Assembly: GCA_003168265.1 (NCBI GenBank)
Contig: PMSV01000019.1
Coordinates: 186,001 to 250,000 of the forward strand
Origin: Chitinophagaceae bacterium
Lineage (GTDB): Bacteria; Bacteroidota; Bacteroidia; Chitinophagales; Chitinophagaceae
DNA: 64,000 bases
Direction of reading: 5' to 3'
In this document: piece after piece, positions 1 through 64,000 of the stretch
Layout: each line of letters starts with the position of its first letter
How positions within the stretch are numbered: position 1 is the stretch's first letter
Program-made: the position numbers and the translations under genes
Notes under the pieces: generated by a model
Seen by the model: only the letters and a program-made list of their open reading frames with translations
Told to the model about the DNA's origin: nothing
Database searches by the model: none

Positions 1-30
1 AATTAACAGGGCTATTGAAAACAGCCTCAT
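1..30 (-). CDS. Start of an exported protein, cut by the window edge
   Basis: An ATG at 28-30 (minus strand) opens a frame reading MRLFSIALLI to the window edge, which looks like the start of a signal peptide. It lies about 90 bp downstream of nusB on the same strand. In many Bacteroidota nusB is followed by a DUF1573 lipoprotein gene and then yajC; that order is established knowledge, but only ten residues are visible here, so the identity is a guess. Confidence 0.35.
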   Translation of the reverse strand, partial: MRLFSIALLI

Positions 31-122
31 GAATTTTTTTTGCAAACCTAATCGATTCGATGGACACGGTATCGAATAATTTTCAAAAGTTCTTGGATTT
101 TTTACCAATATTGAAACTGGTT

Positions 123-1055
123 TCATGATTTGGCTGCCTTATAATTGACTTTAAGCATTTTATTTTCCTTTACCAACTCCTTATGGATATTATCCAGTAT
201 CCCATTAACAAAATGCCCGCTCTGTTCCGTACTATAGTCTTTTGCCAGATCAATATATTCGTTTATAGTGACCTTCGGTGGAATGGTTTCAAAATAAAGA
301 AACTCGGCCACTCCCATTTGCATGAAGATCATATCCAGTGTGGCGATCCTTTCCGCATCCCAATTCTTTAATTTGGGCTTGATCAGATCCACAATGGTCT
401 CCCTTTTTTCCATGACCGTGACCAGGAGTTTATTTGCAAAATCCCATTTTTCTTTTCCGAGAAGATCCTGAAAATTTACCGATTGCGGCTTGGCCAGATA
501 GGCAAGGATCAATTGCTGAAGCATATCGATATCATCATCCCAGTTTGGAAAGATCTCCTCTGCATTACTCACGAAGGTTTCACCTGGCAACATCAAGTCA
601 GTGAAAATGAATTCAAGGATTTCCTTTTCGGATTTCTTTTCCCGTGTAGCTGCCTGGATATATTTTTTATATTCATCGGTAGCTGCAAGTTCCTGATAGG
701 TTTTCTTAACCAATTCCTGATTGATGCGCAATTGCGGTATATCAACGGCCAATATTTTTTTAAAGGAAGCATCTTCCAGAATTTTCCAAATTGTCTCATT
801 ACCGGCAAGTCGGGTGTTCACATTCCTGTCCTGATCAGTAGGTAAATGTTTGGATGCACGGTTTCTTGCATCAGTCTCTGCATATCGCGCAACTTCAGAA
901 ATAAAATAGATTAGGTAAACAAACAATTGCCGCGTATTGTCAAAATGCTTTTGCAGAATCTTCATTTCATCTCCGGGTTTTTGGGAAAATTCTCCGGCTT
1001 CTAACGAATACAAGGTCTGCATGACTTTGACCCTGATATTTCTTCTGCTGATCAT
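123..1055 (-). CDS. nusB: Transcription antitermination factor NusB
   Basis: Soluble RNA-binding factor that joins NusE (S10), NusA and NusG on boxA RNA to prevent premature termination in rRNA operons. The protein begins MISRRNIRVKVMQTLYSLE, the conserved NusB start, and the helical NusB domain fills the C-terminal half, with a run around FETIPPKVTINEYIDLAKDYS and FVNGILDNI near the end. The length of about 310 aa is roughly double that of proteobacterial NusB, which is normal for Bacteroidota. The frame stays open 15 codons upstream of the chosen ATG, but the conserved MISRRN start fixes the call. Confidence 0.93.
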   Translation of the reverse strand: MISRRNIRVKVMQTLYSLEAGEFSQKPGDEMKILQKHFDNTRQLFVYLIYFISEVARYAETDARNRASKHLPTDQDRNVNTRLAGNETIWKILEDASFKKILAVDIPQLRINQELVKKTYQELAATDEYKKYIQAATREKKSEKEILEFIFTDLMLPGETFVSNAEEIFPNWDDDIDMLQQLILAYLAKPQSVNFQDLLGKEKWDFANKLLVTVMEKRETIVDLIKPKLKNWDAERIATLDMIFMQMGVAEFLYFETIPPKVTINEYIDLAKDYSTEQSGHFVNGILDNIHKELVKENKMLKVNYKAAKS

Positions 1056-1077
1056 GTAACAAGAGCTTATTGCGGCG

Positions 1078-1085
1078 CAAATATA
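1078..1085 (-). promoter_or_regulatory. Candidate -7 box for nusB
   Basis: On the minus strand this reads TATATTTG, matching the Bacteroidota -7 consensus TAnnTTTG, 23 bp upstream of the nusB ATG. No TTG at the expected 19-21 bp further upstream was seen, so only half of the promoter is supported. Confidence 0.35.
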
Positions 1086-1512
1086 ACGGATTGAAGCCAA
1101 ACCTCGTTATTGCTGGAGACACTGTCATCAATGGCTTTTTTAAGGTTTTTCGTGCCGAGGTCCTTATGGGAAATCTGAGCGGGTACACGGCATTTAGCAA
1201 TAACCTGACAGACTTTATATGCTGGCTGCCGGTGCTATGGATTTTGACCTATGGCGGAAAAAGCATGTCGGATGCACAAAATCCGAGCACTAATTCGCGC
1301 ATTAAATTAATTAAAGGAGGGTCTAATCGGACGATTTCAATGAATTCCTGAATCTCCTGGTTATTGGAGCCCAATAGAACAATACACTTGTCAACCTGTT
1401 AAATTCCCTCGGTGCCCTGCCTGAGGCCCTGGAACCGAAGGTAATCGACCAATAAATAGTTTTTGTTTTCCGAAAGGGGGGCTGCCAATAAAGGCGGCCT
1501 TTCTTCATTTTA

Positions 1513-1530
1513 ACTGACATGCATGCCAGT
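1513..1530. promoter_or_regulatory. Near-perfect palindrome, candidate heat-shock operator
   Basis: ACTGACATGCATGCCAGT has arms that match at 8 of 9 positions around its centre. It lies 163 bp upstream of groES. It is not a CIRCE element (TTAGCACTC-N9-GAGTGCTAA), and no CIRCE was found in the region. Its role as a binding site for a heat-shock regulator is an inference from its position and symmetry. Confidence 0.4.
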
Positions 1531-1640
1531 CGGCCTGAAAAATTGGCGGTCTGAAATCATAAATTAATGGCATTAAATCGATTAAATCTGAAAAATTGAC
1601 TTTCCAGGGTCTTTTGGTATGAATTTCGCCAAAGGATTCG

Positions 1641-1659
1641 CGCCTGCCCAGGGCAGGCG
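1641..1659. repeat. GC-rich perfect inverted repeat
   Basis: CGCCTGCCC-A-GGGCAGGCG: two perfect 9-bp arms around one base. The lack of a following T-run argues against a terminator for nusB or groES, and it sits only 34 bp upstream of the groES ATG. It looks like a short REP-type extragenic palindrome; a genome-wide count would be needed to confirm that. Confidence 0.45.
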
Positions 1660-1692
1660 AAAATCTTTCATCAATTTAAAATTAATACAGTT

Positions 1693-1986
1693 ATGGCCAA
1701 GAAGTTAGCGATTTTGCCAATAGCAGGCACAAAAAACCGGGTTTTTATCAAACCTGCCCCGGCTGAAGAAAAGACATCCGGAGGTATCATTATTCCAGAC
1801 ACCGCGAAGGAAAAGCCCCAGCGCGGAGAAGTAGTAGCTATCAGCGAAGTAGACGAGGATGGCAAGAAACCTGCCCTTAAGATCGGGGATGTGGTACTTT
1901 ACGGCAAATACGCCGGTACTGAAATCAGTTACGAAGGACAAGACTTCTTAAGCATGAGAGAATCCGACATAATTGCTAAATTATAA
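1693..1986 (+). CDS. groES: Co-chaperonin GroES
   Basis: The 97-aa heptameric lid of the GroEL folding chamber in the cytoplasm. The sequence shows the full GroES beta-barrel, with the mobile-loop region around [19 protein letters not shown] (about residues 25-43), then [21 protein letters not shown] and a C-terminal RESDIIAKL. The length is typical. groEL follows after 93 bp on the same strand, so the pair is probably one transcript, with the upstream palindrome at 1513-1530 as a candidate operator. Confidence 0.97.
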
Positions 1987-2022
1987 TAATCTCTTGCCGG
2001 TTGCCCAGGACAAATAAGCTGA

Positions 2023-3717
<1,695 letters not shown>

Positions 3718-3733
3718 AAAATAGAACCTGAGT

Positions 3734-3771
3734 AGGCTGGTCCGATCTTTATTGGGCCAGCCTATTTTTTT
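3734..3771 (+). terminator. Rho-independent terminator of groESL
   Basis: AGGCTGGTCC pairs with GGGCCAGCCT (one G-U pair) around a 10-nt loop, followed by a run of seven T after one A. It begins 17 bp past the groEL stop codon. Confidence 0.88.
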
Positions 3772-3801
3772 GAGTACTCTGATATCCTTAAATTATATTT
3801 G
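3769..3801 (+). promoter_or_regulatory. Promoter for the GDSL hydrolase gene
   Basis: TTTG at 3769-3772 and TATATTTG at 3794-3801 are 21 bp apart, fitting the Bacteroidota -33/-7 consensus. The -33 box reuses the T-run of the groEL terminator. Transcription would begin near 3808, giving a leader of about 105 nt that opens in a small CGGTT/AACCG hairpin. Confidence 0.5.
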
Positions 3802-3913
3802 GCGGTTGGCTAACCGTTGAAATATGATTGCCATAATCATACCCTATTGAACTGTTTCTGAGAGGATTTCGTAGATACAATAGTTAGCGGACCAAATTAC
3901 CTCTTTCTATTGA

Positions 3914-4615
3914 ATGATAAAATCCCTTTTATACTCGCTGTTGACCCTATCTATTGCCCTGTTATTTTTTTCATTCAGGTTAAAAAACGATCAGATGGCT
4001 CATCATCCGATAAGTTTTCTTGCCCTTGGAGATTCTTATACCGTTGGCGAATCTGTGCCGGAGAGCGAACGCTTTGTTATGCAGGCAGTAGGAAAACTGA
4101 AGCAAGAGGGTATCGACATTGAAAATCCTGAGATCATAGCCCGTACTGGATGGACGACGGGAAACCTTCAGGATGCTATGAGGAATCACAATTTCCGGCA
4201 TCCTACCTATGATCTGGTCAGCTTGCTAATCGGCGTAAACAATCAATACCAGGGCAAATCCCTTGATGAATATGAACGGGAATTCAGGGGCTTGCTTCAA
4301 AGAAGCATCGAACTGAGCGCCCACCAACCCGGCCATGTAATCGTGATCTCTATTCCAGACTATTCAGTTACTCCATTTGCAAAAAGATCGGATCTGGCCA
4401 AATCGATAATTTCCAACCAAATCAAAGCTTTTAACGCAGTCAATTTCTGCCTCTCTCAGAAATTCGGGACCCGATACCTGGATATCACGGCTGATACCCG
4501 TCAGGCGGATCAGGAGCTGGATTTGATCGCTGAGGACGGGCTTCATTATTCAGGTTTGGAATATGCGGTTTGGGCCCGGAAAATGGCGGATTTGATTAAG
4601 ACTCTATTTCCTTGA
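3914..4615 (+). CDS. SGNH/GDSL-type esterase or lipase
   Basis: A 233-aa hydrolase with an N-terminal membrane anchor or signal segment (about residues 3-22), so it probably works in the periplasm or at the membrane. Block I is FLALGDSYTVGE with the nucleophile Ser41; block III GVNNQYQG carries the oxyanion-hole Asn; the Asp-His pair is D208-x-x-H211 in EDGLHYSG. These are the four hallmarks of SGNH hydrolases, whose substrates are acyl esters. The exact substrate cannot be read from the sequence. It stands alone behind its own candidate promoter. Confidence 0.85.
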   Translation: MIKSLLYSLLTLSIALLFFSFRLKNDQMAHHPISFLALGDSYTVGESVPESERFVMQAVGKLKQEGIDIENPEIIARTGWTTGNLQDAMRNHNFRHPTYDLVSLLIGVNNQYQGKSLDEYEREFRGLLQRSIELSAHQPGHVIVISIPDYSVTPFAKRSDLAKSIISNQIKAFNAVNFCLSQKFGTRYLDITADTRQADQELDLIAEDGLHYSGLEYAVWARKMADLIKTLFP

Positions 4616-4621
4616 GATAGT

Positions 4622-4668
4622 CCTGCATTTATGATAACCATCATTGCTGATATCATGTCAGGTTTTTT
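4622..4668 (+). terminator. Weak terminator-like hairpin after the GDSL gene
   Basis: CCTG pairs with CAGG and ATGATA with TATCAT, in an interrupted stem followed by seven T. It starts 7 bp past the stop codon. The internal bulges make it a modest candidate. Confidence 0.35.
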
Positions 4669-4717
4669 TGCAGGTAAAATTTCATTTAAATTCATAGATT
4701 AATACCAAACTAGGCCC

Positions 4718-6205
4718 ATGACCCGTATTTTTTTCCTTTTATTATTCGCTTCACAGACCGTTCTATCACAAAAAAATAATGCCATAATTTTCGAACAGTA
4801 TGTTCAATATTCCATGAAGGCCTGGAAGACACCGGGCATGTCCATCGTCGTAGTCAAAGACGGAAAAGTGGTTTTCAAAGAAGGATTCGGGGTAACGGAA
4901 CTCGGCAAATCGGCAAAATTCACAACTTCCACCCAATCGCTATGTGCTTCTACAACAAAGGCGATGACTGCTGTATGCATGGGGATGCTGTTGGATGAAG
5001 GGAAGATTAAATGGAACGATAAGGTCAGCGATATCTACCCCGAACTGAAACTTTATGATGATTATGCCAGCTCCCAACTTACAATCAAGGACTTGTTCAC
5101 GCATAATTCAGGCCTTGGGAACGCAGACTGGCTCTGGGTAACAGGCCAGCCGACAGACAGCATCATTTATAAGCTCCGCTTTTTTAGGCCAGCCTATTCT
5201 TTCCGGTCCTCATTCATATATCAAAACCTGATGTACATGATTGCCGGGGAAGTCATTCACAGGGTCTCGGGAAAACCCTGGGCTGAATTCATCAGAGAAC
5301 GCCTCTTCGAACCACTGGGCATGCATCATACTTATCCGACTTATGAGCTTTCATTGAATGAACCGAGCCATATCAGCCCTCATTGGATGTATAAAGACAG
5401 CGTAGTGAGGCCGATACCTTTTTTAAGTCCCAAAGGAGTGGATGCAGCCGGCGCAGTATGGTCATGTGCAGATGATATACAAAAATGGTTGCAGTTCATG
5501 CTGGACAGCGCCGAGGCAACCGGGCGCAGATTTCTTAAACCGGAAACCTATGCTGAGCTTATGAAGCCACAGGCAATGGTTACTGAATCCCAGTTCTATC
5601 CTACCCAGCAGATCACCAAACCACATTGGAAAACCTATGGAATAGGATGGTTCCAGGAGGATTACCGGGGAGAAATGTTGGAATTTCATACGGGGAGCCT
5701 GGATGGTGCGGTGGCAATTATCGGCATGATTCCCGACAAGCATTTTGGGGTGTATGTTTTTGCTAATCTGGATCATACCGAATTGAGACATGCTCTTATG
5801 TACAAGGCCATCGATCTCTGGTGCTTCAATGACAATAGCCAGGACTGGAGTTCGGAATTTTTTGCGCTTTACAAAAGATTAAAACAGGAAGCTGAAAAAG
5901 CCGAAGCTGAAAAAGAAGCCAAAAGAATCAACAATACGATTCCCACTCTTGAGCTCTCCGCTTATGAGGGCAAATACCGTAACGAAGTATTTGGCAATGC
6001 AGAGATCGTTTTTCACAATGACTCGCTCTTCCTGAAATTCCCAAATCATATTACAGCTTATCTGACTCATTGGCATTACAATACCTTCAGAGGCCAATAC
6101 AATTATGATTTTTTTCAAAAATCCTGGATCCAGTTCTCAATGAACGAGCTGGGTAAGATTTCGCAGTTTGATATTGATGGAATGTCCTATAAAAAAGAAA
6201 ATTAA
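4718..6205 (+). CDS. Serine hydrolase, class C beta-lactamase/PBP fold
   Basis: A 495-aa exported protein (signal peptide about residues 1-18, ending LSQ). The beta-lactamase-related domain has the SxxK motif S78-T-T-K81, the Tyr-x-Asn motif Y168-Q-N170 and HTG at 324-326, the variant of KTG common in esterase/peptidase members. A charged, Glu/Ala/Lys-rich linker near 390-405 leads to a C-terminal lipocalin-like DUF3471-type region. Family members act as D-amino peptidases, esterases or beta-lactamases; here peptidase or esterase is more likely than resistance. It is single, with a hairpin terminator just past its end. Confidence 0.85.
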   Translation: MTRIFFLLLFASQTVLSQKNNAIIFEQYVQYSMKAWKTPGMSIVVVKDGKVVFKEGFGVTELGKSAKFTTSTQSLCASTTKAMTAVCMGMLLDEGKIKWNDKVSDIYPELKLYDDYASSQLTIKDLFTHNSGLGNADWLWVTGQPTDSIIYKLRFFRPAYSFRSSFIYQNLMYMIAGEVIHRVSGKPWAEFIRERLFEPLGMHHTYPTYELSLNEPSHISPHWMYKDSVVRPIPFLSPKGVDAAGAVWSCADDIQKWLQFMLDSAEATGRRFLKPETYAELMKPQAMVTESQFYPTQQITKPHWKTYGIGWFQEDYRGEMLEFHTGSLDGAVAIIGMIPDKHFGVYVFANLDHTELRHALMYKAIDLWCFNDNSQDWSSEFFALYKRLKQEAEKAEAEKEAKRINNTIPTLELSAYEGKYRNEVFGNAEIVFHNDSLFLKFPNHITAYLTHWHYNTFRGQYNYDFFQKSWIQFSMNELGKISQFDIDGMSYKKEN

Positions 6206-6213
6206 CTAGAGTC

Positions 6214-6846
6214 TCATGTGGCCGGCTTCGCCGGTTTTTTCAGCCATATGCTGAGCAATCCCAGTAGAAAAAAAACGATAAGTAAGCCCAGCGCATGAAT
6301 CAGGGAATTCCGGTAACCGATGGATTCTACATCTATGAAGGGATAAGGATAAAAACGAGTATAGATCGCCTGTATCAACACCCATCCGAAATAAAATATG
6401 GGATAGATCATCCAGCGGAAAATATTGCGAACATTCATATTTGAAGCCGGTGTAAAAATCAGCCAAAACAGGATATAGAGGATTGGAACGACACTATGAA
6501 GCAGGGTATCGGCAACCCATTGAAGTCCCTCCGGTTTCCAAAGCCTGCTTAAAAGCACATGATAAACCAATCCCACTACGACTATATAAACCCCGACTGC
6601 CGATTGCAGGCTGCTTTTATCAAAAAACCCTCCGGGTTTTACCAATACCGAACTTAGGCAAATGGCGACGATCAGATTGGTTTGTATCGTGAAATAAGAA
6701 AAAAATCGGATGATGCCCTCTCCTGTCGGCAGAACCAAAGCAGCCCAGGTCTTGCTGGTGATCCAGTACTGTAACAAGGTGCCGGCCCAGGCGGAAAGCG
6801 CCGTCAGTACGATGAACACATTTTTTATTACAGTTCTTTGACCCAT
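6214..6846 (-). CDS. Pr6Pr family integral membrane protein
   Basis: A 210-aa protein with about six hydrophobic helices and the run FFSYFTIQTNLIVAICLS near residue 46, characteristic of the Pr6Pr family. Function is unknown for the family. It ends convergently with the serine hydrolase gene only 8 bp away, and its last codons contain that neighbour's terminator hairpin on the opposite strand. Confidence 0.75.
   Translation of the reverse strand: MGQRTVIKNVFIVLTALSAWAGTLLQYWITSKTWAALVLPTGEGIIRFFSYFTIQTNLIVAICLSSVLVKPGGFFDKSSLQSAVGVYIVVVGLVYHVLLSRLWKPEGLQWVADTLLHSVVPILYILFWLIFTPASNMNVRNIFRWMIYPIFYFGWVLIQAIYTRFYPYPFIDVESIGYRNSLIHALGLLIVFFLLGLLSIWLKKPAKPAT
6222..6240 (+). terminator. Terminator of the class C-like serine hydrolase gene
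   Basis: CCGGC-TTC-GCCGG followed by six T. It lies inside the 3' coding end of the convergent Pr6Pr gene, so the same bases serve as terminator on one strand and C-terminal codons on the other. Confidence 0.8.
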
Positions 6847-6867
6847 GCCTGATATAGATTCAATATC

Positions 6868-8061
6868 CTAACTTAGTTTAGCAAGGGCATGTTTTATACG
6901 AGCCCAGGCTTTCTGAATATTGACTGCGCTATTGGCAAAAGAAAAACGCACACAATTGGGTTCTCCAAATGCATCTCCCATTACAGAAGTTACATGCGCC
7001 GTATTGAGCAGGTACATCGAAAAATCTGCTGAATTATTAATTAGGGTTTGCCCATCCGAAGTGCCAAAATAAAAGCTCACATCGGGAAAAATGTAAAATG
7101 CACCTTCGGGCTCAAAGCATTTAAGTCCCGGTATTTGACCAACGAGATCCATTGTGATTTTTTTTCTCCTGGTGAATTCCTCAGTCATCTTCCGGGAAGG
7201 CTTTAGGTCGGTCGTTAACGCCACAACTGCCGCCTTTTGGGTAATCGAGTTGGCGCCGCTTGTGAATTGTCCCTGCAATTTTTCGCAGGCTTTCGCCACC
7301 TCGGTGGAAGCCGCAATATATCCAAGCCTCCAGCCGGTCATGGCGAACCCCTTACTCAAGCCATTTACGATGATGACACGGTCCTTCAGACCTTCAAACT
7401 GTGCGATGCTTTCATGTTTGCCGACAAAATTGATGTATTCGTAGATTTCGTCGGATATGACAAGGATATCCTGGTATTTCAGGAAAACTTCGGCCAAATC
7501 CTTCAACTCTTCCTTACTGTAAACGGCTCCCGAGGGATTGCAGGGAGAAGAAAACAGGAACAAACGTGTCCGGGATGTGATCAGCGATTCCAACTGATCA
7601 GGTTTTATTTTAAAACCGCTTTCCATAGTAGTATGGGCTTCTACCACCTTTCCGCGCGCAATCTTTACCAGTTCTGAATAAGTGACCCAATAGGGGGTCG
7701 GTATGATGACCTCATCCCCTTCATCTACGATGGCAAGGATGGTATTGGCAAGGCTTTGTTTGGCGCCCGTGGATACTACAATATTTTCCGGTTTGTATTC
7801 CAATTGATTGTCCCGCTTAAGCTTGGCGCAGATTGCTTCCCTCAGATCCGGATAGCCCGGAACGGGGGGATAATGGCTCCAATTATCGTCAATGGCTTTT
7901 TTTGCGGCATCCTTGATATGTTGAGGTGTATCGAAATCAGGCTCTCCCAGGCTGAGGTCGATCACATCGACGCCCCTGGCTCTGAGTTCACGGCCGAGCT
8001 TGGTCATTTTCAATGTCTCCGGTTCTGCAAACCGGTTTAATAAAGTAGATAAATGCTGCAT
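6868..8061 (-). CDS. PLP-dependent aspartate-type aminotransferase
   Basis: A 397-aa class I aminotransferase of the aspartate aminotransferase Ib/gamma type. Visible are the N-terminal VIDLSLGEPDFDTP, the cofactor phosphate-site region STGAKQSL, SSPCNPSGAVYSKEEL, the Asp/Tyr pair in ISDEIYEYI and the PLP Schiff-base lysine in NGLSKGFAMTGWRLGY. The expected reaction is aspartate + 2-oxoglutarate to oxaloacetate + glutamate, although prephenate or alanine specificity cannot be excluded. It follows the Pr6Pr gene's start by 21 bp on the same strand, so the two may be cotranscribed. Confidence 0.9.
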   Translation of the reverse strand: MQHLSTLLNRFAEPETLKMTKLGRELRARGVDVIDLSLGEPDFDTPQHIKDAAKKAIDDNWSHYPPVPGYPDLREAICAKLKRDNQLEYKPENIVVSTGAKQSLANTILAIVDEGDEVIIPTPYWVTYSELVKIARGKVVEAHTTMESGFKIKPDQLESLITSRTRLFLFSSPCNPSGAVYSKEELKDLAEVFLKYQDILVISDEIYEYINFVGKHESIAQFEGLKDRVIIVNGLSKGFAMTGWRLGYIAASTEVAKACEKLQGQFTSGANSITQKAAVVALTTDLKPSRKMTEEFTRRKKITMDLVGQIPGLKCFEPEGAFYIFPDVSFYFGTSDGQTLINNSADFSMYLLNTAHVTSVMGDAFGEPNCVRFSFANSAVNIQKAWARIKHALAKLS

Positions 8062-8080
8062 GTCCTTTTATTAAGCGCCG

Positions 8081-8088
8081 CAAAAGTA
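8081..8088 (-). promoter_or_regulatory. Candidate -7 box for the aminotransferase gene
   Basis: TACTTTTG on the minus strand, 19 bp upstream of the ATG, matches TAnnTTTG. A well-spaced -33 TTG was not seen. Confidence 0.35.
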
Positions 8089-8131
8089 TAAAATTATGTG
8101 TTTTGAATTTTGAAAAACTATCCACCTGTTA

Positions 8132-9445
8132 TCAATGATAATCCAACTGAAATGCAGAGAGGTCTGGTATATGGCTTTTTTTCCTTTTCAATTCCTGCTG
8201 ATAAATCAATCTCCCGAGTTTTTTCAGGAAAGGATAGCCGACCGAATCGTAATCGTACTTGTCATCATTTAGCACTCCGTCCCGGTTGCAATAGATCGTC
8301 GCGCTAAGCATAAATTCCACATGATTTGTGAAATCGGCAAAATAGCAGATATCCGTAAGGAAGCCATATGCATCCCCTACTTTATTAAAAATTCGTATTG
8401 TCTTTGGCAGTCTTCCCGTATCAGATCCCCAGTAAAGGAATTTACAGTAGGCATCCCGGTTAAAAAAGGTGTCATAAGAGGGGTTTGTGCTTTCTGAAGG
8501 ATATTCCGACATGTATTGATAAAGAAAACGATAATCATCAGGGATCAGGCCAAATGGGTTGGCTGGAATCACTGCATCCGGAAAAATCACCGAACGCAGG
8601 ATCCTGTGAAGGGAATTAAGAGAGATGCGGTTCTTGAAAGAAAAATCCATGGGACGATTGACCAGTTTCCCATCCTGGAAAAATGCCTGACCTACCGAAT
8701 CATGCCTGTAAGAAAATGGCTGCCGGGAAATTACCGGACCCTGACAGTATATTGTTTTGCCGGAAGGATCATAAAAAAATACCGGATTTGTATGCGCATT
8801 CTCGTCCAGGCTTAAAGATATCTGAAGGCGGTGCCGGATCTCTGCTTCCGGGCAGCCAAGTTCCTCCAGGTTCTTATTAATGTATTCCTGGCCCAGAAAT
8901 TCATAAAGCCGGTTAAAGGCTTCATTGTCGCTGACCAGGAAGATTTTTTTGATATATTGGCCAATACTGGGCCTGCCATCTTCTGAAGTCGGATCATTGA
9001 AGACCCGGCTTTGCCCTTCATAAGCACTGTCGGTGATCATGGTCGAATTACGGTCGAGTCCCTGCAAATGCAGTTCATGGAGCTTTTTTAAGGCCAGGAA
9101 TGCCACAGGCATTTTGACAGTAGAGGCAGGGTAAAAATAGTTCCGCTCATTAAGGTGATAATAGAAATCTTTGAAAACTGGCTTATTATAATCGTGTTCA
9201 TCCCGATCAATTTGCGTATAGATGATCTGAATCCTGAGCGAATCGGAATTTGCCAGAATAGCTCCGAACTCAGCTGGATGGATTTTCATCCATTTTTCCA
9301 GAGTAACCGTATCAGCCTGGGTCGGATTCGATTTTCCGGGTTTGCCGGCTGAATGACTTTTTTGAGCACAAATCGGATTGAAAAAGCTGATCGCAGAGAT
9401 GGCGATTGTCCAAATCATTATGGGGATTCCCTGATTTCTAATCAT
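8132..9445 (-). CDS. Serine hydrolase, class A beta-lactamase-like
   Basis: A 437-aa exported protein with a hydrophobic N-terminus (to about residue 27, ending CAQ). It has the class A set: S108-T-V-K111 (active Ser and Lys), S172-D-N174, and KVG near residue 359 in place of KTG. The Val in KVG and the 60-residue N-terminal extension before the fold differ from resistance enzymes, so a role on cell-wall peptides or as a non-resistance serine hydrolase is more likely than antibiotic resistance. It stands alone. Confidence 0.8.
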   Translation of the reverse strand: MIRNQGIPIMIWTIAISAISFFNPICAQKSHSAGKPGKSNPTQADTVTLEKWMKIHPAEFGAILANSDSLRIQIIYTQIDRDEHDYNKPVFKDFYYHLNERNYFYPASTVKMPVAFLALKKLHELHLQGLDRNSTMITDSAYEGQSRVFNDPTSEDGRPSIGQYIKKIFLVSDNEAFNRLYEFLGQEYINKNLEELGCPEAEIRHRLQISLSLDENAHTNPVFFYDPSGKTIYCQGPVISRQPFSYRHDSVGQAFFQDGKLVNRPMDFSFKNRISLNSLHRILRSVIFPDAVIPANPFGLIPDDYRFLYQYMSEYPSESTNPSYDTFFNRDAYCKFLYWGSDTGRLPKTIRIFNKVGDAYGFLTDICYFADFTNHVEFMLSATIYCNRDGVLNDDKYDYDSVGYPFLKKLGRLIYQQELKRKKSHIPDLSAFQLDYH

Positions 9446-9542
9446 ACAAAGAGTTTAGCTGAGTCCAGTCAAAACAAGTCCAACCAGGCTTTTAGCGGTT
9501 TAATTTATCATTTTTGTCTTAAAATCTTTCAATTCTAAAGCC

Positions 9543-9550
9543 TATATTTG
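9543..9550 (+). promoter_or_regulatory. Candidate -7 box for secDF
   Basis: TATATTTG matches the Bacteroidota -7 consensus. The nearest TTTG (9513-9516) is 26 bp away, longer than the usual 19-21 bp. If used, it gives a secDF leader of about 110 nt that contains a 13-codon open frame at 9579-9620. Confidence 0.4.
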
Positions 9551-9667
9551 CCGCTCTTTTAAAAAAAGCCAAAAATCAATGAAACCGAGTATGCGCATTT
9601 TGACGCACAAGGAGGATTGAATAGGCGAGGTTCCATCTGACAAACTGAAAAAACTAAAAATTTACAG

Positions 9668-12600
9668 ATGAAAGCACTGGTCAGTTTTTTTGCCGCGCTG
9701 CTGATTTTAATATCCCTATACCAGCTTTCCTTTACATGGTTTGTGAATAAGCATGAGTCTGCCATGGAGGGAAAAGCGAAGCGCTATGTGAACAATATTT
9801 ATCCTTCCGCCGTCAGGAAATATCCCGCAGATAAAGAAGCCCAGGCGATCTACCAGGACTCACTGGACCAGATTTATAATGACAGGCTGAAACATTTGCT
9901 GGACAGCACCAAGGATACGAAGATCACCTGGTGGGGAACGACCTATCAGAAATCGAAGGAAAATGAGTTGCTCCTGGGACTGGATCTTCAGGGAGGAATC
10001 AATGTGACTCTGGACATCGCTTTGGACGGATTGATCAAGGGTCTGGCTAATAATCCCAGAGACCCCAACCTTTTAAAAGCAATTGACCTGGCTCACCAGA
10101 AGAAGTACACGAGCGATGCCAATTTTATCGACCTGTTCTCCCAATCTTTTAAGGAAATCAATCCGAACGGAAAACTCGCCCCGCTTTTTGCCAATAGCGG
10201 TCGGAACAATATCGCATTTGATGCTTCAAATGCAACGGTCATCAGCTATATTCATTCGCAGGCTTCGGCAGCAATGAAACAGACCTACCAGGTGCTGTTC
10301 AAACGTATCGATAAATTCGGGGTGGCTCAGCCTTCCATCAACCTGGACGAGAATAAAGGCATTATCAATGTCGAACTGGCTGGTGCAAATATTGATCCTG
10401 ACAGAGTCAGAAAATACCTTCAATCCACTGCCAACCTCCAATTTTGGGAAGTCTTCAGTATCAATGATCTGAGCAACGGCCTCAAAGCTGCGGACCTGGC
10501 TTTACAGAATTATCTGAATGGAGTGAAGACAAATGATACTACCAACCGTGCTGATTCCAGCCAGTCTGCTAAAAATGCGGACCCCCTCCTCCCCTATTTT
10601 TATCCGGTTATTTCAGAAATGCAGAGAGCCGGTGAGAATGCCAAGGCTCCTGATTATGTCGGTCTCGTTCAAATAAAAGACACGGCTCAAGCGGATCAAT
10701 ACCTGAACAACCCTCTCGTTCTGAACAAATTCCCCAGTAATCTAAGATTTCTCTGGGGGAAGGTTGAAATGGACGAAAATGGCAAAGCACTGACTTATCT
10801 TAAACTATATGCGATCAAAACCGTTCCAGGTTCGGAAAAGGCAAAAATCGAAGGAGAGAATATTAAGAACAATGCCAGGCAGGACTTTGACCCCGTTACC
10901 AATGATGTGGTCGTAGAAATGAGCATGGACAAAAGAGGATCCGATGTGTGGGCTAAAATGACTGCGGAAAATGTAAATAAACCGATCGCTATCACGCTTG
11001 ACGATATCGTTTATTCCGCTCCTTTCGTGAACGGCGCGATCACCGGCGGAAATTCCCAGATTACTATGGGCCGCGGCCGGAATACCCAACAGAGCGTTGA
11101 AGAGGCCCAGGATTTGGCCAATATCCTGAATTCCGGTAAACTCTCAGCTCCTGCCAAGATCGTGGAAGAACAGGTAGTGGGTCCCACTCTCGGAAAACAG
11201 GCGATCCATGGAGGCGCTTTGGCCTTCCTGATTTCATTCATAGTTATCTTTTCACTCATGCTGGTCTATTACAATACGGCTGGCTGGGTTGCAAATACAG
11301 CTCTGATATTCAACCTGCTATTTACAGTTGGCGTGCTGAGTTCCCTACATGCCACCCTGACTGCTCCAGGTATTGCGGGTCTGGTCCTTACCATTGGCAT
11401 GGCAGTGGACACCAATGTGATCATATTTGAACGGATAAAGGAGGAGCTGACTAGAGGCAAAAGCTATCAAATGGCTGTCAGTGACGGATACAGGAGGTCT
11501 CTGGCTCCCGTATTGGATGCCCACGTAACAACCTTACTGACCGCTTTCATTCTATTTTATTTCGGTCTCGGACCGGTACTTGGTTTTGCCACAACGCAAA
11601 TATTGGGTATCCTGCTTTCTTTGTTCTGTGGAATCCTGCTATCCAGGCTGATCACCGATTTCTATATGAACAAGAACAGGCACTTCAAATATTTTACTCC
11701 TATTTCCAGCCGGATTTTCAAGCATGCCAGCTTTAAGTTCATTGAATACCGGAAAATAGCCTATGGAATTTCAGTGGTCGTGCTTTTACTGGGCATAGGA
11801 TCCTTTTTCCACGGATTCCGTGAAGGCGTTGAGTTCCACGGAGGAAGAAGTTATGTAGTCAGTTTTGGGCAACAGATCGATGCAGAAAAAGTGCGCGAAG
11901 GACTGTCAAAAACCTTTGGCAGTTCACCTCTTGTAAAGACCTATGCGGGGAATGATCAGTTGGAAATCACTACGGATTTTCGGATAAACGAGGAAGGCAC
12001 AAAGACCGATTCCATGGTGGTGGACACTTTGTTTGAAGGTCTCAAACCCTTCCTGCCACAGGGAATCAGTCAGGCAGATTTCCTGACACCCAATAAGTAT
12101 ATCCACGGCTCCAAAAAAGTAGAACCTACGATTTCGGATGATATCAAACAGGGGGCCTTCAAGGCCGTTATATTTGCCATAATCATCATTTTCATATATA
12201 TCTTCATCCGGTTCCGCGATTGGAGGTATTCGCTGGGTACGATCGTTGCATTGTTCCATGACGTATTTGTTACCCTGGCCGTTTTCAGCTTCCTAAAAGA
12301 CGTTGTGCCATTCCCGATGGAAATCGACCAGCATTTTATTGCGGCAGTGCTGACCGTGATCGGGTTCTCGATGAACGATACTGTTATCGTATTCGACCGT
12401 ATCAGGGAGGACAGCCGTTTGATGAAAAACGCTACCAAATCAGAAATCATCAATAAGGCGATCAATGAAACACTAAGCCGCACCATCATGACTTCTTTGA
12501 CGGTATTCCTAACCATTTTAATCCTGTTCCTCGTCGGGGGAGAAGTGACCAAGGGTTTTGCCTTTGCCATGCTTATCGGGGTGATTACCGGTACTTATTC

Positions 12601-12730
12601 TTCGATTTTCGTAGCAGCACCCATATTGGTGGACCTGGCCAGGAATCGTCCCTTAGGTGCACAGGAAGTGGCGCAGGAAAGCGGCAAGCCTAAGCCCGTA
12701 CTTGCAAACGCAGGAAAATCTTCCAAATAA
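9668..12730 (+). CDS. secDF: Protein translocase SecDF fusion
   Basis: A 1020-aa inner-membrane protein combining SecD and SecF, which use the proton-motive force to pull exported proteins out of the SecYEG channel on the periplasmic side. SecD markers are LGLDLQGGINVTLDI near residue 105, a long periplasmic P1 domain (with an insertion rich in Asn/Asp near 275-310), and GMAVDTNVIIFERIKEEL in TM4 near residue 580. The SecF half begins near 690 with EGVEFHGGRSYVVSFG and has VIGFSMNDTVIVFDRIRED near 900. Twelve membrane helices are expected. The fusion is typical of Bacteroidota. A terminator follows 15 bp after the stop. Confidence 0.95.
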   Translation: MKALVSFFAALLILISLYQLSFTWFVNKHESAMEGKAKRYVNNIYPSAVRKYPADKEAQAIYQDSLDQIYNDRLKHLLDSTKDTKITWWGTTYQKSKENELLLGLDLQGGINVTLDIALDGLIKGLANNPRDPNLLKAIDLAHQKKYTSDANFIDLFSQSFKEINPNGKLAPLFANSGRNNIAFDASNATVISYIHSQASAAMKQTYQVLFKRIDKFGVAQPSINLDENKGIINVELAGANIDPDRVRKYLQSTANLQFWEVFSINDLSNGLKAADLALQNYLNGVKTNDTTNRADSSQSAKNADPLLPYFYPVISEMQRAGENAKAPDYVGLVQIKDTAQADQYLNNPLVLNKFPSNLRFLWGKVEMDENGKALTYLKLYAIKTVPGSEKAKIEGENIKNNARQDFDPVTNDVVVEMSMDKRGSDVWAKMTAENVNKPIAITLDDIVYSAPFVNGAITGGNSQITMGRGRNTQQSVEEAQDLANILNSGKLSAPAKIVEEQVVGPTLGKQAIHGGALAFLISFIVIFSLMLVYYNTAGWVANTALIFNLLFTVGVLSSLHATLTAPGIAGLVLTIGMAVDTNVIIFERIKEELTRGKSYQMAVSDGYRRSLAPVLDAHVTTLLTAFILFYFGLGPVLGFATTQILGILLSLFCGILLSRLITDFYMNKNRHFKYFTPISSRIFKHASFKFIEYRKIAYGISVVVLLLGIGSFFHGFREGVEFHGGRSYVVSFGQQIDAEKVREGLSKTFGSSPLVKTYAGNDQLEITTDFRINEEGTKTDSMVVDTLFEGLKPFLPQGISQADFLTPNKYIHGSKKVEPTISDDIKQGAFKAVIFAIIIIFIYIFIRFRDWRYSLGTIVALFHDVFVTLAVFSFLKDVVPFPMEIDQHFIAAVLTVIGFSMNDTVIVFDRIREDSRLMKNATKSEIINKAINETLSRTIMTSLTVFLTILILFLVGGEVTKGFAFAMLIGVITGTYSSIFVAAPILVDLARNRPLGAQEVAQESGKPKPVLANAGKSSK

Positions 12731-12745
12731 TGCATATAATAAAAC

Positions 12746-12776
12746 GCCCCGCTTTCACTAAACGGGGCTAATTTTT
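12746..12776 (+). terminator. Terminator of secDF
   Basis: GCCCCG pairs with CGGGGC across an 11-nt loop, followed by TAATTTTTT. A run of T on the other strand as well (GTTTTATT) means it could also stop minus-strand transcripts from the His-rich peptide gene. Confidence 0.82.
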
Positions 12777-12798
12777 TAAACTGGTTTCGTCTGTAAGT

Positions 12799-12930
12799 TC
12801 AACGGTGAACAGGGCGATGGCGCGGATGATGATGGTGTACTCTATGGTGATGTTTATGAGGCCTTGTCTGGGCCATGGTCGCGCCTGCAACGGCAAACAT
12901 CAGTACGAATAATAATGCGATTTTTTTCAT
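12799..12930 (-). CDS. Small exported histidine-rich peptide
   Basis: A 43-codon gene starting at the ATG at 12930. The first 21 residues (MKKIALLFVLMFAVAGATMA plus Q) form a clear Sec signal peptide with an Ala-x-Ala-like end. The remaining 22 residues contain ten His and five Arg, including clusters HKHHH and HHHH, then PRHRPVHR. Such a peptide could bind Ni, Cu, Zn or Co in the periplasm; this is inference from composition. It lies beside the small Lys-rich protein gene and a two-component system that precedes a metal-type RND pump. No homologue is recognised. Confidence 0.65.
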   Translation of the reverse strand: MKKIALLFVLMFAVAGATMAQTRPHKHHHRVHHHHPRHRPVHR

Positions 12931-12983
12931 AATAATTTGATTTTTTTAATTTCGAACTACAAAATTAAACACAATTATCAAAT

Positions 12984-13016
12984 AAAAAAACGCCATCCTG
13001 TCCGGAATGACGTTTT
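12984..13016 (-). terminator. Terminator of the 88-aa secreted protein gene
   Basis: On the minus strand AAAACGTCAT pairs with ATGGCGTTTT (one mismatch) across about 10 nt and is followed by more T. It begins 16 bp past the stop codon. Confidence 0.72.
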
Positions 13017-13031
13017 CATGATAAACAACAA

Positions 13032-13298
13032 TTATTTGCCGCTCTTCTTGTCTTTGTTTTCCTTAAAACGTTTGTCGGCTGTTCCATCCTTTTTCAAGTG
13101 AGTTGTCGCAGGTTTAGCCTTTGCGGCGTCTTTATTTGCCTTATAGCGCATATCCGGTGTTCCGTCTTTTTTAGTTCGCGCAGCGGTAGTTTTTGCAGTA
13201 GTCGACTTGGGGGTATCCTTCTTCGGAGAGCTCGTCTGGGCCGTAGAAATACCTGCAAAAGCGAAGAAAAGGCTTGCAATCAGAATAAACTTTCTCAT
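13032..13298 (-). CDS. Small exported Lys/Ala-rich protein with duplicated KKDGT motif
   Basis: An 88-aa protein with a signal peptide (about residues 1-20, ending STAQ), a low-complexity Thr/Lys/Ala linker, and two copies of a motif of the form KKDGTxDxRYKxNKD at about residues 43-58 and 68-82. It is strongly basic. Proteins of this kind are common in Chitinophagaceae but have no known function. It is transcribed divergently from the histidine kinase gene across a 226-bp region; a lone TTAACT (13325-13330) lies 27 bp upstream of its start codon. Confidence 0.75.
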   Translation of the reverse strand: MRKFILIASLFFAFAGISTAQTSSPKKDTPKSTTAKTTAARTKKDGTPDMRYKANKDAAKAKPATTHLKKDGTADKRFKENKDKKSGK

Positions 13299-13420
13299 AA
13301 TGTTTTAAGTTTTTTTGTAAGAGATTAACTGCTATGAAGATATCCAAATCCATTCCTTCTGCAAGAAAAATTTAATCTAAAAGCAGGAAACTGGATAGAT
13401 TACATCTTATGCCTGCTCGT

Positions 13421-13470
13421 CTTAACTTAGGCTTAACTAAGTTCTTCTGTTAACTTGCACTTAACTAATT
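13421..13470. promoter_or_regulatory. Two pairs of 11-bp direct repeats, candidate OmpR-type operator
   Basis: Four TTAACT hexamers start at 13422, 13433, 13450 and 13461. The units are CTTAACTTAGG, CTTAACTAAGT, six spacer bases, GTTAACTTGCA and CTTAACTAATT. So two pairs of 11-bp repeats recur at a 28-bp period. OmpR/PhoB-family regulators bind 11-bp direct repeats as head-to-tail dimers, and the gene downstream begins a kinase/OmpR-type regulator operon 55 bp away. Autoregulation is inferred. Confidence 0.65.
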
Positions 13471-13524
13471 ACTTCCTCATCCCGGAATAAAGGGTGCCAA
13501 TTTTGCAGGAGCAATTCTTTTATC

Positions 13525-14790
13525 ATGAGGTCTTCAACATTAAAATGGATTGTACTGTGCACTACCTTATTGATTTCAGCAATCATTATCGTTCAGTTGT
13601 ATTGGCTTAAGAAGGTCTATTCTCTAGAAGAAAAGCAATTCAATACCAATGTAGTAAAGAGCATAAGGGGGGTATTTGAGGATTTGCAGATGAATGATAA
13701 TCCGGCTATGAACCTGCATGACCTGATATCCAATCCCGACCAGAATTTCTTCATATTTAAGGCAGATACGATACCCGAAAAAGATTCCCTCACCTTTTAC
13801 CTCAGGAAGGAATTTGAGGATTTCGACGTTTTGACCGATGTCAAATTAGGAGCTTATAGTAAAGTTGATCATAGATACATCTATGAAGAATATATACCAT
13901 CCGTAGTAACCAGCTATCCCGTCCAAAACCTAAGCGGAATGCCCGTATTCGATCCCAATTTTGACCATATCCTGCTTTATTTCCCGCATAGAAATAACTA
14001 TATATTGGGGCAGATCGGCTTCTGGATTGGCACCAGCGCAACCTTATTGATCACCCTTATCAGCCTGGCAATCAGTGTATTCTATTTTTACAGGCAAAAA
14101 TTTCTTGCCGAAATTCAAAAGGATTTTGTGAATAATTTCTCGCATGAATTCAAGACGCCACTGGCCGTTATGAAGATTGCCGCCGATGTATTATCTAACA
14201 ATAATATCATAGAGCAGCCAACCCGTTTGGAAAGATATGCGTCCATTATAAAGAACCAAACCCAGCATTTGCAGAACCAGGTTACCCGTCTATTGGAAGC
14301 AGCATCCGGAGAGAGGACCGAACTTCCCATTGAAAAGCAAAATGTGGAAGCAGCCGAATTGATCGAACAGGCAATCAATAAGGTGCAGCCTCTTATAGAA
14401 GAAAGAAATGCCAAATTGGAACTGAGAATGGATAAGGACAAATTTGAGATTCATGCAGATAAAGAACACCTGGAATTGGCTGTCGTCAACTTACTGGAAA
14501 ACGCACTCAAATATTCAGATGATCCGAAAATTGTAATTGAAGCCGGGAAATCAGAAAATGATTTTTACATTTCAATTAAGGACAATGGGATCGGTATAGA
14601 AAAAAAATATGTAAAAAACATTTTCAAGAAATTTTACCGGGTCCCGACCGGAGACATTCACAATGTGAAGGGCTTTGGCCTGGGTTTGAATTTTGTAAAG
14701 AGAATCATCGATGCCCACAATGGAAAAATAAAAGTCAATAGCTTACCTGGTATAGGAACTGAATTCAGGTTGTTTATTCCCATTAATTAA
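13525..14790 (+). CDS. Sensor histidine kinase
   Basis: A 421-aa membrane kinase. TM1 is about residues 8-27 and TM2 about 163-188, enclosing a periplasmic sensor region of about 135 residues with no recognised fold. The HisKA domain has the phospho-acceptor H207 in NNFSHEFKTPLAVMK; the HATPase domain shows the N box around LAVVNLLENALKYS, the G1 box IKDNGIGIEKKY and the G2 box GFGLGLNFVKRI. Its gene is 14 bp upstream of its response regulator gene. The sensor domain is not His- or Cys-rich, so its signal cannot be read from composition. Confidence 0.93.
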   Translation: MRSSTLKWIVLCTTLLISAIIIVQLYWLKKVYSLEEKQFNTNVVKSIRGVFEDLQMNDNPAMNLHDLISNPDQNFFIFKADTIPEKDSLTFYLRKEFEDFDVLTDVKLGAYSKVDHRYIYEEYIPSVVTSYPVQNLSGMPVFDPNFDHILLYFPHRNNYILGQIGFWIGTSATLLITLISLAISVFYFYRQKFLAEIQKDFVNNFSHEFKTPLAVMKIAADVLSNNNIIEQPTRLERYASIIKNQTQHLQNQVTRLLEAASGERTELPIEKQNVEAAELIEQAINKVQPLIEERNAKLELRMDKDKFEIHADKEHLELAVVNLLENALKYSDDPKIVIEAGKSENDFYISIKDNGIGIEKKYVKNIFKKFYRVPTGDIHNVKGFGLGLNFVKRIIDAHNGKIKVNSLPGIGTEFRLFIPIN

Positions 14791-14804
14791 TTCTAATAGA
14801 AACC

Positions 14805-15509
14805 ATGTCTATACAAAAAGGTAAAGTATTGCTGGCCGAGGATGATCTGTCGCTGGGTTATGTAATTAAAGACAATCTTACAGATGCGGGTTACGATGTG
14901 GTTTTATGCCCCGACGGCCAGACCGCTATCGATAAATTTGACAAAAACGAGTACAATATTTGTTTGCTCGACGTTATGATGCCGCATAAAAACGGATTCG
15001 ATGTGGCCAAGAAGATCAGGCAGCAATCGGATATGGTTCCCATCCTGTTTCTGACTGCAAAATCCCTGGAGGAGGATCGGATCAAAGGATTTGAAGTCGG
15101 TGCGGACGATTATATCATCAAGCCGTTCAGCATGCAGGAATTGCTTATGCGAATGGACGTTTTTTTGCGAAGGAGCAAAAAAATGCATTCTGAGCAATCA
15201 CTGAATTTCAATATCGGTAAACTCAGGTTTCATTATACAGACCTTAAATTATCGATCGATTCACAGGTATTCAACCTGACCCAGAAAGAGGCCGATCTCC
15301 TTAAATTCTTGTGTCAGCACCCAAACCGGATTTTGAAAAGGGAAGAAGTGTTGCTGAATGTATGGGGAAAGGACGATTATTTTTTGGGTAGGAGCATGGA
15401 TGTATTCATTACCAAGCTCAGAAAATATTTCAAAGAAGACCCGCAGGTTAATCTTGAAACTATCCATGGAGTTGGATTTCGTTTTAATGTACCCCCCGAA
15501 GACGAGTAA
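14805..15509 (+). CDS. OmpR/PhoB-family response regulator
   Basis: A 234-aa regulator. The receiver domain has the acidic pair D13-D14, phospho-acceptor D56 in LLDVMMP, the conserved Thr in LFLTAKS and Lys in YIIKPFSM. The C-terminal winged helix runs from about 140 to 232 and ends in the usual ETIHGVGFRFN. It is translated from the same transcript as the kinase. The 11-bp repeats upstream of the kinase gene suit this family's binding mode. RprXY-type pairs of Bacteroidota are a possible relation, not proven here. Confidence 0.93.
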   Translation: MSIQKGKVLLAEDDLSLGYVIKDNLTDAGYDVVLCPDGQTAIDKFDKNEYNICLLDVMMPHKNGFDVAKKIRQQSDMVPILFLTAKSLEEDRIKGFEVGADDYIIKPFSMQELLMRMDVFLRRSKKMHSEQSLNFNIGKLRFHYTDLKLSIDSQVFNLTQKEADLLKFLCQHPNRILKREEVLLNVWGKDDYFLGRSMDVFITKLRKYFKEDPQVNLETIHGVGFRFNVPPEDE

Positions 15510-15877
15510 TCGTATTTCGGAACATTATTTTTATGAACCCCTTCCGGGCATGGCATCAAAATCCATTTGCCGGGAAATTCTATCCCGATTCCGATATTCT
15601 CGTCAAACTACTTAGATTTGTAGAGATTGAGATCAAGCACTTAGTCAACCTCAGCCGGAATTTCCGTTCCTTGACCAATTTATTCCGACGGAACACTTAA
15701 ACAAAAGATTTGAGCAATCCGGGTAATCCCGGTTTGCATTTGGCAGCTTTTATCGCCGGAATAAGCCATTAGAATAATGACGCAGATAGAGTGGCGGCTA
15801 TGAGGTACAAATTGGCAAATCCCGGGACTTATTGCATGTTCATCTCAATCGTTCGTCCGAAAGTATCAATTCATCAT
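15510..15877. other. Gene-free region between the regulator and the efflux adaptor
   Basis: About 370 bp with no convincing gene and no strong terminator. TAGATTTG at 15613-15620 matches the -7 consensus but lacks a spaced TTG and would leave a 250-nt leader. An upstream in-frame extension of the adaptor (to 15791) has no signal-peptide character and was not used. Confidence 0.4.
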
Positions 15878-16996
15878 ATGACAAAGAATTTGACAAAAAA
15901 TTTGAAAACCGGCCTTTACTTCCTTTTAGTTTTCCAACTGACATTTTTTCTTGCTTTTTCCTGCAAGCATGAAGAAGAGAATAATAATAACAACAAAGCC
16001 CATTACGTAATTCCCGATTCCATAATGAAAACGATCCTGGTGGACACTGTTAAAAAGCGTGAATTGGTCAATTCCATCACTTTAACAGGCCAGGTGGATT
16101 TCAACCAGGACAATGTGGTGAGAATCTATCCTATGATCAGCGGCAATATACAAGACATCAAAGTTGTACTCGGGGACTATGTGCACGAAGGCCAGTTACT
16201 GGGTGTCGTCAAAAGCATGGAAATGGCTGGTTATAGCAATGACCTTATCAATGCCGAGACTAATCTCAATGTCGCTCAAAAGAACCTGGATAAGACAAAA
16301 GATATGTTGCAGAGCGGCCTCGCCTCTGTTGCCGATTCGTTGAGTGCGGAAGCCGCTTTTCAACAGGCAAAATCGGAATTGAACAGGGTAAACAGGGTGC
16401 TCAAGATCAACGGTGGAAATACCTCCGGAGAATTAGAAGTGAAGGCGCCGATCAGCGGGTTCCTCGTAGAGAAAAATGTAAACAACAATACAACCATCCG
16501 GGCCGATAATGGGAATAATTTATTTACGATTTCCAATTTAAAAAATGTCTGGATCTGGGCGAATGTTTATGAGTCAAACATTAGCAATATCCATCTCGGA
16601 GACCAGGTTGATGTTTCAACTCTCTCCTATCCAGGTCGAAATTTTCCGGGAAAGGTAGATAAGATCATGAATGTATTGGACCCATCTAATAAGGTCATGA
16701 AGGTCAGGGTCGTGCTGGACAATCCCGATTATATTTTAAAGCCGCAGATGTTTGCCAGTGTGACAGTCGTGAACAGGGAACACAGGCAATGCCTGAGTAT
16801 TTCCTCCCATGCGCTCATATTCGACCATAGTCAGTATTATGTACTGATTTATAGCAGTCGTAGCGATGTACGCATTACTCCTGTTCAATTGATCGGAAGT
16901 TATGGGGATAAAGCCTATTTACTATCCGGGGTAAAGGAAGGAGACCATGTCATTTCTTCCCAGGCCATCCTGATTTATGACGCATTAAACAGTTAG
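15878..16996 (+). CDS. RND efflux periplasmic adaptor lipoprotein
   Basis: A 372-aa membrane-fusion protein that would bridge the inner-membrane pump and an outer-membrane channel. The N-terminus ends in the lipobox LAFSC, so the mature protein is a lipoprotein starting CKHEEE and an Asn run. After it come the lipoyl half-motif region (YPMISGNIQDIKVVLGDYVHEGQLLGVVKS), an alpha-helical hairpin of moderate length (about 135-185), the second lipoyl half and beta-barrel domains, typical of CzcB/CusB-like adaptors. The ATG at 15878 was chosen because it gives a proper signal peptide. The pump gene starts 22 bp downstream. Confidence 0.88.
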   Translation: MTKNLTKNLKTGLYFLLVFQLTFFLAFSCKHEEENNNNNKAHYVIPDSIMKTILVDTVKKRELVNSITLTGQVDFNQDNVVRIYPMISGNIQDIKVVLGDYVHEGQLLGVVKSMEMAGYSNDLINAETNLNVAQKNLDKTKDMLQSGLASVADSLSAEAAFQQAKSELNRVNRVLKINGGNTSGELEVKAPISGFLVEKNVNNNTTIRADNGNNLFTISNLKNVWIWANVYESNISNIHLGDQVDVSTLSYPGRNFPGKVDKIMNVLDPSNKVMKVRVVLDNPDYILKPQMFASVTVVNREHRQCLSISSHALIFDHSQYYVLIYSSRSDVRITPVQLIGSYGDKAYLLSGVKEGDHVISSQAILIYDALNS

Positions 16997-17018
16997 CTCA
17001 AATCATTACCAAAGTCAG

Positions 17019-20000
17019 ATGAACAGATTTCTTAGAAAGATCATAGCATTTTCACTTAAGAACAGGTATTTTATAATTTTCGCCGCCTTGGCCTTGCTGG
17101 TGGCTGGTATTATCACTTTCAGAAATATGCCCATTGAAGCATTCCCTGATGTGACCAATACGGAGATTACCATTATTACCCAATGGCCGGGTAGGAGCAC
17201 CGAAGAGGTGGAAAAGTTTGTTACGATCCCTATCGAGATCGCGATGAATCCGGTCCAGAAAAAAATATCCCTGCGCTCCACTACTATTTTCGGCCTTTCC
17301 TTCGTCAAACTCATTTTCGACGACGCGGTCAAAGACCCTGAAGCAAGGCAGCAGGTTATGAACCTTCTTCCGAATGCCAATCTGCCAAACAATGTTCAGC
17401 CTTCGGTGCAGCCCCCGACAGGCCCAACGGGGGAAATCTTTCGCTATACGTTGCAAAGCAGTTTTCGGGACGTACGTGAATTAAAAACCATTCAGGATTG
17501 GGTCATCGATCGTCAATTGCGATCTATCCCGGGAGTTGGAGATATCAATAGTTTCGGAGGAAAGACCAAGACATATGAGATCCAGGTGGATCCCGGCAAA
17601 CTCACTTCATTGGGCATTACGCCTCTGGATGTATTCACCGCCGTACAACGAACCAATATCAACATTGGGGGAGATATGATCATTGAAAACAACCAGGCCT
17701 ATGTGGTAAGGGGAATCGGCTTATTGAATGATATCAATGAGATCAGAAACATCGTAGTCACGAATACTAACGGGATACCTGTCCTGGTGAAGGATGTAGC
17801 CCAGGTGGTTATTTCGAATGTACCCAGGCTGGGCTGGGTGGCCAGATCGAATGGCTTAATTGATTCAACGGGAAAAAGAGTGGTGACCGATGAGCCCGAT
17901 GTAGTGGAAGCCATCATAGTGATGAGAAAGGGAGAAAATCCTACCAAGGTAGTCAACGCGATTAAGGCCAAAGTAGATAAACTCAATAGCTTTACTCTCC
18001 CTGAAGACACCAAGATGGTGCCTTATTATGACCGATCGGATCTGATCAAATATGCGACCCACACTGTATTGCACAACCTGGTGGAGGGTATCCTTCTGGT
18101 GACCCTGCTGGTTTCGCTTTTCATGTTCAACTGGAGGACTACCCTGATCGTTTCGATCATCATACCATTGGCCCTGCTCTTTGCCTTTATCTGTCTGCAT
18201 CTCATGGGAATGTCCGCCAACCTGCTATCGCTGGGAGCTGTGGATTTCGGTATCATCATCGACGGAGCTGTGGTCATGGTGGAAGGCATGTACGTGGTGC
18301 TGGATCACCGGGCAATGGAGATTGGCATGGAGCGCTTTAACAAGATCGCCAAATACGGAATGATCAAGACTCACGGAGCACAACTTGGGAAAGCCATCTT
18401 CTTTGCCAAACTGATTATCATTACGGGGCTGATTCCAATATTCTCTTTTGAAAAAGTGGAGGGAAAGATGTTCTCTCCCCTGGCATATACCTTGGGATTT
18501 GCACTGCTAGGAGCCCTGATCACGACGCTGACCCTGGTGCCTGTTCTGATCAGCATGTTGCTGAGCAAGAACGTAAAGGAAAAACACAATCCTTTCGCCC
18601 ATTATCTCTTTGGTTTCATGCTCAAAGGTTTTGTAAAATCCTTTAAGAATAAGGAAATCGTTGTGATCGTTTCTTTTATAGCCATGGCAATTGGCTTGTA
18701 TTCATTTAAATTCCTGGGAAGTGAATTCCTTCCTCAACTCGATGAAGGATCGATCTGGCTCCGGGTTCAGACTCCTTACAGTATTTCTCTGGACAAATCC
18801 GTAGAAGTGGCCAAAAATGTCCGTGATGTATTGATGGGTTTTCCGGAAGTGAAATATGTTGTTTCTCAAACCGGTCGCCCTGATGATGGAACCGACGTAG
18901 CCGGCTTCTATAACAATGAATTTTCAGTTATGCTTTATCCGGAAGGGGATTGGAAAAATAACATCGATAAGGACGAATTGATCGACCAGATGAATAAAAA
19001 ATTATCGGTCATACCGGGTACGGATCTGAACTTTTCACAACCTATAATGGATAATGTGGAAGAAGCCGTATCCGGAGTAAAGGGTTCGATTTGCATGAAG
19101 ATCTTTGGGGATTCACTCGACTATATGGAGGACAAGATCAATCAGGCATATAATGTCCTGAAAGATGTACGCGGGATCGAAGACCTCGGTGTTATCCATA
19201 ATATCGGTCAACCCGAGCTGGATGTCAATCTGGATCAGCAAAAAATGGCACTCTATGGAGTGGCGACCGCTGATGCAAACGCAGTGGTCGCAATGGCCAT
19301 TGGGGGACAGGCTGCTTCTACCCTCTATGAGGGTTACAGGCTATTCGATATCCGTGTCAGGCTTCCGGAGCGATACCGAAAGACGGCAGATGATATCGGC
19401 AACCTCCTCGTGCCGACTCAAAGCGGATCGAAAGTTCCCATACGGGAGATCGCGACGATTGACATGAGAACCGGTCCTTGCCTGATTTTCCGCGACGATA
19501 ATGAACGATATGCCGCTTTGAAATTTTCTATTAGGGGTAGGGATATGGGCAGTACAATTGCGGAGGCGCAGGAAAAAGTCGGCAGGGCGGTTCCGCTGAA
19601 GAGAGGGTATACCATGGTTTTCCAGGGGGATTTCGAAAACCAGCAAAGGGCTGAAAAAAGGCTGAGCGAAGTGGTCCCGATCAGCCTGCTATTGATCTTC
19701 CTGCTTTTATTTGTCATGTTCGGTAATTTGAAAGACGCCGGACTTGTTTTTTTAAACGTGCCCTTTGCCATTGTAGGGGGTCTGATTTCACTTCACCTTA
19801 CCGGAACGAATTTCAGCATTTCGGCGGGTATCGGTTTCATTGCCTTATTTGGAATATGCATTCAGGACGGAGTATTGCTGATAACGGTCTTCAAACAAAA
19901 CCTGGAAAAAATAAAAGGACAAAAGTCATCTTTATATACTGCGATCAAGCTGGGTGTAAATTCAAGGATCCGGCCTGTGATGATGACTGCACTGATGGCC

Positions 20001-20198
20001 GCGATCGGTCTTTTACCTGCGGCTCTTTCTCATGGTATAGGTTCCGAAAGTTCCAGGCCTCTGGCCCGAGTTGTGATCGGGGGAATTCTTTGCGCCATGA
20101 TATTTTCACTCTGGGTATTCCCGTTGATATTTGGATGGGCTTACAGAAGGATTGATAAACAACCGCTAGTAGCGCCGCCTAATGAACCGGTTGCATAA
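17019..20198 (+). CDS. CzcA/CusA-type heavy-metal RND efflux pump
   Basis: A 1059-aa proton antiporter of the inner membrane. TM1 (about 12-32) is followed by the large porter domain, and the TM4 block AVDFGIIIDGAVVMVEGMYV carries the paired Asp and Glu characteristic of heavy-metal efflux (HME) RND pumps rather than drug pumps. The second half repeats the fold from about residue 540, with GTNFSISAGIGFIALFGICIQDGVLLI near 930. It forms an operon with the adaptor. No outer-membrane factor (TolC type) gene lies nearby. The ion transported cannot be decided from these residues alone. Confidence 0.9.
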   Translation: MNRFLRKIIAFSLKNRYFIIFAALALLVAGIITFRNMPIEAFPDVTNTEITIITQWPGRSTEEVEKFVTIPIEIAMNPVQKKISLRSTTIFGLSFVKLIFDDAVKDPEARQQVMNLLPNANLPNNVQPSVQPPTGPTGEIFRYTLQSSFRDVRELKTIQDWVIDRQLRSIPGVGDINSFGGKTKTYEIQVDPGKLTSLGITPLDVFTAVQRTNINIGGDMIIENNQAYVVRGIGLLNDINEIRNIVVTNTNGIPVLVKDVAQVVISNVPRLGWVARSNGLIDSTGKRVVTDEPDVVEAIIVMRKGENPTKVVNAIKAKVDKLNSFTLPEDTKMVPYYDRSDLIKYATHTVLHNLVEGILLVTLLVSLFMFNWRTTLIVSIIIPLALLFAFICLHLMGMSANLLSLGAVDFGIIIDGAVVMVEGMYVVLDHRAMEIGMERFNKIAKYGMIKTHGAQLGKAIFFAKLIIITGLIPIFSFEKVEGKMFSPLAYTLGFALLGALITTLTLVPVLISMLLSKNVKEKHNPFAHYLFGFMLKGFVKSFKNKEIVVIVSFIAMAIGLYSFKFLGSEFLPQLDEGSIWLRVQTPYSISLDKSVEVAKNVRDVLMGFPEVKYVVSQTGRPDDGTDVAGFYNNEFSVMLYPEGDWKNNIDKDELIDQMNKKLSVIPGTDLNFSQPIMDNVEEAVSGVKGSICMKIFGDSLDYMEDKINQAYNVLKDVRGIEDLGVIHNIGQPELDVNLDQQKMALYGVATADANAVVAMAIGGQAASTLYEGYRLFDIRVRLPERYRKTADDIGNLLVPTQSGSKVPIREIATIDMRTGPCLIFRDDNERYAALKFSIRGRDMGSTIAEAQEKVGRAVPLKRGYTMVFQGDFENQQRAEKRLSEVVPISLLLIFLLLFVMFGNLKDAGLVFLNVPFAIVGGLISLHLTGTNFSISAGIGFIALFGICIQDGVLLITVFKQNLEKIKGQKSSLYTAIKLGVNSRIRPVMMTALMAAIGLLPAALSHGIGSESSRPLARVVIGGILCAMIFSLWVFPLIFGWAYRRIDKQPLVAPPNEPVA

Positions 20199-20282
20199 AA
20201 TAGGAATGGTTATTGAAAGTGAGAGTCCATCCGGATTTCTTAAGCGATAAAGACAAATCGATGAAGAGCAAGGCTAAAAAGG

Positions 20283-20636
20283 TCAAACTGCAAATGAAGT
20301 TCCGCAACCGCAGGTTTTGGAAGCATTCGGATTGATAAAGACAAAACCCCGGGCATTGAGCCCATCCTGCCAGTCGATTTCCATTCCCATCAGGTAGATG
20401 CCGTGAGATTTTTTCATAATGAAGGGAATCCCCTGGTATTCGAATTGTTCGTCGTCGGCTTCCTTCTTATCGAATCCCAATACATAGGAAAGGCCAGAGC
20501 ATCCTCCCCCCTTTACGCCTACCCTCAGGAGATGAGAGCCCTCGAAATCTGGTTCTGCCATCAATCGGGATATTTCTATAAGGGCTCCCTGACTGAATTG
20601 AACAGGAGCAGCTTTTGCAGATGCCATTTCTACCAT
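20283..20636 (-). CDS. HesB/IscA-type iron-sulfur assembly protein
   Basis: A 117-aa A-type carrier that holds and passes Fe-S clusters to target enzymes. The three conserved Cys are present: GGGCSG near residue 45 and the C-terminal pair in TCGCGTSF. The start chosen is the ATG at 20636 (MVEMASAKAAP); the ATG at 20627 is an equally possible start. The gene is alone, divergent from the following plus-strand gene; no suf genes are in the window. Confidence 0.9.
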   Translation of the reverse strand: MVEMASAKAAPVQFSQGALIEISRLMAEPDFEGSHLLRVGVKGGGCSGLSYVLGFDKKEADDEQFEYQGIPFIMKKSHGIYLMGMEIDWQDGLNARGFVFINPNASKTCGCGTSFAV

Positions 20637-20747
20637 AGTGTGCAAATTTAATCTTAATATCAAACAGTTTGGCAATTAAATCGTTCGCTACTCACAGGAT
20701 CTTTTCTTTACGTTAAATCGTTATTTTTACAACTCAATTCATTACAT

Positions 20748-21263
20748 ATGGAACTTAATGAGATAATCTGGCCTGCTGTCATTGCCGTATTACTAGCGGG
20801 AACGTTGGCCGTATTATTTTGGAAGCAAAGAAAACAAGCCAAAGAATTGGAAAAAAAAGGTCCTGAAGAAACTCGCCCGACCCAGCAATTACAATTGCAG
20901 GCCTATGAGCGTCTGATCCTGCTAACCGATCGCATTGCACTTCCCAATCTGGTCAGTCGGCTGAATCAAACCGGCATTAGCTCTACCGAAATGCAAGGGC
21001 TTCTCACTCAAACCATACGCCAGGAATTTGAGCATAATATCACCCAGCAAATCTATGTGAGCCAGGAAGCCTGGAGTGCGGTAAGGAATCTGAAGGAACA
21101 AAACCTTCTTATCATCAACCAGGTTGCCTCCATATTGCCAACCGGATCCAGTTCATTTGACCTGAACCGCAGCCTGTTGGAGCTGACAGCTCAAAATCCT
21201 CAGGCCTCCCTTCACAATATCGTATCGGAAGCCCTCAGTTATGAAGCTAAGAAACTGATGTAG
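20748..21263 (+). CDS. Membrane-anchored protein of unknown function
   Basis: 171 aa. One N-terminal transmembrane helix (about residues 7-24) is followed by a basic and Gln-rich segment and a helical cytoplasmic domain of about 130 residues with ending SEALSYEAKKLM. I do not recognise a functional family; it looks like a conserved Bacteroidota protein. It is 29 bp upstream of the methylmalonyl-CoA mutase gene on the same strand, so cotranscription is likely, but this says little about function. Confidence 0.7.
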   Translation: MELNEIIWPAVIAVLLAGTLAVLFWKQRKQAKELEKKGPEETRPTQQLQLQAYERLILLTDRIALPNLVSRLNQTGISSTEMQGLLTQTIRQEFEHNITQQIYVSQEAWSAVRNLKEQNLLIINQVASILPTGSSSFDLNRSLLELTAQNPQASLHNIVSEALSYEAKKLM

Positions 21264-21292
21264 GCCAACAATAGGCAAAACGAATCAAGCCC

Positions 21293-22852
21293 ATGACTGA
21301 AAAAAAAATCTTTACCGATTCAGGAATTGAAATAAAACCCTTTTATACTGCTTTTGACCGGCCGGAAGAAGATTCAGACTTACCCGGATCCTTTCCTTTT
21401 ACAAGGGGGATACAGGAAGACATGTATCGGGGAAAGCTCTGGACCATGAGACAATATGCAGGGTTCAGCACCGCTGAAGAAAGCAATAAGCGCTATCATT
21501 ATTTACTCTCTCATGGAGTCATGGGGCTTAGTGTGGCTTTCGATCTTCCAACTCAGATAGGCTATGACAGCGATCATTCTCTGGCTGAGGGAGAAGTGGG
21601 AAAGGTAGGTGTGGCTATCGATTCCATAAGTGATATGGAGACCCTCTTCGATGGCATCCGCCTGGAAGAGGTATCTACGTCCATGACCATCAATGCGACT
21701 GCCTTTATTTTATTGGCCATGTATGTCGCTGTAGCCAGGAAGCAAGGAGCCGACATGAGTAAAATCAGCGGGACCGTTCAAAATGATATCCTGAAAGAAT
21801 ATGCTGCACGGGGCACTTATATTTATCCGCCCAAGCCTTCCATGAGGATCGTGACTGATATTTTTGACTGGTGCAGCAGGGAATTGCCTAAATGGAACAC
21901 TATCTCCATTTCGGGCTACCATATCCGGGAAGCAGGGAGCACGGCCGTTCAGGAAATTGCCTATACGCTCTCCAATGGAAAGGCCTATGTGCAGGCTGCA
22001 AAAGGAAAGGGCCTTGACATAGATGTATTCGGAAAAAGGCTCTCCTTCTTTTTCAATGCACATAACAATCTTTTTGAAGAAATCGCCAAGTTCCGTGCTG
22101 CACGAAGGATGTGGGCCAGGATCATGAAAGACATGGGTGCCAGGGATCCCAGGTCCATGATGCTTCGCTTTCATGCGCAAACCGGTGGCAGCACGCTAAC
22201 TGCACAGCAACCTATAAATAATGTTTCGCGTATTACCATTCAGTCAATGGCAGCAGTATTAGGGGGTACTCAGTCGCTGCACACAAATGGATTTGATGAG
22301 GCATTGAGCCTTCCAACTGAGGAGGCTGCCAGAACGGCTTTAAGAACCCAGCAGATTATTGCATTTGAAAGCGGCATTGCGGACACTGCTGATCCTCTGG
22401 CCGGAAGCTATTTTATCGAAAGCCTGACCGATCAAATGGAAAAATCTGCCTGGGAACTGATCGAAAAAATCGATATTCTGGGTGGAAGCATTTCCGCTAT
22501 AGAAAAGGGATATATGCAGGAAGAAATTGCCAAGAGCGCATACCGCTATCAGCAGAAAATCGAAACCCACGAGAAGATCATTGTGGGCGTAAATAAATTT
22601 GAGCAAGCGGATCAGTTGCCATTGAAAGGATTTCGTATAGACGATTCCATAAGGAAAACGCAGATGGAAAAATTGGCCCGGATCAAAAGGAGGAGAGATC
22701 ATGCCAAATGCGACCAATTGTTGCAAACGTTATGCGATCAGGCAAGCGGGGATGAAAATATCATGCCTGGCGTTTTGGAAGCTGTGGAGAATAATTGCAC
22801 CTTGGGAGAAATTGCAGATACTTTAAGAGAGGTTTTTGGCGAATATCATTAA
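21293..22852 (+). CDS. Methylmalonyl-CoA mutase catalytic subunit without B12 domain
   Basis: A 519-aa protein covering only the substrate-binding TIM-barrel part of the mutase, which interconverts methylmalonyl-CoA and succinyl-Co[14 protein letters not shown] holds the Tyr (Tyr89 in the Propionibacterium enzyme) and PSMRI the Arg (Arg207) that contact the methylmalonyl carboxylate, and SGYHIREAG the catalytic His. These two contacts are changed in isobutyryl-CoA mutase, so methylmalonyl-CoA is the likelier substrate. The C-terminal B12-binding module with DxHxxG is absent and must be supplied by another gene outside this window. Confidence 0.85.
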
Positions 22853-22867
22853 AACTGACCCCCTCAT

Positions 22868-23359
22868 ATGCGCATCTCGATGAAAATGAAACTTTTAATG
22901 CTAATAATTATCCTTCCTGCCTTGATTTATGCCCTGAGTTGCAATAAATCGAGCCCCGGATATTATTCTTGCACGGGTCCAGCAGCCTACCAGGACTCTT
23001 CCACTCTTTTGACCTATGCCAGGGACAGCGGCATTACGGCAACTATGGATACGTCCTTCTTGTTTTATCAAATCATTGATTCGGGAACGGTACCGCATCC
23101 TAATTTGAATTCCCTGATAACCGTGAATTATGTTTCCAGGATTGTAAATACGGGAGTCCTTGTGGATTCGGCAGATTCAGCCAGTTTTCATCTGGACAGC
23201 CTTATTCTGGGATGGCAGTATGGATTGCAAAAAATTGGAAAAGGAGGGCAAATCAAATTATTGGTTCCTTCTGCCCTTGCCTTCGGATGTTCAGGTTCTG
23301 GGAATGTACAACCAAATGAACCCCTGTATTTTGAGGTCACTTTATTGAACTTTCAGTGA
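22868..23359 (+). CDS. FKBP-type peptidyl-prolyl isomerase lipoprotein
   Basis: 163 aa. The N-terminus ends in a lipobox (YALSC near residue 25), so it is an exported lipoprotein. The C-terminal part has FKBP features: LITVNYVSRIVNTGVLVDS, the central LILGWQYGLQKIGKGGQIKLLVPSALAFG, and the end LYFEVTLLNFQ. It would catalyse proline isomerisation in the envelope. Its start lies 15 bp after the mutase stop, so it may be read from the same transcript. Alternative ATGs at 22880 or 22886 would also keep the lipobox. Confidence 0.82.
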   Translation: MRISMKMKLLMLIIILPALIYALSCNKSSPGYYSCTGPAAYQDSSTLLTYARDSGITATMDTSFLFYQIIDSGTVPHPNLNSLITVNYVSRIVNTGVLVDSADSASFHLDSLILGWQYGLQKIGKGGQIKLLVPSALAFGCSGSGNVQPNEPLYFEVTLLNFQ

Positions 23360-23501
23360 AGATCGACTCGGGTAACTGCTTTATTAAAGGCGTTCACGCT
23401 AAAAAAAAAGATATTAACCGATAAACTCCTCCTTCCAAAACAAGCAGTTCCGTCGAATTTAAAATGGCATTATTTTAGTCATATACTTTAAAACAAATAC
23501 A

Positions 23502-23882
23502 ATGAAAAGACTAATCTCAGGTACAATGATAGCTTTCACGCTCTTGTGTACATGCTCTCTTTATGCCCAACAAGGTGGTGGCGGCAGAAGAATGGATCCG
23601 GCAGCCATGAAACAAACCCTGATAGATAGCCTTCATTTGACCGGGGTCCAGGCGGATTCGGTCGTGGGCATCAGCCAGGAATACCGATCAAAAATGCGGG
23701 ATATCTTTATGGACCAGTCCTTAAGCCAGGACGATAAAAGGGCAAAAATGGCGCCCCTCAATGATGAAAGAAATAAAAGGATCAAAGCTGTCCTTGGAGA
23801 CGAACTGTTCAAACAATACCAGGCATGGGAACAAAGGAACAGGCCTCAAAGAAGAATGGGTGATGGAAATAGCAATAATTAA
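23502..23882 (+). CDS. Small exported protein, Spy/CpxP-like (DUF4890-type)
   Basis: 126 aa with a signal peptide (about 1-22, ending LYAQ), a Gly-rich stretch, then a helical region with the LHLTGVQADSVVGISQEY pattern, reminiscent of the LTxxQ motif of the Spy/CpxP chaperones of the periplasm. It ends in a basic Arg/Gln tail. A role in envelope protein quality control is inferred from this resemblance. It is monocistronic, followed by a terminator. Confidence 0.65.
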   Translation: MKRLISGTMIAFTLLCTCSLYAQQGGGGRRMDPAAMKQTLIDSLHLTGVQADSVVGISQEYRSKMRDIFMDQSLSQDDKRAKMAPLNDERNKRIKAVLGDELFKQYQAWEQRNRPQRRMGDGNSNN

Positions 23883-23904
23883 GTTAGCAAAAAACAATCT
23901 TAAA

Positions 23905-23941
23905 GGGAGGCTATCCGTTGGATGGCTTCCCACTTTTTTTT
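23905..23941 (+). terminator. Terminator of the Spy-like gene
   Basis: GGGAGGCTATCC pairs with GGATGGCTTCCC (with two G-U pairs) around a 3-nt loop, followed by eight T. The T run overlaps the stop codon end of the convergent glnS gene. Confidence 0.8.
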
Positions 23942-25616
23942 AACTCTTTTTTTGCTCTTTGGCCCAGGCGTCCTTTAAGGTGACCGTACGGTTAAAAACC
24001 ATTTTTCCAGGCCCACTCTCTTTATCAAGAAAAAAATATCCTTTTCTCATGAATTGAAAACGTTCTTCCTTTCCGGCTTCTTTCAGGGAAGGTTCAGCAT
24101 AGGCCTTCGATATGATCTGCAGGGATTCCTGGTTGATATAGTCCTTAAAATCGCCATCTTCATTAGATGGGTCTTCCACTTTAAACAGCCGGTCGTATAG
24201 CCTCAATTCAACAGGAACGGCATGTTTAACACTAACCCAATGCAAAGTGCCCTGCACTTTCAAACCGGAATGGTCCGAACCGCTTCTGCTTTCAGGAATA
24301 TAGGAGCATCTCAATTCTTCGAATGTACCATCAACTCCCTTTATCACTTCGTCGCATTTGATGATATAAGCGCTTTTTAACCTCACTTTTTGTCCGGGCG
24401 CCAATCTGAAGAATTTTTTGGGAGGGTTTTCCATAAAATCCTCCCTTTCGATATAGATCTCCCGTCCAAAAAAAAGAGATCGATGACCGGCACCAGGATC
24501 CTCCGGATTTTCTTCACTTTGCACGAGTTCAAATTCCTCTGTGTAATTGGTAATAACGACCTTCAACGGATCAAAAACCACCATTCGCCTTTTGGCCACC
24601 CGGTTCAGATGCTCCCTGATGCAAAATTCAAGAAGTGAGAAATCGATCAGGTTTTCCCGTTTCTGTACGCCGATCTTATCGGCAAACATCTGAATACTTT
24701 CAGGAGTGTATCCCCTGCGGCGAAATCCGGAAATGGTCGGCATGCGCGGATCATCCCAGGCACTGACATGCTTTTCATTGACCAGTTGCAATAGCTTTCT
24801 CTTGCTCATGATTGTGTATGTCAGATTGAGCCTTGCGAACTCGTATTGTTTGGAAGGGAATATTTCCAGCTTTTCGATGAACCAATCATAAAGCGGCCGG
24901 TGGGGAATAAATTCTAGCGTACAGATGGAATGCGTGATCTGTTCTATAGAATCGCTTTGTCCATGTGCGAAGTCATACATCGGATAAATACACCAGTTAT
25001 TGCCGGTCCGGTGATGGGCGGCATGCTTGATACGATACATGATGGGGTCCCGCAAGTGCATATTCGGAGATGCCATATCCACTTTTGCGCGCAATACTTT
25101 TTCTCCATCTCCATACTTTCCATCCTTCATTTCCTTAAAAAGCCTCAGATTTTCTTCAACCGACCTGTCCGCAAATTCATTACGAATGCCAGGTTCAGTC
25201 GGATTGCCTTTTTGCCTGGCTATTTCTTCACTGGGATTATCGTCAACATAGGCAAGCCCCTTCTTTATGAGGTCTTTTGCAAATGCAAATAATTGTTCAA
25301 AATAATCAGAAGCATATAATTCATTTGCCCACTCAAATCCAAGCCAGCGAACATCCTCCTTGATGCTTTCCACATATTCCGTTTCCTCTGTCACAGGATT
25401 GGTGTCATCAAAGCGAAGATTGGTCTTCCCTCCGTATCTTTTAGCCAATCCGAAATTAAGGCAAATGGACTTGGCATGACCGATATGAAGGTATCCGTTC
25501 GGCTCCGGGGGAAACCTTGTTCGGATGGACTGGTATTTACCTGAATTCAAATCGTTTTCTACAATTTCCTCAATAAAATGCAGTGATTTTTCCTCATCTT
25601 TTTTCGTTAATTCCAT
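23940..25616 (-). CDS. glnS: Glutaminyl-tRNA synthetase
   Basis: A 558-aa class Ic synthetase charging tRNA-Gln with glutamine. The HIGH signature is in PPEPNGYLHIGHAKS, the KMSKS counterpart in TYTIMSKRKL, and the C-terminal anticodon-binding beta-barrels follow (about 345-545). The frame is open 18 codons upstream, but the ATG at 25616 (MELTKKDEEK) gives the usual length and was chosen. Its presence suggests that the organism charges glutamine directly rather than only through GatCAB. Confidence 0.95.
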   Translation of the reverse strand: MELTKKDEEKSLHFIEEIVENDLNSGKYQSIRTRFPPEPNGYLHIGHAKSICLNFGLAKRYGGKTNLRFDDTNPVTEETEYVESIKEDVRWLGFEWANELYASDYFEQLFAFAKDLIKKGLAYVDDNPSEEIARQKGNPTEPGIRNEFADRSVEENLRLFKEMKDGKYGDGEKVLRAKVDMASPNMHLRDPIMYRIKHAAHHRTGNNWCIYPMYDFAHGQSDSIEQITHSICTLEFIPHRPLYDWFIEKLEIFPSKQYEFARLNLTYTIMSKRKLLQLVNEKHVSAWDDPRMPTISGFRRRGYTPESIQMFADKIGVQKRENLIDFSLLEFCIREHLNRVAKRRMVVFDPLKVVITNYTEEFELVQSEENPEDPGAGHRSLFFGREIYIEREDFMENPPKKFFRLAPGQKVRLKSAYIIKCDEVIKGVDGTFEELRCSYIPESRSGSDHSGLKVQGTLHWVSVKHAVPVELRLYDRLFKVEDPSNEDGDFKDYINQESLQIISKAYAEPSLKEAGKEERFQFMRKGYFFLDKESGPGKMVFNRTVTLKDAWAKEQKKS

Positions 25617-25700
25617 GTCGGCAAATGTAGGATATGTTGGGGAGCGTTCAAAAAGGCATTCATTACTCAAGTCAGTTCTATAAATACCCCATATGTGCTA

Positions 25701-25731
25701 TTGACTTGGGCATGGGCCGGTCCTAAGTTTG
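25701..25731 (+). promoter_or_regulatory. Promoter of the outer-membrane barrel gene
   Basis: TTG (25701-25703) and TAAGTTTG (25724-25731) are 20 bp apart, a full match to the Bacteroidota -33/-7 pattern, and the ATG is 17 bp beyond the -7 box. Confidence 0.6.
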
Positions 25732-25747
25732 TCGGAAATTATTTATT

Positions 25748-26350
25748 ATGAAACTGATTATGAAGTCAGCTATTCTAAGCGTTTCCTTATCCATTATTTT
25801 CTTAATGGCAAATGCCCAGCTTTCAATTGGTCCAAAGGTCGGATTAAACGTTTCCATGGCAAGCACCAATAACCCAAACCGCATCATCGACCCCATTGCT
25901 GTCGCATTTAATGTCGGCGCCCTGGTCAATTATAAATTCCAAATTCCCATTGCCCTCCAGGCGGAGACTTTTTTTTCCGGAGAAGGCACAGAATTGAAAA
26001 ATAAAGGGAATAAAGATATATTCCATGAAAGAGACGGATACTTCAATATCCCTGTATTATTCCAGTTCAAGCCCAAGGGTGGATTTTATCTTGAAGCCGG
26101 CCCGCAACTAGGTATTTTGATGTATGCAAAAGAAACTGTTAATGGCTCCACTACGGATGTGAAAGGTGATTTCAACAGTTCCAAGATCAGCGGATGCTTT
26201 GGATTGGGTTACCAGATCAAAGAAAGATTTGGTTTCGGAGCACGTTATGCGGTCGGGTTGACAAATATCAGCGCAGGATCAACCTATACCACCAAGGATA
26301 ATGTATTCAGCTTCGACGTTTTCTACGCCTTCCATATCGGAGGCAAGTAA
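25748..26350 (+). CDS. PorT-family outer-membrane beta-barrel protein
   Basis: 200 aa with a signal peptide (about 1-24, ending ANAQ). The remainder shows alternating polar/hydrophobic strands ending in a C-terminal aromatic-rich strand (VFYAFHIGGK), with the typical start SIGPKVGLNVSMAS and the YLEAGPQLGILMYAK run of the PorT/OmpA-like 8-stranded group. A structural or small-molecule outer-membrane role is likely, but not specified. It is single, behind its own promoter. Confidence 0.8.
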   Translation: MKLIMKSAILSVSLSIIFLMANAQLSIGPKVGLNVSMASTNNPNRIIDPIAVAFNVGALVNYKFQIPIALQAETFFSGEGTELKNKGNKDIFHERDGYFNIPVLFQFKPKGGFYLEAGPQLGILMYAKETVNGSTTDVKGDFNSSKISGCFGLGYQIKERFGFGARYAVGLTNISAGSTYTTKDNVFSFDVFYAFHIGGK

Positions 26351-26406
26351 TGATCTGCCGCAATTTCTTAGCTAACTCTACCGCTATCTAGATTCAGAAA
26401 GAATAA

Positions 26407-26430
26407 AAACCCGGGCGATTGTCCGGGTTT
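26407..26430 (+). terminator. Hairpin after the barrel gene
   Basis: AAACCCGG pairs perfectly with CCGGGTTT around 8 nt, 57 bp after the stop. No long T run follows beyond the TTT of the stem, so termination strength is uncertain. Confidence 0.45.
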
Positions 26431-26605
26431 CATGTTATGACCACGATTTAGTATTTTGTCAGATCATTGAAGATTGAATCGAAATTGGAAAAGGGCAGCA
26501 TTGTCTTTGTTTGCAAACCTGCTCCCCAGGATAACCCCAATTGAAAATAGTACATAAGAGTTATTGTCAATTCAATACAAATTCAGAAAATTGCTTCTTA
26601 ATAAA

Positions 26606-27277
26606 ATGAAAATTCCAATTGGCATAGTGGACGATAAATCTCAGAACCGATTGCTGTTCTCAGAAAGACTTGGGTATTCAGATGATATTGAAGTTGCGCT
26701 TACCGCTACTGATGGAAAAGACTTTCTCGAAAAAATGAAAGGCCTCGACCATGGAAAGCATCCTGCCGTCATCCTGATGGACATTGAAATGCCAGAGATG
26801 GATGGGATTACTACGGTTCAGACAGCCAAGATCAGATACCCGGAAATGCGGTTTTTGATGCTTACTGTTTTTGATGACGACGACAAGATTTTTGAAGCCA
26901 TCAAGGCAGGTGCGGACGGCTACCTCCTAAAAAATGAAAAAGCGTCTTTGATCATTGATTGCATCGTGCAGCTTTCAGAAACAGGCTGCGCACCTATGAG
27001 CCCCCGGATCGCCAGAAAAACATTGGATTTATTGATGAATGCGCAAATCCCCAAAATGGAAAAAGAGGATCCGAAGCGGTTTGATTATGAACTTACGCCA
27101 AGAGAACTCGAAATCCTGAAACTGACTGTGGACGGTTATGGATACAAACAGGTCGCCAGTAAATTATTCCTCAGCAGCCATACAGTAAAAAAACACATAT
27201 CCAATATCTACCATAAATTGCATGTCACTTCCAAGGCCCAGGCGATCAAAGTTGCTACGAAGGGCAAATTGCTCTGA
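26606..27277 (+). CDS. Orphan LuxR/NarL-type response regulator
   Basis: A 223-aa regulator. The receiver domain has the acidic pair in IVDDKSQ, phospho-acceptor D59 in LMDIEMPEMDG and Lys in YLLKNEKA. The C-terminal HTH (about 158-215) has the pattern LTPREREILKL-like LTPRELEILKLTVDGYGYKQVASKLFLS and VKKHISNIYHKLHV. The ATG at 26606 was chosen because it places the domain normally. No kinase gene is adjacent. A GTTTGCAAAC palindrome lies about 90 bp upstream (26509-26518). Confidence 0.9.
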   Translation: MKIPIGIVDDKSQNRLLFSERLGYSDDIEVALTATDGKDFLEKMKGLDHGKHPAVILMDIEMPEMDGITTVQTAKIRYPEMRFLMLTVFDDDDKIFEAIKAGADGYLLKNEKASLIIDCIVQLSETGCAPMSPRIARKTLDLLMNAQIPKMEKEDPKRFDYELTPRELEILKLTVDGYGYKQVASKLFLSSHTVKKHISNIYHKLHVTSKAQAIKVATKGKLL

Positions 27278-27355
27278 ACCTAATGAACTTTACCCTTAGG
27301 CAATTATTAACTTTCCGCTTTACTTAGATTCTTTAAATTCGACAAAAAAACAGAT

Positions 27356-27970
27356 ATGTCGAAAATAATGATAGCCTGCCTTGCTGTGGTTTTTGGGCTT
27401 AATGCTCAATCCCAATCTACAGTGACGGAAAAGTTTCAAAAAATTGGAACCACCCAGGAAGCTCAGCAGTTCATAGATGGTAACCAGGCGCTGAAACCAG
27501 CTTTATTGCATTTGTCTTATGGAAAGGATACCAGCCTGATTGACAAAAGGTTGTTAAGGCAAAACAAGGGAGATGTCTTTTCTGTCGGATATGTCACTTA
27601 TAAAGTACTGGAGGCAAAGGAGAGCGTGAATTACAGGGCAAGTTATATATTCCTGGACGGCAGTTCACTTTCCCCCACACAAATTGATAGCATGAAAAAA
27701 CTGATAATTGATAAAGCCACAGCAGGCGCCACTGTTGAGCAGCTTTCAGACCAGTTTACTATGGATGGCAATAACACTCATGGCGATACCGGATGGTTTT
27801 TTGGGGAAGAGATGATGCCAAAGGAATTTCAGGAAGCCGTAAAAAATCATAAAAAAGGAGACCTATTCTTTGTCGATGTCACGGACAAAAATTGGCACTA
27901 TATCGTGAAAAAGACTTATGACGATGATGAAAAGAAGGAGATCACGGTGCTTCGGGCAAACGGAAGATAG
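27356..27970 (+). CDS. Exported parvulin-type peptidyl-prolyl isomerase
   Basis: 204 aa with a signal peptide (about 1-20, ending SQS). Residues about 95-190 show the rotamase pattern: YRASYIFLDG, ATAGATVEQLSDQFTMDG, GDTGWFFGEEMMPKEFQEAVKNHKKGDLFFV and WHYIVKKTYD. It would assist envelope protein folding. The N-terminal helical part is short, unlike full SurA. The convergent neighbour ends 13 bp away, and a TCAATAG/CTATTGA hairpin (27984-28001) lies in that neighbour's last codons. Confidence 0.78.
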   Translation: MSKIMIACLAVVFGLNAQSQSTVTEKFQKIGTTQEAQQFIDGNQALKPALLHLSYGKDTSLIDKRLLRQNKGDVFSVGYVTYKVLEAKESVNYRASYIFLDGSSLSPTQIDSMKKLIIDKATAGATVEQLSDQFTMDGNNTHGDTGWFFGEEMMPKEFQEAVKNHKKGDLFFVDVTDKNWHYIVKKTYDDDEKKEITVLRANGR

Positions 27971-27983
27971 AAAATTGTACTCG

Positions 27984-28562
27984 TCAATAGAACTCTATTG
28001 AAGGTTTCCTGGTCTGATAATTCGTTGCCTGTTTATTCATACCCGGGTTTGCCGGTGGGATATAATAAGGGAATGCACCGCGCTGGACTCCAAAACTGCC
28101 TGAAATGGAAAATGTTCTGGCATCATTGACATACATCAAACCAACCATCGCTCGCCCATACAAGCCAAAATTCCCCTGTGAAAAGGGGTAACCGGAAATA
28201 TACTTCGTCGGATCTGTAGAAAGGAACTGGTTATTGAAAGCCATATAGGCTGGCGCTACCGCAATGCCCGCAAAAGCATAGAGATTATTGGTAATTTTCC
28301 GATTGAGCTGTAAGCCGACTGGAATTGTGTAATAAAGTGAACTTCCTCCCCGAAACGAATTGATCCCGGTTGAAAAGGCTGCACTAGAACTCAATATCCA
28401 TTTTTTATCCGGGGAAAATGCAGAATACAAAGCTCCCGGCTTTTTCAAATTCTCAGATCGCGTAGTATCTTCAGTAGCGGTAGCGGTGTTGTTTTGGCCC
28501 TGCACCAAATTAGATATGGCCACGCAAAGCAATATCGGAGTGAACCTGAATATATTCTGCAT
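27984..28562 (-). CDS. Exported, probably outer-membrane protein
   Basis: 192 aa with a signal peptide (about 1-22, ending VQGQ). Its body alternates short strands with aromatic residues, e.g. WILSSSAAFSTGINSFRGGSSLYYTIPVGLQLNRKI and FGLYGRAMVGLMYV, as in small beta-barrels, and it ends in Phe-Tyr, consistent with a barrel C-terminus. I do not recognise the family. Function unknown. Confidence 0.65.
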   Translation of the reverse strand: MQNIFRFTPILLCVAISNLVQGQNNTATATEDTTRSENLKKPGALYSAFSPDKKWILSSSAAFSTGINSFRGGSSLYYTIPVGLQLNRKITNNLYAFAGIAVAPAYMAFNNQFLSTDPTKYISGYPFSQGNFGLYGRAMVGLMYVNDARTFSISGSFGVQRGAFPYYIPPANPGMNKQATNYQTRKPSIEFY

Positions 28563-28684
28563 AGACTGATTATTTGAAGAAGTTTACCCAAAATTAGGTT
28601 TTTATTCTTTTTTAATTACCCTTTAACATTTGTCATGTTGGCAATCCCTATCCAAACACCGATTATTAATTGAGACCCACCCGC

Positions 28685-28714
28685 AAAAAAAAATTCCAGG
28701 CTGTTGCCTGGAAT
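28685..28714 (-). terminator. Terminator of the type IX cargo gene
   Basis: On the minus strand ATTCCAGGC pairs perfectly with GCCTGGAAT around 4 nt, followed by nine or more T. It begins 29 bp after the stop codon. Confidence 0.9.
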
Positions 28715-28742
28715 GAGGGTTCGGGATGTATTATCGGGTCGA

Positions 28743-31034
28743 TCATTCTGATTTGAGTACCTGTCTTGCCAGCACCTGATCCTGATATTGGACCTTCAGC
28801 ATGTACATGGCCGCAGGAAGATGACTTAGATTATAAATATGAACGCTGTTGATTCCATGCATTACAGATTGCTTCTGCTGTACGATTTGCCTGCCGAACA
28901 TGTCATAAAGGGTCATTACGGCCTGATCATTTCCCGGAACAGTCAGCGTGAAGTTCAATTGGCTGTTAAAGGGATTGACCAGGGATTGGATATTGAAAAC
29001 GATGGCATTGCTGCTGATGAGGATGGTATTGCTCATTACGGAGAACCTTCCACTTACCATTGTAATGCGGTAATAAGTCTCTCCGCTAACTGGCGTCGGG
29101 TCTGTAAACGCATAGTTAGCATTCATTCCGTCTATTGCGTCTCCGGCCACTGTGCCGATGGTTTCAAAATGGTTCTGGTCTGTACTTTTTTCAACAAGGT
29201 AATTTGACCCTTCCGTCTCATTTGCCGTAGTCCAGGAAAGATGGGACTGGCCGTTTTGCAAAAGGCCGCTGAATTGAATAAAATTCACAGGCAATATGGC
29301 AGAGCAATTCACCGCAACGATTTCCATTATGGAACTGCTTGTTTCTGAACATCCGGAACTTCCGAGATTGGAAGCAGAGGACGCCACAATGATCCTGTAT
29401 TGAACGTTCGTATGAACATGGTCTAAACGGTAATAACGGGTAATCGTGTACTGGTATGCTCCAAGACTTGCATTATAGACAGGCGTAGCATTTCCTGAGG
29501 AAGCCGTACCCGTAGTATCGTTTCCTGCAAGGGTCCAGGTCACACCGCTATCCAGGCTCTGCTGAATTTCCCATTGGGTGTAATTGTTGAAATAGGATGT
29601 CATCTGGTAACGAACTGTATCGTCTGAGCCCATGCAAAGTGTATCGGGTTTATTCGGTACCAATGCGATGCTGGGAAGGCAAGTGGAAACTGCGATATCG
29701 TCCATTGCCCAGTCATTTCCACCACCACCGGGGGCGTTATTATGCACACTAATGACCATTGAAGTCTGCGTGGGCCCTGTCAGGTAAACAAATCCTTTCT
29801 GCACCCACTGACCGCTATAAGGTATATCACCGGTTGTAAAATAATCTGTTCCGTTCACATTAAAAGTGATATTCGGATGTACACCCGAAGAGTCGCCGAC
29901 TCCGGTAGGTATATAACCCGCACCGGATGCTCCTACTCCATTACTGTCACAACCGCATTTTGAGCACATGTTGCGAATCCAAACGGAATATTGGTAATAG
30001 GTGTTGGGGCAAAGATTGGTTACGGTATCCAGAAATGCCGTATCAGTCCTGTAAGAGGCATTGATCACCAGCATATACCCGCCTGTAGCTCCGGAATTGA
30101 CATCCGTGGCCGGATTACCAAGTAAAGGATTACTAGCGCCGGTATGGTCTCCGATAATATCCCAGTATCCAAAAATACGGTGGGAGGGCGACTGTGAATT
30201 GTCAGGTTTGGCCCAGGTATTCACAATTGAATAACCCAGTGCCGCCGTGGTTCCTCCGCTTGTATTATTGGAAACTCCATAGTAATAGTCCCCGGGAGAT
30301 CCGGCCGTACTTGAAAAAAGAGCATACGTATAGCTGGCCGGAACATCATTGGAAGGGCCTCTGTCCTTAGCATTTCCGGAACCGAAAGTACCTCCGTATT
30401 CAGTGGTTATTGCATTGCCTCCGATAGAGTTGCTGCACATGCCATAACTCTGGTAAAGAAGGATATTATCAGCAGGGAAATTGATGGCCATAGCTGTGCC
30501 TGATGATTTATAATTGATTGCGCCGCCACCGATATTGATCAGGGTGCCGAATGAGTTTGAAGCATTCACCACAACCGAAAAAGAACCGACCAGGATACAA
30601 GTGCTTCCGTAAAATGATGGCTTGCTGGTATTACTTATAGTGCCTCCGGCAGAAGAAGTGGCTCCGCTACCAAGATTTATCGTAATATTTCCGGCAGAAT
30701 AGGTACCGGCGTCGTCTCCGGATGCGTCAGTAAAACTATTATAAACCTTTCCTTCGTTGGTGAGGATAGAAAGTGTTCCCGGAAGGTAGGTCGTTCCTGC
30801 AGGCACAGCATCGGTGTATGTACAATTAGTGTATGTTCCCGATTTTACTACGAATGTTGCCCTGATTTGAAGGGTATCGCCAGGTTGAATCGTTCCTGCA
30901 GAAATGTTTCTGGAAAGGTCAACAAAACTTTTTCCATAATCCTGTGAGAAAGAAGTTTCAGAGATGAATAAAAGCATCCCGATAGCCAGGATTTGGATGC
31001 ATTTTTTGGTTGTTAAAAGGTTTTGCGTTTTCAT
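28743..31034 (-). CDS. Type IX secretion cargo protein with C-terminal sorting domain
   Basis: 763 aa with a signal peptide (about 1-31). The N-terminal part (about 35-170) resembles a DUF11-type adhesion domain; the middle (about 330-460) is a jelly-roll-like segment with SVWIRNMCSKCGCD and WAMDDIAVSTC. Near residues 590-680 is a fibronectin-like part, FIQFSGLLQNGQSHLSWTTANETEGSNYLVEKS. The last 80 residues are a T9SS type A domain: NPFNSQLNFTLT, MTLYDMFGRQI and an end YMLKVQYQDQVLARQVLK. It should be exported and anchored on the cell surface. The upstream region holds three 11-bp tandem repeats (31083-31115). Confidence 0.82.
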   Translation of the reverse strand: MKTQNLLTTKKCIQILAIGMLLFISETSFSQDYGKSFVDLSRNISAGTIQPGDTLQIRATFVVKSGTYTNCTYTDAVPAGTTYLPGTLSILTNEGKVYNSFTDASGDDAGTYSAGNITINLGSGATSSAGGTISNTSKPSFYGSTCILVGSFSVVVNASNSFGTLINIGGGAINYKSSGTAMAINFPADNILLYQSYGMCSNSIGGNAITTEYGGTFGSGNAKDRGPSNDVPASYTYALFSSTAGSPGDYYYGVSNNTSGGTTAALGYSIVNTWAKPDNSQSPSHRIFGYWDIIGDHTGASNPLLGNPATDVNSGATGGYMLVINASYRTDTAFLDTVTNLCPNTYYQYSVWIRNMCSKCGCDSNGVGASGAGYIPTGVGDSSGVHPNITFNVNGTDYFTTGDIPYSGQWVQKGFVYLTGPTQTSMVISVHNNAPGGGGNDWAMDDIAVSTCLPSIALVPNKPDTLCMGSDDTVRYQMTSYFNNYTQWEIQQSLDSGVTWTLAGNDTTGTASSGNATPVYNASLGAYQYTITRYYRLDHVHTNVQYRIIVASSASNLGSSGCSETSSSIMEIVAVNCSAILPVNFIQFSGLLQNGQSHLSWTTANETEGSNYLVEKSTDQNHFETIGTVAGDAIDGMNANYAFTDPTPVSGETYYRITMVSGRFSVMSNTILISSNAIVFNIQSLVNPFNSQLNFTLTVPGNDQAVMTLYDMFGRQIVQQKQSVMHGINSVHIYNLSHLPAAMYMLKVQYQDQVLARQVLKSE

Positions 31035-31082
31035 ACTATTAGCGGATTTAAGTTTGAACCGAAACTCAAATTCTGGGCTCGG

Positions 31083-31115
31083 TATGCCAATGGTTTACCA
31101 ATGGAATGCCAATAG
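31083..31115. repeat. Three contiguous 11-bp tandem repeats upstream of the type IX cargo gene
   Basis: TATGCCAATGG, TTTACCAATGG and AATGCCAATAG follow one another without a gap, so CCAAT recurs at exactly 11-bp intervals (31087, 31098, 31109). They lie 49-81 bp upstream of the cargo gene's ATG, facing it. One turn of B-DNA spacing suggests a binding site for a protein that contacts one face of the helix, as OmpR-type regulators do. A non-coding repeat is the only other reading. Confidence 0.55.
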
Positions 31116-31218
31116 TATAAACAACTGAAAAACAATAAATTAAAAAGATAAAAGGCTGATCTGAATTCCAAATTTGGGAAAAGCGGTCCTTTTGCGGGCC
31201 CAGATCAGGCTGAGCTAA

Positions 31219-31253
31219 TAAAAATCCGGATCAGGCCCTGGCCTGTCCGGATT
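31219..31253 (-). terminator. Terminator of the NHL lipoprotein gene
   Basis: AATCCGGA and CAGGCC pair with GGCCTG and TCCGGATT (one bulged base) around CTG. On the minus strand it is followed by TTTATTAG. It starts 22 bp past the stop. Confidence 0.8.
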
Positions 31254-31274
31254 TACCTGATCGATATTAAAAAA

Positions 31275-32300
31275 TTATTGGGCAGGGAATTCCATCACGC
31301 GGTTATTATTGGTATCTGCCACATATATATTGCCATTAGCATCAAGGCATACATCGTTCGGATAATCGAGCTCGTTCAGGTCGCTGCCCAAATAACCCGT
31401 TCCGGCGACCATTACCCCCTGGCTGGCTCCTGGAGCCCATTTGACAATGCGATTATTTCCTACATCTGCCACATAGATATTCCCCTGGCCATCTACAAAT
31501 AGCCCGGTCGGTCCGTTGAGTTCATTCAGCGCAGAGCCCTGGGTCTGATTTCCGGCTACAAGAGTACCCTTGCTCGCACCAGGAGCCCACTCCACGACCC
31601 GGTTATTTCCCTGGTCTGATACATAAACATCGCCGCTCGTATTGACCGAAATTCCCCGGCAAATGTTTAAGACCGTCAGTTGGCCTCCAAATTCGTCCTG
31701 AATACCCGCAACAATTACCCCCTGGCTCGCACCGGGGCTGTATTCCAATACCCGGCTGTTATAACTGTCTGAAACATATAGATCCCCCTGACCATCAACA
31801 TAGACTGCATTGGGGCTATATAGCTGATCGAGGCTGTCCCCCTCTCCATTTTCTCCTGCGACTACGGTTCCGGTGCTGGCTCCTGCGGCCCATTCAACAA
31901 CCCTGTTATTGCCCATGTCGGCTATAAACAAATTGTTGTGAGTGTCTACGAAAATGCCCCTGGGTGAATTCAATTCATTGAGATTGCTGCCAGCCGTATC
32001 ATTGCCTGCCACCACGACCCCCTGTCCTGATCCGGGAGCCCATTTCGTGATCCTATTGTAGGTTGCGTCGGCTACATAGAGATTGCCCGAAGCATCGAGG
32101 CAGATTTTTACTGGAGATCCGAATTCATTCAATGCACTTCCGGATACCGCCGTCATTCCGGCGATCACCTTACCGGCCACGGAACCGGATGTATTTGGCC
32201 CGGAACTGCTTTTTTTGCATCCCACGCAAAGCATCTGGCTGCTAATAATGGCCAGGATCAGCAACCTGGTCAGGATCGGTAATTGTTTTAATGGAATCAT
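31275..32300 (-). CDS. NHL-repeat beta-propeller lipoprotein
   Basis: 341 aa. The N-terminal signal ends in a lipobox (LCVGC, Cys near residue 28) followed by KKSSSGP. The rest is six NHL repeats of about 48-50 residues, each with the pattern N/G-LYVADxxNNRVxxWAPG and a GVxVAG spacer, expected to form a six-bladed propeller. The repeats are also visible as near-identical 150-bp DNA units. The function is unknown; NHL propellers bind proteins, ligands or glycans. The protein is probably anchored to the outer membrane. It stands alone. Confidence 0.85.
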   Translation of the reverse strand: MIPLKQLPILTRLLILAIISSQMLCVGCKKSSSGPNTSGSVAGKVIAGMTAVSGSALNEFGSPVKICLDASGNLYVADATYNRITKWAPGSGQGVVVAGNDTAGSNLNELNSPRGIFVDTHNNLFIADMGNNRVVEWAAGASTGTVVAGENGEGDSLDQLYSPNAVYVDGQGDLYVSDSYNSRVLEYSPGASQGVIVAGIQDEFGGQLTVLNICRGISVNTSGDVYVSDQGNNRVVEWAPGASKGTLVAGNQTQGSALNELNGPTGLFVDGQGNIYVADVGNNRIVKWAPGASQGVMVAGTGYLGSDLNELDYPNDVCLDANGNIYVADTNNNRVMEFPAQ

Positions 32301-32329
32301 ATAAAAGATTTTAAGTTCTGGTTTACAGT

Positions 32330-32341
32330 TTGAATATTCAA
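32330..32341. promoter_or_regulatory. 12-bp perfect palindrome upstream of the NHL gene
   Basis: TTGAATATTCAA is a perfect 12-bp palindrome, 30 bp upstream of the NHL lipoprotein ATG. It could be an operator, but palindromes of this length occur by chance in AT-rich DNA. Confidence 0.3.
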
Positions 32342-32550
32342 CTAAAAAAATGAGGTTTATCTGAACCGCACAACAAATTTACTTATAGTCCTATATCAGA
32401 GTCAATAACTAAATTTCAGTAATCCGAGGTCGCAGTCGGGAATACTCATCTGTTTTTAAATGGGCGTCCTGTATGGTATTTAACAGGAGCTAAACAAAAC
32501 TTTAACTGGTCGTGATCACCTGTAATCAAATCTTTGGAGGATATTTAATC

Positions 32551-32958
32551 ATGATCAAATTGCTTATTCTATCCCTGGGCATACTCACACAATTGAATGT
32601 GAGAGCCAGCTTGCCCGCTGCACTGAGTTTAACCAGTCAGCAAGGAATTTCACCAAGGGAGGATGCGTTTGGCCCGGAATTCAGAAAACATCCCAGGCTT
32701 CGCTTCCATGAAAAAAAAGGAACTATGGGTACGATTTTGCCACTGACCCTGGGTCCCCTTGGCTACCTGATAATCAGAATCAGTTCCCATGATCAGGTAA
32801 TTATCGAACATGCAAAAAAAGCAATCTCAATTTGGATTGTCATGGCGGTCTTGGGAGGCATGTTATGGTATGGCGCCACCTATAATTATACGGTTATGGG
32901 CAAGGCCTTTGACGATATTCTTGCGGCAATAGCCCAATCATTTGCAAATAGCAATTAA
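32551..32958 (+). CDS. Small exported or membrane protein of unknown function
   Basis: 135 aa from the ATG at 32551, preceded 6-14 bp upstream by a purine-rich TTTGGAGG that resembles a ribosome-binding site. A signal peptide (about 1-20) is followed by a Ser/Arg-rich part, then hydrophobic segments at about 62-76 (GTILPLTLGPLGYLIIRI) and 90-112 (KKAISIWIVMAVLGGMLWYG). It resembles small peptidase-free membrane proteins; I do not recognise the family. Confidence 0.5.
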   Translation: MIKLLILSLGILTQLNVRASLPAALSLTSQQGISPREDAFGPEFRKHPRLRFHEKKGTMGTILPLTLGPLGYLIIRISSHDQVIIEHAKKAISIWIVMAVLGGMLWYGATYNYTVMGKAFDDILAAIAQSFANSN

Positions 32959-32976
32959 ATCAAATAGAATTCGGCC

Positions 32977-33372
32977 CTATTTCAATGCAATGGAGTTCTT
33001 AGGTAAATAAAAAATCGTCCTTTTTGCCTTTGATGAAGTATAAATCATCCTGGCATAGTTACCGGAATTGGCTACCCACTTGATCTTGTCTCCTACAGGT
33101 AAGCGATTGCTGTCAAAATAAGAGCCAAGGGGGCATTTTGCATAATTGCCCCTGACATCTTCGGCACGGGAGGAAAAACAGATCATTTTTCTGGAATCAG
33201 GTTTGGGATATTCATAACCGTAAATCCTGAATTCGGTTTTTGGATCAGGCAAAACAAATAGCTCTTTAGATTTCTTATCTACTCTGCAAATGGGAGTTGC
33301 AGCCATCCTGGTCTGTGAATTGGAAGCATAGCCCGAAAACAGCAGGAAAATCGCGAATAGCACTTTATTCAT
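32977..33372 (-). CDS. Small exported protein of unknown function
   Basis: 131 aa with a signal peptide (about 1-20, ending SNSQ). The rest is basic, with Cys at several positions in ATPICRVDKKSKELF, KMICFSSRAEDV and AKCPLGSYFD. No family is recognised. It is convergent with the previous gene (18 bp) and not close to the following oxidoreductase gene. Confidence 0.55.
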   Translation of the reverse strand: MNKVLFAIFLLFSGYASNSQTRMAATPICRVDKKSKELFVLPDPKTEFRIYGYEYPKPDSRKMICFSSRAEDVRGNYAKCPLGSYFDSNRLPVGDKIKWVANSGNYARMIYTSSKAKRTIFYLPKNSIALK

Positions 33373-33440
33373 ACAATTGGATTTCAGATTATTAGATGTA
33401 TCAATGCAAGCGGCATGCCATTCGCCGCTGCGGGACTGAT

Positions 33441-34868
33441 TTATCCCAATTTCACTTCCCAGCCCTTTCTGTATTCTCTTTTAACGAATTGGTTGGCTTC
33501 GTCGAAATTGGTGATTTTCATATTGGCTGCATCCCATAATAATTTCTTTCTGCCAGGAAAGCCCTTTCCATCGGTTCCTTTCAGGTTCCAGCTACGCAGG
33601 GCCAAATTGCCCATTAAAATGGTTTCGGTAAGCGGGCCGGCATATTCGAATGGAGAACTAAGCTCATTCCTTCCATAGCCTGCAATACAAGCATTCACCC
33701 ATTGGGCGTAATGGCCCTCCGGAACCCTTGGAAGGGTTTTAGGGACACTTACTTCCTGCATGCGGGATGTCGGGAGCAGGGTCGGACTGGCTCCATAAGT
33801 ACCGCACATCATCTTCCCTTTTGAGCCTTCGATGATCACACCGCCATCTCCCCCACCCATTCTCTCTTCGGGCCCTAATTCGTCAGGACGTTCAGGTTGA
33901 ATTCCGCCATCCATCCAATGCAATTTAATATCCGGCTTACCATCTTTGCCAGGAAATTTTAAAATAACCGATGAAGAAACGGGGCAGCTTTCCGGGAAAT
34001 AATCGGGAGTCCACATTTTCCCATAGGTTGTTCCGATGCTGCATTCCACTTCTGAAGGATAACCCAGTCCCACAGTTTTGAAAGCGGGATCGATCAGATG
34101 GCAACCCATATCACCCAATGCCCCCGTTCCAAAATTCCAGAATCCCCTCCAGGAGAAGGGGACATATTCTTTATGGTAATCCTGGATCTGAGCAGGTCCC
34201 AGCCAAAGATCCCAATCCAGTTCTTTTGGTATCGGATCAGTTGATACCGGAGTTCCCGTACCCTGTGGCCATACAGGACGGTTTGTCCAAACTATGATTT
34301 TATGCGCGTCGCCGATAATGCCTGCATTGAACCATTCCTGCATTTGCCGGACACCATCACCGCTGGAGCCCTGGTTTCCCATCTGGGCCACCACTTTATA
34401 ACGTCTGGCCATTTCGGTCAACATGCGTGCTTCATAGATATCATGGGTCATCGGCTTTTGCACATACACATGTTTGCCGAGCTGCATGGCAGCGGCGGCA
34501 GCTATGGCATGGCAATTATCAGGGATGGATACCGAGACGGCGTCGATATGGCGGCGTTCCTTATGAAGCATTTCCCGAAAATCTTTAAAGTATTTTGCCT
34601 GAGGGAACCTCTTTACAGAATTTGCAGCCTGACGATCATCTACGTCGCAGAGATAGGCAATCTCGGCGTGCCCGCTTTCAAAAAAAGCCTTCAGGTCGCC
34701 TGCCCCTTTTCCGCCTGCCCCAATCCCGGCGATTATGAGTTTATCCGAGGGCGCTACAAAGCCCCTGCCTAGAACGTGACGGGGTATGATAAAAAAACCG
34801 GCTGCGGCCATGCCCGTTTGTCCAAGGAATTTTCTACGGGATTGATTTGTGGTGATTTTGTTTTTCAT
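33441..34868 (-). CDS. Tat-exported Gfo/Idh/MocA oxidoreductase, paralogue 1
   Basis: 475 aa from the ATG at 34868. A Tat signal (SRRKFLGQTG and a hydrophobic run) leads to an NAD(P)-binding Rossmann domain (KLIIAGIGAGGKGAGDL) and a long C-terminal domain. The usual TPDHTHA segment is IPDNCHA here, losing a His that the second paralogue keeps, and the EKP-type motif reads QKP. Sister gene 35911-37365 is highly similar throughout. Family members oxidise or epimerise sugars and inositols. The kinase gene precedes it by 19 bp. The substrate cannot be named. Confidence 0.85.
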   Translation of the reverse strand: MKNKITTNQSRRKFLGQTGMAAAGFFIIPRHVLGRGFVAPSDKLIIAGIGAGGKGAGDLKAFFESGHAEIAYLCDVDDRQAANSVKRFPQAKYFKDFREMLHKERRHIDAVSVSIPDNCHAIAAAAAMQLGKHVYVQKPMTHDIYEARMLTEMARRYKVVAQMGNQGSSGDGVRQMQEWFNAGIIGDAHKIIVWTNRPVWPQGTGTPVSTDPIPKELDWDLWLGPAQIQDYHKEYVPFSWRGFWNFGTGALGDMGCHLIDPAFKTVGLGYPSEVECSIGTTYGKMWTPDYFPESCPVSSSVILKFPGKDGKPDIKLHWMDGGIQPERPDELGPEERMGGGDGGVIIEGSKGKMMCGTYGASPTLLPTSRMQEVSVPKTLPRVPEGHYAQWVNACIAGYGRNELSSPFEYAGPLTETILMGNLALRSWNLKGTDGKGFPGRKKLLWDAANMKITNFDEANQFVKREYRKGWEVKLG

Positions 34869-34887
34869 ATAACAGTTGCTAATTGAT

Positions 34888-35790
34888 CTAATAAATTCCG
34901 AATACTGCCCTTGCTCCGGAATTGACAAGGAGGGACTGTATATCAGCCATGCTTCCTTTAAATGGCCCGGATGATTCTATTTTGAGGGTAGCCATGGCAG
35001 CAGCAAATTCGCCTGACTCCCGATATCCTTCTCCTTTGATTCGCTGATAGAGATAGCCCGCCATATAAGTATCCCCGCAACCTGTTGCATCCACAACGGC
35101 AGTAAGCGGGTTATAGGCTGGTATCTGGTAAAAACGGGAACCATTGTAAATAATCGAACCGCGACTGCCTAAAGTAATGACGACTTCTTTGACACCCCAA
35201 TCGTGCAATATCCTGATCGCCGTCTTCACATCCGAAGACCCGGTCAGCACTTCCATTTCGAGTTCATTTGCCTTGAGAACGGTCACATATTGAAGGGCTT
35301 CTTTTTTGTCCGGCCAGTCGACAGGAATGACTTGCTGATCTACCACTTTTCTAAGAAAGCCCTGCACATCAAGAGAAACCTTTCCCTGGGAGGAAAGAGC
35401 TTTGATCATATTCACCGGAATATCATCTGCTAACAGAGGTCCTAAATGAAAATATTGCGCGCGGAGCCCGATAAAGTCCTGAGCTCTGAAGGGATCAGCC
35501 ATCTGTAAAACGCGCTGCTTCCGATGGTCCTGATCCTGTTCATAGTGATTCTCAAAATAAACGGTCTTGATTGAATGTCCAACCACTTTAACCTCAATAT
35601 GCTGATCACGCAGATCGTTTACAAAATGCATCTCTGTTTCCGCGAGAGAAGTCGCAAGTAAATAACTTAGATCAGCCTGGCGCATGGCGCTGGAAAAATA
35701 CAAAGCGGTTCCCCCTGGCATAATAACAGAAGATCGGGGGGTTATGACTCTATCGATGGTAATATGTCCAACGCAACAAATATCGTACAT
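34888..35790 (-). CDS. PfkB-family carbohydrate kinase
   Basis: 300 aa. The N-terminal GGTALYFSSAMRQ segment and the C-terminal anion-hole motif D234-A-T-G-C-G-D240 mark the PfkB/ribokinase family; D240 is the expected catalytic base, and Cys replaces the usual Ala in the GAGD part. It phosphorylates a sugar or nucleoside. It lies between two Gfo/Idh/MocA genes on the same strand, so an operon handling an oxidised sugar or cyclitol is likely. Which one cannot be read from the sequence. Confidence 0.85.
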   Translation of the reverse strand: MYDICCVGHITIDRVITPRSSVIMPGGTALYFSSAMRQADLSYLLATSLAETEMHFVNDLRDQHIEVKVVGHSIKTVYFENHYEQDQDHRKQRVLQMADPFRAQDFIGLRAQYFHLGPLLADDIPVNMIKALSSQGKVSLDVQGFLRKVVDQQVIPVDWPDKKEALQYVTVLKANELEMEVLTGSSDVKTAIRILHDWGVKEVVITLGSRGSIIYNGSRFYQIPAYNPLTAVVDATGCGDTYMAGYLYQRIKGEGYRESGEFAAAMATLKIESSGPFKGSMADIQSLLVNSGARAVFGIY

Positions 35791-35910
35791 CCGTTGTAGA
35801 ATGAAAATCCAGGTAATTTATATAAAAGAATCAGGAAAGGAAAAATAATTTGATGACAGGACAAACGGTTATTTTCATATTCCTGACCGGATGTCTATTG
35901 AAAAATATGA

Positions 35911-37365
35911 TCACGCTCCTAAACTCCATCCTTCCCGGTAAGTCCTCCTGATAAACTCGTTTGCATCATCAAAATTTGTGATCTTCATATTCGGTCCGTC
36001 CCAGAGCAATTTGATATGTCGTCCGGGATAATAATTATCCCCCTTCTCATTTTTTTTCTGTATATTATAACTGCGGATAGCGAGATTTCCCATGAGCACG
36101 CTTTCCGTCAGGGGCCCTGCGATATCAAATTGAGAGCTTAGGTTTTTTGCTTTTTCGCTTCCATAACCTGCGATCGCAGCCTCAACCCAGGCAGCATAAT
36201 GACCCTCGTCCCCATTCGGAACCCTGGCAACTGTCTGAGGAACCTGGGTTTCCTTTGTTCTTGAAGTGGGTAAAAGCTGGGGATTCATTCCGTAGGTTCC
36301 GCACATCATATTGCCCTTGGTTCCTATGAAAAAAGTGCCGTTATCTCCATCTCCGAAAACTTCATTGGCTCCCAGTTCCACCGGCCGGGTAGGTTGAATA
36401 CCACCATCCATCCAATGCAATTCCAAATCAGGCTTGCCATGGACTCCCTTAAAGACGAGGGTTATATGAGATGCAAGAGGGCCGCATTCCGGGTGATAGG
36501 CTGAATGCCAGTTTTCAATATATTGCCCGGCCACGCTGCATTCTGCAGAAATCGGATAACCGAGGCCAAGGACGGCGAAGGCGGGAGCCATGATATGGCA
36601 GGCCATATCGCCCAAAGCTCCGGTTCCATAATCCCACCAGCCTCTCCAATTAAAGGGAAGCAGGCCTTCAAAATAGTCCTTTTTAGGTGCAGTACCCAGC
36701 CAAAGATCATAATCCAATTCCGAAGGGATCGGGGACGCGGTGGCCGGCCTTCCAATTCCCTGCGGCCATATTGGCCGGTTCGTAAAACAATATACTGTTT
36801 TAACATCCCCGATAAGTCCTGCATTATACCAATCCTGAAGAAGTCTCACCCCATCTCCGCTGGAACCCTGATTTCCCATCTGGGTCACTACCTTAAAACG
36901 GTGAGCCGCCTGGGTCAGCATGCGTGCCTCATAAATGTCATGGGTAAGCGGCTTTTGTACGTAAACATGCTTATTGAGTTGCATGGCTGCCATGGCCGCT
37001 ACTGCATGTGTATGATCCGGAGTGGATACGGATACGGCATCAATGTATTTTGCTTCCTTGGACAACATTTCCCTGAAATCCTTATACCGCTTGGCATTAG
37101 GAAATCTATCGACTGAGGTCTTGGCCTGGCGGTCATCCACGTCGCAGAGATAGGCGATTTCCGCCTTGCCGCTCTCTGAAAAATAATTTAGATCGCTTTC
37201 TCCTTTACCGCCTACTCCGATACCGGCAATGATGAGTTTGTCACTTGGCGCTACAAAGCCCCTTCCGAGCACATGACGGGGTACGATGAAAAAACCTGCT
37301 GCTGCTATCGTGGAGTTCTTAAGAAATTTTCTTCGTGATGGTTTGAAAGCATTTTTCTTTTGCAT
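35911..37365 (-). CDS. Tat-exported Gfo/Idh/MocA oxidoreductase, paralogue 2
   Basis: 484 aa. SRRKFLKNST begins a Tat signal; the Rossmann fold shows KLIIAGIGVGGKGESDL. It keeps TPDHTHA and has VQKPLTHDIYEAR, as in its sister at 33441-34868. Both share VIAP-like DIYEARML, GNQGSSGDGVR and LHWMDGGIQP segments. It is the first gene of the minus-strand trio (this, kinase, paralogue 1), with a 120-bp gap before the kinase. Export by Tat means the reaction would happen in the periplasm. Confidence 0.85.
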   Translation of the reverse strand: MQKKNAFKPSRRKFLKNSTIAAAGFFIVPRHVLGRGFVAPSDKLIIAGIGVGGKGESDLNYFSESGKAEIAYLCDVDDRQAKTSVDRFPNAKRYKDFREMLSKEAKYIDAVSVSTPDHTHAVAAMAAMQLNKHVYVQKPLTHDIYEARMLTQAAHRFKVVTQMGNQGSSGDGVRLLQDWYNAGLIGDVKTVYCFTNRPIWPQGIGRPATASPIPSELDYDLWLGTAPKKDYFEGLLPFNWRGWWDYGTGALGDMACHIMAPAFAVLGLGYPISAECSVAGQYIENWHSAYHPECGPLASHITLVFKGVHGKPDLELHWMDGGIQPTRPVELGANEVFGDGDNGTFFIGTKGNMMCGTYGMNPQLLPTSRTKETQVPQTVARVPNGDEGHYAAWVEAAIAGYGSEKAKNLSSQFDIAGPLTESVLMGNLAIRSYNIQKKNEKGDNYYPGRHIKLLWDGPNMKITNFDDANEFIRRTYREGWSLGA

Positions 37366-37516
37366 GTTTGATTAAGTTTCTATGGCATTAAGGAATGAAG
37401 GAAATTGAACTCCCTAATTTACGCCAAAGAGGATTCCTGCTAAAAAAAATGCGCGTAGGATTGACAATTAAAGTTGGCTGGCTGGAATGGATTGGTTAGG
37501 CCTGATCCCGGGCTCA

Positions 37517-37930
37517 TTATTCAACCATCAATTGACCGACATAGGCATTGGTCAGCGGTTTTCTGCCAAAGACCCTGACTACATAGTTTCCCTGACCAAA
37601 ACCAGCCATGCTGATCAGGAATTTGTTCTTCCCCATAAAGACTTTTACTGTTTCATCTTTGATGACCACATTGGAAAGGCTGGATACCAGTATCCTGGCC
37701 AGATAAAAATCCCTGGATGAATTGATTTGTACCGTTATATCAGAATTTGCAGGAACAGGATTGGGAAAAACGATAATATTTGCTGATTTAACCGGTATTA
37801 TCATACTGGAATTGGGTACAAAAGAGCTGCTGTCCTGTGCCACAGCCCTATTCAACAAAAAGGGAATAGCAATTGTCAATGTCACCGCTAACCTGATAAA
37901 AATTTTTTGAGTATAATTCCTGCATTCCAT
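37517..37930 (-). CDS. Small exported protein consisting of a T9SS sorting-like fold
   Basis: 137 aa with a signal peptide (about 1-31, ending AVAQ), a short linker, and then IIVFPNPVPANSDITVQINSS and a C-terminal GNYVVRVFGRKP...VGQLMVE. This is the pattern of the type A sorting domain of type IX cargo, here without any cargo domain. The rest of the protein is too short for another fold. It may be a free sorting-domain-like protein or a remnant of a larger cargo gene; the signal peptide and intact frame favour a working gene. Confidence 0.6.
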   Translation of the reverse strand: MECRNYTQKIFIRLAVTLTIAIPFLLNRAVAQDSSSFVPNSSMIIPVKSANIIVFPNPVPANSDITVQINSSRDFYLARILVSSLSNVVIKDETVKVFMGKNKFLISMAGFGQGNYVVRVFGRKPLTNAYVGQLMVE

Positions 37931-38035
37931 GTCTGAGATTTATACCTATATGAGGTCAAATCATATGCCAGTCCGTTGATTCGTGAAATCGCCTGACAAA
38001 GGAACATGCCGGTAGGATTGGATTTTCCGATATAC

Positions 38036-38668
38036 TTAAGGTGGAGTCACAGGAACTGGAACATTCGACCCAAGCTTTTTACTGGAAATAATGAATTTAA
38101 AACCCAGGGAAAAATTCGCAAAGTATAGCTTGTCTGTGGGAGTAATGCCGTAGAAATAATCTATACGTCCGTTCGTATAGTTTTTCACATCCGGGCTTCT
38201 GAGTGGAACATAAACGGAAAAGGACAAATACCCGAATTTCCAATTATCCGGACGAAAATCAACACCACCGCCAAAAGTGAAATTCCGGAACAGGGTATCA
38301 TAACCGGTATTATGCTTGTAATAAATATAGGTGTTCGTACCATATAGAAATTCCACATGGGGAATAAATAGGACGGATGGGGCCATCACAAATGCCCTCA
38401 CTTTAACTCCAACATTATATCCCGGTTTCACATAATACCAGCCACCACCTGCAAAAAATCCAACATATGGAATGGGATAATAAATCGCATGAACGCCAAG
38501 GCCGCCATATTCATAACCCATCCCGGCTCCAACCGAAAACTTATCGATCGGGGCATCGAGGTGAAAAGGGGTAACCATCATCGAAGTATCTTCTCCAAAA
38601 TCCTGAGCCTGAGACTGATAACCAAGCAGTGAAAGCAAAACCAAGCAAATAGTCCGGTTCAAATTCAT
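38036..38668 (-). CDS. Exported outer-membrane barrel-like protein
   Basis: 210 aa with a signal peptide (about 1-21, ending QSQA). The body has alternating strands with Gly/Tyr/Phe pairs such as KFSVGAGMGYEYGGLGVHAIYYPIPYVGFFAGGGWYYVKPGY and ends in FSLGFKFIISSK plus a Pro-rich tail. It resembles small beta-barrels, but the last strand is not at the C-terminus. Function unknown. Confidence 0.6.
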   Translation of the reverse strand: MNLNRTICLVLLSLLGYQSQAQDFGEDTSMMVTPFHLDAPIDKFSVGAGMGYEYGGLGVHAIYYPIPYVGFFAGGGWYYVKPGYNVGVKVRAFVMAPSVLFIPHVEFLYGTNTYIYYKHNTGYDTLFRNFTFGGGVDFRPDNWKFGYLSFSVYVPLRSPDVKNYTNGRIDYFYGITPTDKLYFANFSLGFKFIISSKKLGSNVPVPVTPP

Positions 38669-38714
38669 GCGGGTAAAGATATAGAAGATAGCAGAGTAAG
38701 TTGTTAAGTTTATG

Positions 38715-38722
38715 CAAAAATA
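38715..38722 (-). promoter_or_regulatory. Candidate -7 box for the barrel-like gene
   Basis: TATTTTTG on the minus strand, 47 bp before the ATG; a TTG lies 22 bp further upstream (38745-38747), inside the loop of the osmC terminator-like hairpin. Spacing is one base longer than usual. Confidence 0.35.
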
Positions 38723-38732
38723 AAATGATCAG

Positions 38733-38761
38733 TTGGCCCCAGGGCAATGCCCTGGGGTGAT
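38733..38761 (-). terminator. Terminator-like hairpin after osmC
   Basis: CCCCAGGGC pairs perfectly with GCCCTGGGG around AAT, 23 bp past the osmC stop. The following minus-strand bases are not a clear T run, so it may be a terminator with weak tail or only a stabilising hairpin. Confidence 0.5.
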
Positions 38762-38779
38762 CTTCTGCGAATTAAAAAA

Positions 38780-39190
38780 TTAGACCAACTGGGCATCCAG
38801 CGTGATAGTAGCATTAAGAAGTTTGCTGACAGGACAGTTGAGTTTGGCATCCTCTGTAGCTTCTTTGAATTTTTCGGGGCTGATTCCAGGTATTCTGGCC
38901 TTTAATACAAGATCAGAACCGGTTATGCCGCCATCGCCCAGGGTCACCGTAGAGGTTACATCCAGCGATTCTGCAGTAAATCCTCCTGTCTGCAAAACAA
39001 AACTCAGTTTCATCGCAAAGCATCCCGCATGGGCCGCTGCGATCAATTCTTCCGGATTGGTACCGACTCCTTGCTCAAAACGGGACTTGTAGGAATATTG
39101 GGTTTGATTCAAGGTTGTGCTTTGAGTAGTGAGATGACCGCTGCCATCTTTTCCAGTGCCATTCCAAATGGCTGTAGCTGTACGTTTCAT
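38780..39190 (-). CDS. OsmC-family peroxiredoxin
   Basis: 136 aa. The two redox Cys of the OsmC family are present: AGCFAMKLSFVL (near residue 57) and NCPVSKLL (near residue 119), with the Arg in SRFEQG near residue 38. The family reduces organic hydroperoxides in the cytoplasm. It is close in length to E. coli OsmC. It stands alone. Confidence 0.93.
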   Translation of the reverse strand: MKRTATAIWNGTGKDGSGHLTTQSTTLNQTQYSYKSRFEQGVGTNPEELIAAAHAGCFAMKLSFVLQTGGFTAESLDVTSTVTLGDGGITGSDLVLKARIPGISPEKFKEATEDAKLNCPVSKLLNATITLDAQLV

Positions 39191-39302
39191 TTGCTTAATA
39201 TTTGATATTTATAAATTTATTGCCCAAAAAGGCTGTAGGCCAATGAACAGTTAAATGCATGAAAAGTTGAATTATATTTACGAATTCGTCAATTCATCTG
39301 CA

Positions 39303-39635
39303 ATGTTAATTACTTGGGAGGATTTTGAAAAAATTGATATCAGGATAGGCACGATAACAGAGGTTTTCGATTTTCCGGATGCCCGAAAGCCGGCCTATCA
39401 GTTGACCATTGATTTCGGGGTCCTGGGAATCAGAAGATCATCCGCCCAAATTACCTCCCTTTACAAAAAAGAAGAGTTGGTAGGCCTTCAGATTGTGGCG
39501 ATCGTCAATTTCCCGAAAAAGCAGATCGCCCGTTTTTTTAGCGAGTGCCTGGTTTTAGGGATATATACAGACAAAAATGAGGTAGTTTTATTGCAGCCGG
39601 AAAGAAAGGTTGAAAATGGCTGGAAAGCAGGATAA
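39303..39635 (+). CDS. csaA: CsaA tRNA-binding/export-linked chaperone
   Basis: 110 aa from the ATG at 39303, the start that gives the standard length; the frame is open 16 codons upstream. Dimeric OB-fold protein of the EMAPII/MetRS-C family. The sequence runs ITWEDFEKIDIRIGTITEV, DARKPAYQLTIDFG, SSAQITSLYKKEEL, VVAIVNFPKKQIA-like IVAIVNFPKKQIARFFSECLVLG and KVENGWKAG. CsaA binds tRNA and preproteins. It precedes ogt by 9 bp on the same strand. Confidence 0.92.
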   Translation: MLITWEDFEKIDIRIGTITEVFDFPDARKPAYQLTIDFGVLGIRRSSAQITSLYKKEELVGLQIVAIVNFPKKQIARFFSECLVLGIYTDKNEVVLLQPERKVENGWKAG

Positions 39636-39644
39636 AAGCATTTT

Positions 39645-40145
39645 ATGGGCGAGACATTTGCCACATATTATCATTCTCCGCTGGGTCAACTAAAGATTTC
39701 CGGTACGGAGGATTTTATTACTGAAATCCTTTTCGCTGACAATGTGGAAAAACATTTCCTGAATCCCCGGAAAAAAATTCCATCTGGTTTTGTCAATTGC
39801 ATAGAACAGTTAATAGAATATTTCAACGGACAAAGAAGAGTGTTCGATTTTGCAATGAATCAACATGGAACTGATTTTCAGCAACGGGTTTGGAATGAAT
39901 TATTGGGAATTCCTTTTGGCAAGACCATCAGCTATCTTGAATTAGCCCGTAGATTGGGAGATATAAAATCGATCAGGGCCGCGGCCTCGGCCAATGGGAA
40001 AAACAATATTGTCATCGTGGTGCCTTGTCACAGGGTAATTGGATCCCATAATGATCTGGTGGGTTATGGAGGAGGAATCTGGAGAAAAAGATGGCTTTTG
40101 GAACATGAAGCCAAGATCGCCCATGGAGTACAGACCCTCTTCTGA
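39645..40145 (+). CDS. ogt: Methylated-DNA--protein-cysteine methyltransferase
   Basis: 166 aa suicide enzyme that removes O6-alkyl groups from guanine in DNA. The active-site motif VVPCHRVIG and the following GYGGGIWRKRWLLEHE are diagnostic; the HTH-type region FQQRVWNELLGIPFGKTISYLELAR binds DNA. Length matches the Ogt type (no Ada N-terminal domain). It may be cotranscribed with csaA. Confidence 0.95.
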   Translation: MGETFATYYHSPLGQLKISGTEDFITEILFADNVEKHFLNPRKKIPSGFVNCIEQLIEYFNGQRRVFDFAMNQHGTDFQQRVWNELLGIPFGKTISYLELARRLGDIKSIRAAASANGKNNIVIVVPCHRVIGSHNDLVGYGGGIWRKRWLLEHEAKIAHGVQTLF

Positions 40146-40177
40146 TGGTTTCAAAAAACGATAGGGATCTTTTTTGT

Positions 40178-40471
40178 TTAAAACCTTCTTCCGGGAGGCC
40201 TGGATGGTGGATAGCCTGAGGGTCTCTGCTGCTCTTCTGCCGGTTTTACGGAAAGCTGTTTCCCTCTGGCAAGCCTTGCGCCATCCAAAGCCAGAATAGC
40301 TTCTTTAGCTTCGGCCGTTTGAGGCATATCAATGAATCCAAAGCCCCTGCTTTTTCTGGTCATACGATCAGTGGCCACTTTTGCAGAACTGACTTCACCG
40401 TATAATTCAAACATTTCCTTTAAATCCGTATCGTCAAAATCATAGGGTAAGCCTGCGACAAATAGCTTCAT
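40178..40471 (-). CDS. RRM-type RNA-binding protein
   Basis: 97 aa from the ATG at 40471, which places the RRM correctly. RNP2 is KLFVAGLP and RNP1 is RGFGFIDM; the tail is Arg/Pro/Gln-rich (PPSRPPGRRF). Single-RRM proteins of this size in Bacteroidota bind RNA, possibly in cold adaptation, but no direct evidence is visible here. It is alone; the strand flips around it. Confidence 0.9.
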   Translation of the reverse strand: MKLFVAGLPYDFDDTDLKEMFELYGEVSSAKVATDRMTRKSRGFGFIDMPQTAEAKEAILALDGARLARGKQLSVKPAEEQQRPSGYPPSRPPGRRF

Positions 40472-40595
40472 GTTAGTTGTTTGATTAAAAATAAGATGAA
40501 AAAGCCAAAACAAAACATTATAAGATTAATTATTTAGGAATTTTCTTAATATAACAAGCTGATTTCCCGGAAGAATAAATTTTTACCTTCCCTCC

Positions 40596-41624
40596 ATGGA
40601 TCAGATAAGATGGAATATCAGTACAATAAGACTGGAGACGGCCGATTGCTTTACCCTGGTACTTCAAAATACAACCGGCGAGCCGGTTGCCTACCAGTCA
40701 GGCCAATTTCTCAGTTTTTTATTCGATCACGGAGGCCATGAAATCCGCAGGTCCTATTCCTTCTCTTCAAGCCCGGCATTCGATTCAGAGATAGCCATCA
40801 CCGTTAAGCGCATTCCAAACGGGGAAATTTCACGTTTGCTCACCGACCGGTTGAAGCCCGGGGACAGCCTGGTTAGCCTTCCGCCTGCAGGATTATTCAC
40901 CTATAACAGCAATGACCAAAATCAGCTTGTCTTTATAGCAGGCGGCAGCGGAATCATCCCGATATTCTCTATTTTAAAATCGATCCTGCCCCGGTCTGAG
41001 AATACTCAGCTCCTGCTTATCAGCCAGGATCATAACGAAGAGAGTGTCTTATTCGATTCGAAATTAGCTCTTTTGGAAAACGATTACAGTGGCCGATTCA
41101 GGCGGATAAGCCTTTTGAGCAACCCCAATGAATACAGGATCCCGCCCCGCAAACTGAATAATCAGCTATTGAATCGCTTATTGAAAGATAATCTGAATGC
41201 CGGTCCGCCACCTGTTTTTTATTTGTGCGGTCCGACGGGCCTGATGCGGATGACCCAGATCACCCTGCATTGGATGGGGTTCAAGGATTCCCAGATCAAA
41301 AAGGAGTTTTTTACCATTGAGAAACCTCCCCTCCCCTCTTCTTTGGCGGCTCTTAAACCTCAGTCCGTTTTAATAAAGCACAAGGGACAGACCTATTCAT
41401 TTGCAACAGCAGAAAGGCAATCCATTTTGGATGCGGCGATACAACATCAGGTGTCCCTGCCCTATAGTTGCAGGTCCGGCAGGTGTTCGAATTGCCTGGT
41501 GCATCTCCGAAAGGGACGGGTATGGATGAGCAATAATGAAGTGCTGACCGAGGCAGACATAGAAAATGGTCTCGTCCTCACATGTACCGGCTATGCCCTG
41601 ACCAACCTGGAACTGGAATGGTGA
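40596..41624 (+). CDS. Flavin reductase with C-terminal 2Fe-2S ferredoxin domain
   Basis: 342 aa. The N-terminal FAD domain has RRSYSFSS (near residue 51), the NAD domain GGSGIIPIFSIL (near residue 113) and CGPTGLM (near residue 206). The C-terminal ferredoxin domain has the ligand set C-x4-C-x2-C in SCRSGRCSNC and the distal Cys in VLTCTGYA. This arrangement is that of phenylacetyl-CoA epoxidase/oxygenase-type reductases (PaaE-like, class IA). It passes electrons from NAD(P)H to an oxygenase or another acceptor; none is adjacent. The partner is unknown. Confidence 0.9.
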   Translation: MDQIRWNISTIRLETADCFTLVLQNTTGEPVAYQSGQFLSFLFDHGGHEIRRSYSFSSSPAFDSEIAITVKRIPNGEISRLLTDRLKPGDSLVSLPPAGLFTYNSNDQNQLVFIAGGSGIIPIFSILKSILPRSENTQLLLISQDHNEESVLFDSKLALLENDYSGRFRRISLLSNPNEYRIPPRKLNNQLLNRLLKDNLNAGPPPVFYLCGPTGLMRMTQITLHWMGFKDSQIKKEFFTIEKPPLPSSLAALKPQSVLIKHKGQTYSFATAERQSILDAAIQHQVSLPYSCRSGRCSNCLVHLRKGRVWMSNNEVLTEADIENGLVLTCTGYALTNLELEW

Positions 41625-41635
41625 TGAGAAATGAA

Positions 41636-42748
41636 TCATACCCGAAGGAAAACCTTTTTACGATACAAAAAATAAAGGAAAAACCATTTCACTAAAACAT
41701 AGAAAACAGCAGTAGCAACTATATTGAAGGGATCTCCGATCCATTGGAACAACCATTTAAACAAACCGTCGTTCGTATAGTCCCAATCGATGAATTTTTC
41801 TGACATATAGATCAGGATCGAATTCATCCCGATTATCTTGAAAAAGAAAGCCCAGTTCTTGTACCCTTTCACATCGATGATATAATAAAAGACTCCAAGA
41901 AAGATCAGGCTGAGTCCGCCAACCTGGAATACAAAGGAACTCGTCCAGAGATTCTTGTTGATCGGGAAATCCAGGTTCCACAGCCGGGCAATAAGAAGGA
42001 AGACAATTCCTGCTGCGAGCATGTAGATCACTTTTTTAGTTTGCGGGATAGGATTGTTTTTCAGAAAATTGCCTGTGATGATGCCCAGCAGTCCGGTAGC
42101 GATCGCAGGAATGGTTGACATGAGTCCTTCAGGATCATGGATATTGTCAACATAAAGATGCCCCGGAATTATAAGACGGTCTGTATAGGAAGCAAAATTG
42201 CCATGTAATGTCAGGTCTCCATGCGGGAAACCAGGGGCCGAAGTGAACTTTAACAGCAACCAATATCCGATGACGATCGCTAAAAACCAGCTGACCCGAC
42301 CAATTTGGCCGGCATAAAGGCTGATGATATTGGCGAACATATACGCAAGTCCAATTCTACCAAGTACGCTGGGGAAACGGATCTCGGAAAGCGGTTTCAG
42401 TTCAAGGCCATTGTTATAAATGATACCCAGGATCACTAAAATAAGCCCGCGCCTGATCACGCGCAGCAATATCCGGTTCCTGGACACCCCTTTTTCCAAT
42501 TCCCTGCCAACTGAAAAAGGCGTAGCCACTCCTGCAATGAAGAGAAAAAGCGGAAAGATCAGATCGTAGAGATGAAATCCATTCCACTGGGGATGGGTCA
42601 ACTGGTTTGCAATCTTGCCCAGAAACGGGGAACCGGTTGCCTTATATAAATTGTTGATGATGTCCTCACCGCCCATGATCCAGAACATATCAAAGCCGCG
42701 AAGGGCGTCGAGTGAATACAAACGCTGTGAGTCCGAAAGACGTTGCAT
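41636..42748 (-). CDS. Heparan-acetyltransferase-like membrane protein (DUF5009 type)
   Basis: 370 aa with about ten hydrophobic helices. It starts SLDALRGFDMFWIMGGEDII, the conserved start of the acyltransferase-3/DUF5009 membrane family, and has NGFHLYDLIFPLFLFIAG and FPSVLGRIGLAYMFANI. The human homologue group acetylates heparan sulfate; bacterial members probably modify cell-surface or imported sugars. The function here is inferred only from the family. It is convergent with the reductase gene (11 bp). Confidence 0.82.
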   Translation of the reverse strand: MQRLSDSQRLYSLDALRGFDMFWIMGGEDIINNLYKATGSPFLGKIANQLTHPQWNGFHLYDLIFPLFLFIAGVATPFSVGRELEKGVSRNRILLRVIRRGLILVILGIIYNNGLELKPLSEIRFPSVLGRIGLAYMFANIISLYAGQIGRVSWFLAIVIGYWLLLKFTSAPGFPHGDLTLHGNFASYTDRLIIPGHLYVDNIHDPEGLMSTIPAIATGLLGIITGNFLKNNPIPQTKKVIYMLAAGIVFLLIARLWNLDFPINKNLWTSSFVFQVGGLSLIFLGVFYYIIDVKGYKNWAFFFKIIGMNSILIYMSEKFIDWDYTNDGLFKWLFQWIGDPFNIVATAVFYVLVKWFFLYFLYRKKVFLRV

Positions 42749-42835
42749 GATGGTAGTTTATAAAAAAATAACGTTAGCCGGCTACGCTGGAAAGAAAGGT
42801 TATGAAAATAAATATAAGAAATGTTACCGAAAAAA

Positions 42836-43324
42836 TCACTTCAGTTCATCACCTGTGAAGGCAAGCGGCATAAGTTGGGAGGCACTCGAAATGATATATA
42901 CCGGGCCGCTTTGTCCACCTAAAATGAGGCGGATCGGTTTTTGCTGACGCAGTTCAAATTCCTGAAGGGACTGTCTGCAGATGCCGCAAGGAGAAATAGG
43001 ATGTCCGCTGTTCCCCTGAACGTTATGGTAACTGATAGCAATGGATACAATGAAAACTCCCGGTTCATGCAGGGAAGAGTAAGTGGAGAGCAGGGTCCTT
43101 TCCGCACAAATTCCTGCAGGAAAGGAAGCATTTTCCTGATTGGTCCCGGTGATCGTCTGTCCATCCGAAATCCGGGCCACTGCAGCTACCCGAAAGCGTG
43201 AATAAGGAGCATAGGCCTGAGCTATCGATTGCCGGGCCTGGAGGAGCAATTCTGCGTCTGTGGGAGAAAGAGAATCTGAGGATTCAAAACATTCGTAAGC
43301 AAACCTGTATTCCTGGATTTTCAT
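42836..43324 (-). CDS. cdd: Cytidine deaminase
   Basis: 162 aa. The zinc-binding deaminase motif is C73-A-E75 in AGICAERTLLST (Cys replacing His, as in tetrameric Cdd) and C113-x-x-C116 in SPCGICRQSLQEFE. The substrate-site FRVAAVARISDG and ENASFP run are also present. It converts cytidine or deoxycytidine to uridine. The ATG abuts an inverted repeat (43324-43352) that includes its first base. It is probably cotranscribed after lepB (47 bp gap). Confidence 0.93.
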   Translation of the reverse strand: MKIQEYRFAYECFESSDSLSPTDAELLLQARQSIAQAYAPYSRFRVAAVARISDGQTITGTNQENASFPAGICAERTLLSTYSSLHEPGVFIVSIAISYHNVQGNSGHPISPCGICRQSLQEFELRQQKPIRLILGGQSGPVYIISSASQLMPLAFTGDELK

Positions 43325-43352
43325 AGCCTAAAAATAACGATATCTTAGGCTA
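43324..43352 (-). promoter_or_regulatory. 8-bp inverted repeat at the cdd start codon
   Basis: TAGCCTAA and TTAGGCTA are perfect arms separated by 13 bases; the distal arm ends on the A of the cdd ATG. In the mRNA the hairpin would cover the ribosome site. It may lower cdd translation, or act as a partial terminator after lepB; no T run follows. Confidence 0.4.
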
Positions 43353-43371
43353 GATGGTCCTTTGACAAATA

Positions 43372-44916
43372 CTATTTGATCCTGTTGAATAGCCTTCTCC
43401 ATCGGATACCCTTGTCCCAGCTCATCCAGATCAGGGAAGCCTGGCCCACCACATGGTCTTCCGGAACAAATCCCCAATACCGGGAATCCTGAGAGTCCTG
43501 TCTGTTATCCCCTGTCATCCAGTAGTAATTCATTTGAAAGGTATAATGATTAGCAGGCTGATCGTTAACATAGATCTGATCGCCCCTCATTTCGAGCTTA
43601 TTGTGTTCATAGGTCCGGATGGCGCGCTCGTACATGGCATAATTTTCTTTGGTTAGCGTGATCGTAGCGCCCTTGTAAGGAATCCATACGGGTCCGAAAT
43701 TGTCCCGGTTCCACTTGTGGAGGGAATCATAAGGCATCACATCGCCTCCTCCGTAATTATAACTGTAATCCAGATCAATTTTTTTGATCAGACCCGCTTT
43801 GATCATCTTGTCCTTTGCATCAAAGGTGAGGAGCATTGAAAACTTGTTTTCCGCCGGATTTCCTATCAGGCTATAATCTCCCTTATCATTGTCCAAATTG
43901 TATTGATCTCTCATCACATCAGGATCCAGGTTCTGTCCGTTGGTAATCGCTATATAATGCAGTTGTGCGTCTGCAGGAGGATCCATGCGAACCGAGTTGA
44001 TATATACAATATCATCACGGAACCGAATGCTATCACCCGGAAGCCCCACGCAACGTTTTATATAATTCTCCTGTTTATCCACCGGACGTATGATGAGCGG
44101 ATAATCATCAGGGTCGTCCATAATGAGCTTCCGGCCAAGATCGATATTCCCATTCCCCAGGTTCCTGGCTACATCGTAATAGGGTCGGAGCGACTGGTAT
44201 TCATCCTTGTTGATCACTGTATCTCCAGCCGGAAAATTGAATACCACCACATCATTTCTTTTTATGGGACTTGGAAACCAGCGAACATAGGGTATCCTGA
44301 TCCATTCCACATAGGATTTGGTATCAAAAACAGGAAGTGTATGATGAAAGAAGGGAACTGCCAGCGGCGTATTAGGTATTCGAGGTCCATAACTGAACTT
44401 GCTCACAAAGAGGAAGTCATTGATCAGCAAGGTTTTTTCCATAGAGCCGGTAGGAATCGTATATGCTTCAAAAATAAAAGTGCGGATGAGCATGGCCGCT
44501 ACCACGGCAAATACACCGGCATCGATCCATTCCCTAAGAGGCGTCTTTTTATGTCTTTTTACCTGTTCAGGTCCGAGAAAACGATCGTCCTTATTGAAAC
44601 CCAGATAGGTAAAATAAAATAAGGGCAGGAGGCTGGCCAGCGTATGTTCGTAAAATTTGAATTTACCGAATGTCTTGACAAATTCAATATAAATACCTAA
44701 GGTAATGAACCAACCCGCAATAGGAATGAATTGAAGGAAAAACCAGTATTTAGGCCTTTTGGCTATGACCATTATCGTCCAGATATTATAAAACGGGATA
44801 AAGGCCTTCCATCCTTCAGCGCCAGCCTTTCGAAACATTCCATATATGCCAAAAGCCGGAAGTTCAACGATCAGCAGGGTGATAAGTAAAAGAGTAAGAA
44901 ACTCATGAGTGGTCAT
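43372..44916 (-). CDS. lepB: Signal peptidase I
   Basis: 514 aa inner-membrane serine protease that removes signal peptides. An N-terminal membrane extension of about 110 residues (four helices, DUF5684-like) precedes the classical part. Catalytic Ser158 is in IPTGSMEKTL and Lys287 in NYIKRCVGLPGDS; the end GDNRQDSQDSRYWGFVPEDHVVG is the C-terminal box. The total length exceeds the usual 300-350 aa owing to the N-terminal extension and a large insertion (about 175-285), a Bacteroidota trait. Its gene is alone except for cdd downstream. Confidence 0.95.
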   Translation of the reverse strand: MTTHEFLTLLLITLLIVELPAFGIYGMFRKAGAEGWKAFIPFYNIWTIMVIAKRPKYWFFLQFIPIAGWFITLGIYIEFVKTFGKFKFYEHTLASLLPLFYFTYLGFNKDDRFLGPEQVKRHKKTPLREWIDAGVFAVVAAMLIRTFIFEAYTIPTGSMEKTLLINDFLFVSKFSYGPRIPNTPLAVPFFHHTLPVFDTKSYVEWIRIPYVRWFPSPIKRNDVVVFNFPAGDTVINKDEYQSLRPYYDVARNLGNGNIDLGRKLIMDDPDDYPLIIRPVDKQENYIKRCVGLPGDSIRFRDDIVYINSVRMDPPADAQLHYIAITNGQNLDPDVMRDQYNLDNDKGDYSLIGNPAENKFSMLLTFDAKDKMIKAGLIKKIDLDYSYNYGGGDVMPYDSLHKWNRDNFGPVWIPYKGATITLTKENYAMYERAIRTYEHNKLEMRGDQIYVNDQPANHYTFQMNYYWMTGDNRQDSQDSRYWGFVPEDHVVGQASLIWMSWDKGIRWRRLFNRIK

Positions 44917-45016
44917 CGGCTGGCAAAATTTTTGAGCCGTAAAAGTAGCATATTAATCGGGGCCTCAAAATATTCACAATGAAAGTTTTGCTAAAACAAC
45001 CCCATTCCCTGAATCT

Positions 45017-46186
45017 TCAATGGCTTTGTTGGGGAAGAACATAGTTGATCACATCCTCTTTTGTTATTGTCTTACCCGACAAAATAACAAGCCTTTCCAC
45101 CACATTGCGCAATTCCCGGATATTGCCGGTCCAGTTGTGGTTCTGAAGGGATTTGATCGCTTCATGATCAATGCCCTTTTTAGATATGCCGTAATCGGAA
45201 CAGATATCGCAGAGGAATTTATCAACCAACAGAGGAATATCGTCTTTCCGCTCATTAAGGGAAGGTATATGAATGATGATCACACTTAACCTGTGATAAA
45301 GGTCCAGCCGAAAATTCTTCTCCTCCACTTCTTTCAAAAGATCCTTATTGGTCGCGGCAATAACCCGAACATCCACATTGATGTCTTTGTCTCCGCCCAC
45401 CCTTGTGATCTTTCCTTCCTGCAAAGCCCGGAGCACTTTGGCCTGGGCATTCAGGCTCATGTCTCCGATTTCATCCAGAAAAAGAGTGCCTCCGTTGGCT
45501 TGTTCAAATTTGCCTATACGCTGTTTCATGGCAGAGGTGAATGAACCCTTTTCATGTCCAAAAAGTTCGCTTTCTATCAGTTCTCCCGGAATAGCGGCGC
45601 AATTCACTTCTATCAAAGCACCCACGGACCGGTTGCTTTTCTCATGCACCCAGCGGGCTACCAATTCCTTTCCTACTCCATTTTCACCGGTCACTAGGAT
45701 CCGGGCATCTGTGGGCGCGACTTTGTCAATGGTTTCTTTTATTTTTTGGATGCGTAGGGAATCACCCACCATTTCCTGCACCTTGCTGATCTTTCTTTTA
45801 AGCACTTTAGTCTCCGTGACCAGGTTTGTCTTATCCTTCGCATTGCGGATCGTAATCAGGAGCCTGTTCAAATCGGGTGGCTTGGATATAAAGTCGTAGG
45901 CTCCTTTTTTTACCGCTTCCACCGCCGTATCGATCGTTCCATGCCCGGAGATCATGATGATAGGGATATCCGGGTTGATTTCCTTGGCTTTTTCCAAAAA
46001 TTCAATCCCGTCGATTTTTGGCATTTTGATATCGCAGAGTACGACATCGTAATCTTTTTCCCTGAATTTTTTCAGCCCTTCCTCCCCGTCTCCTGCCTCA
46101 TCCAGTTTATAACCTTCGTAGGAAAGTATCTCTCCAAGCGTTTTGCGAATCGCTTTCTCGTCATCTATGATCAAAATATTCGACAT
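45017..46186 (-). CDS. Sigma-54 activator response regulator lacking a DNA-binding domain
   Basis: 389 aa. The receiver domain has the acid pair at residues 8-9, phospho-acceptor D52 in LCDIKMPKIDG and Lys in FISKPPD. The AAA+ domain has Walker A 167-174 (GENGVGKE), GSFTSA at 214-219 in place of GAFTGA, the Walker B region FLDEIGDMSL and the Arg-finger region. The chain stops just after the AAA+ domain (VINYVLPQQSH), where NtrC-type activators usually carry a Fis-type HTH. Such forms are frequent in Bacteroidota; it may act from solution. No kinase gene is adjacent. Confidence 0.9.
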   Translation of the reverse strand: MSNILIIDDEKAIRKTLGEILSYEGYKLDEAGDGEEGLKKFREKDYDVVLCDIKMPKIDGIEFLEKAKEINPDIPIIMISGHGTIDTAVEAVKKGAYDFISKPPDLNRLLITIRNAKDKTNLVTETKVLKRKISKVQEMVGDSLRIQKIKETIDKVAPTDARILVTGENGVGKELVARWVHEKSNRSVGALIEVNCAAIPGELIESELFGHEKGSFTSAMKQRIGKFEQANGGTLFLDEIGDMSLNAQAKVLRALQEGKITRVGGDKDINVDVRVIAATNKDLLKEVEEKNFRLDLYHRLSVIIIHIPSLNERKDDIPLLVDKFLCDICSDYGISKKGIDHEAIKSLQNHNWTGNIRELRNVVERLVILSGKTITKEDVINYVLPQQSH

Positions 46187-46258
46187 TGTTTAACAAGCCT
46201 TTTTTATGGAATGATGATTCGTTTGCTTCCTAGGTCAAATTAACGCCAAAAATAAGGC

Positions 46259-47008
46259 ATGCAACCGAACTGCCGATGGATGTTATTTGCGCCGATTTGT
46301 CTACTGCTATGGAAGGGGCATACCGAATCGGCCCAAAACCAAAATCCCTTTCCTAAAATAAAAGATATTCCCCCTCCTGCGGGATTCCATCGTCTCCCTC
46401 AAAATAGCCATTCCTTTTCAGCGTGGCTCGAAGATTTGAAACTTAAAAAGAACAAGACCGTCTTTCTATTCAATGGCAAACCCAAAGGTGATCAAACCGC
46501 TCAATTTGCCGTGATTGATCTGCCTATTGGCCATGAGGACCTTCAGCAATGCGCAGATGCCGTTATAAGACTCAGGGCGGAATGGCTATATGCGGGGGGC
46601 CGGTTTGCGGAGATAGTATTTTACGACAATGCCAGCCGCGCCTATCGTTTCAGTGGCCAAGGGGATCGCACCCTTTTTGAAGCCTATTTAAGAAAGGTAT
46701 TTGCAGCTTGCGGAACGCTTTCGCTGGAACATCAGCTTCAACCAGTTAAACATATCGCCGATCTGAGACCCGGAGATGTGCTCATTCATGGAGGTTCTCC
46801 GGGACATGCTGTGATCATCGTTGACTATGCAATCAATGAGAGAGGGGAGAAAGTATTCCTCCTGGCCCAGGGCTATATGCCGGCCCAGGACATTCATATC
46901 CTGATCAATCCTAATGACCGGGCCATGAGTCCCTGGTATTCCCTGCCGGATGAAAGGATCGAAACGCCGGAATGGTCTTTTACTAAAGCTCATTTCAAAA
47001 CCTGGTGA
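46259..47008 (+). CDS. DUF4846 domain protein, exported
   Basis: 249 aa. A hydrophobic N-terminus (to about residue 24) is followed by a Pro-rich stretch and then the DUF4846 pattern: SFSAWLEDLKLKKNKTVFLFNGKPKGDQ, VIDLPIGHEDLQQCADAVIRLRAEWLY, VKHIADLRPGDVLIHGGSPGHAVIIVD and LLAQGYMPAQDIHIL. The last part resembles NlpC/P60-like hydrolases, with a conserved His and Asp, suggesting a cell-wall role, but this is inference. It is divergent from the sigma-54 activator gene. Confidence 0.78.
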   Translation: MQPNCRWMLFAPICLLLWKGHTESAQNQNPFPKIKDIPPPAGFHRLPQNSHSFSAWLEDLKLKKNKTVFLFNGKPKGDQTAQFAVIDLPIGHEDLQQCADAVIRLRAEWLYAGGRFAEIVFYDNASRAYRFSGQGDRTLFEAYLRKVFAACGTLSLEHQLQPVKHIADLRPGDVLIHGGSPGHAVIIVDYAINERGEKVFLLAQGYMPAQDIHILINPNDRAMSPWYSLPDERIETPEWSFTKAHFKTW

Positions 47009-47097
47009 AAAAAGTAATAATCCGAGGTATTTTTCCGTTGTAGGAATGAGTGTTATGAATTAGTTTAGTAAGGTTCTATAAGCACCCATAATCCCTC

Positions 47098-47235
47098 ATG
47101 AAAAACAATCCGGAACCAAGGTTCCATTCCCCGAAAAGAATTTTCTTCAAGCTATTTATTCTTGGATCTTTTCTCCTGGGATTCCTGTATAGTTTTTTGC
47201 TGCTTTTCAATTCTGTATTGAAAGCAATACGTTGA
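47098..47235 (+). CDS. Small membrane peptide (putative)
   Basis: 45 codons from an ATG at 47098. A basic start (MKNNPEPRFHSPKR) is followed by one clear hydrophobic helix of about 22 residues (residues 18-39) and a short basic end. The stop directly abuts the alpha-fucosidase gene's last codon. No homologue is recognised and the length is near the limit for chance; a positive-then-hydrophobic layout is its main support. Confidence 0.4.
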   Translation: MKNNPEPRFHSPKRIFFKLFILGSFLLGFLYSFLLLFNSVLKAIR

Positions 47236-48567
47236 TCAACCCTCTGTTTCTATCTCAATGACCCGGTCCGTGTCATTTTTTTCCAAATCATGTATGTCAA
47301 TCATCAGGTAATGATCCGGCAGTGTTTGAAATTTCAGGCTCTGTTTATTGGTAAATTGCCGGACAGCCTTCACTTTATAAGGAAATTCCAGGAAAAACCG
47401 GTCTCCGTCGTATTTGAACAGGTGTAGATAAACTTTGTTCTCTTTCCGGGTCACCGCACCCCAGGCCGCGGGTCTCATGAATCCTGCCTTGGTACCGTAA
47501 ATCGTGGGGCCATAGGTTTTTAGCCAGTTTCCCATCGAATCCAGCCTGTCTGTGAATTCAGGTTGTATATTTCCGTTAGGAAGCGGACCGATATTAAGCA
47601 ATAGATTCGCTCCCAGAGCCGCATCTTTTATCAGCAACTGGATCAATTCGCGGGTGGATTTATAATTCCTGTCCGTTATATTGAATCCCCAGCTATCATT
47701 CATGGTTATGCAAGACTCCAGGGGCATTTTATTGGATATTTCCTGGAAACTAAGGCCGGATTTATTTTCACCCGGCAGGTCCTGTTCGAACATTTGAAAA
47801 TCCTCTCCGGGAAAAGGGTTGAGATGATGGTTATTTCCAATCAGGCATTGGGGTTGGAGTTTGTGAATCAGCTCATAAATTTCATTTAGTTTCCAGTCAA
47901 TACGGGAACTTCTGTCGGCCGCTCCTTCCGGAGCCGTCTGGTCCCAATAACCGTCAAACCAGACCCCGGAGATCTCGCCATAGTTGGTCAACAATTCAGT
48001 CAACTGATTCTTCATGAATTGCAAATACCGGGCATAGTCACCCATTCCCCTTCTTCCTGTTCCTTGCCCTACCCGACCAGTCTGGTGTGGGTAATCCTCC
48101 CTGTACCAATCCAGAAGGGAATAATAGACAAAGAGCTTGATGTCCTGCTTATGGCATTCATCGGCTAGTAGTTTGACCGCATCCTTTCCCCAATAGGTAT
48201 TGGTAATCTTCCAGTCTGATTGTTTGGTGTCCCAGTTGCTGAATCCGTCATGGTGGCGGGTGATGAGCGTGATATATTGCATTCCCGCCCTTTTTGCCCC
48301 TCCCACCCATTTGGCCGCATCAAAATCGTAGGGGTCGAAAATATTCAGAAGCCTCTTGTATTCATCAACATGGATATTGCGGTTATTCATGACCCATTCC
48401 CCGTCTCCAAGGACACTGAAAGCTCCCCAGTGGATGAACATACCAAAACGCGCGCTGTCAAACCAATGTCTTGCTTTGAGGTTTTCCGGCCCTGGCTGGT
48501 ATCCGGATTGGGAATAAAGCGATGAAAAAGGAATAAAGCAAATGGCAATAAGTAAGTATTTTCTCAT
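47236..48567 (-). CDS. Alpha-L-fucosidase, GH29 family
   Basis: 443 aa with a signal peptide (about 1-20, ending LYSQ). The GH29 pattern is ARFGMFIHWGAFSVLGDGEWVMNN, ITRHHDGFSNWDTKQSDW, and the nucleophile Asp205 in GVWFDGYWD. It releases L-fucose from glycans. A second, weaker domain follows near 340 (VRQFTNKQSLKF region). Family GH29 includes secreted and periplasmic forms; this one should be exported. Its end meets the small membrane peptide gene. Confidence 0.92.
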   Translation of the reverse strand: MRKYLLIAICFIPFSSLYSQSGYQPGPENLKARHWFDSARFGMFIHWGAFSVLGDGEWVMNNRNIHVDEYKRLLNIFDPYDFDAAKWVGGAKRAGMQYITLITRHHDGFSNWDTKQSDWKITNTYWGKDAVKLLADECHKQDIKLFVYYSLLDWYREDYPHQTGRVGQGTGRRGMGDYARYLQFMKNQLTELLTNYGEISGVWFDGYWDQTAPEGAADRSSRIDWKLNEIYELIHKLQPQCLIGNNHHLNPFPGEDFQMFEQDLPGENKSGLSFQEISNKMPLESCITMNDSWGFNITDRNYKSTRELIQLLIKDAALGANLLLNIGPLPNGNIQPEFTDRLDSMGNWLKTYGPTIYGTKAGFMRPAAWGAVTRKENKVYLHLFKYDGDRFFLEFPYKVKAVRQFTNKQSLKFQTLPDHYLMIDIHDLEKNDTDRVIEIETEG

Positions 48568-48624
48568 ATTGGCGTGTTTTGATTTTACTGAACAGGCATG
48601 GCCGACGATCAGGCGCCTAAAAAT

Positions 48625-48651
48625 AAGAAATCCCGAAAAGGTTCCGGGATT
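48625..48651 (-). terminator. Terminator between pdhB and the fucosidase gene
   Basis: AATCCCG pairs perfectly with CGGGATT around 9 nt, followed on the minus strand by TTCTTATTTTTAGG. It ends 22 bp past the pdhB stop codon. Confidence 0.72.
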
Positions 48652-48672
48652 GAAAATTTTCAGACAATATTC

Positions 48673-49659
48673 TCATTTCTTCAAATACATCACCTCCTTA
48701 ACCAATTTCACTGTCCTGGCCACATCGGGCAGGGCTGCTGCGACTAAATTGGGGGCATAATGCAGGGGCGCGTCGGCCGAAGTAATACGGCGTATCGGGG
48801 CATCCAGATAATCAAATCCTTCTTTTTGAATATTATATGCAATTTCGGAAGATACCGAAGCAAAGGGCCATTGTTCTTCCACAATGACCAGCCTGTTTGT
48901 TTTTTTAACGCTTTCAAGAATCGTCTTCCAGTCCAGGGGCCTGATCGTCCGCAGATCGATCACTTCGGCGCTAACTCCTTCCTTTTCCAATTCAGAAGCA
49001 GCAGCAAGTGCGATCTTCATCATCTTATTATAAGAAACAATGGTGACATCGTTTCCCTGTTTTTTGACATCCGCCTTGCCTATTTCGATATAATACTCTT
49101 CTTCCGGAATATCGAACTTGTCTCCATACATCACTTCACTTTCCATAAAGATCACCGGGTCCTCTTCGTAACGAATGGCCTGTTTCAGCAAGCCTTTAGC
49201 ATCATAACCAGTACAGGGGGAAATAACTTTTATACCTGGAATATTTGCATAATAACTTTCAAATGCTGTGGAATGCTGGGCGCCAAGTTGGCCTGCCGAA
49301 CCGTTGGGCCCCCTGAAAACGATGGGACAACCAACTTGCCCTCCACTCATAGCCAGCATTTTGGATGCCACATTCAATATCTGGTCAAGAGCAAGAGCCG
49401 CAAAATTCCAGGTCATGTATTCCACAATCGGACGAAGCCCGTTCTGAGCTGCCCCTACAGCCAATCCGGTAAAACCCAGCTCTGAAATCGGGGTATCGAT
49501 CACCCTTTTAGGTCCGAATTCATCCAGCATGCCCTGGCTTACTTTATAGGCCCCATTGTATTCCGCAACCTCTTCACCCATTAAGAATACCCGGTCATCC
49601 CTGCGCATTTCCTCACTCATCGCCTCTCTCAGGGCTTCCCTTAAAGCTATGCTTCTCAT
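48673..49659 (-). CDS. pdhB: Pyruvate dehydrogenase E1 beta subunit
   Basis: 328 aa from the ATG at 49659, the start that gives MRSIALREALREAMSEEMRRD and the family length; the frame upstream is open but has no matching extension. The transketolase-like domain shows GEEVAEYNGAYKVSQGML, the cofactor/partner region with RGPNGSAGQLGAQHS, and the C-terminal domain VIDLRTIRPLDWKTI with VEEQWPFASV. It forms the E1 enzyme with PdhA to make acetyl-CoA from pyruvate. pdhA is not in this window, so it is presumably encoded elsewhere. The branched-chain E1 beta is a less likely alternative. Confidence 0.88.
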   Translation of the reverse strand: MRSIALREALREAMSEEMRRDDRVFLMGEEVAEYNGAYKVSQGMLDEFGPKRVIDTPISELGFTGLAVGAAQNGLRPIVEYMTWNFAALALDQILNVASKMLAMSGGQVGCPIVFRGPNGSAGQLGAQHSTAFESYYANIPGIKVISPCTGYDAKGLLKQAIRYEEDPVIFMESEVMYGDKFDIPEEEYYIEIGKADVKKQGNDVTIVSYNKMMKIALAAASELEKEGVSAEVIDLRTIRPLDWKTILESVKKTNRLVIVEEQWPFASVSSEIAYNIQKEGFDYLDAPIRRITSADAPLHYAPNLVAAALPDVARTVKLVKEVMYLKK

Positions 49660-49779
49660 TCCTTGGTAGTTTATTGAGGTGCAAAAATATCCCCTCACAC
49701 TCAATTCAGCAAATTTGAACGGTCTGAGGACCCGCAGCCCGAAAACAGAAAATTCGATAGCCTTCCCGGGCGCAAGTGT

Positions 49780-49787
49780 TATTTTTG
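49780..49787 (+). promoter_or_regulatory. Candidate -7 box for dinB-like gene
   Basis: TATTTTTG lies 41 bp upstream of the DinB-family ATG. No well-spaced TTG is seen upstream. Confidence 0.4.
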
Positions 49788-49828
49788 CATACCGAAGGCA
49801 AATCAGTATTCCCAAAACAGGACCAGCC

Positions 49829-50299
49829 ATGATTATACAATCCCTTGCGGCAGAACTAAACCAGATCATATCATTATACTATGAGAAATTATCTCTTATG
49901 TCCGAAACCGATTTCCAATTCAGGTATTCTCCGGAAAAATGGAGTAAGAAGGAATTTTTGGGACATTTGATCGATTCGGCGCAGAACAATATCCGCCGTT
50001 TCATAGTTTCCCAGTATGAGTCATCTCCAAAAATTATCTATGACCAGGAAGCCTGGGTCCGTATCTGTGCATACTCCAGGGAGGATTATCCCGTAAAAGA
50101 CCTGATCCAGTTTTGGAGATTGCTGAACCTGCATATTGTCGCCATTCTTTCAAATTTGGGAGTGGACGATTCGCTGAAAAAATGCATGACGAATGGTCCG
50201 GAACCCTTAACAGTTTATTGGCTGGCAGCAGATTATATCAAACATCTGAAACATCATTTGCACCAGATCCTGGACCTGCAGCAGGTCCCTTATCCCTGA
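49829..50299 (+). CDS. DinB-family metal-dependent protein
   Basis: 156 aa from the ATG at 49829. DinB four-helix bundle features: LAAELNQIISLYYEKLSLMSETDFQFRYSPEKWSKKEFLGHLIDSAQNNIRRFI, with His residues in GHLIDSA, NLHIV and KHLKHHLHQIL in positions that coordinate a metal in the fold. Family members are thiol transferases or hydrolases (DNA-damage-inducible in Bacillus). It is followed by the cvfB-like gene after 13 bp. Confidence 0.88.
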   Translation: MIIQSLAAELNQIISLYYEKLSLMSETDFQFRYSPEKWSKKEFLGHLIDSAQNNIRRFIVSQYESSPKIIYDQEAWVRICAYSREDYPVKDLIQFWRLLNLHIVAILSNLGVDDSLKKCMTNGPEPLTVYWLAADYIKHLKHHLHQILDLQQVPYP

Positions 50300-50312
50300 A
50301 GAACCAGTCGGC

Positions 50313-51149
50313 ATGAATATAAAAATCGGAGAATACAATCAGCTTAAGATCGTCAGGCTAACCGCCATCGGGGTCTATCTGGATGATGGCCAGGACGGGG
50401 TCCTTGTACCCAAGCGTTTTGTACCTAGGGAAGTGAAAGTAGGAGAAGAACTAAATGTCTTTATTTATCACGACGGGGAGGGCCGGGTGATCGCGACAAC
50501 CCAGCATCCATTGGGAATCCTGGGGGATATTGTAAAACTGCGTGCTGTAAGCATTTCGCCTCATGGCGCTTTTTTGGATATGGGTCTCATGAAGGACCTT
50601 TTTGTACCAAAATCGCAGCAGATTCAAAAAATGATCCCCCATGGTAATTACCTGATAAAGATCTACCTGGATGAAATGACAGGAAGACTTGCAGGTACCG
50701 AAAGAATAGATGCCTTCCTCAGCAATGAGGAATTAACTGTCGGGCATTTGCAGATGGTGGACCTTATTGTTTATCGAAAAACAGATATTGGATACCTGAT
50801 GATCATCAACAACCGGCATACGGGGGTCTTGCATTTCAATGATGTGTACAGGCCCGTCGGAATTGGCGATCATTTCAAAGGCTATATTAAAAACATCCTG
50901 CCCGACAATAAGCTCGATGTGGCAATCGGCAAGGCAGGTTACGAAAGAGTGGATGAAGAATCTGAAAAAATAATGAATTTGCTTGGACAACATCATGGTT
51001 TCTTACCTTACCATGATAAATCCAGTCCGGAAGATATTTATCGCATTTTCGGCATGAGTAAAAAGACATTCAAGATGGCCCTCGGACGTCTCTATAAAAA
51101 TAAAAAAGTCCTTATCCTGGACAATGGTTTTCAGGAGGCGGAGGAGTGA
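50313..51149 (+). CDS. CvfB-family S1-domain RNA-binding protein
   Basis: 278 aa. Three S1-like OB folds in the N-terminal two thirds: LTAIGVYLDDGQDGVLVPKRFVP, KLRAVSISPHGAFLDMGLMKDLFVPKSQQ and MIINNRHTGVLHFNDVYRPVGIGD. A C-terminal winged helix ends ...MSKKTFKMALGRLYKNKKVLIL, the typical CvfB layout. CvfB binds RNA and affects virulence factor production in Staphylococcus; here a general RNA role is likely. It sits with the dinB-like gene. Confidence 0.9.
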   Translation: MNIKIGEYNQLKIVRLTAIGVYLDDGQDGVLVPKRFVPREVKVGEELNVFIYHDGEGRVIATTQHPLGILGDIVKLRAVSISPHGAFLDMGLMKDLFVPKSQQIQKMIPHGNYLIKIYLDEMTGRLAGTERIDAFLSNEELTVGHLQMVDLIVYRKTDIGYLMIINNRHTGVLHFNDVYRPVGIGDHFKGYIKNILPDNKLDVAIGKAGYERVDEESEKIMNLLGQHHGFLPYHDKSSPEDIYRIFGMSKKTFKMALGRLYKNKKVLILDNGFQEAEE

Positions 51150-51151
51150 AA

Positions 51152-51682
51152 CTAAATCTCCTTTTTCATCAGTAAATCTGTCTGCGGATCGTCTCCCAGC
51201 ATGAATATATGCTCTCCGAAGATCTGAAACCCGAATTTCCGGTAAAACGCAATGGCTCTTGCATTGTGCTCCCAAACTCCCAGCCATACCGCCTTTTTAT
51301 TTTTTTCGCGGGCAATATTCAATGCGGATTCCATCAGGGCTTTTCCAATTCCCTTTCCTATCGTTTTTTGTTCGGTATATAGGCGGAGGATTTCAATGAC
51401 AGCTATGCCGGTCAGTCCCTCAGGTTTTTCAGATTCGTTTTCAGATTCGCGTAATTTTATATAACCCACGCAGATATCTTCCAACCATGCAAGTAAAAAA
51501 ATATTTTCCGGATCGGCAGTTTCAGCAGATAGAGATTCGGGGTTGTAATGACTGTTCATGAATTTGTCCATGTTCTCTGCCGTATTAAAACGGGCAAATG
51601 CGTCATAAAAGGTCCGACGGCTCAGGGAGGCGATAAGATCGCCATCTTCCCGGGAAGCCCTGGTTATAGAAATAAATGACAT
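51152..51682 (-). CDS. GNAT-family N-acetyltransferase
   Basis: 176 aa. The acetyl-CoA binding motif is QKTIGKGIGKALMESALNIAREK (residues about 112-134), followed by WLGVWEHNARAIAFYRKFGFQIFGEH. It transfers acetyl groups to an amine of unknown identity. It is the last gene of a four-gene minus-strand operon, 6 bp after the thiolase stop. Confidence 0.88.
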   Translation of the reverse strand: MSFISITRASREDGDLIASLSRRTFYDAFARFNTAENMDKFMNSHYNPESLSAETADPENIFLLAWLEDICVGYIKLRESENESEKPEGLTGIAVIEILRLYTEQKTIGKGIGKALMESALNIAREKNKKAVWLGVWEHNARAIAFYRKFGFQIFGEHIFMLGDDPQTDLLMKKEI

Positions 51683-51688
51683 ATTCTT

Positions 51689-52876
51689 TTATGACAGGTT
51701 TTCAATGACCATTGCACTGGCGCCACCGCCACCATTACATATTCCTGCCGCTCCGTAACGGGCATTGTTTTGTTTTAGGATATGTATCAGCGTGACAACG
51801 ATCCTGGCTCCACTGCATCCCAGCGGATGTCCAATGGAGACGGCCCCTCCATTCACATTCACCCTTGCCGGATCCAGCTTCATCCTCCGGCTGTTTTCAA
51901 TGCCTACTACGGCAAATGCTTCATTGAGCTCAAAATAGGAGATGTCTTCCATTTTCAATCCGGCCTTAGCCACGGCTTTAGGAACAGCCAGGGAAGGAGT
52001 CGTTGTAAACCATTGCGGAGCTTGCTCCGCATCGGCATAGGAGATGATCCTGGCAATCGGTTTCAATCCAAGTTCTTCAGCCTTTTCCCGGCTCATCAAA
52101 AGCAGCGCTGCGGCGCCATCGTTCATGGTGCTGGCATTGGCGGCAGTCACTGATCCCTCGGGCAAAAAAGCCGGTTTCAGATCGGGAATTTTTTCGAATT
52201 TGACATTAAAGGGTTCCTCATCTCGCTTGATGAGCTGCGGTTCTCCTTTTTTTTGAGGAATGGAAACCGGCACGATTTCGTCCCTGAACCTTCCATCCGT
52301 TGTAGCTGCCTGGGCTCGCTTATAACTTTCAACTGCAAATGCATCCTGATTGGCCCGGCTTATGCCGCATTCCCTGGCGCAGAGCTCAGCAGCATGGCCC
52401 ATGGCCTTGCCATCGTATACATCAGTCAATCCGTCTTTGGCCAACCCATCTACCAGGCTTACATCTCCATACTTGTTTCCCCAACGCAGTTGAGGAGCGT
52501 AGTAAGGCGTATTGCTCATGCTTTCCATCCCTCCGGCAATGACAATATCGGCATCTCCTAAAATTATACTCTGTGCAGCCAGCGCAATCGCTTTCATACC
52601 GCTTGCACAGACTTTATTGATCGTTGTACAAATGACTTTATCCGGAAGCCCTGCGAATTTGGATGCCTGCCTGGCAGGAGCCTGTCCAAGATTGGCCTGC
52701 AATACATTCCCCATCAGAACATCCTCCACCTTGTCCGGGCTGATTCCTGATTTTTCCATAACTGCCCGAATCGCAATTGCGCCCAATTTGGTTGCTGTAA
52801 AATCCTTCAAAACACCTCCAAAACTTCCTATAGGAGTTCGCAATGCGGAAATAATATAAACTTCTCTTTTGTTCAT
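51689..52876 (-). CDS. Acetyl-CoA C-acyltransferase (thiolase)
   Basis: 395 aa from the ATG at 52876. Catalytic Cys90 is in NKVCASGMKAI; the C-terminal Cys/His motif region is GGAVSIGHPLGCSGARIVVTLIH and GICNGGGGASAMVIE. It cleaves or forms acetoacetyl-CoA/3-ketoacyl-CoA. Next to an acyl-CoA dehydrogenase gene in one operon (4 bp from YggS), a role in beta-oxidation or branched-chain amino acid breakdown is likely; the substrate chain length cannot be decided. Confidence 0.92.
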   Translation of the reverse strand: MNKREVYIISALRTPIGSFGGVLKDFTATKLGAIAIRAVMEKSGISPDKVEDVLMGNVLQANLGQAPARQASKFAGLPDKVICTTINKVCASGMKAIALAAQSIILGDADIVIAGGMESMSNTPYYAPQLRWGNKYGDVSLVDGLAKDGLTDVYDGKAMGHAAELCARECGISRANQDAFAVESYKRAQAATTDGRFRDEIVPVSIPQKKGEPQLIKRDEEPFNVKFEKIPDLKPAFLPEGSVTAANASTMNDGAAALLLMSREKAEELGLKPIARIISYADAEQAPQWFTTTPSLAVPKAVAKAGLKMEDISYFELNEAFAVVGIENSRRMKLDPARVNVNGGAVSIGHPLGCSGARIVVTLIHILKQNNARYGAAGICNGGGGASAMVIENLS

Positions 52877-52880
52877 AAAT

Positions 52881-53555
52881 CTAGATTTTAACCCTTTCCC
52901 CAAAAATCAGGCTTCCTATCCTAACCATATTGCTTCCTTCTTCGATAGCGATCCTGTAATCCCCGCTCATGCCCATCGATAGCCACTTGAAAGAAAGGAC
53001 CGGATGAACAATTTTCGCGTATTGATCATAGAGAACCTTAAGCCGTTGAAACTCTTTGCGGATCTTTTCCGGTTCATTGCTAAAGGAAGCCATCCCCATA
53101 AGCCCGCAGATTCTTAAACAAGGATCACCTGCCGGCAAATGATCGCGGAAAATATCTTCCAGTTCCTGTTCATCGAAACCGAATTTGGTTTCCTCTTCAG
53201 CAATATGAACCTGTAAAAGACAGGACGACTGCCGCTTCTCCTTAATGGCTTGTTTTGTGATCTCCTGCAAGAGCCTGAGACTATCCACACCGTGTATGAG
53301 GTGCACAAAGGGCAGGATTTGCTTCACCTTATTGGATTGAAGATGACCTATAAAATGCCAGCGAATATCTTCAGGTAAAAGGGGCCTTTTTTCGATCAGT
53401 TCCTGGACATAGTTCTCTCCAAAATCCCGCTGGCCTAAATCATACAATTCTTTGATATCCGATGTCGGCTTGGTCTTGGAAACGGCCACCAGTTCAACTC
53501 CACCTGGCTCTATCTCTTCCCAGATTCCTCTAAACCTATTCTGATCAATTGGCAT
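52881..53555 (-). CDS. YggS-family pyridoxal phosphate-binding protein
   Basis: 224 aa. The PLP-binding Lys27 is in LVAVSKTKP, and DFGENYVQEL, WHFIGHLQSNKVK, GVDSLRLLQEI and FGFDEQELE follow the standard order, ending in SMGMSGDYRIAIEEGSNMVRIG. The protein buffers free PLP. It is inserted between acyl-CoA dehydrogenase and thiolase genes, a less usual partner set; the frames are 4-7 bp apart. Confidence 0.92.
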   Translation of the reverse strand: MPIDQNRFRGIWEEIEPGGVELVAVSKTKPTSDIKELYDLGQRDFGENYVQELIEKRPLLPEDIRWHFIGHLQSNKVKQILPFVHLIHGVDSLRLLQEITKQAIKEKRQSSCLLQVHIAEEETKFGFDEQELEDIFRDHLPAGDPCLRICGLMGMASFSNEPEKIRKEFQRLKVLYDQYAKIVHPVLSFKWLSMGMSGDYRIAIEEGSNMVRIGSLIFGERVKI

Positions 53556-53562
53556 TTTTGTT

Positions 53563-54717
53563 TCATTTGAGTATGGCCCTTCCGATTACAATTCGCTGGA
53601 CCTCACTAGTCCCCTCATAGATCTGAGTGATCTTAGCATCCCTCATCAGTCTTTCCACATGATATTCTTTTACATATCCATATCCTCCATGAATCTGTAC
53701 CGCCTCAGTCGAGACCCACATGGCCGTTTCACTTGCATATACTTTAGCCATCGATGAACTCAGTGAATAATCCAATCTATTGTCCTTTTCCCAAGCTGCT
53801 TTGAAACATAGCATTTTTGCGGCTTCGATTCGGGTCGCCATGTCGGCCAGTTTGAACTGAATAGCCTGGTGGTGCATGATCTCCTTTCCAAAAGCCTTTC
53901 GCTCTTTAGAATATTTAAGCGAAAGCTCATAGGCTCCGGAAGCGATGCCCAAGGCTTGGGAAGCGATGCCGATACGGCCTCCGGACAGGGTTTTCATGGC
54001 AAATGTAAATCCGAATCCATCCTCACCGATCCTGTTCTCCTTCGGGACTTTTACATCGTTAAATAAAATGCTATGAGTATCGCTGCCCCTGATCCCTAAT
54101 TTATTCTCTTTTGGACCGACCGTTACTCCGGGCCAGTTTTTTTCAACAATGAGGACATTAATGCCCTTACTGCCCCTGGATGCATCAGTTTGGGCAATAA
54201 CAAGATAGATGCTGGCCGAATTCCCGTTAGAAATCCAGTTCTTCGTTCCATTCAATATAAAATGGTCCCCCTTGTCTTCAGCCATGGTGCGTTGGGAAGT
54301 AGCGTCGCTTCCGGCTTCAGGTTCACTGAGCAGGAAGGCGCCGATATAGAGTTGGCCGTCTTTAATTCCCTGTGCCAGGGGGCTCAGGTATTTTTGTTTT
54401 TGTTCTTCTGTCCCAAAAGCTTCCAGGCCAAAACAAACCAGGCTGTTATTCACGCTCATGCAAACACTTACACTGGCGTCGATCTTACTGATCTCTTCCA
54501 TAGCCAGTACATAACTGATCGTGTCCATGCCCGAACCGCCATAACGGGTATCCACCATCATTCCCATAAAGCCTAATTCAGCCAGTTTAAGGATCTGCTG
54601 AGTAGGAAATTTCTGATGCTCGTCCCTTTCAATGACACCAGGCAAGCACTCCTTAACCACAAAATCCCTGGCTGCTTTTTGAATCATTAGATGCTCTTCT
54701 GATAATTGAAATTCCAT
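53563..54717 (-). CDS. Acyl-CoA dehydrogenase
   Basis: 384 aa FAD enzyme. The N-terminal helical part (EEHLMIQKAARDFVVKEC), FAD/substrate loop FLLSEPEAGSDA, KNWISNG, and the catalytic Glu368 in IYEGTSEVQR mark the short/medium-chain branch. First gene of the operon with YggS, thiolase and GNAT genes. Which acyl-CoA it oxidises is not visible; isovaleryl- or short-chain types are possible. Confidence 0.92.
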   Translation of the reverse strand: MEFQLSEEHLMIQKAARDFVVKECLPGVIERDEHQKFPTQQILKLAELGFMGMMVDTRYGGSGMDTISYVLAMEEISKIDASVSVCMSVNNSLVCFGLEAFGTEEQKQKYLSPLAQGIKDGQLYIGAFLLSEPEAGSDATSQRTMAEDKGDHFILNGTKNWISNGNSASIYLVIAQTDASRGSKGINVLIVEKNWPGVTVGPKENKLGIRGSDTHSILFNDVKVPKENRIGEDGFGFTFAMKTLSGGRIGIASQALGIASGAYELSLKYSKERKAFGKEIMHHQAIQFKLADMATRIEAAKMLCFKAAWEKDNRLDYSLSSSMAKVYASETAMWVSTEAVQIHGGYGYVKEYHVERLMRDAKITQIYEGTSEVQRIVIGRAILK

Positions 54718-54736
54718 GTTTATTGATATAAGTGAG

Positions 54737-54768
54737 CAAAAATAATTAAATCAGACTAAAACTAACAA
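54737..54768 (-). promoter_or_regulatory. Promoter of the ACAD-YggS-thiolase-GNAT operon
   Basis: On the minus strand TTG (54768-54766) and TATTTTTG (54744-54737) are 21 bp apart, a full match to the Bacteroidota pattern. The ATG is 20 bp beyond. Confidence 0.55.
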
Positions 54769-54863
54769 TCGTTAGGATTTGGTTCAAAAACAGTTTTGGC
54801 ATAATGCCTTATATTTGCCCATTGCTGTCTATATGAATTGTATTGGGCGAGACCTTTAATACC

Positions 54864-54935
54864 ATCCGGCTCTGTTCGCCGGATATAATTTTGCATAATT
54901 ATAGTCCCCGGTACCGTTCCTGTTAATCCAACAGG
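54864..54935 (+). promoter_or_regulatory. Leader region of the arginine deiminase operon: two hairpins and a -7 box
   Basis: ATCCGGC/GCCGGAT (54864-54884) lies directly before TAATTTTG (54886-54893), a -7 consensus, and CCTGTT-AATCC-AACAGG (54919-54935) follows it, ending 10 bp before the ATG. No well-spaced TTG was found. The first hairpin could overlap an operator and the second would lie in the 5' leader and near the ribosome site. Confidence 0.35.
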
Positions 54936-54945
54936 TAATTATCTT

Positions 54946-56394
54946 ATGGCGAATAACAAACGCATATCCCTGCATGTCACCTCCGAAATCGGAACGCTGA
55001 GAAGACTCCTGGTTCACAGTCCGGATAGCGGTCTGGGAAAAGTGGTTCCATCCAAAGCGCAGGATTGGCTTTTTGAAGATATAGTGCACCTGGATACGAT
55101 CCGCAGGAAAGAATATGATTATTATACCAAGATCCTGCTTTACTTTCTTGATCCCGGAAAGATAAAGGGGAAACTTAAGGAAATAGATGCGCTGGAAAAC
55201 CGGCGGGCTTTTTACAAACCTGATAATCCGGCGTTTTTTCGTTCCGATAAGGTTGTTGAACTGCAATGGTTGCTTTCCAATATCCTGGAAGACCATGAGA
55301 TCAAACTCAAACTAGTGGCTTCGGTCTGCGCAATAGAGAACTGCTCCTATGCCATTCAGAAGGAATTGTTGCTGATGGACGCAACCTCGCTTTCCAAGAC
55401 TTTTATCACCGGCACATTCAATGAGGGGAAGATGCTGTTTGCTCCCATACCCAATTTTATTTTTACCAGGGATATCGGCATCGTGATAAAGGACCATCTG
55501 CTGCTTAACAAACCTGCTAAAAAAGCACGGACAAGGGAAGCCCTGATCGCCAAATACATTTTTTTCAACCATCCCTTTTTTGAAAAGAGCCGGGAGAATA
55601 TCATCGAATTGTCTGATACTATACATCATTTTTTACTACCCAGGGAAGGAGATGAAAAAAAAGTGACCCTGGAAGGTGGAGATGTTATGGTTGTAAGTAA
55701 AGACCATGTACTTATTGGCGTAAGTGAACGCACTTCTTTCGAAGCCGCCCATCAGACGCTTCATTTGCTATTTGAGAAAAATCTGGCAAAAAAAATAAGC
55801 ATTATCAGTATTCCAAAGAAGCGCGATTACATGCATATCGACACCATCTTTACCCAAATAAAAAAGAATGTTTGGGTGATGCTTGGGCATTTTTCCAAAA
55901 AAACGATGAAGCATGAAAATGAGGATTCCGTTCAACGGGCACTGGAAGGAAATAAAAAAGAAGACAAACTGAAGATTATCCAGTTCAGGAAAAAGGATAT
56001 TGAAAACCCCATCTATTTTGATAACCTGGAGGACTTATTGATAGATATCAGCGAAAATGATCTGGGCTGTGAAGGGAAGGTTCGGTTTATCTATTCCGGC
56101 AATAATGAATTTCCATTCGATGCAAGGGAGCAATGGACAGATTCCTGCAATTTGCTCTCCTTACAGGAAGGGGTGATCTTGGGATATGACCGCAATGACA
56201 AAACCGTCGAGGCTTTCCGGGAAAATGGTTTTGATGTGATCGAAGCTGCAGCTTTGCTGAAAGACCTTGAAAGCGGAAATCTTAAAACAAAGGATTTAAA
56301 GGATACCCTGATCCTCATGCCTTCTGCTGAACTATCGAGGGCAAGGGGTGGGTTCCATTGCATGAGCATGCCCCTCGAGCGGGACGAGATCTGA
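54946..56394 (+). CDS. Arginine deiminase-family enzyme
   Basis: 482 aa, guanidine-modifying fold. The Asp176 in FTRDIG, the His in MHIDTIFTQ and the C-terminal nucleophile Cys472 in GGFHCMSMPLERD are the expected catalytic set, with EGGDVMVV in the substrate site. It should hydrolyse arginine to citrulline and ammonia. It is longer than the usual 400-410 aa because of an insertion about residues 185-225 and 310-345. It is followed by a CtlX-type gene 34 bp downstream on the same strand. Confidence 0.85.
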   Translation: MANNKRISLHVTSEIGTLRRLLVHSPDSGLGKVVPSKAQDWLFEDIVHLDTIRRKEYDYYTKILLYFLDPGKIKGKLKEIDALENRRAFYKPDNPAFFRSDKVVELQWLLSNILEDHEIKLKLVASVCAIENCSYAIQKELLLMDATSLSKTFITGTFNEGKMLFAPIPNFIFTRDIGIVIKDHLLLNKPAKKARTREALIAKYIFFNHPFFEKSRENIIELSDTIHHFLLPREGDEKKVTLEGGDVMVVSKDHVLIGVSERTSFEAAHQTLHLLFEKNLAKKISIISIPKKRDYMHIDTIFTQIKKNVWVMLGHFSKKTMKHENEDSVQRALEGNKKEDKLKIIQFRKKDIENPIYFDNLEDLLIDISENDLGCEGKVRFIYSGNNEFPFDAREQWTDSCNLLSLQEGVILGYDRNDKTVEAFRENGFDVIEAAALLKDLESGNLKTKDLKDTLILMPSAELSRARGGFHCMSMPLERDEI

Positions 56395-56428
56395 ACCTAA
56401 TACTTAACCTTATAACTAACTCAGTAAG

Positions 56429-57358
56429 ATGCAGACCACTTCAAACCTTTTGATGATCCGGCCTGTTCGTTTTGATTTCAATCCCGAAACTGCCCGTAAC
56501 AATGCTTTCCAGGTTTCAGGACAAAACCAGGAAGCGCAGGCAAAGGCCCTTCAGGAATTCGATCAGTTCGCAGATATGCTTCGCTCAAATGGCATAGATG
56601 TGACAGTTATAGAAGATAGTCCGGAACCCTTTACCCCTGACTCCATCTTTCCAAATAACTGGATTTCGTTTCATAGCAATGGAACTATCTGCCTTTATCC
56701 GATGTATGCCCCTAACCGGAGACTCGAGCGGAAAAAAGGAGTGTTGGAAGCCATCGCATCTCATTTTAAAATCCACAAGGTGATTGATTTCAGCTATTAC
56801 GAGAGTGAGAATCATTTCCTTGAAGGCACCGGCAGTGTCGTCCTGGACAGGGAAGACAGGGTTGCATTCGCTTGCATCTCACCACGCACGGATAAAAGGG
56901 TCCTTCAGGATTTCTGTAAAACGATGGGTTATAAAGGAATCGCTTTTACTGCCGTTGATGGAAATAAAATGCAGATCTACCATACCAATGTCATGATGTG
57001 TTTGGGAGAACGCTATGCGATAGCCTGCCTGGATTCAATTCCCATCCGTGATGAGCGGGAGGAATTTGTCGATGTCCTGAATGATTCCGGTAAAAAAATA
57101 ATCGAAATTACCATTGATCAGATGAATCATTTTGCCGGCAATATGCTTCAGGTGCATAATGATAAGGGCGAAAAACTACTGATCATGTCTACCCAGGCCT
57201 ATAATACTTTGACTGAAGGCCAGATCCGCAAATTGAGTCAATATAACCGTCTTTTGCATTCAGACCTGCGCACCATTGAGACCAATGGAGGAGGCAGCGC
57301 ACGGTGCATGTTAGCAGAGATATATCTTCCTGAAAAAAACGGTCCTTCCCATCCTTAA
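56429..57358 (+). CDS. CtlX-type amidinohydrolase (citrulline hydrolase candidate)
   Basis: 309 aa of the DDAH/amidinotransferase fold. The N-terminal RPVRFDFNPETARNNAFQ, PDSIFPNNWISFH, the catalytic His in QIYHTNVMMCLG and nucleophile Cys293 in GGSARCMLAEIYLP follow the CtlX pattern. Members hydrolyse citrulline to ornithine, releasing ammonia and CO2. Next to an arginine deiminase gene it would complete arginine to ornithine. The stop overlaps the end of convergent murB by 4 bp. Confidence 0.85.
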   Translation: MQTTSNLLMIRPVRFDFNPETARNNAFQVSGQNQEAQAKALQEFDQFADMLRSNGIDVTVIEDSPEPFTPDSIFPNNWISFHSNGTICLYPMYAPNRRLERKKGVLEAIASHFKIHKVIDFSYYESENHFLEGTGSVVLDREDRVAFACISPRTDKRVLQDFCKTMGYKGIAFTAVDGNKMQIYHTNVMMCLGERYAIACLDSIPIRDEREEFVDVLNDSGKKIIEITIDQMNHFAGNMLQVHNDKGEKLLIMSTQAYNTLTEGQIRKLSQYNRLLHSDLRTIETNGGGSARCMLAEIYLPEKNGPSHP

Positions 57359-58368
57359 ATTATATTGACCTCCCTTTCCAGGACTATGCCAAATGCAGCT
57401 TTGACACTGGCTAATATCTTTTCGCTTAATTCGAATATCTCCCTGCCGGAAGCTTTTCCATAGTTGACAAGGACGAGGGGTTGGTTCACATGACAGCCTG
57501 CATCTCCAAGGCGGTAACCCTTCCATCCGCATTGCTCGATCAGCCAGGCTGCGGGCAATTTGACAAAGCCTTCTGTTTGAGGAAATCCTGGCGCCAGCGG
57601 ATTAATCTTTTTTAAATTTTTATATTCAAGAATGGAAAGTACCGGGTTTTTGAAAAAACTTCCGGCATTACCAATAATCGCAGGATCAGGTAATCTCGAG
57701 GTCCTGATATGGATGACTGCCAGAGAAATTTTCTTTGCCGACAATTCCTCAACTCCCATGGAATTCAATTCCTCCGCAAGAAGGTCGTAAGAGGCATGGA
57801 ATTTGGGGATTTTATTGAGCCGGAATGTAACATTCAGGATAACGAAGCGGTTTCGGTAGCGGTTTTTGAAAACACTATCCCTGTAACTAAGCTCGCAGTC
57901 GTTGACACTGAACTCAAAAGTTTTATTTTCTTCTGTGTCAAAGGCTTCCAATTCATATAGGAAATCCTTCAACTCTACCCCATAAGCGCCAATATTCTGA
58001 ATCGGTGCCGCTCCCACTGAACCAGGGATCAGTGAAAGGTTTTCCAGGCCTTGCCAGTTGCGCTGCAAGCTGTATAAAACCAGACCATGCCAATTTTCCC
58101 CTCCGCCTGCTCTTACATACACATATTGAGAATCTTCACTGACCAATTCCATTCCCTTAATTTCATTTTTAAGAACCAGACCGTCAAAATCCTTTGTAAA
58201 TAGCAGATTGGTTCCCCCGCCCAGGATCAATTTCCGGTTCTGCGGAAAACGGTTATAAAGCTCTGCCAGCTCATCCACCGTGGAAAAATCAGCGTAATAC
58301 CGGGCATTTGCCTCGATATGGAAACTATTATATGGTTTAAGAGAGTAATCTTTACTTACAGGATCCAT
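57355..58368 (-). CDS. murB: UDP-N-acetylenolpyruvoylglucosamine reductase MurB
   Basis: 337 aa from the ATG at 58368. FAD-binding ILGGGTNLLF and LSLIPGSVGAAPIQNIGAYG, the Ser in GNAGSFFKNP and the end GIVLEREVNII, with the catalytic Glu, give the MurB type I set. It reduces the enolpyruvyl group of the peptidoglycan precursor using NADPH. The frame is open 20 codons upstream, but MDPVSKDY is the usual start. It overlaps the CtlX gene end, convergent. Confidence 0.93.
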   Translation of the reverse strand: MDPVSKDYSLKPYNSFHIEANARYYADFSTVDELAELYNRFPQNRKLILGGGTNLLFTKDFDGLVLKNEIKGMELVSEDSQYVYVRAGGGENWHGLVLYSLQRNWQGLENLSLIPGSVGAAPIQNIGAYGVELKDFLYELEAFDTEENKTFEFSVNDCELSYRDSVFKNRYRNRFVILNVTFRLNKIPKFHASYDLLAEELNSMGVEELSAKKISLAVIHIRTSRLPDPAIIGNAGSFFKNPVLSILEYKNLKKINPLAPGFPQTEGFVKLPAAWLIEQCGWKGYRLGDAGCHVNQPLVLVNYGKASGREIFELSEKILASVKAAFGIVLEREVNII

Positions 58369-58518
58369 GATCAAATTATTAGGTGCAATATAAGCAGGTG
58401 CAATGAATAATTGGACCAGGCTTATCATTAGATCTTATTAAAAAATTGATCCGCCCTTTCGCTTCAGTGGGCCTGCACAATTTTTTTGCGTAAGTTGAGG
58501 TTAATTTAAGAAGGAATT

Positions 58519-59157
58519 ATGCGCAATTCTTTGTTGGTCTTTCTATTTATCGCGTCAAATTATTGCAGGGCCCAGGATGTCGATTACAATGATTACCGCA
58601 GAAAAAACGAGGGATTTATCCATATTTACGATAAGGCTATCCGGAGTGATCTTTCCTGTTTCACCATCGGTGGCATCGAAGAGAGTATGGGAAAGGGCAA
58701 ATTGAAGGAAATTCCTGTAAAGGACTATGGAAAAGATTTTATCCGTTTTGACAGCGGAGGAATCCAGGTAACCATTTATTCGGGGCCCTTCTTTGTAACC
58801 AAACATAAAATCACCAGGGAAGGCGGGGATCACGTAGTCAAAATCGACGGGAAGCCTTTTTATGGCAACTATTTTAAATTGCCAACGACAACGATTTCAA
58901 AAATCATCGTGGTGGAAGGGAAGGACACCGTGAATATTCCTGCCAGCGCCTATTTCGATCTTTACAATCCTGGTTACACCTTTCCGGACGGTTCGGGCAA
59001 CCGCAAGACCAAGGATGGAGTTTATCTTTCCGCAGATAAGCAAACATTTTATATCTATATGCAGAATAATGATGATACAGGAAGTTATGAAGTAACCTGG
59101 GTCATACAGGACAAAAAATACCTTAGAAGGGTGCTTGATTTTGGGTTCACCCAATAA
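58519..59157 (+). CDS. Exported protein of unknown function
   Basis: 212 aa with a signal peptide (about 1-18, ending CRAQ). The body has LPTTTISKIIVVEGKDTVNIPASAYFDLYNPGYTFPDGSGNRKTKDGVYLSADKQTFYIYMQNNDDTGSYEVTWVI, a beta-rich domain with repeated Asp/Gly turns. I do not recognise the family. It stands 42 bp upstream of the aldolase gene; whether the two are linked is uncertain. Confidence 0.6.
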   Translation: MRNSLLVFLFIASNYCRAQDVDYNDYRRKNEGFIHIYDKAIRSDLSCFTIGGIEESMGKGKLKEIPVKDYGKDFIRFDSGGIQVTIYSGPFFVTKHKITREGGDHVVKIDGKPFYGNYFKLPTTTISKIIVVEGKDTVNIPASAYFDLYNPGYTFPDGSGNRKTKDGVYLSADKQTFYIYMQNNDDTGSYEVTWVIQDKKYLRRVLDFGFTQ

Positions 59158-59199
59158 ACAAGAACAGGAAACAATTGTTAAATTCAAACATCTAGTCAT

Positions 59200-60273
59200 A
59201 TGAACTATTCACAGATCGCCGAATTGCTCGGAAAGAACAATGAAGATCTGCTAACGCACAGCTGCAAGACAGTTTCAAAGGACCAATTGCACCTGCCTGC
59301 CCCGGATTTTACCGACAGGATCTTTGTAAACTCCAACCGAACGAATCAGACATTAAGGAATATTGAGGGGCTTTTTTCAAACGGGCGCCTGGGCGGCACA
59401 GGTTATCTTTCAATCCTCCCCGTCGACCAGGGAATTGAACATAGCGCCGGAGCATCATTTGCGCCAAATCCAATATATTTTGATCCGGAAAATATCGTCA
59501 AACTGGCTATTGCAGGCGGTTGTAATGCAGTGGCTTCCAGTTTTGGTGTCCTTGGAATTGTCTCCAGGAAATATGCCCATAAGATCCTCTTTATAGTAAA
59601 AATCAACCATAACGAACTCCTGACCTATCCTAATAAAGCCGACCAGATCATGTATGGCCGAGTACGCGATGCCTGGAATATGGGAGCCGCAGCTATCGGA
59701 GCCACTATTTATTTTGGATCTGAAGAGTCAGACAGGCAAATCACCGAAGTGGCCTATGCTTTTGATGAAGCCCATAATCTGGGAATGGCGACCATACTCT
59801 GGTGCTACCTCAGAAACAATGCATTTAAAAAGGATGGAGTAGACTATCACGTTTCGGCAGACCTGACGGGACAGGCCAATCATCTTGGAGTGACCATTCA
59901 GGCAGATATCATCAAACAAAAATTACCGGAAAATAACGGAGGCTATAAAGCTTTAAATACCGGCAGCTCCAGCTATGGAAAACTGGACGAGCGGATCTAC
60001 ACGAAACTAACCAGCAGCCACCCCATCGATCTTTGCCGGTACCAGGTACTTAACTGTTATATGGGAAGGGCCGGACTCATCAATTCGGGAGGAGCTTCAG
60101 ATGGAGATAAGGACCTGATGGAAGCCGTAAGGACCGCTGTGATCAATAAGCGGGCCGGGGGAATGGGATTGATCTCAGGAAGAAAGTCCTTTCAAAGGCC
60201 CTTCGAAGATGGGGTTGCCCTGCTTCACGCGATACAGGATGTTTACCTGGAAAAACAAATCACGATAGCTTAA
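59200..60273 (+). CDS. Class I fructose-bisphosphate aldolase (FbaB/DhnA type)
   Basis: 357 aa. The archaeal-type class I family shows [45 protein letters not shown] (containing a likely Schiff-base lysine region), [29 protein letters not shown] and [39 protein letters not shown]. It cleaves fructose 1,6-bisphosphate in glycolysis and the reverse in gluconeogenesis. The HAD gene begins 3 bp after its stop, so the two are translationally close. Confidence 0.9.
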
Positions 60274-60276
60274 ATT

Positions 60277-60939
60277 ATGAAAAAAAAGAAAGAAGGGATA
60301 ACCACATTATTCACAGATATCGGAGGCGTCCTGCTCACCAATGGCTGGGACCGAAGCGCCAGAAAGAAAGCAATCCGCATCTTCGGACTGGATGCTGAGG
60401 AAACAGAAGATCGACATCACCTGACTTTCGATACCTATGAAGTCGGTAAACTCAGCCTTGACGAATACCTGGAAAGAGTCGTATTTTATGAGAAAAGAAA
60501 ATTCACTAAAAGGCAGTTCCGGAATTTCATGTTCGAACAATCCAAGGCTTTTCCTGAAATGATCAATATGGTGAAGATCCTGAAAAAAGAATTTAATCTG
60601 AAAGTGGCGGTCGTAAGCAATGAGGGACTGGAATTGAATGATTACCGGATCAAAACCTTTAAACTTGGAGAGTTCGTGGATTTCTTCATTTGCTCCGGAT
60701 TCGTGCATTTCCGCAAACCTGATAAGGATATCTTTAGAGTGGCGCTTAACACCGCTCAAGTCGACCCTTCCCAGGTCGTCTACATAGAAGACCGGCCTAT
60801 GTTCGTTCAGGTCGCACAGAGCCTCGGTATCCATGCCATCCATCATGAAGATCATGCTAAAACCCATCAGGCCTTACGGAGAATGCTTACTCAAAAATTC
60901 TCCATTAAACGCCAAAACCCCCGCCGGGGCAGGGGTTAG
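60277..60939 (+). CDS. HAD-family hydrolase
   Basis: 220 aa. Motif I is DIGGVLLTNGWD (nucleophile Asp in LFTDIGGVLL; the second Asp of DxD is Gly, as in some HAD subgroups), motif II VVSNEGLE, and the Lys/Asp motifs FRKPDKDIF and VYIEDRPMFV. It should hydrolyse a phosphate ester or similar. It is 3 bp after the aldolase gene, so a sugar-phosphate substrate is plausible. Its basic tail RQNPRRGRG is encoded by a GC-rich palindrome. Confidence 0.85.
   Translation: MKKKKEGITTLFTDIGGVLLTNGWDRSARKKAIRIFGLDAEETEDRHHLTFDTYEVGKLSLDEYLERVVFYEKRKFTKRQFRNFMFEQSKAFPEMINMVKILKKEFNLKVAVVSNEGLELNDYRIKTFKLGEFVDFFICSGFVHFRKPDKDIFRVALNTAQVDPSQVVYIEDRPMFVQVAQSLGIHAIHHEDHAKTHQALRRMLTQKFSIKRQNPRRGRG
60916..60937 (+). 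terminator. GC-rich hairpin in the last codons of the HAD gene
   Basis: AACCCC pairs with GGGGTT around a 10-nt GC-rich loop, overlapping the stop codon. No T run follows directly, so it may be a weak terminator or a REP-like palindrome. Confidence 0.4.
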
Positions 60940-61013
60940 CGACCGATACTTAATATATCCTGGTTTTTCATGCTCTCCTTTTGTGGAGGATAGGTTTTTA
61001 AAAGCTGTCTTCT

Positions 61014-61292
61014 TCAGCAGTAAGCAAGCGGGGTAAAGGCATAATCGATATTGACATATTCCTTTATATGATGCCCGTCTTCGTATAAAACGATCATTGA
61101 ACTTTTTTTCTCATCGGTGAGCATCCTCAGTTTAAGTATTTTTTCAACGATCCACCTCTTGTCGACCCAGGAAAAATGACTCTCCACCTGAAGGTAATTT
61201 TCAACTCCATGTACGATCTCACCTGTTTTCAGAACATGGACTGTGCTAACAGTACCCGCAATTGAAGGATTGTGATGTGCAAAAGCTTTCAT
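61014..61292 (-). CDS. Small cytoplasmic protein of unknown function
   Basis: 92 aa from the ATG at 61292; an in-frame TTG two codons earlier was not used. No signal peptide. The sequence is mixed, with several His and a HSFHWVDKRW-like segment, actually SHFSWVDKRWIVEKIL, and an aromatic end. I do not recognise it. It faces the HAD gene convergently, with about 75 bp between them. Confidence 0.5.
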   Translation of the reverse strand: MKAFAHHNPSIAGTVSTVHVLKTGEIVHGVENYLQVESHFSWVDKRWIVEKILKLRMLTDEKKSSMIVLYEDGHHIKEYVNIDYAFTPLAYC

Positions 61293-61315
61293 GCTCAAAT
61301 AAATTTAAAGTTCAG

Positions 61316-61335
61316 TATAGCCAAATTCGGCTATA
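61316..61335. repeat. 7-bp inverted repeat upstream of the beta-helix gene
   Basis: TATAGCC-AAATTC-GGCTATA is a perfect inverted repeat between the small 61014 gene and the beta-helix gene. It could be an operator or a weak terminator; no T run. Confidence 0.35.
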
Positions 61336-61561
61336 CCGGGTTATCGATTCATGAAGGAAGTGGAATGAGTAGTCTTTATGGGGGCTGGGTTATCAGAGGT
61401 AAAACAATTTTGAACAAAAAACGTACCAAACAACTGCAAATCAAATAAATCAGTAGATTATTTATTTATAAAGTCGAGGGCCTGGGCCTTCTTAACCCGG
61501 GTATAAGGCTTTGAGGGGTATTTTGGATAACTTACAGATCGCAATAATAGAAAACCAATTT

Positions 61562-63799
61562 ATGCATTCCAGTTATCTGAAATCCTTGCTTCTGACCCTG
61601 CTTCCGATCCTATGCTTTTCACAGAACAATTTCTTCCTGGGTCCTTTTCCAAGCTGGACTAATCTCAAGACCCATTACGGTGCGTTTGGGGACGGGCAAC
61701 ATGATGATACTAGAGCATTACAGACAGCCCTGAATGATCTTGGCCAGAATGGACATGGCCCTGTTCTGTACATACCGGATGGAACTTATCGAATCACCGC
61801 TCCCCTGACCATGCAGACCAGGATGGATATCGCTATTATTGGGGAAGACCCCCAAAAGACAATAATATTCTGGGACGGTGTCTCCGGCTCAAGAATGTTC
61901 CAGTTAAACGGGGTCTCCTATAGCGAATACCGCCGGCTGACCTGGGATGGCAATCATAAGGCCCTGGTAGCTTATGCTCATGAATGGGATAGCAAGGTCC
62001 GCTATGCCAATTCAGGTTCCTTGCATGAAGACGAAATATTTAAAAACCTGGTCATGGGCATCAAATCGGGACCATATATGGATGCCGAATGCACAATCCT
62101 CAGATGCCGCTTCCTGAACTGCAGCGGATCGGGAATATTCCTGGGCGGATTCAATGCCCTGGACTGGTGGATCTGGGACTGTTATTTTGATAGCTGCCAT
62201 GTTGGGGTTTCGAATATGCATCCTAATAATGGAGCCGGTAATTTTCATGTTTACAGGAGCATATTCAAGCATTCCGGTTATGCCGATATTTCCATTGGGA
62301 ATTCCGAATTTTATTCCTTCCGGGATAATATATCCTTTCTTTCCAACTGTTTCATATACGCTGAACAATACAGCAATACCTCCCCTATCACGATCCAGGG
62401 AAATACGATTTACCATAACCGGAATTTTTTGATGGTGAACCTGTTTACAAAGGGCAATATACTTATGCTGGACAACCGGTTCATAGAACCGGATTCAGGA
62501 AAAAACTATGCGATTGATCTTTCAGATAATTACCAAACCTCCCCTCCGGACGCTGTATTCATTGGCAATTCCTTTACCAGGACCAAAAAAGTCTATTTGG
62601 TGACCGACGGCCGCTTTATAGACCTCCAAAATAAAACAGGGGTTCCCTATGCGCCAATTGCCGAACCAGGCCCCAAACCCTTTGCAGTCACTCCTGACTA
62701 TCCCGTCTTTGAATTGGATCCAAGAATGAATGCAGCAGGCATTCAAAAACTCATTAATCACGCTGACTCAACAGGAAAACCAGCAATTCTTCATTTCCGT
62801 TACGGAAATTATTCTATCAATCAAACCATCGTCATCCCCGCCGGCTCCCCGCTAATATTGTGCGGTGACGGTCTTTCTTCTATTTTGACATGGTCTGGAG
62901 CGGCCGGAGGCACCCTGATCAGAATGGAATCCCCGGCTCGTTGCAGTTTCCAAAATCTTCACCTGCTTGGTTCATCCAGGGCAGACGGGATAAGGGTTGA
63001 AGACTGTGATTTACCCGGCAACAGTATTTACGGGAATGAGGTAATGCTTTACCGCGGATTGAAAACCAATTTGCTGGTGAATGGAATTTCAAAAACGGCT
63101 ATACGCTTTGATGATTTTCAGCACAATTACTGCGATACCGGCACTTCCGTCAAACTCATTGGAACAGACGATCCCAAAGCTTCCCTATTGCGGGTTTTCG
63201 GCGGAGAATCTTCTAATAAAGGTAATTCCTATGGTCTTTACCGGAATGCACGCCTGCTGCTATACGATACCTGGTACGAAAACCCCTTGACCTTACCATT
63301 TATGAAACTTAGGGGGAAGGGGGAATTTGTCCTGAACGGAGGCAAGATCGCAAGCAATAACGGATCTCATGACAGGTTTATCGATATAGATAGTTTCAGC
63401 GGAAAGGTTACTCTCTCGGAAATCATATTCTACGATCCTAAAAAGACGCTTTATTTCAATGACCGGATCGGAAGCGCTTCCTTTCTGGCCATCGGAAACC
63501 TTAATTGGGCTGATTCAACCAATGGTTTCTTTGACCTGCATTCTAAAAAAACACAATTCTCAACAATCAACAACCGTCAGAATACCGGCCGTGGCTCCTA
63601 TCGTATTCCGAACCTGGGTAATAGCAGCAGTCAATTTGTGCTAAGCATGATACAAACCATCAGGCAGACCAGGGTGAGCGATCATACCCCCACGCCCGGG
63701 AAAAACAACTCTCATTTGACTCTTGACAGGCTCATGATAGAAGGATGCATCAATAACCTGATAATTGAAAAAACAGGCGCCTCGCAATCAGATTTGTGA
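61562..63799 (+). CDS. Two-module parallel beta-helix protein (pectate-lyase superfamily)
   Basis: 745 aa from the ATG at 61562, giving a signal peptide (about 1-20, ending CFSQ). Two consecutive modules begin with the pectate-lyase superfamily start: GAFGDGQHDDTRALQTALNDLGQNGHGPVLYIPDGTYRIT near residue 35 and MNAAGIQKLINHADSTGKPAILHFRYGNYSINQTIVIPAGSPLILCGDG near residue 395. Both continue as repeated short beta strands with Asn/Gly turns, as in right-handed helices. It probably binds or cleaves an acidic polysaccharide outside the cell. The duplication of the module in one chain is unusual. Confidence 0.85.
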   Translation: MHSSYLKSLLLTLLPILCFSQNNFFLGPFPSWTNLKTHYGAFGDGQHDDTRALQTALNDLGQNGHGPVLYIPDGTYRITAPLTMQTRMDIAIIGEDPQKTIIFWDGVSGSRMFQLNGVSYSEYRRLTWDGNHKALVAYAHEWDSKVRYANSGSLHEDEIFKNLVMGIKSGPYMDAECTILRCRFLNCSGSGIFLGGFNALDWWIWDCYFDSCHVGVSNMHPNNGAGNFHVYRSIFKHSGYADISIGNSEFYSFRDNISFLSNCFIYAEQYSNTSPITIQGNTIYHNRNFLMVNLFTKGNILMLDNRFIEPDSGKNYAIDLSDNYQTSPPDAVFIGNSFTRTKKVYLVTDGRFIDLQNKTGVPYAPIAEPGPKPFAVTPDYPVFELDPRMNAAGIQKLINHADSTGKPAILHFRYGNYSINQTIVIPAGSPLILCGDGLSSILTWSGAAGGTLIRMESPARCSFQNLHLLGSSRADGIRVEDCDLPGNSIYGNEVMLYRGLKTNLLVNGISKTAIRFDDFQHNYCDTGTSVKLIGTDDPKASLLRVFGGESSNKGNSYGLYRNARLLLYDTWYENPLTLPFMKLRGKGEFVLNGGKIASNNGSHDRFIDIDSFSGKVTLSEIIFYDPKKTLYFNDRIGSASFLAIGNLNWADSTNGFFDLHSKKTQFSTINNRQNTGRGSYRIPNLGNSSSQFVLSMIQTIRQTRVSDHTPTPGKNNSHLTLDRLMIEGCINNLIIEKTGASQSDL

Positions 63800-64000
63800 A
63801 TATCCCATCGGCTCCAGGAATATTTTTGTGATTTTTGAAACGGTATTGGCATATTCCGGTGCAGCTGAGACGCGCTTCCAATCAGGATCATTGCCAAAAG
63901 CAGCCCAGTTCCGGTCTCTTTCCTCCATATTTTCAAAAACGAGCATATAGGTCAGGCAGGGCATTTGATCACCGGCCAGCACTTCCCCAAAGAAAACGGG
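63788..64000 (-). CDS. NIPSNAP-family protein, C-terminal part
   Basis: The last 70 codons of a minus-strand gene that continues past the window. The frame reads PVFFGEVLAGDQMPCLTYML, then LVFENMEERDRNWAAFGNDPDWKRVSA and ends in FLEPMGYSQI, the NIPSNAP domain's C-terminal half. The family has roles in metabolite binding and stress in bacteria, not well defined. The true start lies beyond 64000. Confidence 0.88.
   Translation of the reverse strand, partial: PVFFGEVLAGDQMPCLTYMLVFENMEERDRNWAAFGNDPDWKRVSAAPEYANTVSKITKIFLEPMGYSQI

Follow-up and report, generated by a model that had tools for sequence, protein, structure and literature searches.

Paired TTAAC direct repeats as a putative operator of a sensor kinase/OmpR-type regulator operon in the Chitinophagaceae

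The intergenic region between a divergent gene for an 88-residue protein and a kinase/OmpR-type regulator operon, in the 64,000-nucleotide stretch of a Chitinophagaceae genome analysed here (the window), carries two pairs of head-to-tail TTAAC repeats. Judged from their recurrence in related sequences, these repeats are a real and strongly conserved control site and not a product of chance. The pair recurs in front of orthologous kinase genes, stands at a preferred distance from a promoter element and is found again, in relatives, before efflux genes adjoining the regulator gene. We consider it probable that an OmpR/PhoB-type regulator uses the site as its operator. The operon's own regulator is the likeliest candidate; it would autoregulate its operon and co-regulate the efflux genes.

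On the forward strand TTAACT starts at 13422, 13433, 13450 and 13461, where the initial annotation had placed four hexamers, giving two pairs offset by 28 bp; a lone copy starts at 13325. The repeated flank claimed for the second member of each pair is also present, as CTTAACTAA at 13432-13440 and 13460-13468. TTAACT-N5-TTAACT has two matches in the window and none in each of 100 shuffles, and the genome-wide search that had been suggested returned two matches in the whole 4,301,747 bases, both at this region, with four for a reversed-pattern control. No enrichment is seen for the bare hexamer within the window (17 copies, 28.8 expected) or for the bare pair TTAAC-N6-TTAAC genome-wide (12 matches, 33 reversed controls). 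Hence the evidence rests on the doubling of the pair and on its conservation.

The region lies downstream of secDF and upstream of genes for an RND adaptor and a pump of the heavy-metal RND efflux family (Table 1). Both domains of the regulator score above their cut-offs (PF00072, 92.6 bits; PF00486, 66.9 bits), as in OmpR/PhoB-type proteins. The adaptor gene more likely starts at the in-frame ATG at 15878 than at the listed position. A search of plasmids with the intergenic DNA gave no match, and one with the regulator gave 14 records, all below 60% identity.

Table 1. Features of the repeat region and the adjoining genes (window coordinates).
Feature	Position	Strand	Basis or remark
Divergent 88-aa secreted protein, KKDGT(P/A)D repeats	13032..13298	-	ORF
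Lone fifth TTAACT, judged outside the operator	13325..13330	+	No counterpart in relatives by eye
-7-like element TATCTTCA of the divergent gene, inferred	13335..13342	-	Loose pattern in window and relatives
Upstream operator pair, putative, 28 bp upstream of the proximal pair	13422..13438	+	Repeats; more than one pair in 31/76 loci, spacing varies
Promoter-proximal operator, putative, TTAACT-N5-TTAACT (conserved core TTAAC-N6-TTAAC)	13450..13466	+	Repeats, conservation
-7-like promoter element CAATTTTG, beginning 48 nt after the proximal pair begins	13498..13505	+	Sequence
Sensor histidine kinase, 421 aa	13525..14790	+	Pfam HisKA, HATPase_c above cut-off
OmpR/PhoB-type response regulator, 234 aa, RprY-like	14805..15509	+	Pfam Response_reg, Trans_reg_C
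RND periplasmic adaptor	15791..16996 (as listed)	+	TIGR01730, 151.1 bits (cut-off 94.9)
CusA/CzcA-family RND efflux pump	17019..20198	+	TIGR00914, 885.6 bits (cut-off 701.45)

Orthologous kinase loci were collected from 58 genomes (40 matched at E 1e-60, 30 loci taken) and from the genome itself, and further ones were reached through the regulator (best 80 of 149). A region upstream of the kinase gene was obtained for 107 of the 112 loci; L072 starts off its contig, and the others gave none. Removal of L026 and L044, with only 5 nt upstream, and of regions identical over 200 nt left 76 loci with kinase identities of 43 to 100%, among which near-identical relatives remain. The kinase upstream sequence of L029 (genome G009, from the genus of the window) equals that of L042, a Puia dinghuensis record, over the stretch displayed, which puts the organism close to Puia within the Chitinophagaceae.

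In 71 of these 76 non-redundant loci TTAAC-N6-TTAAC lies no more than 300 nt from the kinase start; mononucleotide shuffles of the same regions gave a mean of 0.065 loci with a pair and at most one. The N6 spacing accounts for 102 matches and every other spacing from 0 to 15 for 0-4. Loss of the hexamers in related species had been named as evidence against the initial annotation, and the relatives examined show the opposite. The proposed 11-bp direct-repeat operator before the operon is therefore supported, with a change of unit: since the sixth base varies among relatives, we rejected the TTAACT hexamer in favour of the 5-mer TTAAC at an 11-bp repeat. Members of the OmpR/PhoB family as a rule bind direct repeats as tandem dimers, according to the available text of PMC4832192 and PMC4415409, and TTAAC-N6-TTAAC has the 11-bp period of such operators. 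A chance repeat in an AT-rich intergenic region, which the lack of enrichment of the hexamer and of the bare pair might suggest, is contradicted by this conservation and has a negligible probability in our estimate.

More than one pair is found in 31 of the 76 loci. The 28-bp offset between pairs is not general, as only L075 and L077 among these 31 come near it, with 29 bp. Four of the five kinase promoters that lack the exact pair keep one TTAAC with a degenerate partner, AAAAC or ACAAC, 11 bp before it. The exact pair is absent from the 260 nt upstream in 12 more distant kinase loci, of which ten belong to other families and two to G033, a genome of the same family; in two of the 12 (L193 and L200) inspection by eye shows GTTAAT or TGTTAAA words spaced about 11 bp.

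The pair stands mostly at a few preferred distances from the promoter. The -7 element of the Bacteroidota is TAnnTTTG at -12 to -5 (PMC6847099, as far as its text was available). In the kinase promoter of the window the pair at 13450 is followed by the element at 13498 and a predicted start at 13510. Measured in the kinase promoters from the start of the pair to YAnnTTTG, the distance is 48 nt in 32 cases, 49 nt in 6 and 58 nt in 10, and all other distances together account for 12. A scan of the genus for the pair with YANNTTTGC at 28-58 nt returned 60 rows in 33 genomes (two places, in G018 and G021, being listed twice with overlapping matches) against 7 for the reversed pattern. The distances cluster at 28 and 48-50 nt, 56 of the 60 fall at 28-30, 38-40, 48-50 or 58-59 nt (35% expected), and the resultant R is 0.84 at a period of 10.5 with a null maximum of 0.42. 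Similar scans gave 65 rows in 117 genomes of the family (13 controls) and, for the rest of the order, 42 rows from the 86 genomes scanned in other families (12 controls). Of the family rows, the 59 outside the genus, six same-genus rows being left out, have an R of 0.62 (null maximum 0.43) with 46 in phase; in the order 23 of 42 distances are 48-49 nt and R is 0.85. As the rows are related by descent, these R values are not probabilities. The genome of the window has four sites accompanied by a -7 element and three controls.

These steps of about one helical turn argue for an activator. Integral-turn spacing would fit a protein touching the polymerase, and a simple repressor would not need it. 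In five Puia-like relatives (L019, L021, L024, L029 and L030) the -7-like element begins 13 nt before the kinase ATG, so that their mRNA would be leaderless or nearly so.

The same site is coupled to efflux genes next to the regulator gene. In 35 of the 80 regulator loci used (the best of 149), an outer-membrane efflux gene in the same orientation lies no more than 1500 nt from the regulator, and membership of the OEP family was confirmed for one of these genes. Where the gap is 75 nt or less no site intervenes (0/7), and where it is larger a site is present in 27 of 28 loci, the sole exception, L038, being just 35% identical to the query. Co-transcribed efflux genes, which would need no site of their own, appear to lack one, and those that would be separately transcribed appear to have one. 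With a shorter search stretch the site was found in 26 of 34 loci with an efflux gene next, against 3 of 44 with another gene or no gene called next; this table covers 78 of the 80 loci (L071 and L072 left out), and at L100 the stretch searched stopped too soon. At the 26 efflux sites, the two bases that follow the second TTAAC are mixed (CG 8, AT 8, others 10). In the window, the outer-membrane efflux gene that is common behind the regulator in relatives is absent between regulator and adaptor (15510-15877), and a search from 15510 to the adaptor gene that allowed up to two mismatches found no site.

The initial annotation had further suggested that the region may control the divergent gene and had pointed to the fifth TTAACT in front of it. 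The encoded protein has no match in Pfam or NCBIfam; a homologue was found in 27 of the 76 loci, divergent every time. The lone TTAACT falls at the predicted leader start of this gene, just downstream of its -7-like element. Inspection by eye showed no counterpart there in any relative, though isolated GTTAA words occur near the start in L018, L075 and L077. We therefore discarded it as a site for this gene. The wider suggestion keeps some support from the upstream pair. In nine relatives an upstream pair is accompanied by a divergent-strand element fitting TA..TT[CT][AG], at distances of 43, 53, 54, 54, 54, 55, 63, 63 and 74 nt, which differ by steps of roughly one helical turn; such phasing is reached by 0.2% of random draws of six, in a small and related sample and with a period of 10.3 chosen afterwards. 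The corresponding distance in the window is 95 nt, in phase. L019, L075 and L077, with two pairs each, have no divergent-side element by this pattern. Control of the divergent gene by the upstream pair is thus plausible on the basis of these spacings.

As to which regulator binds, the genome of the window contains 14 matches to the regulator, seven of them covering both receiver and DNA-binding domain, and among these seven only the regulator of the window has the exact pair upstream. Another full-length match (L256) is preceded, at 66 nt, by a degenerate TTAAT-N5-TTAAT, and at L253 a TTAAC-N5-TTAAC lies far from the regulator gene. Further sites stand before batD (Pfam BatD) and before an outer-membrane barrel gene (Pfam OMP_b-brl_2), including in the same genome at 38 and 27 nt, respectively. 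These sites imply that the regulator of the window alone cannot explain every site. In five genomes with batD-like or barrel-gene sites (G058, G079, G105, G140 and G143) the best match to the regulator is only 43-46% identical, which argues that another protein reads them. Presence of the regulator at E 1e-70, found in 60 of 117 genomes with at most 24 candidates scored per genome, did not separate the genomes with sites from those without.

Several other sites stand before unrelated genes or no gene. Within the gene families named here, members other than those with a reported Pfam match were named by inspecting the sequence. A "glycerophosphodiesterase-like" name for a gene with a site in two genomes of the genus was not borne out, there being no Pfam match. 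Within one family subclade (L235 1452-1970 and 14 loci among L259-L274), a TTAAC pair precedes the -7 element of an ArsR/SmtB-type gene by about 58-60 nt. The ArsR-like gene was matched in 115 of 117 genomes; of the 30 best loci fetched 26 were readable, and the 15 with the pair all belong to the subclade closest to the query. Two of these 15 genomes stand out: G117 lacks the regulator at E 1e-70, and the kinase promoter of G033 is without the pair. For these reasons and because of the subclade restriction, this site was dropped as a co-occurrence test for the regulator.

We judge binding by the operon's own regulator the likeliest on these sequences, with PhoB next. Several observations count against own-regulator binding, namely the 42 matches in the 86 genomes of other families, the 12 distant kinase loci and five of the 76 kinase promoters without the exact pair, and the near-equality of sites and controls in the window's own genome. 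The main rival is that the pairs are Pho boxes bound by PhoB, which would place the operon and the neighbouring efflux genes in a phosphate-starvation regulon. The promoter of the genome's own pst operon has TTAACA-N5-GTAATA-N5-TTAACA starting 48 nt before the -7-like element TTCTTTTGC, with similar repeats at the same distance but with one degenerate half-site and different flanking bases. In other families the pair stands before six PhoB-like genes, a pstC gene scoring above its cut-off, two porin-like genes (one confirmed as Porin_O_P, the second named by inspection) and others, and in three genomes of the genus before a PAP2 phosphatase gene (one confirmed by Pfam). The pst and PhoB-related sites may place that of the window in the Pho-box type, and PhoB may be the binder. 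However, the bases after the second TTAAC differ, being AT (7) or AC (2) at nine hand-chosen phosphate-gene sites but AT or AC in only 4 of 71 kinase promoters, which mostly have CA or AA (TA in the window), in a comparison confounded by its span across different families. PhoB is the best NCBIfam match of the two PhoB-like genes scored (219 and 223 bits), yet these two and the PhoB-like regulator of the window's genome (238 bits) remain below the cut-off of 296. Moreover, the coupling of the site to the regulator's own neighbours is more simply explained by a local regulator. We regard the PhoB reading as unlikely, though a serious rival.

The pst cluster in question comprises pstC (above cut-off), an ABC ATPase and PhoU, with pstS and pstA by inspection; a name tried for its first gene was not borne out, with no Pfam match. 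Its putative Pho box, three repeats at 11-bp spacing with a degenerate middle one, lies at C14:357696-357752 (L320 17696-17752).

The TTAAC repeats might also be a shared operator, read by the operon's regulator, an RprY-like paralogue (C14:476334) and perhaps PhoB, which would integrate several signals. The stretch that we take to be the recognition helix, placed in both RprY-like regulators from the structure of the family, is near-identical in the two (GRSMDVFITKLRKYF and GRSMDVYIAKLRKYL), and some genomes without a close orthologue of the window's regulator nevertheless have batD-like and barrel-gene sites. The paralogue, the closest one, scores higher as RprY (302 against 260.5 bits, cut-off 370). 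Similarity of the helix would not, however, fix specificity, and we hold a shared operator to be improbable.

If binding by the operon's own regulator is correct, the four hexamers would form two head-to-tail operators of 11-bp period for a dimer most likely encoded by the second gene of the operon. The proximal pair covers roughly -60 to -45 relative to the predicted start at 13510, and phosphorylated regulator bound there would contact RNA polymerase and activate the kinase-regulator operon, in positive autoregulation. The same site before efflux genes adjoining the regulator gene of relatives would let system and pump respond together. The upstream pair would probably make binding stronger and may, in relatives, act on the gene for the divergent small protein. 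As a tentative generalisation, which could well be wrong, TTAAC-N6-TTAAC placed whole helical turns upstream of the -7 element, mostly at 48 nt, may be an order-wide architecture of activator promoters that several related regulators read, PhoB at phosphate genes and RprY-like proteins at envelope and efflux genes; the operon studied here would be a branch controlling itself and a metal-type efflux pump. The site of the operon predicts both target genes and, through its helical phasing against the unusual Bacteroidota promoter, an activating mechanism, and a handful of flanking bases might tell PhoB from RprY-like regulation.

In kind, the system is ordinary and has known counterparts. The open-licence literature available, mostly abstracts, contained no operator motif for any Chitinophagaceae two-component system and no Pho-box sequence for the Bacteroidota, which may still be in print. 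PhoP boxes of B. subtilis are TTAACA-like. The Pho box of PhoB consists of two 11-nt direct repeats bound head to tail (available text of PMC4415409, in which the word TTAACA does not occur), an architecture resembling that at the genome's own pst operon; Pho boxes have been predicted by computation (PMC4796936, available part), and the accessible portion of PMC3547664 describes B. fragilis PhoB with no sequence motif. The window differs from the phosphate-gene sites examined in its flanking bases, and the genes served here are a two-component operon and efflux genes. With CusRS/CzcRS-type systems it shares a two-component operon beside a CusA/CzcA-family pump, but its regulator reaches only 141.4 bits, below the CzcR/SilR/CopR subfamily cut-off of 279.2. 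CusR sites are palindromic, in contrast to the direct repeats found here. RprY (NF051850) is the best NCBIfam match of the regulator, whose 260.5 bits fall short of the curated cut-off, and we therefore did not adopt the name. The words motif, consensus and repeat are absent from PMC6032018, and the available part of PMC3646045 gives no binding motif for RprY. RprY of the RprXY systems of Bacteroides and Porphyromonas is likewise an OmpR-type regulator of the Bacteroidota, and that of P. gingivalis binds its own promoter in mobility shift assays (PMC3646045, available part).
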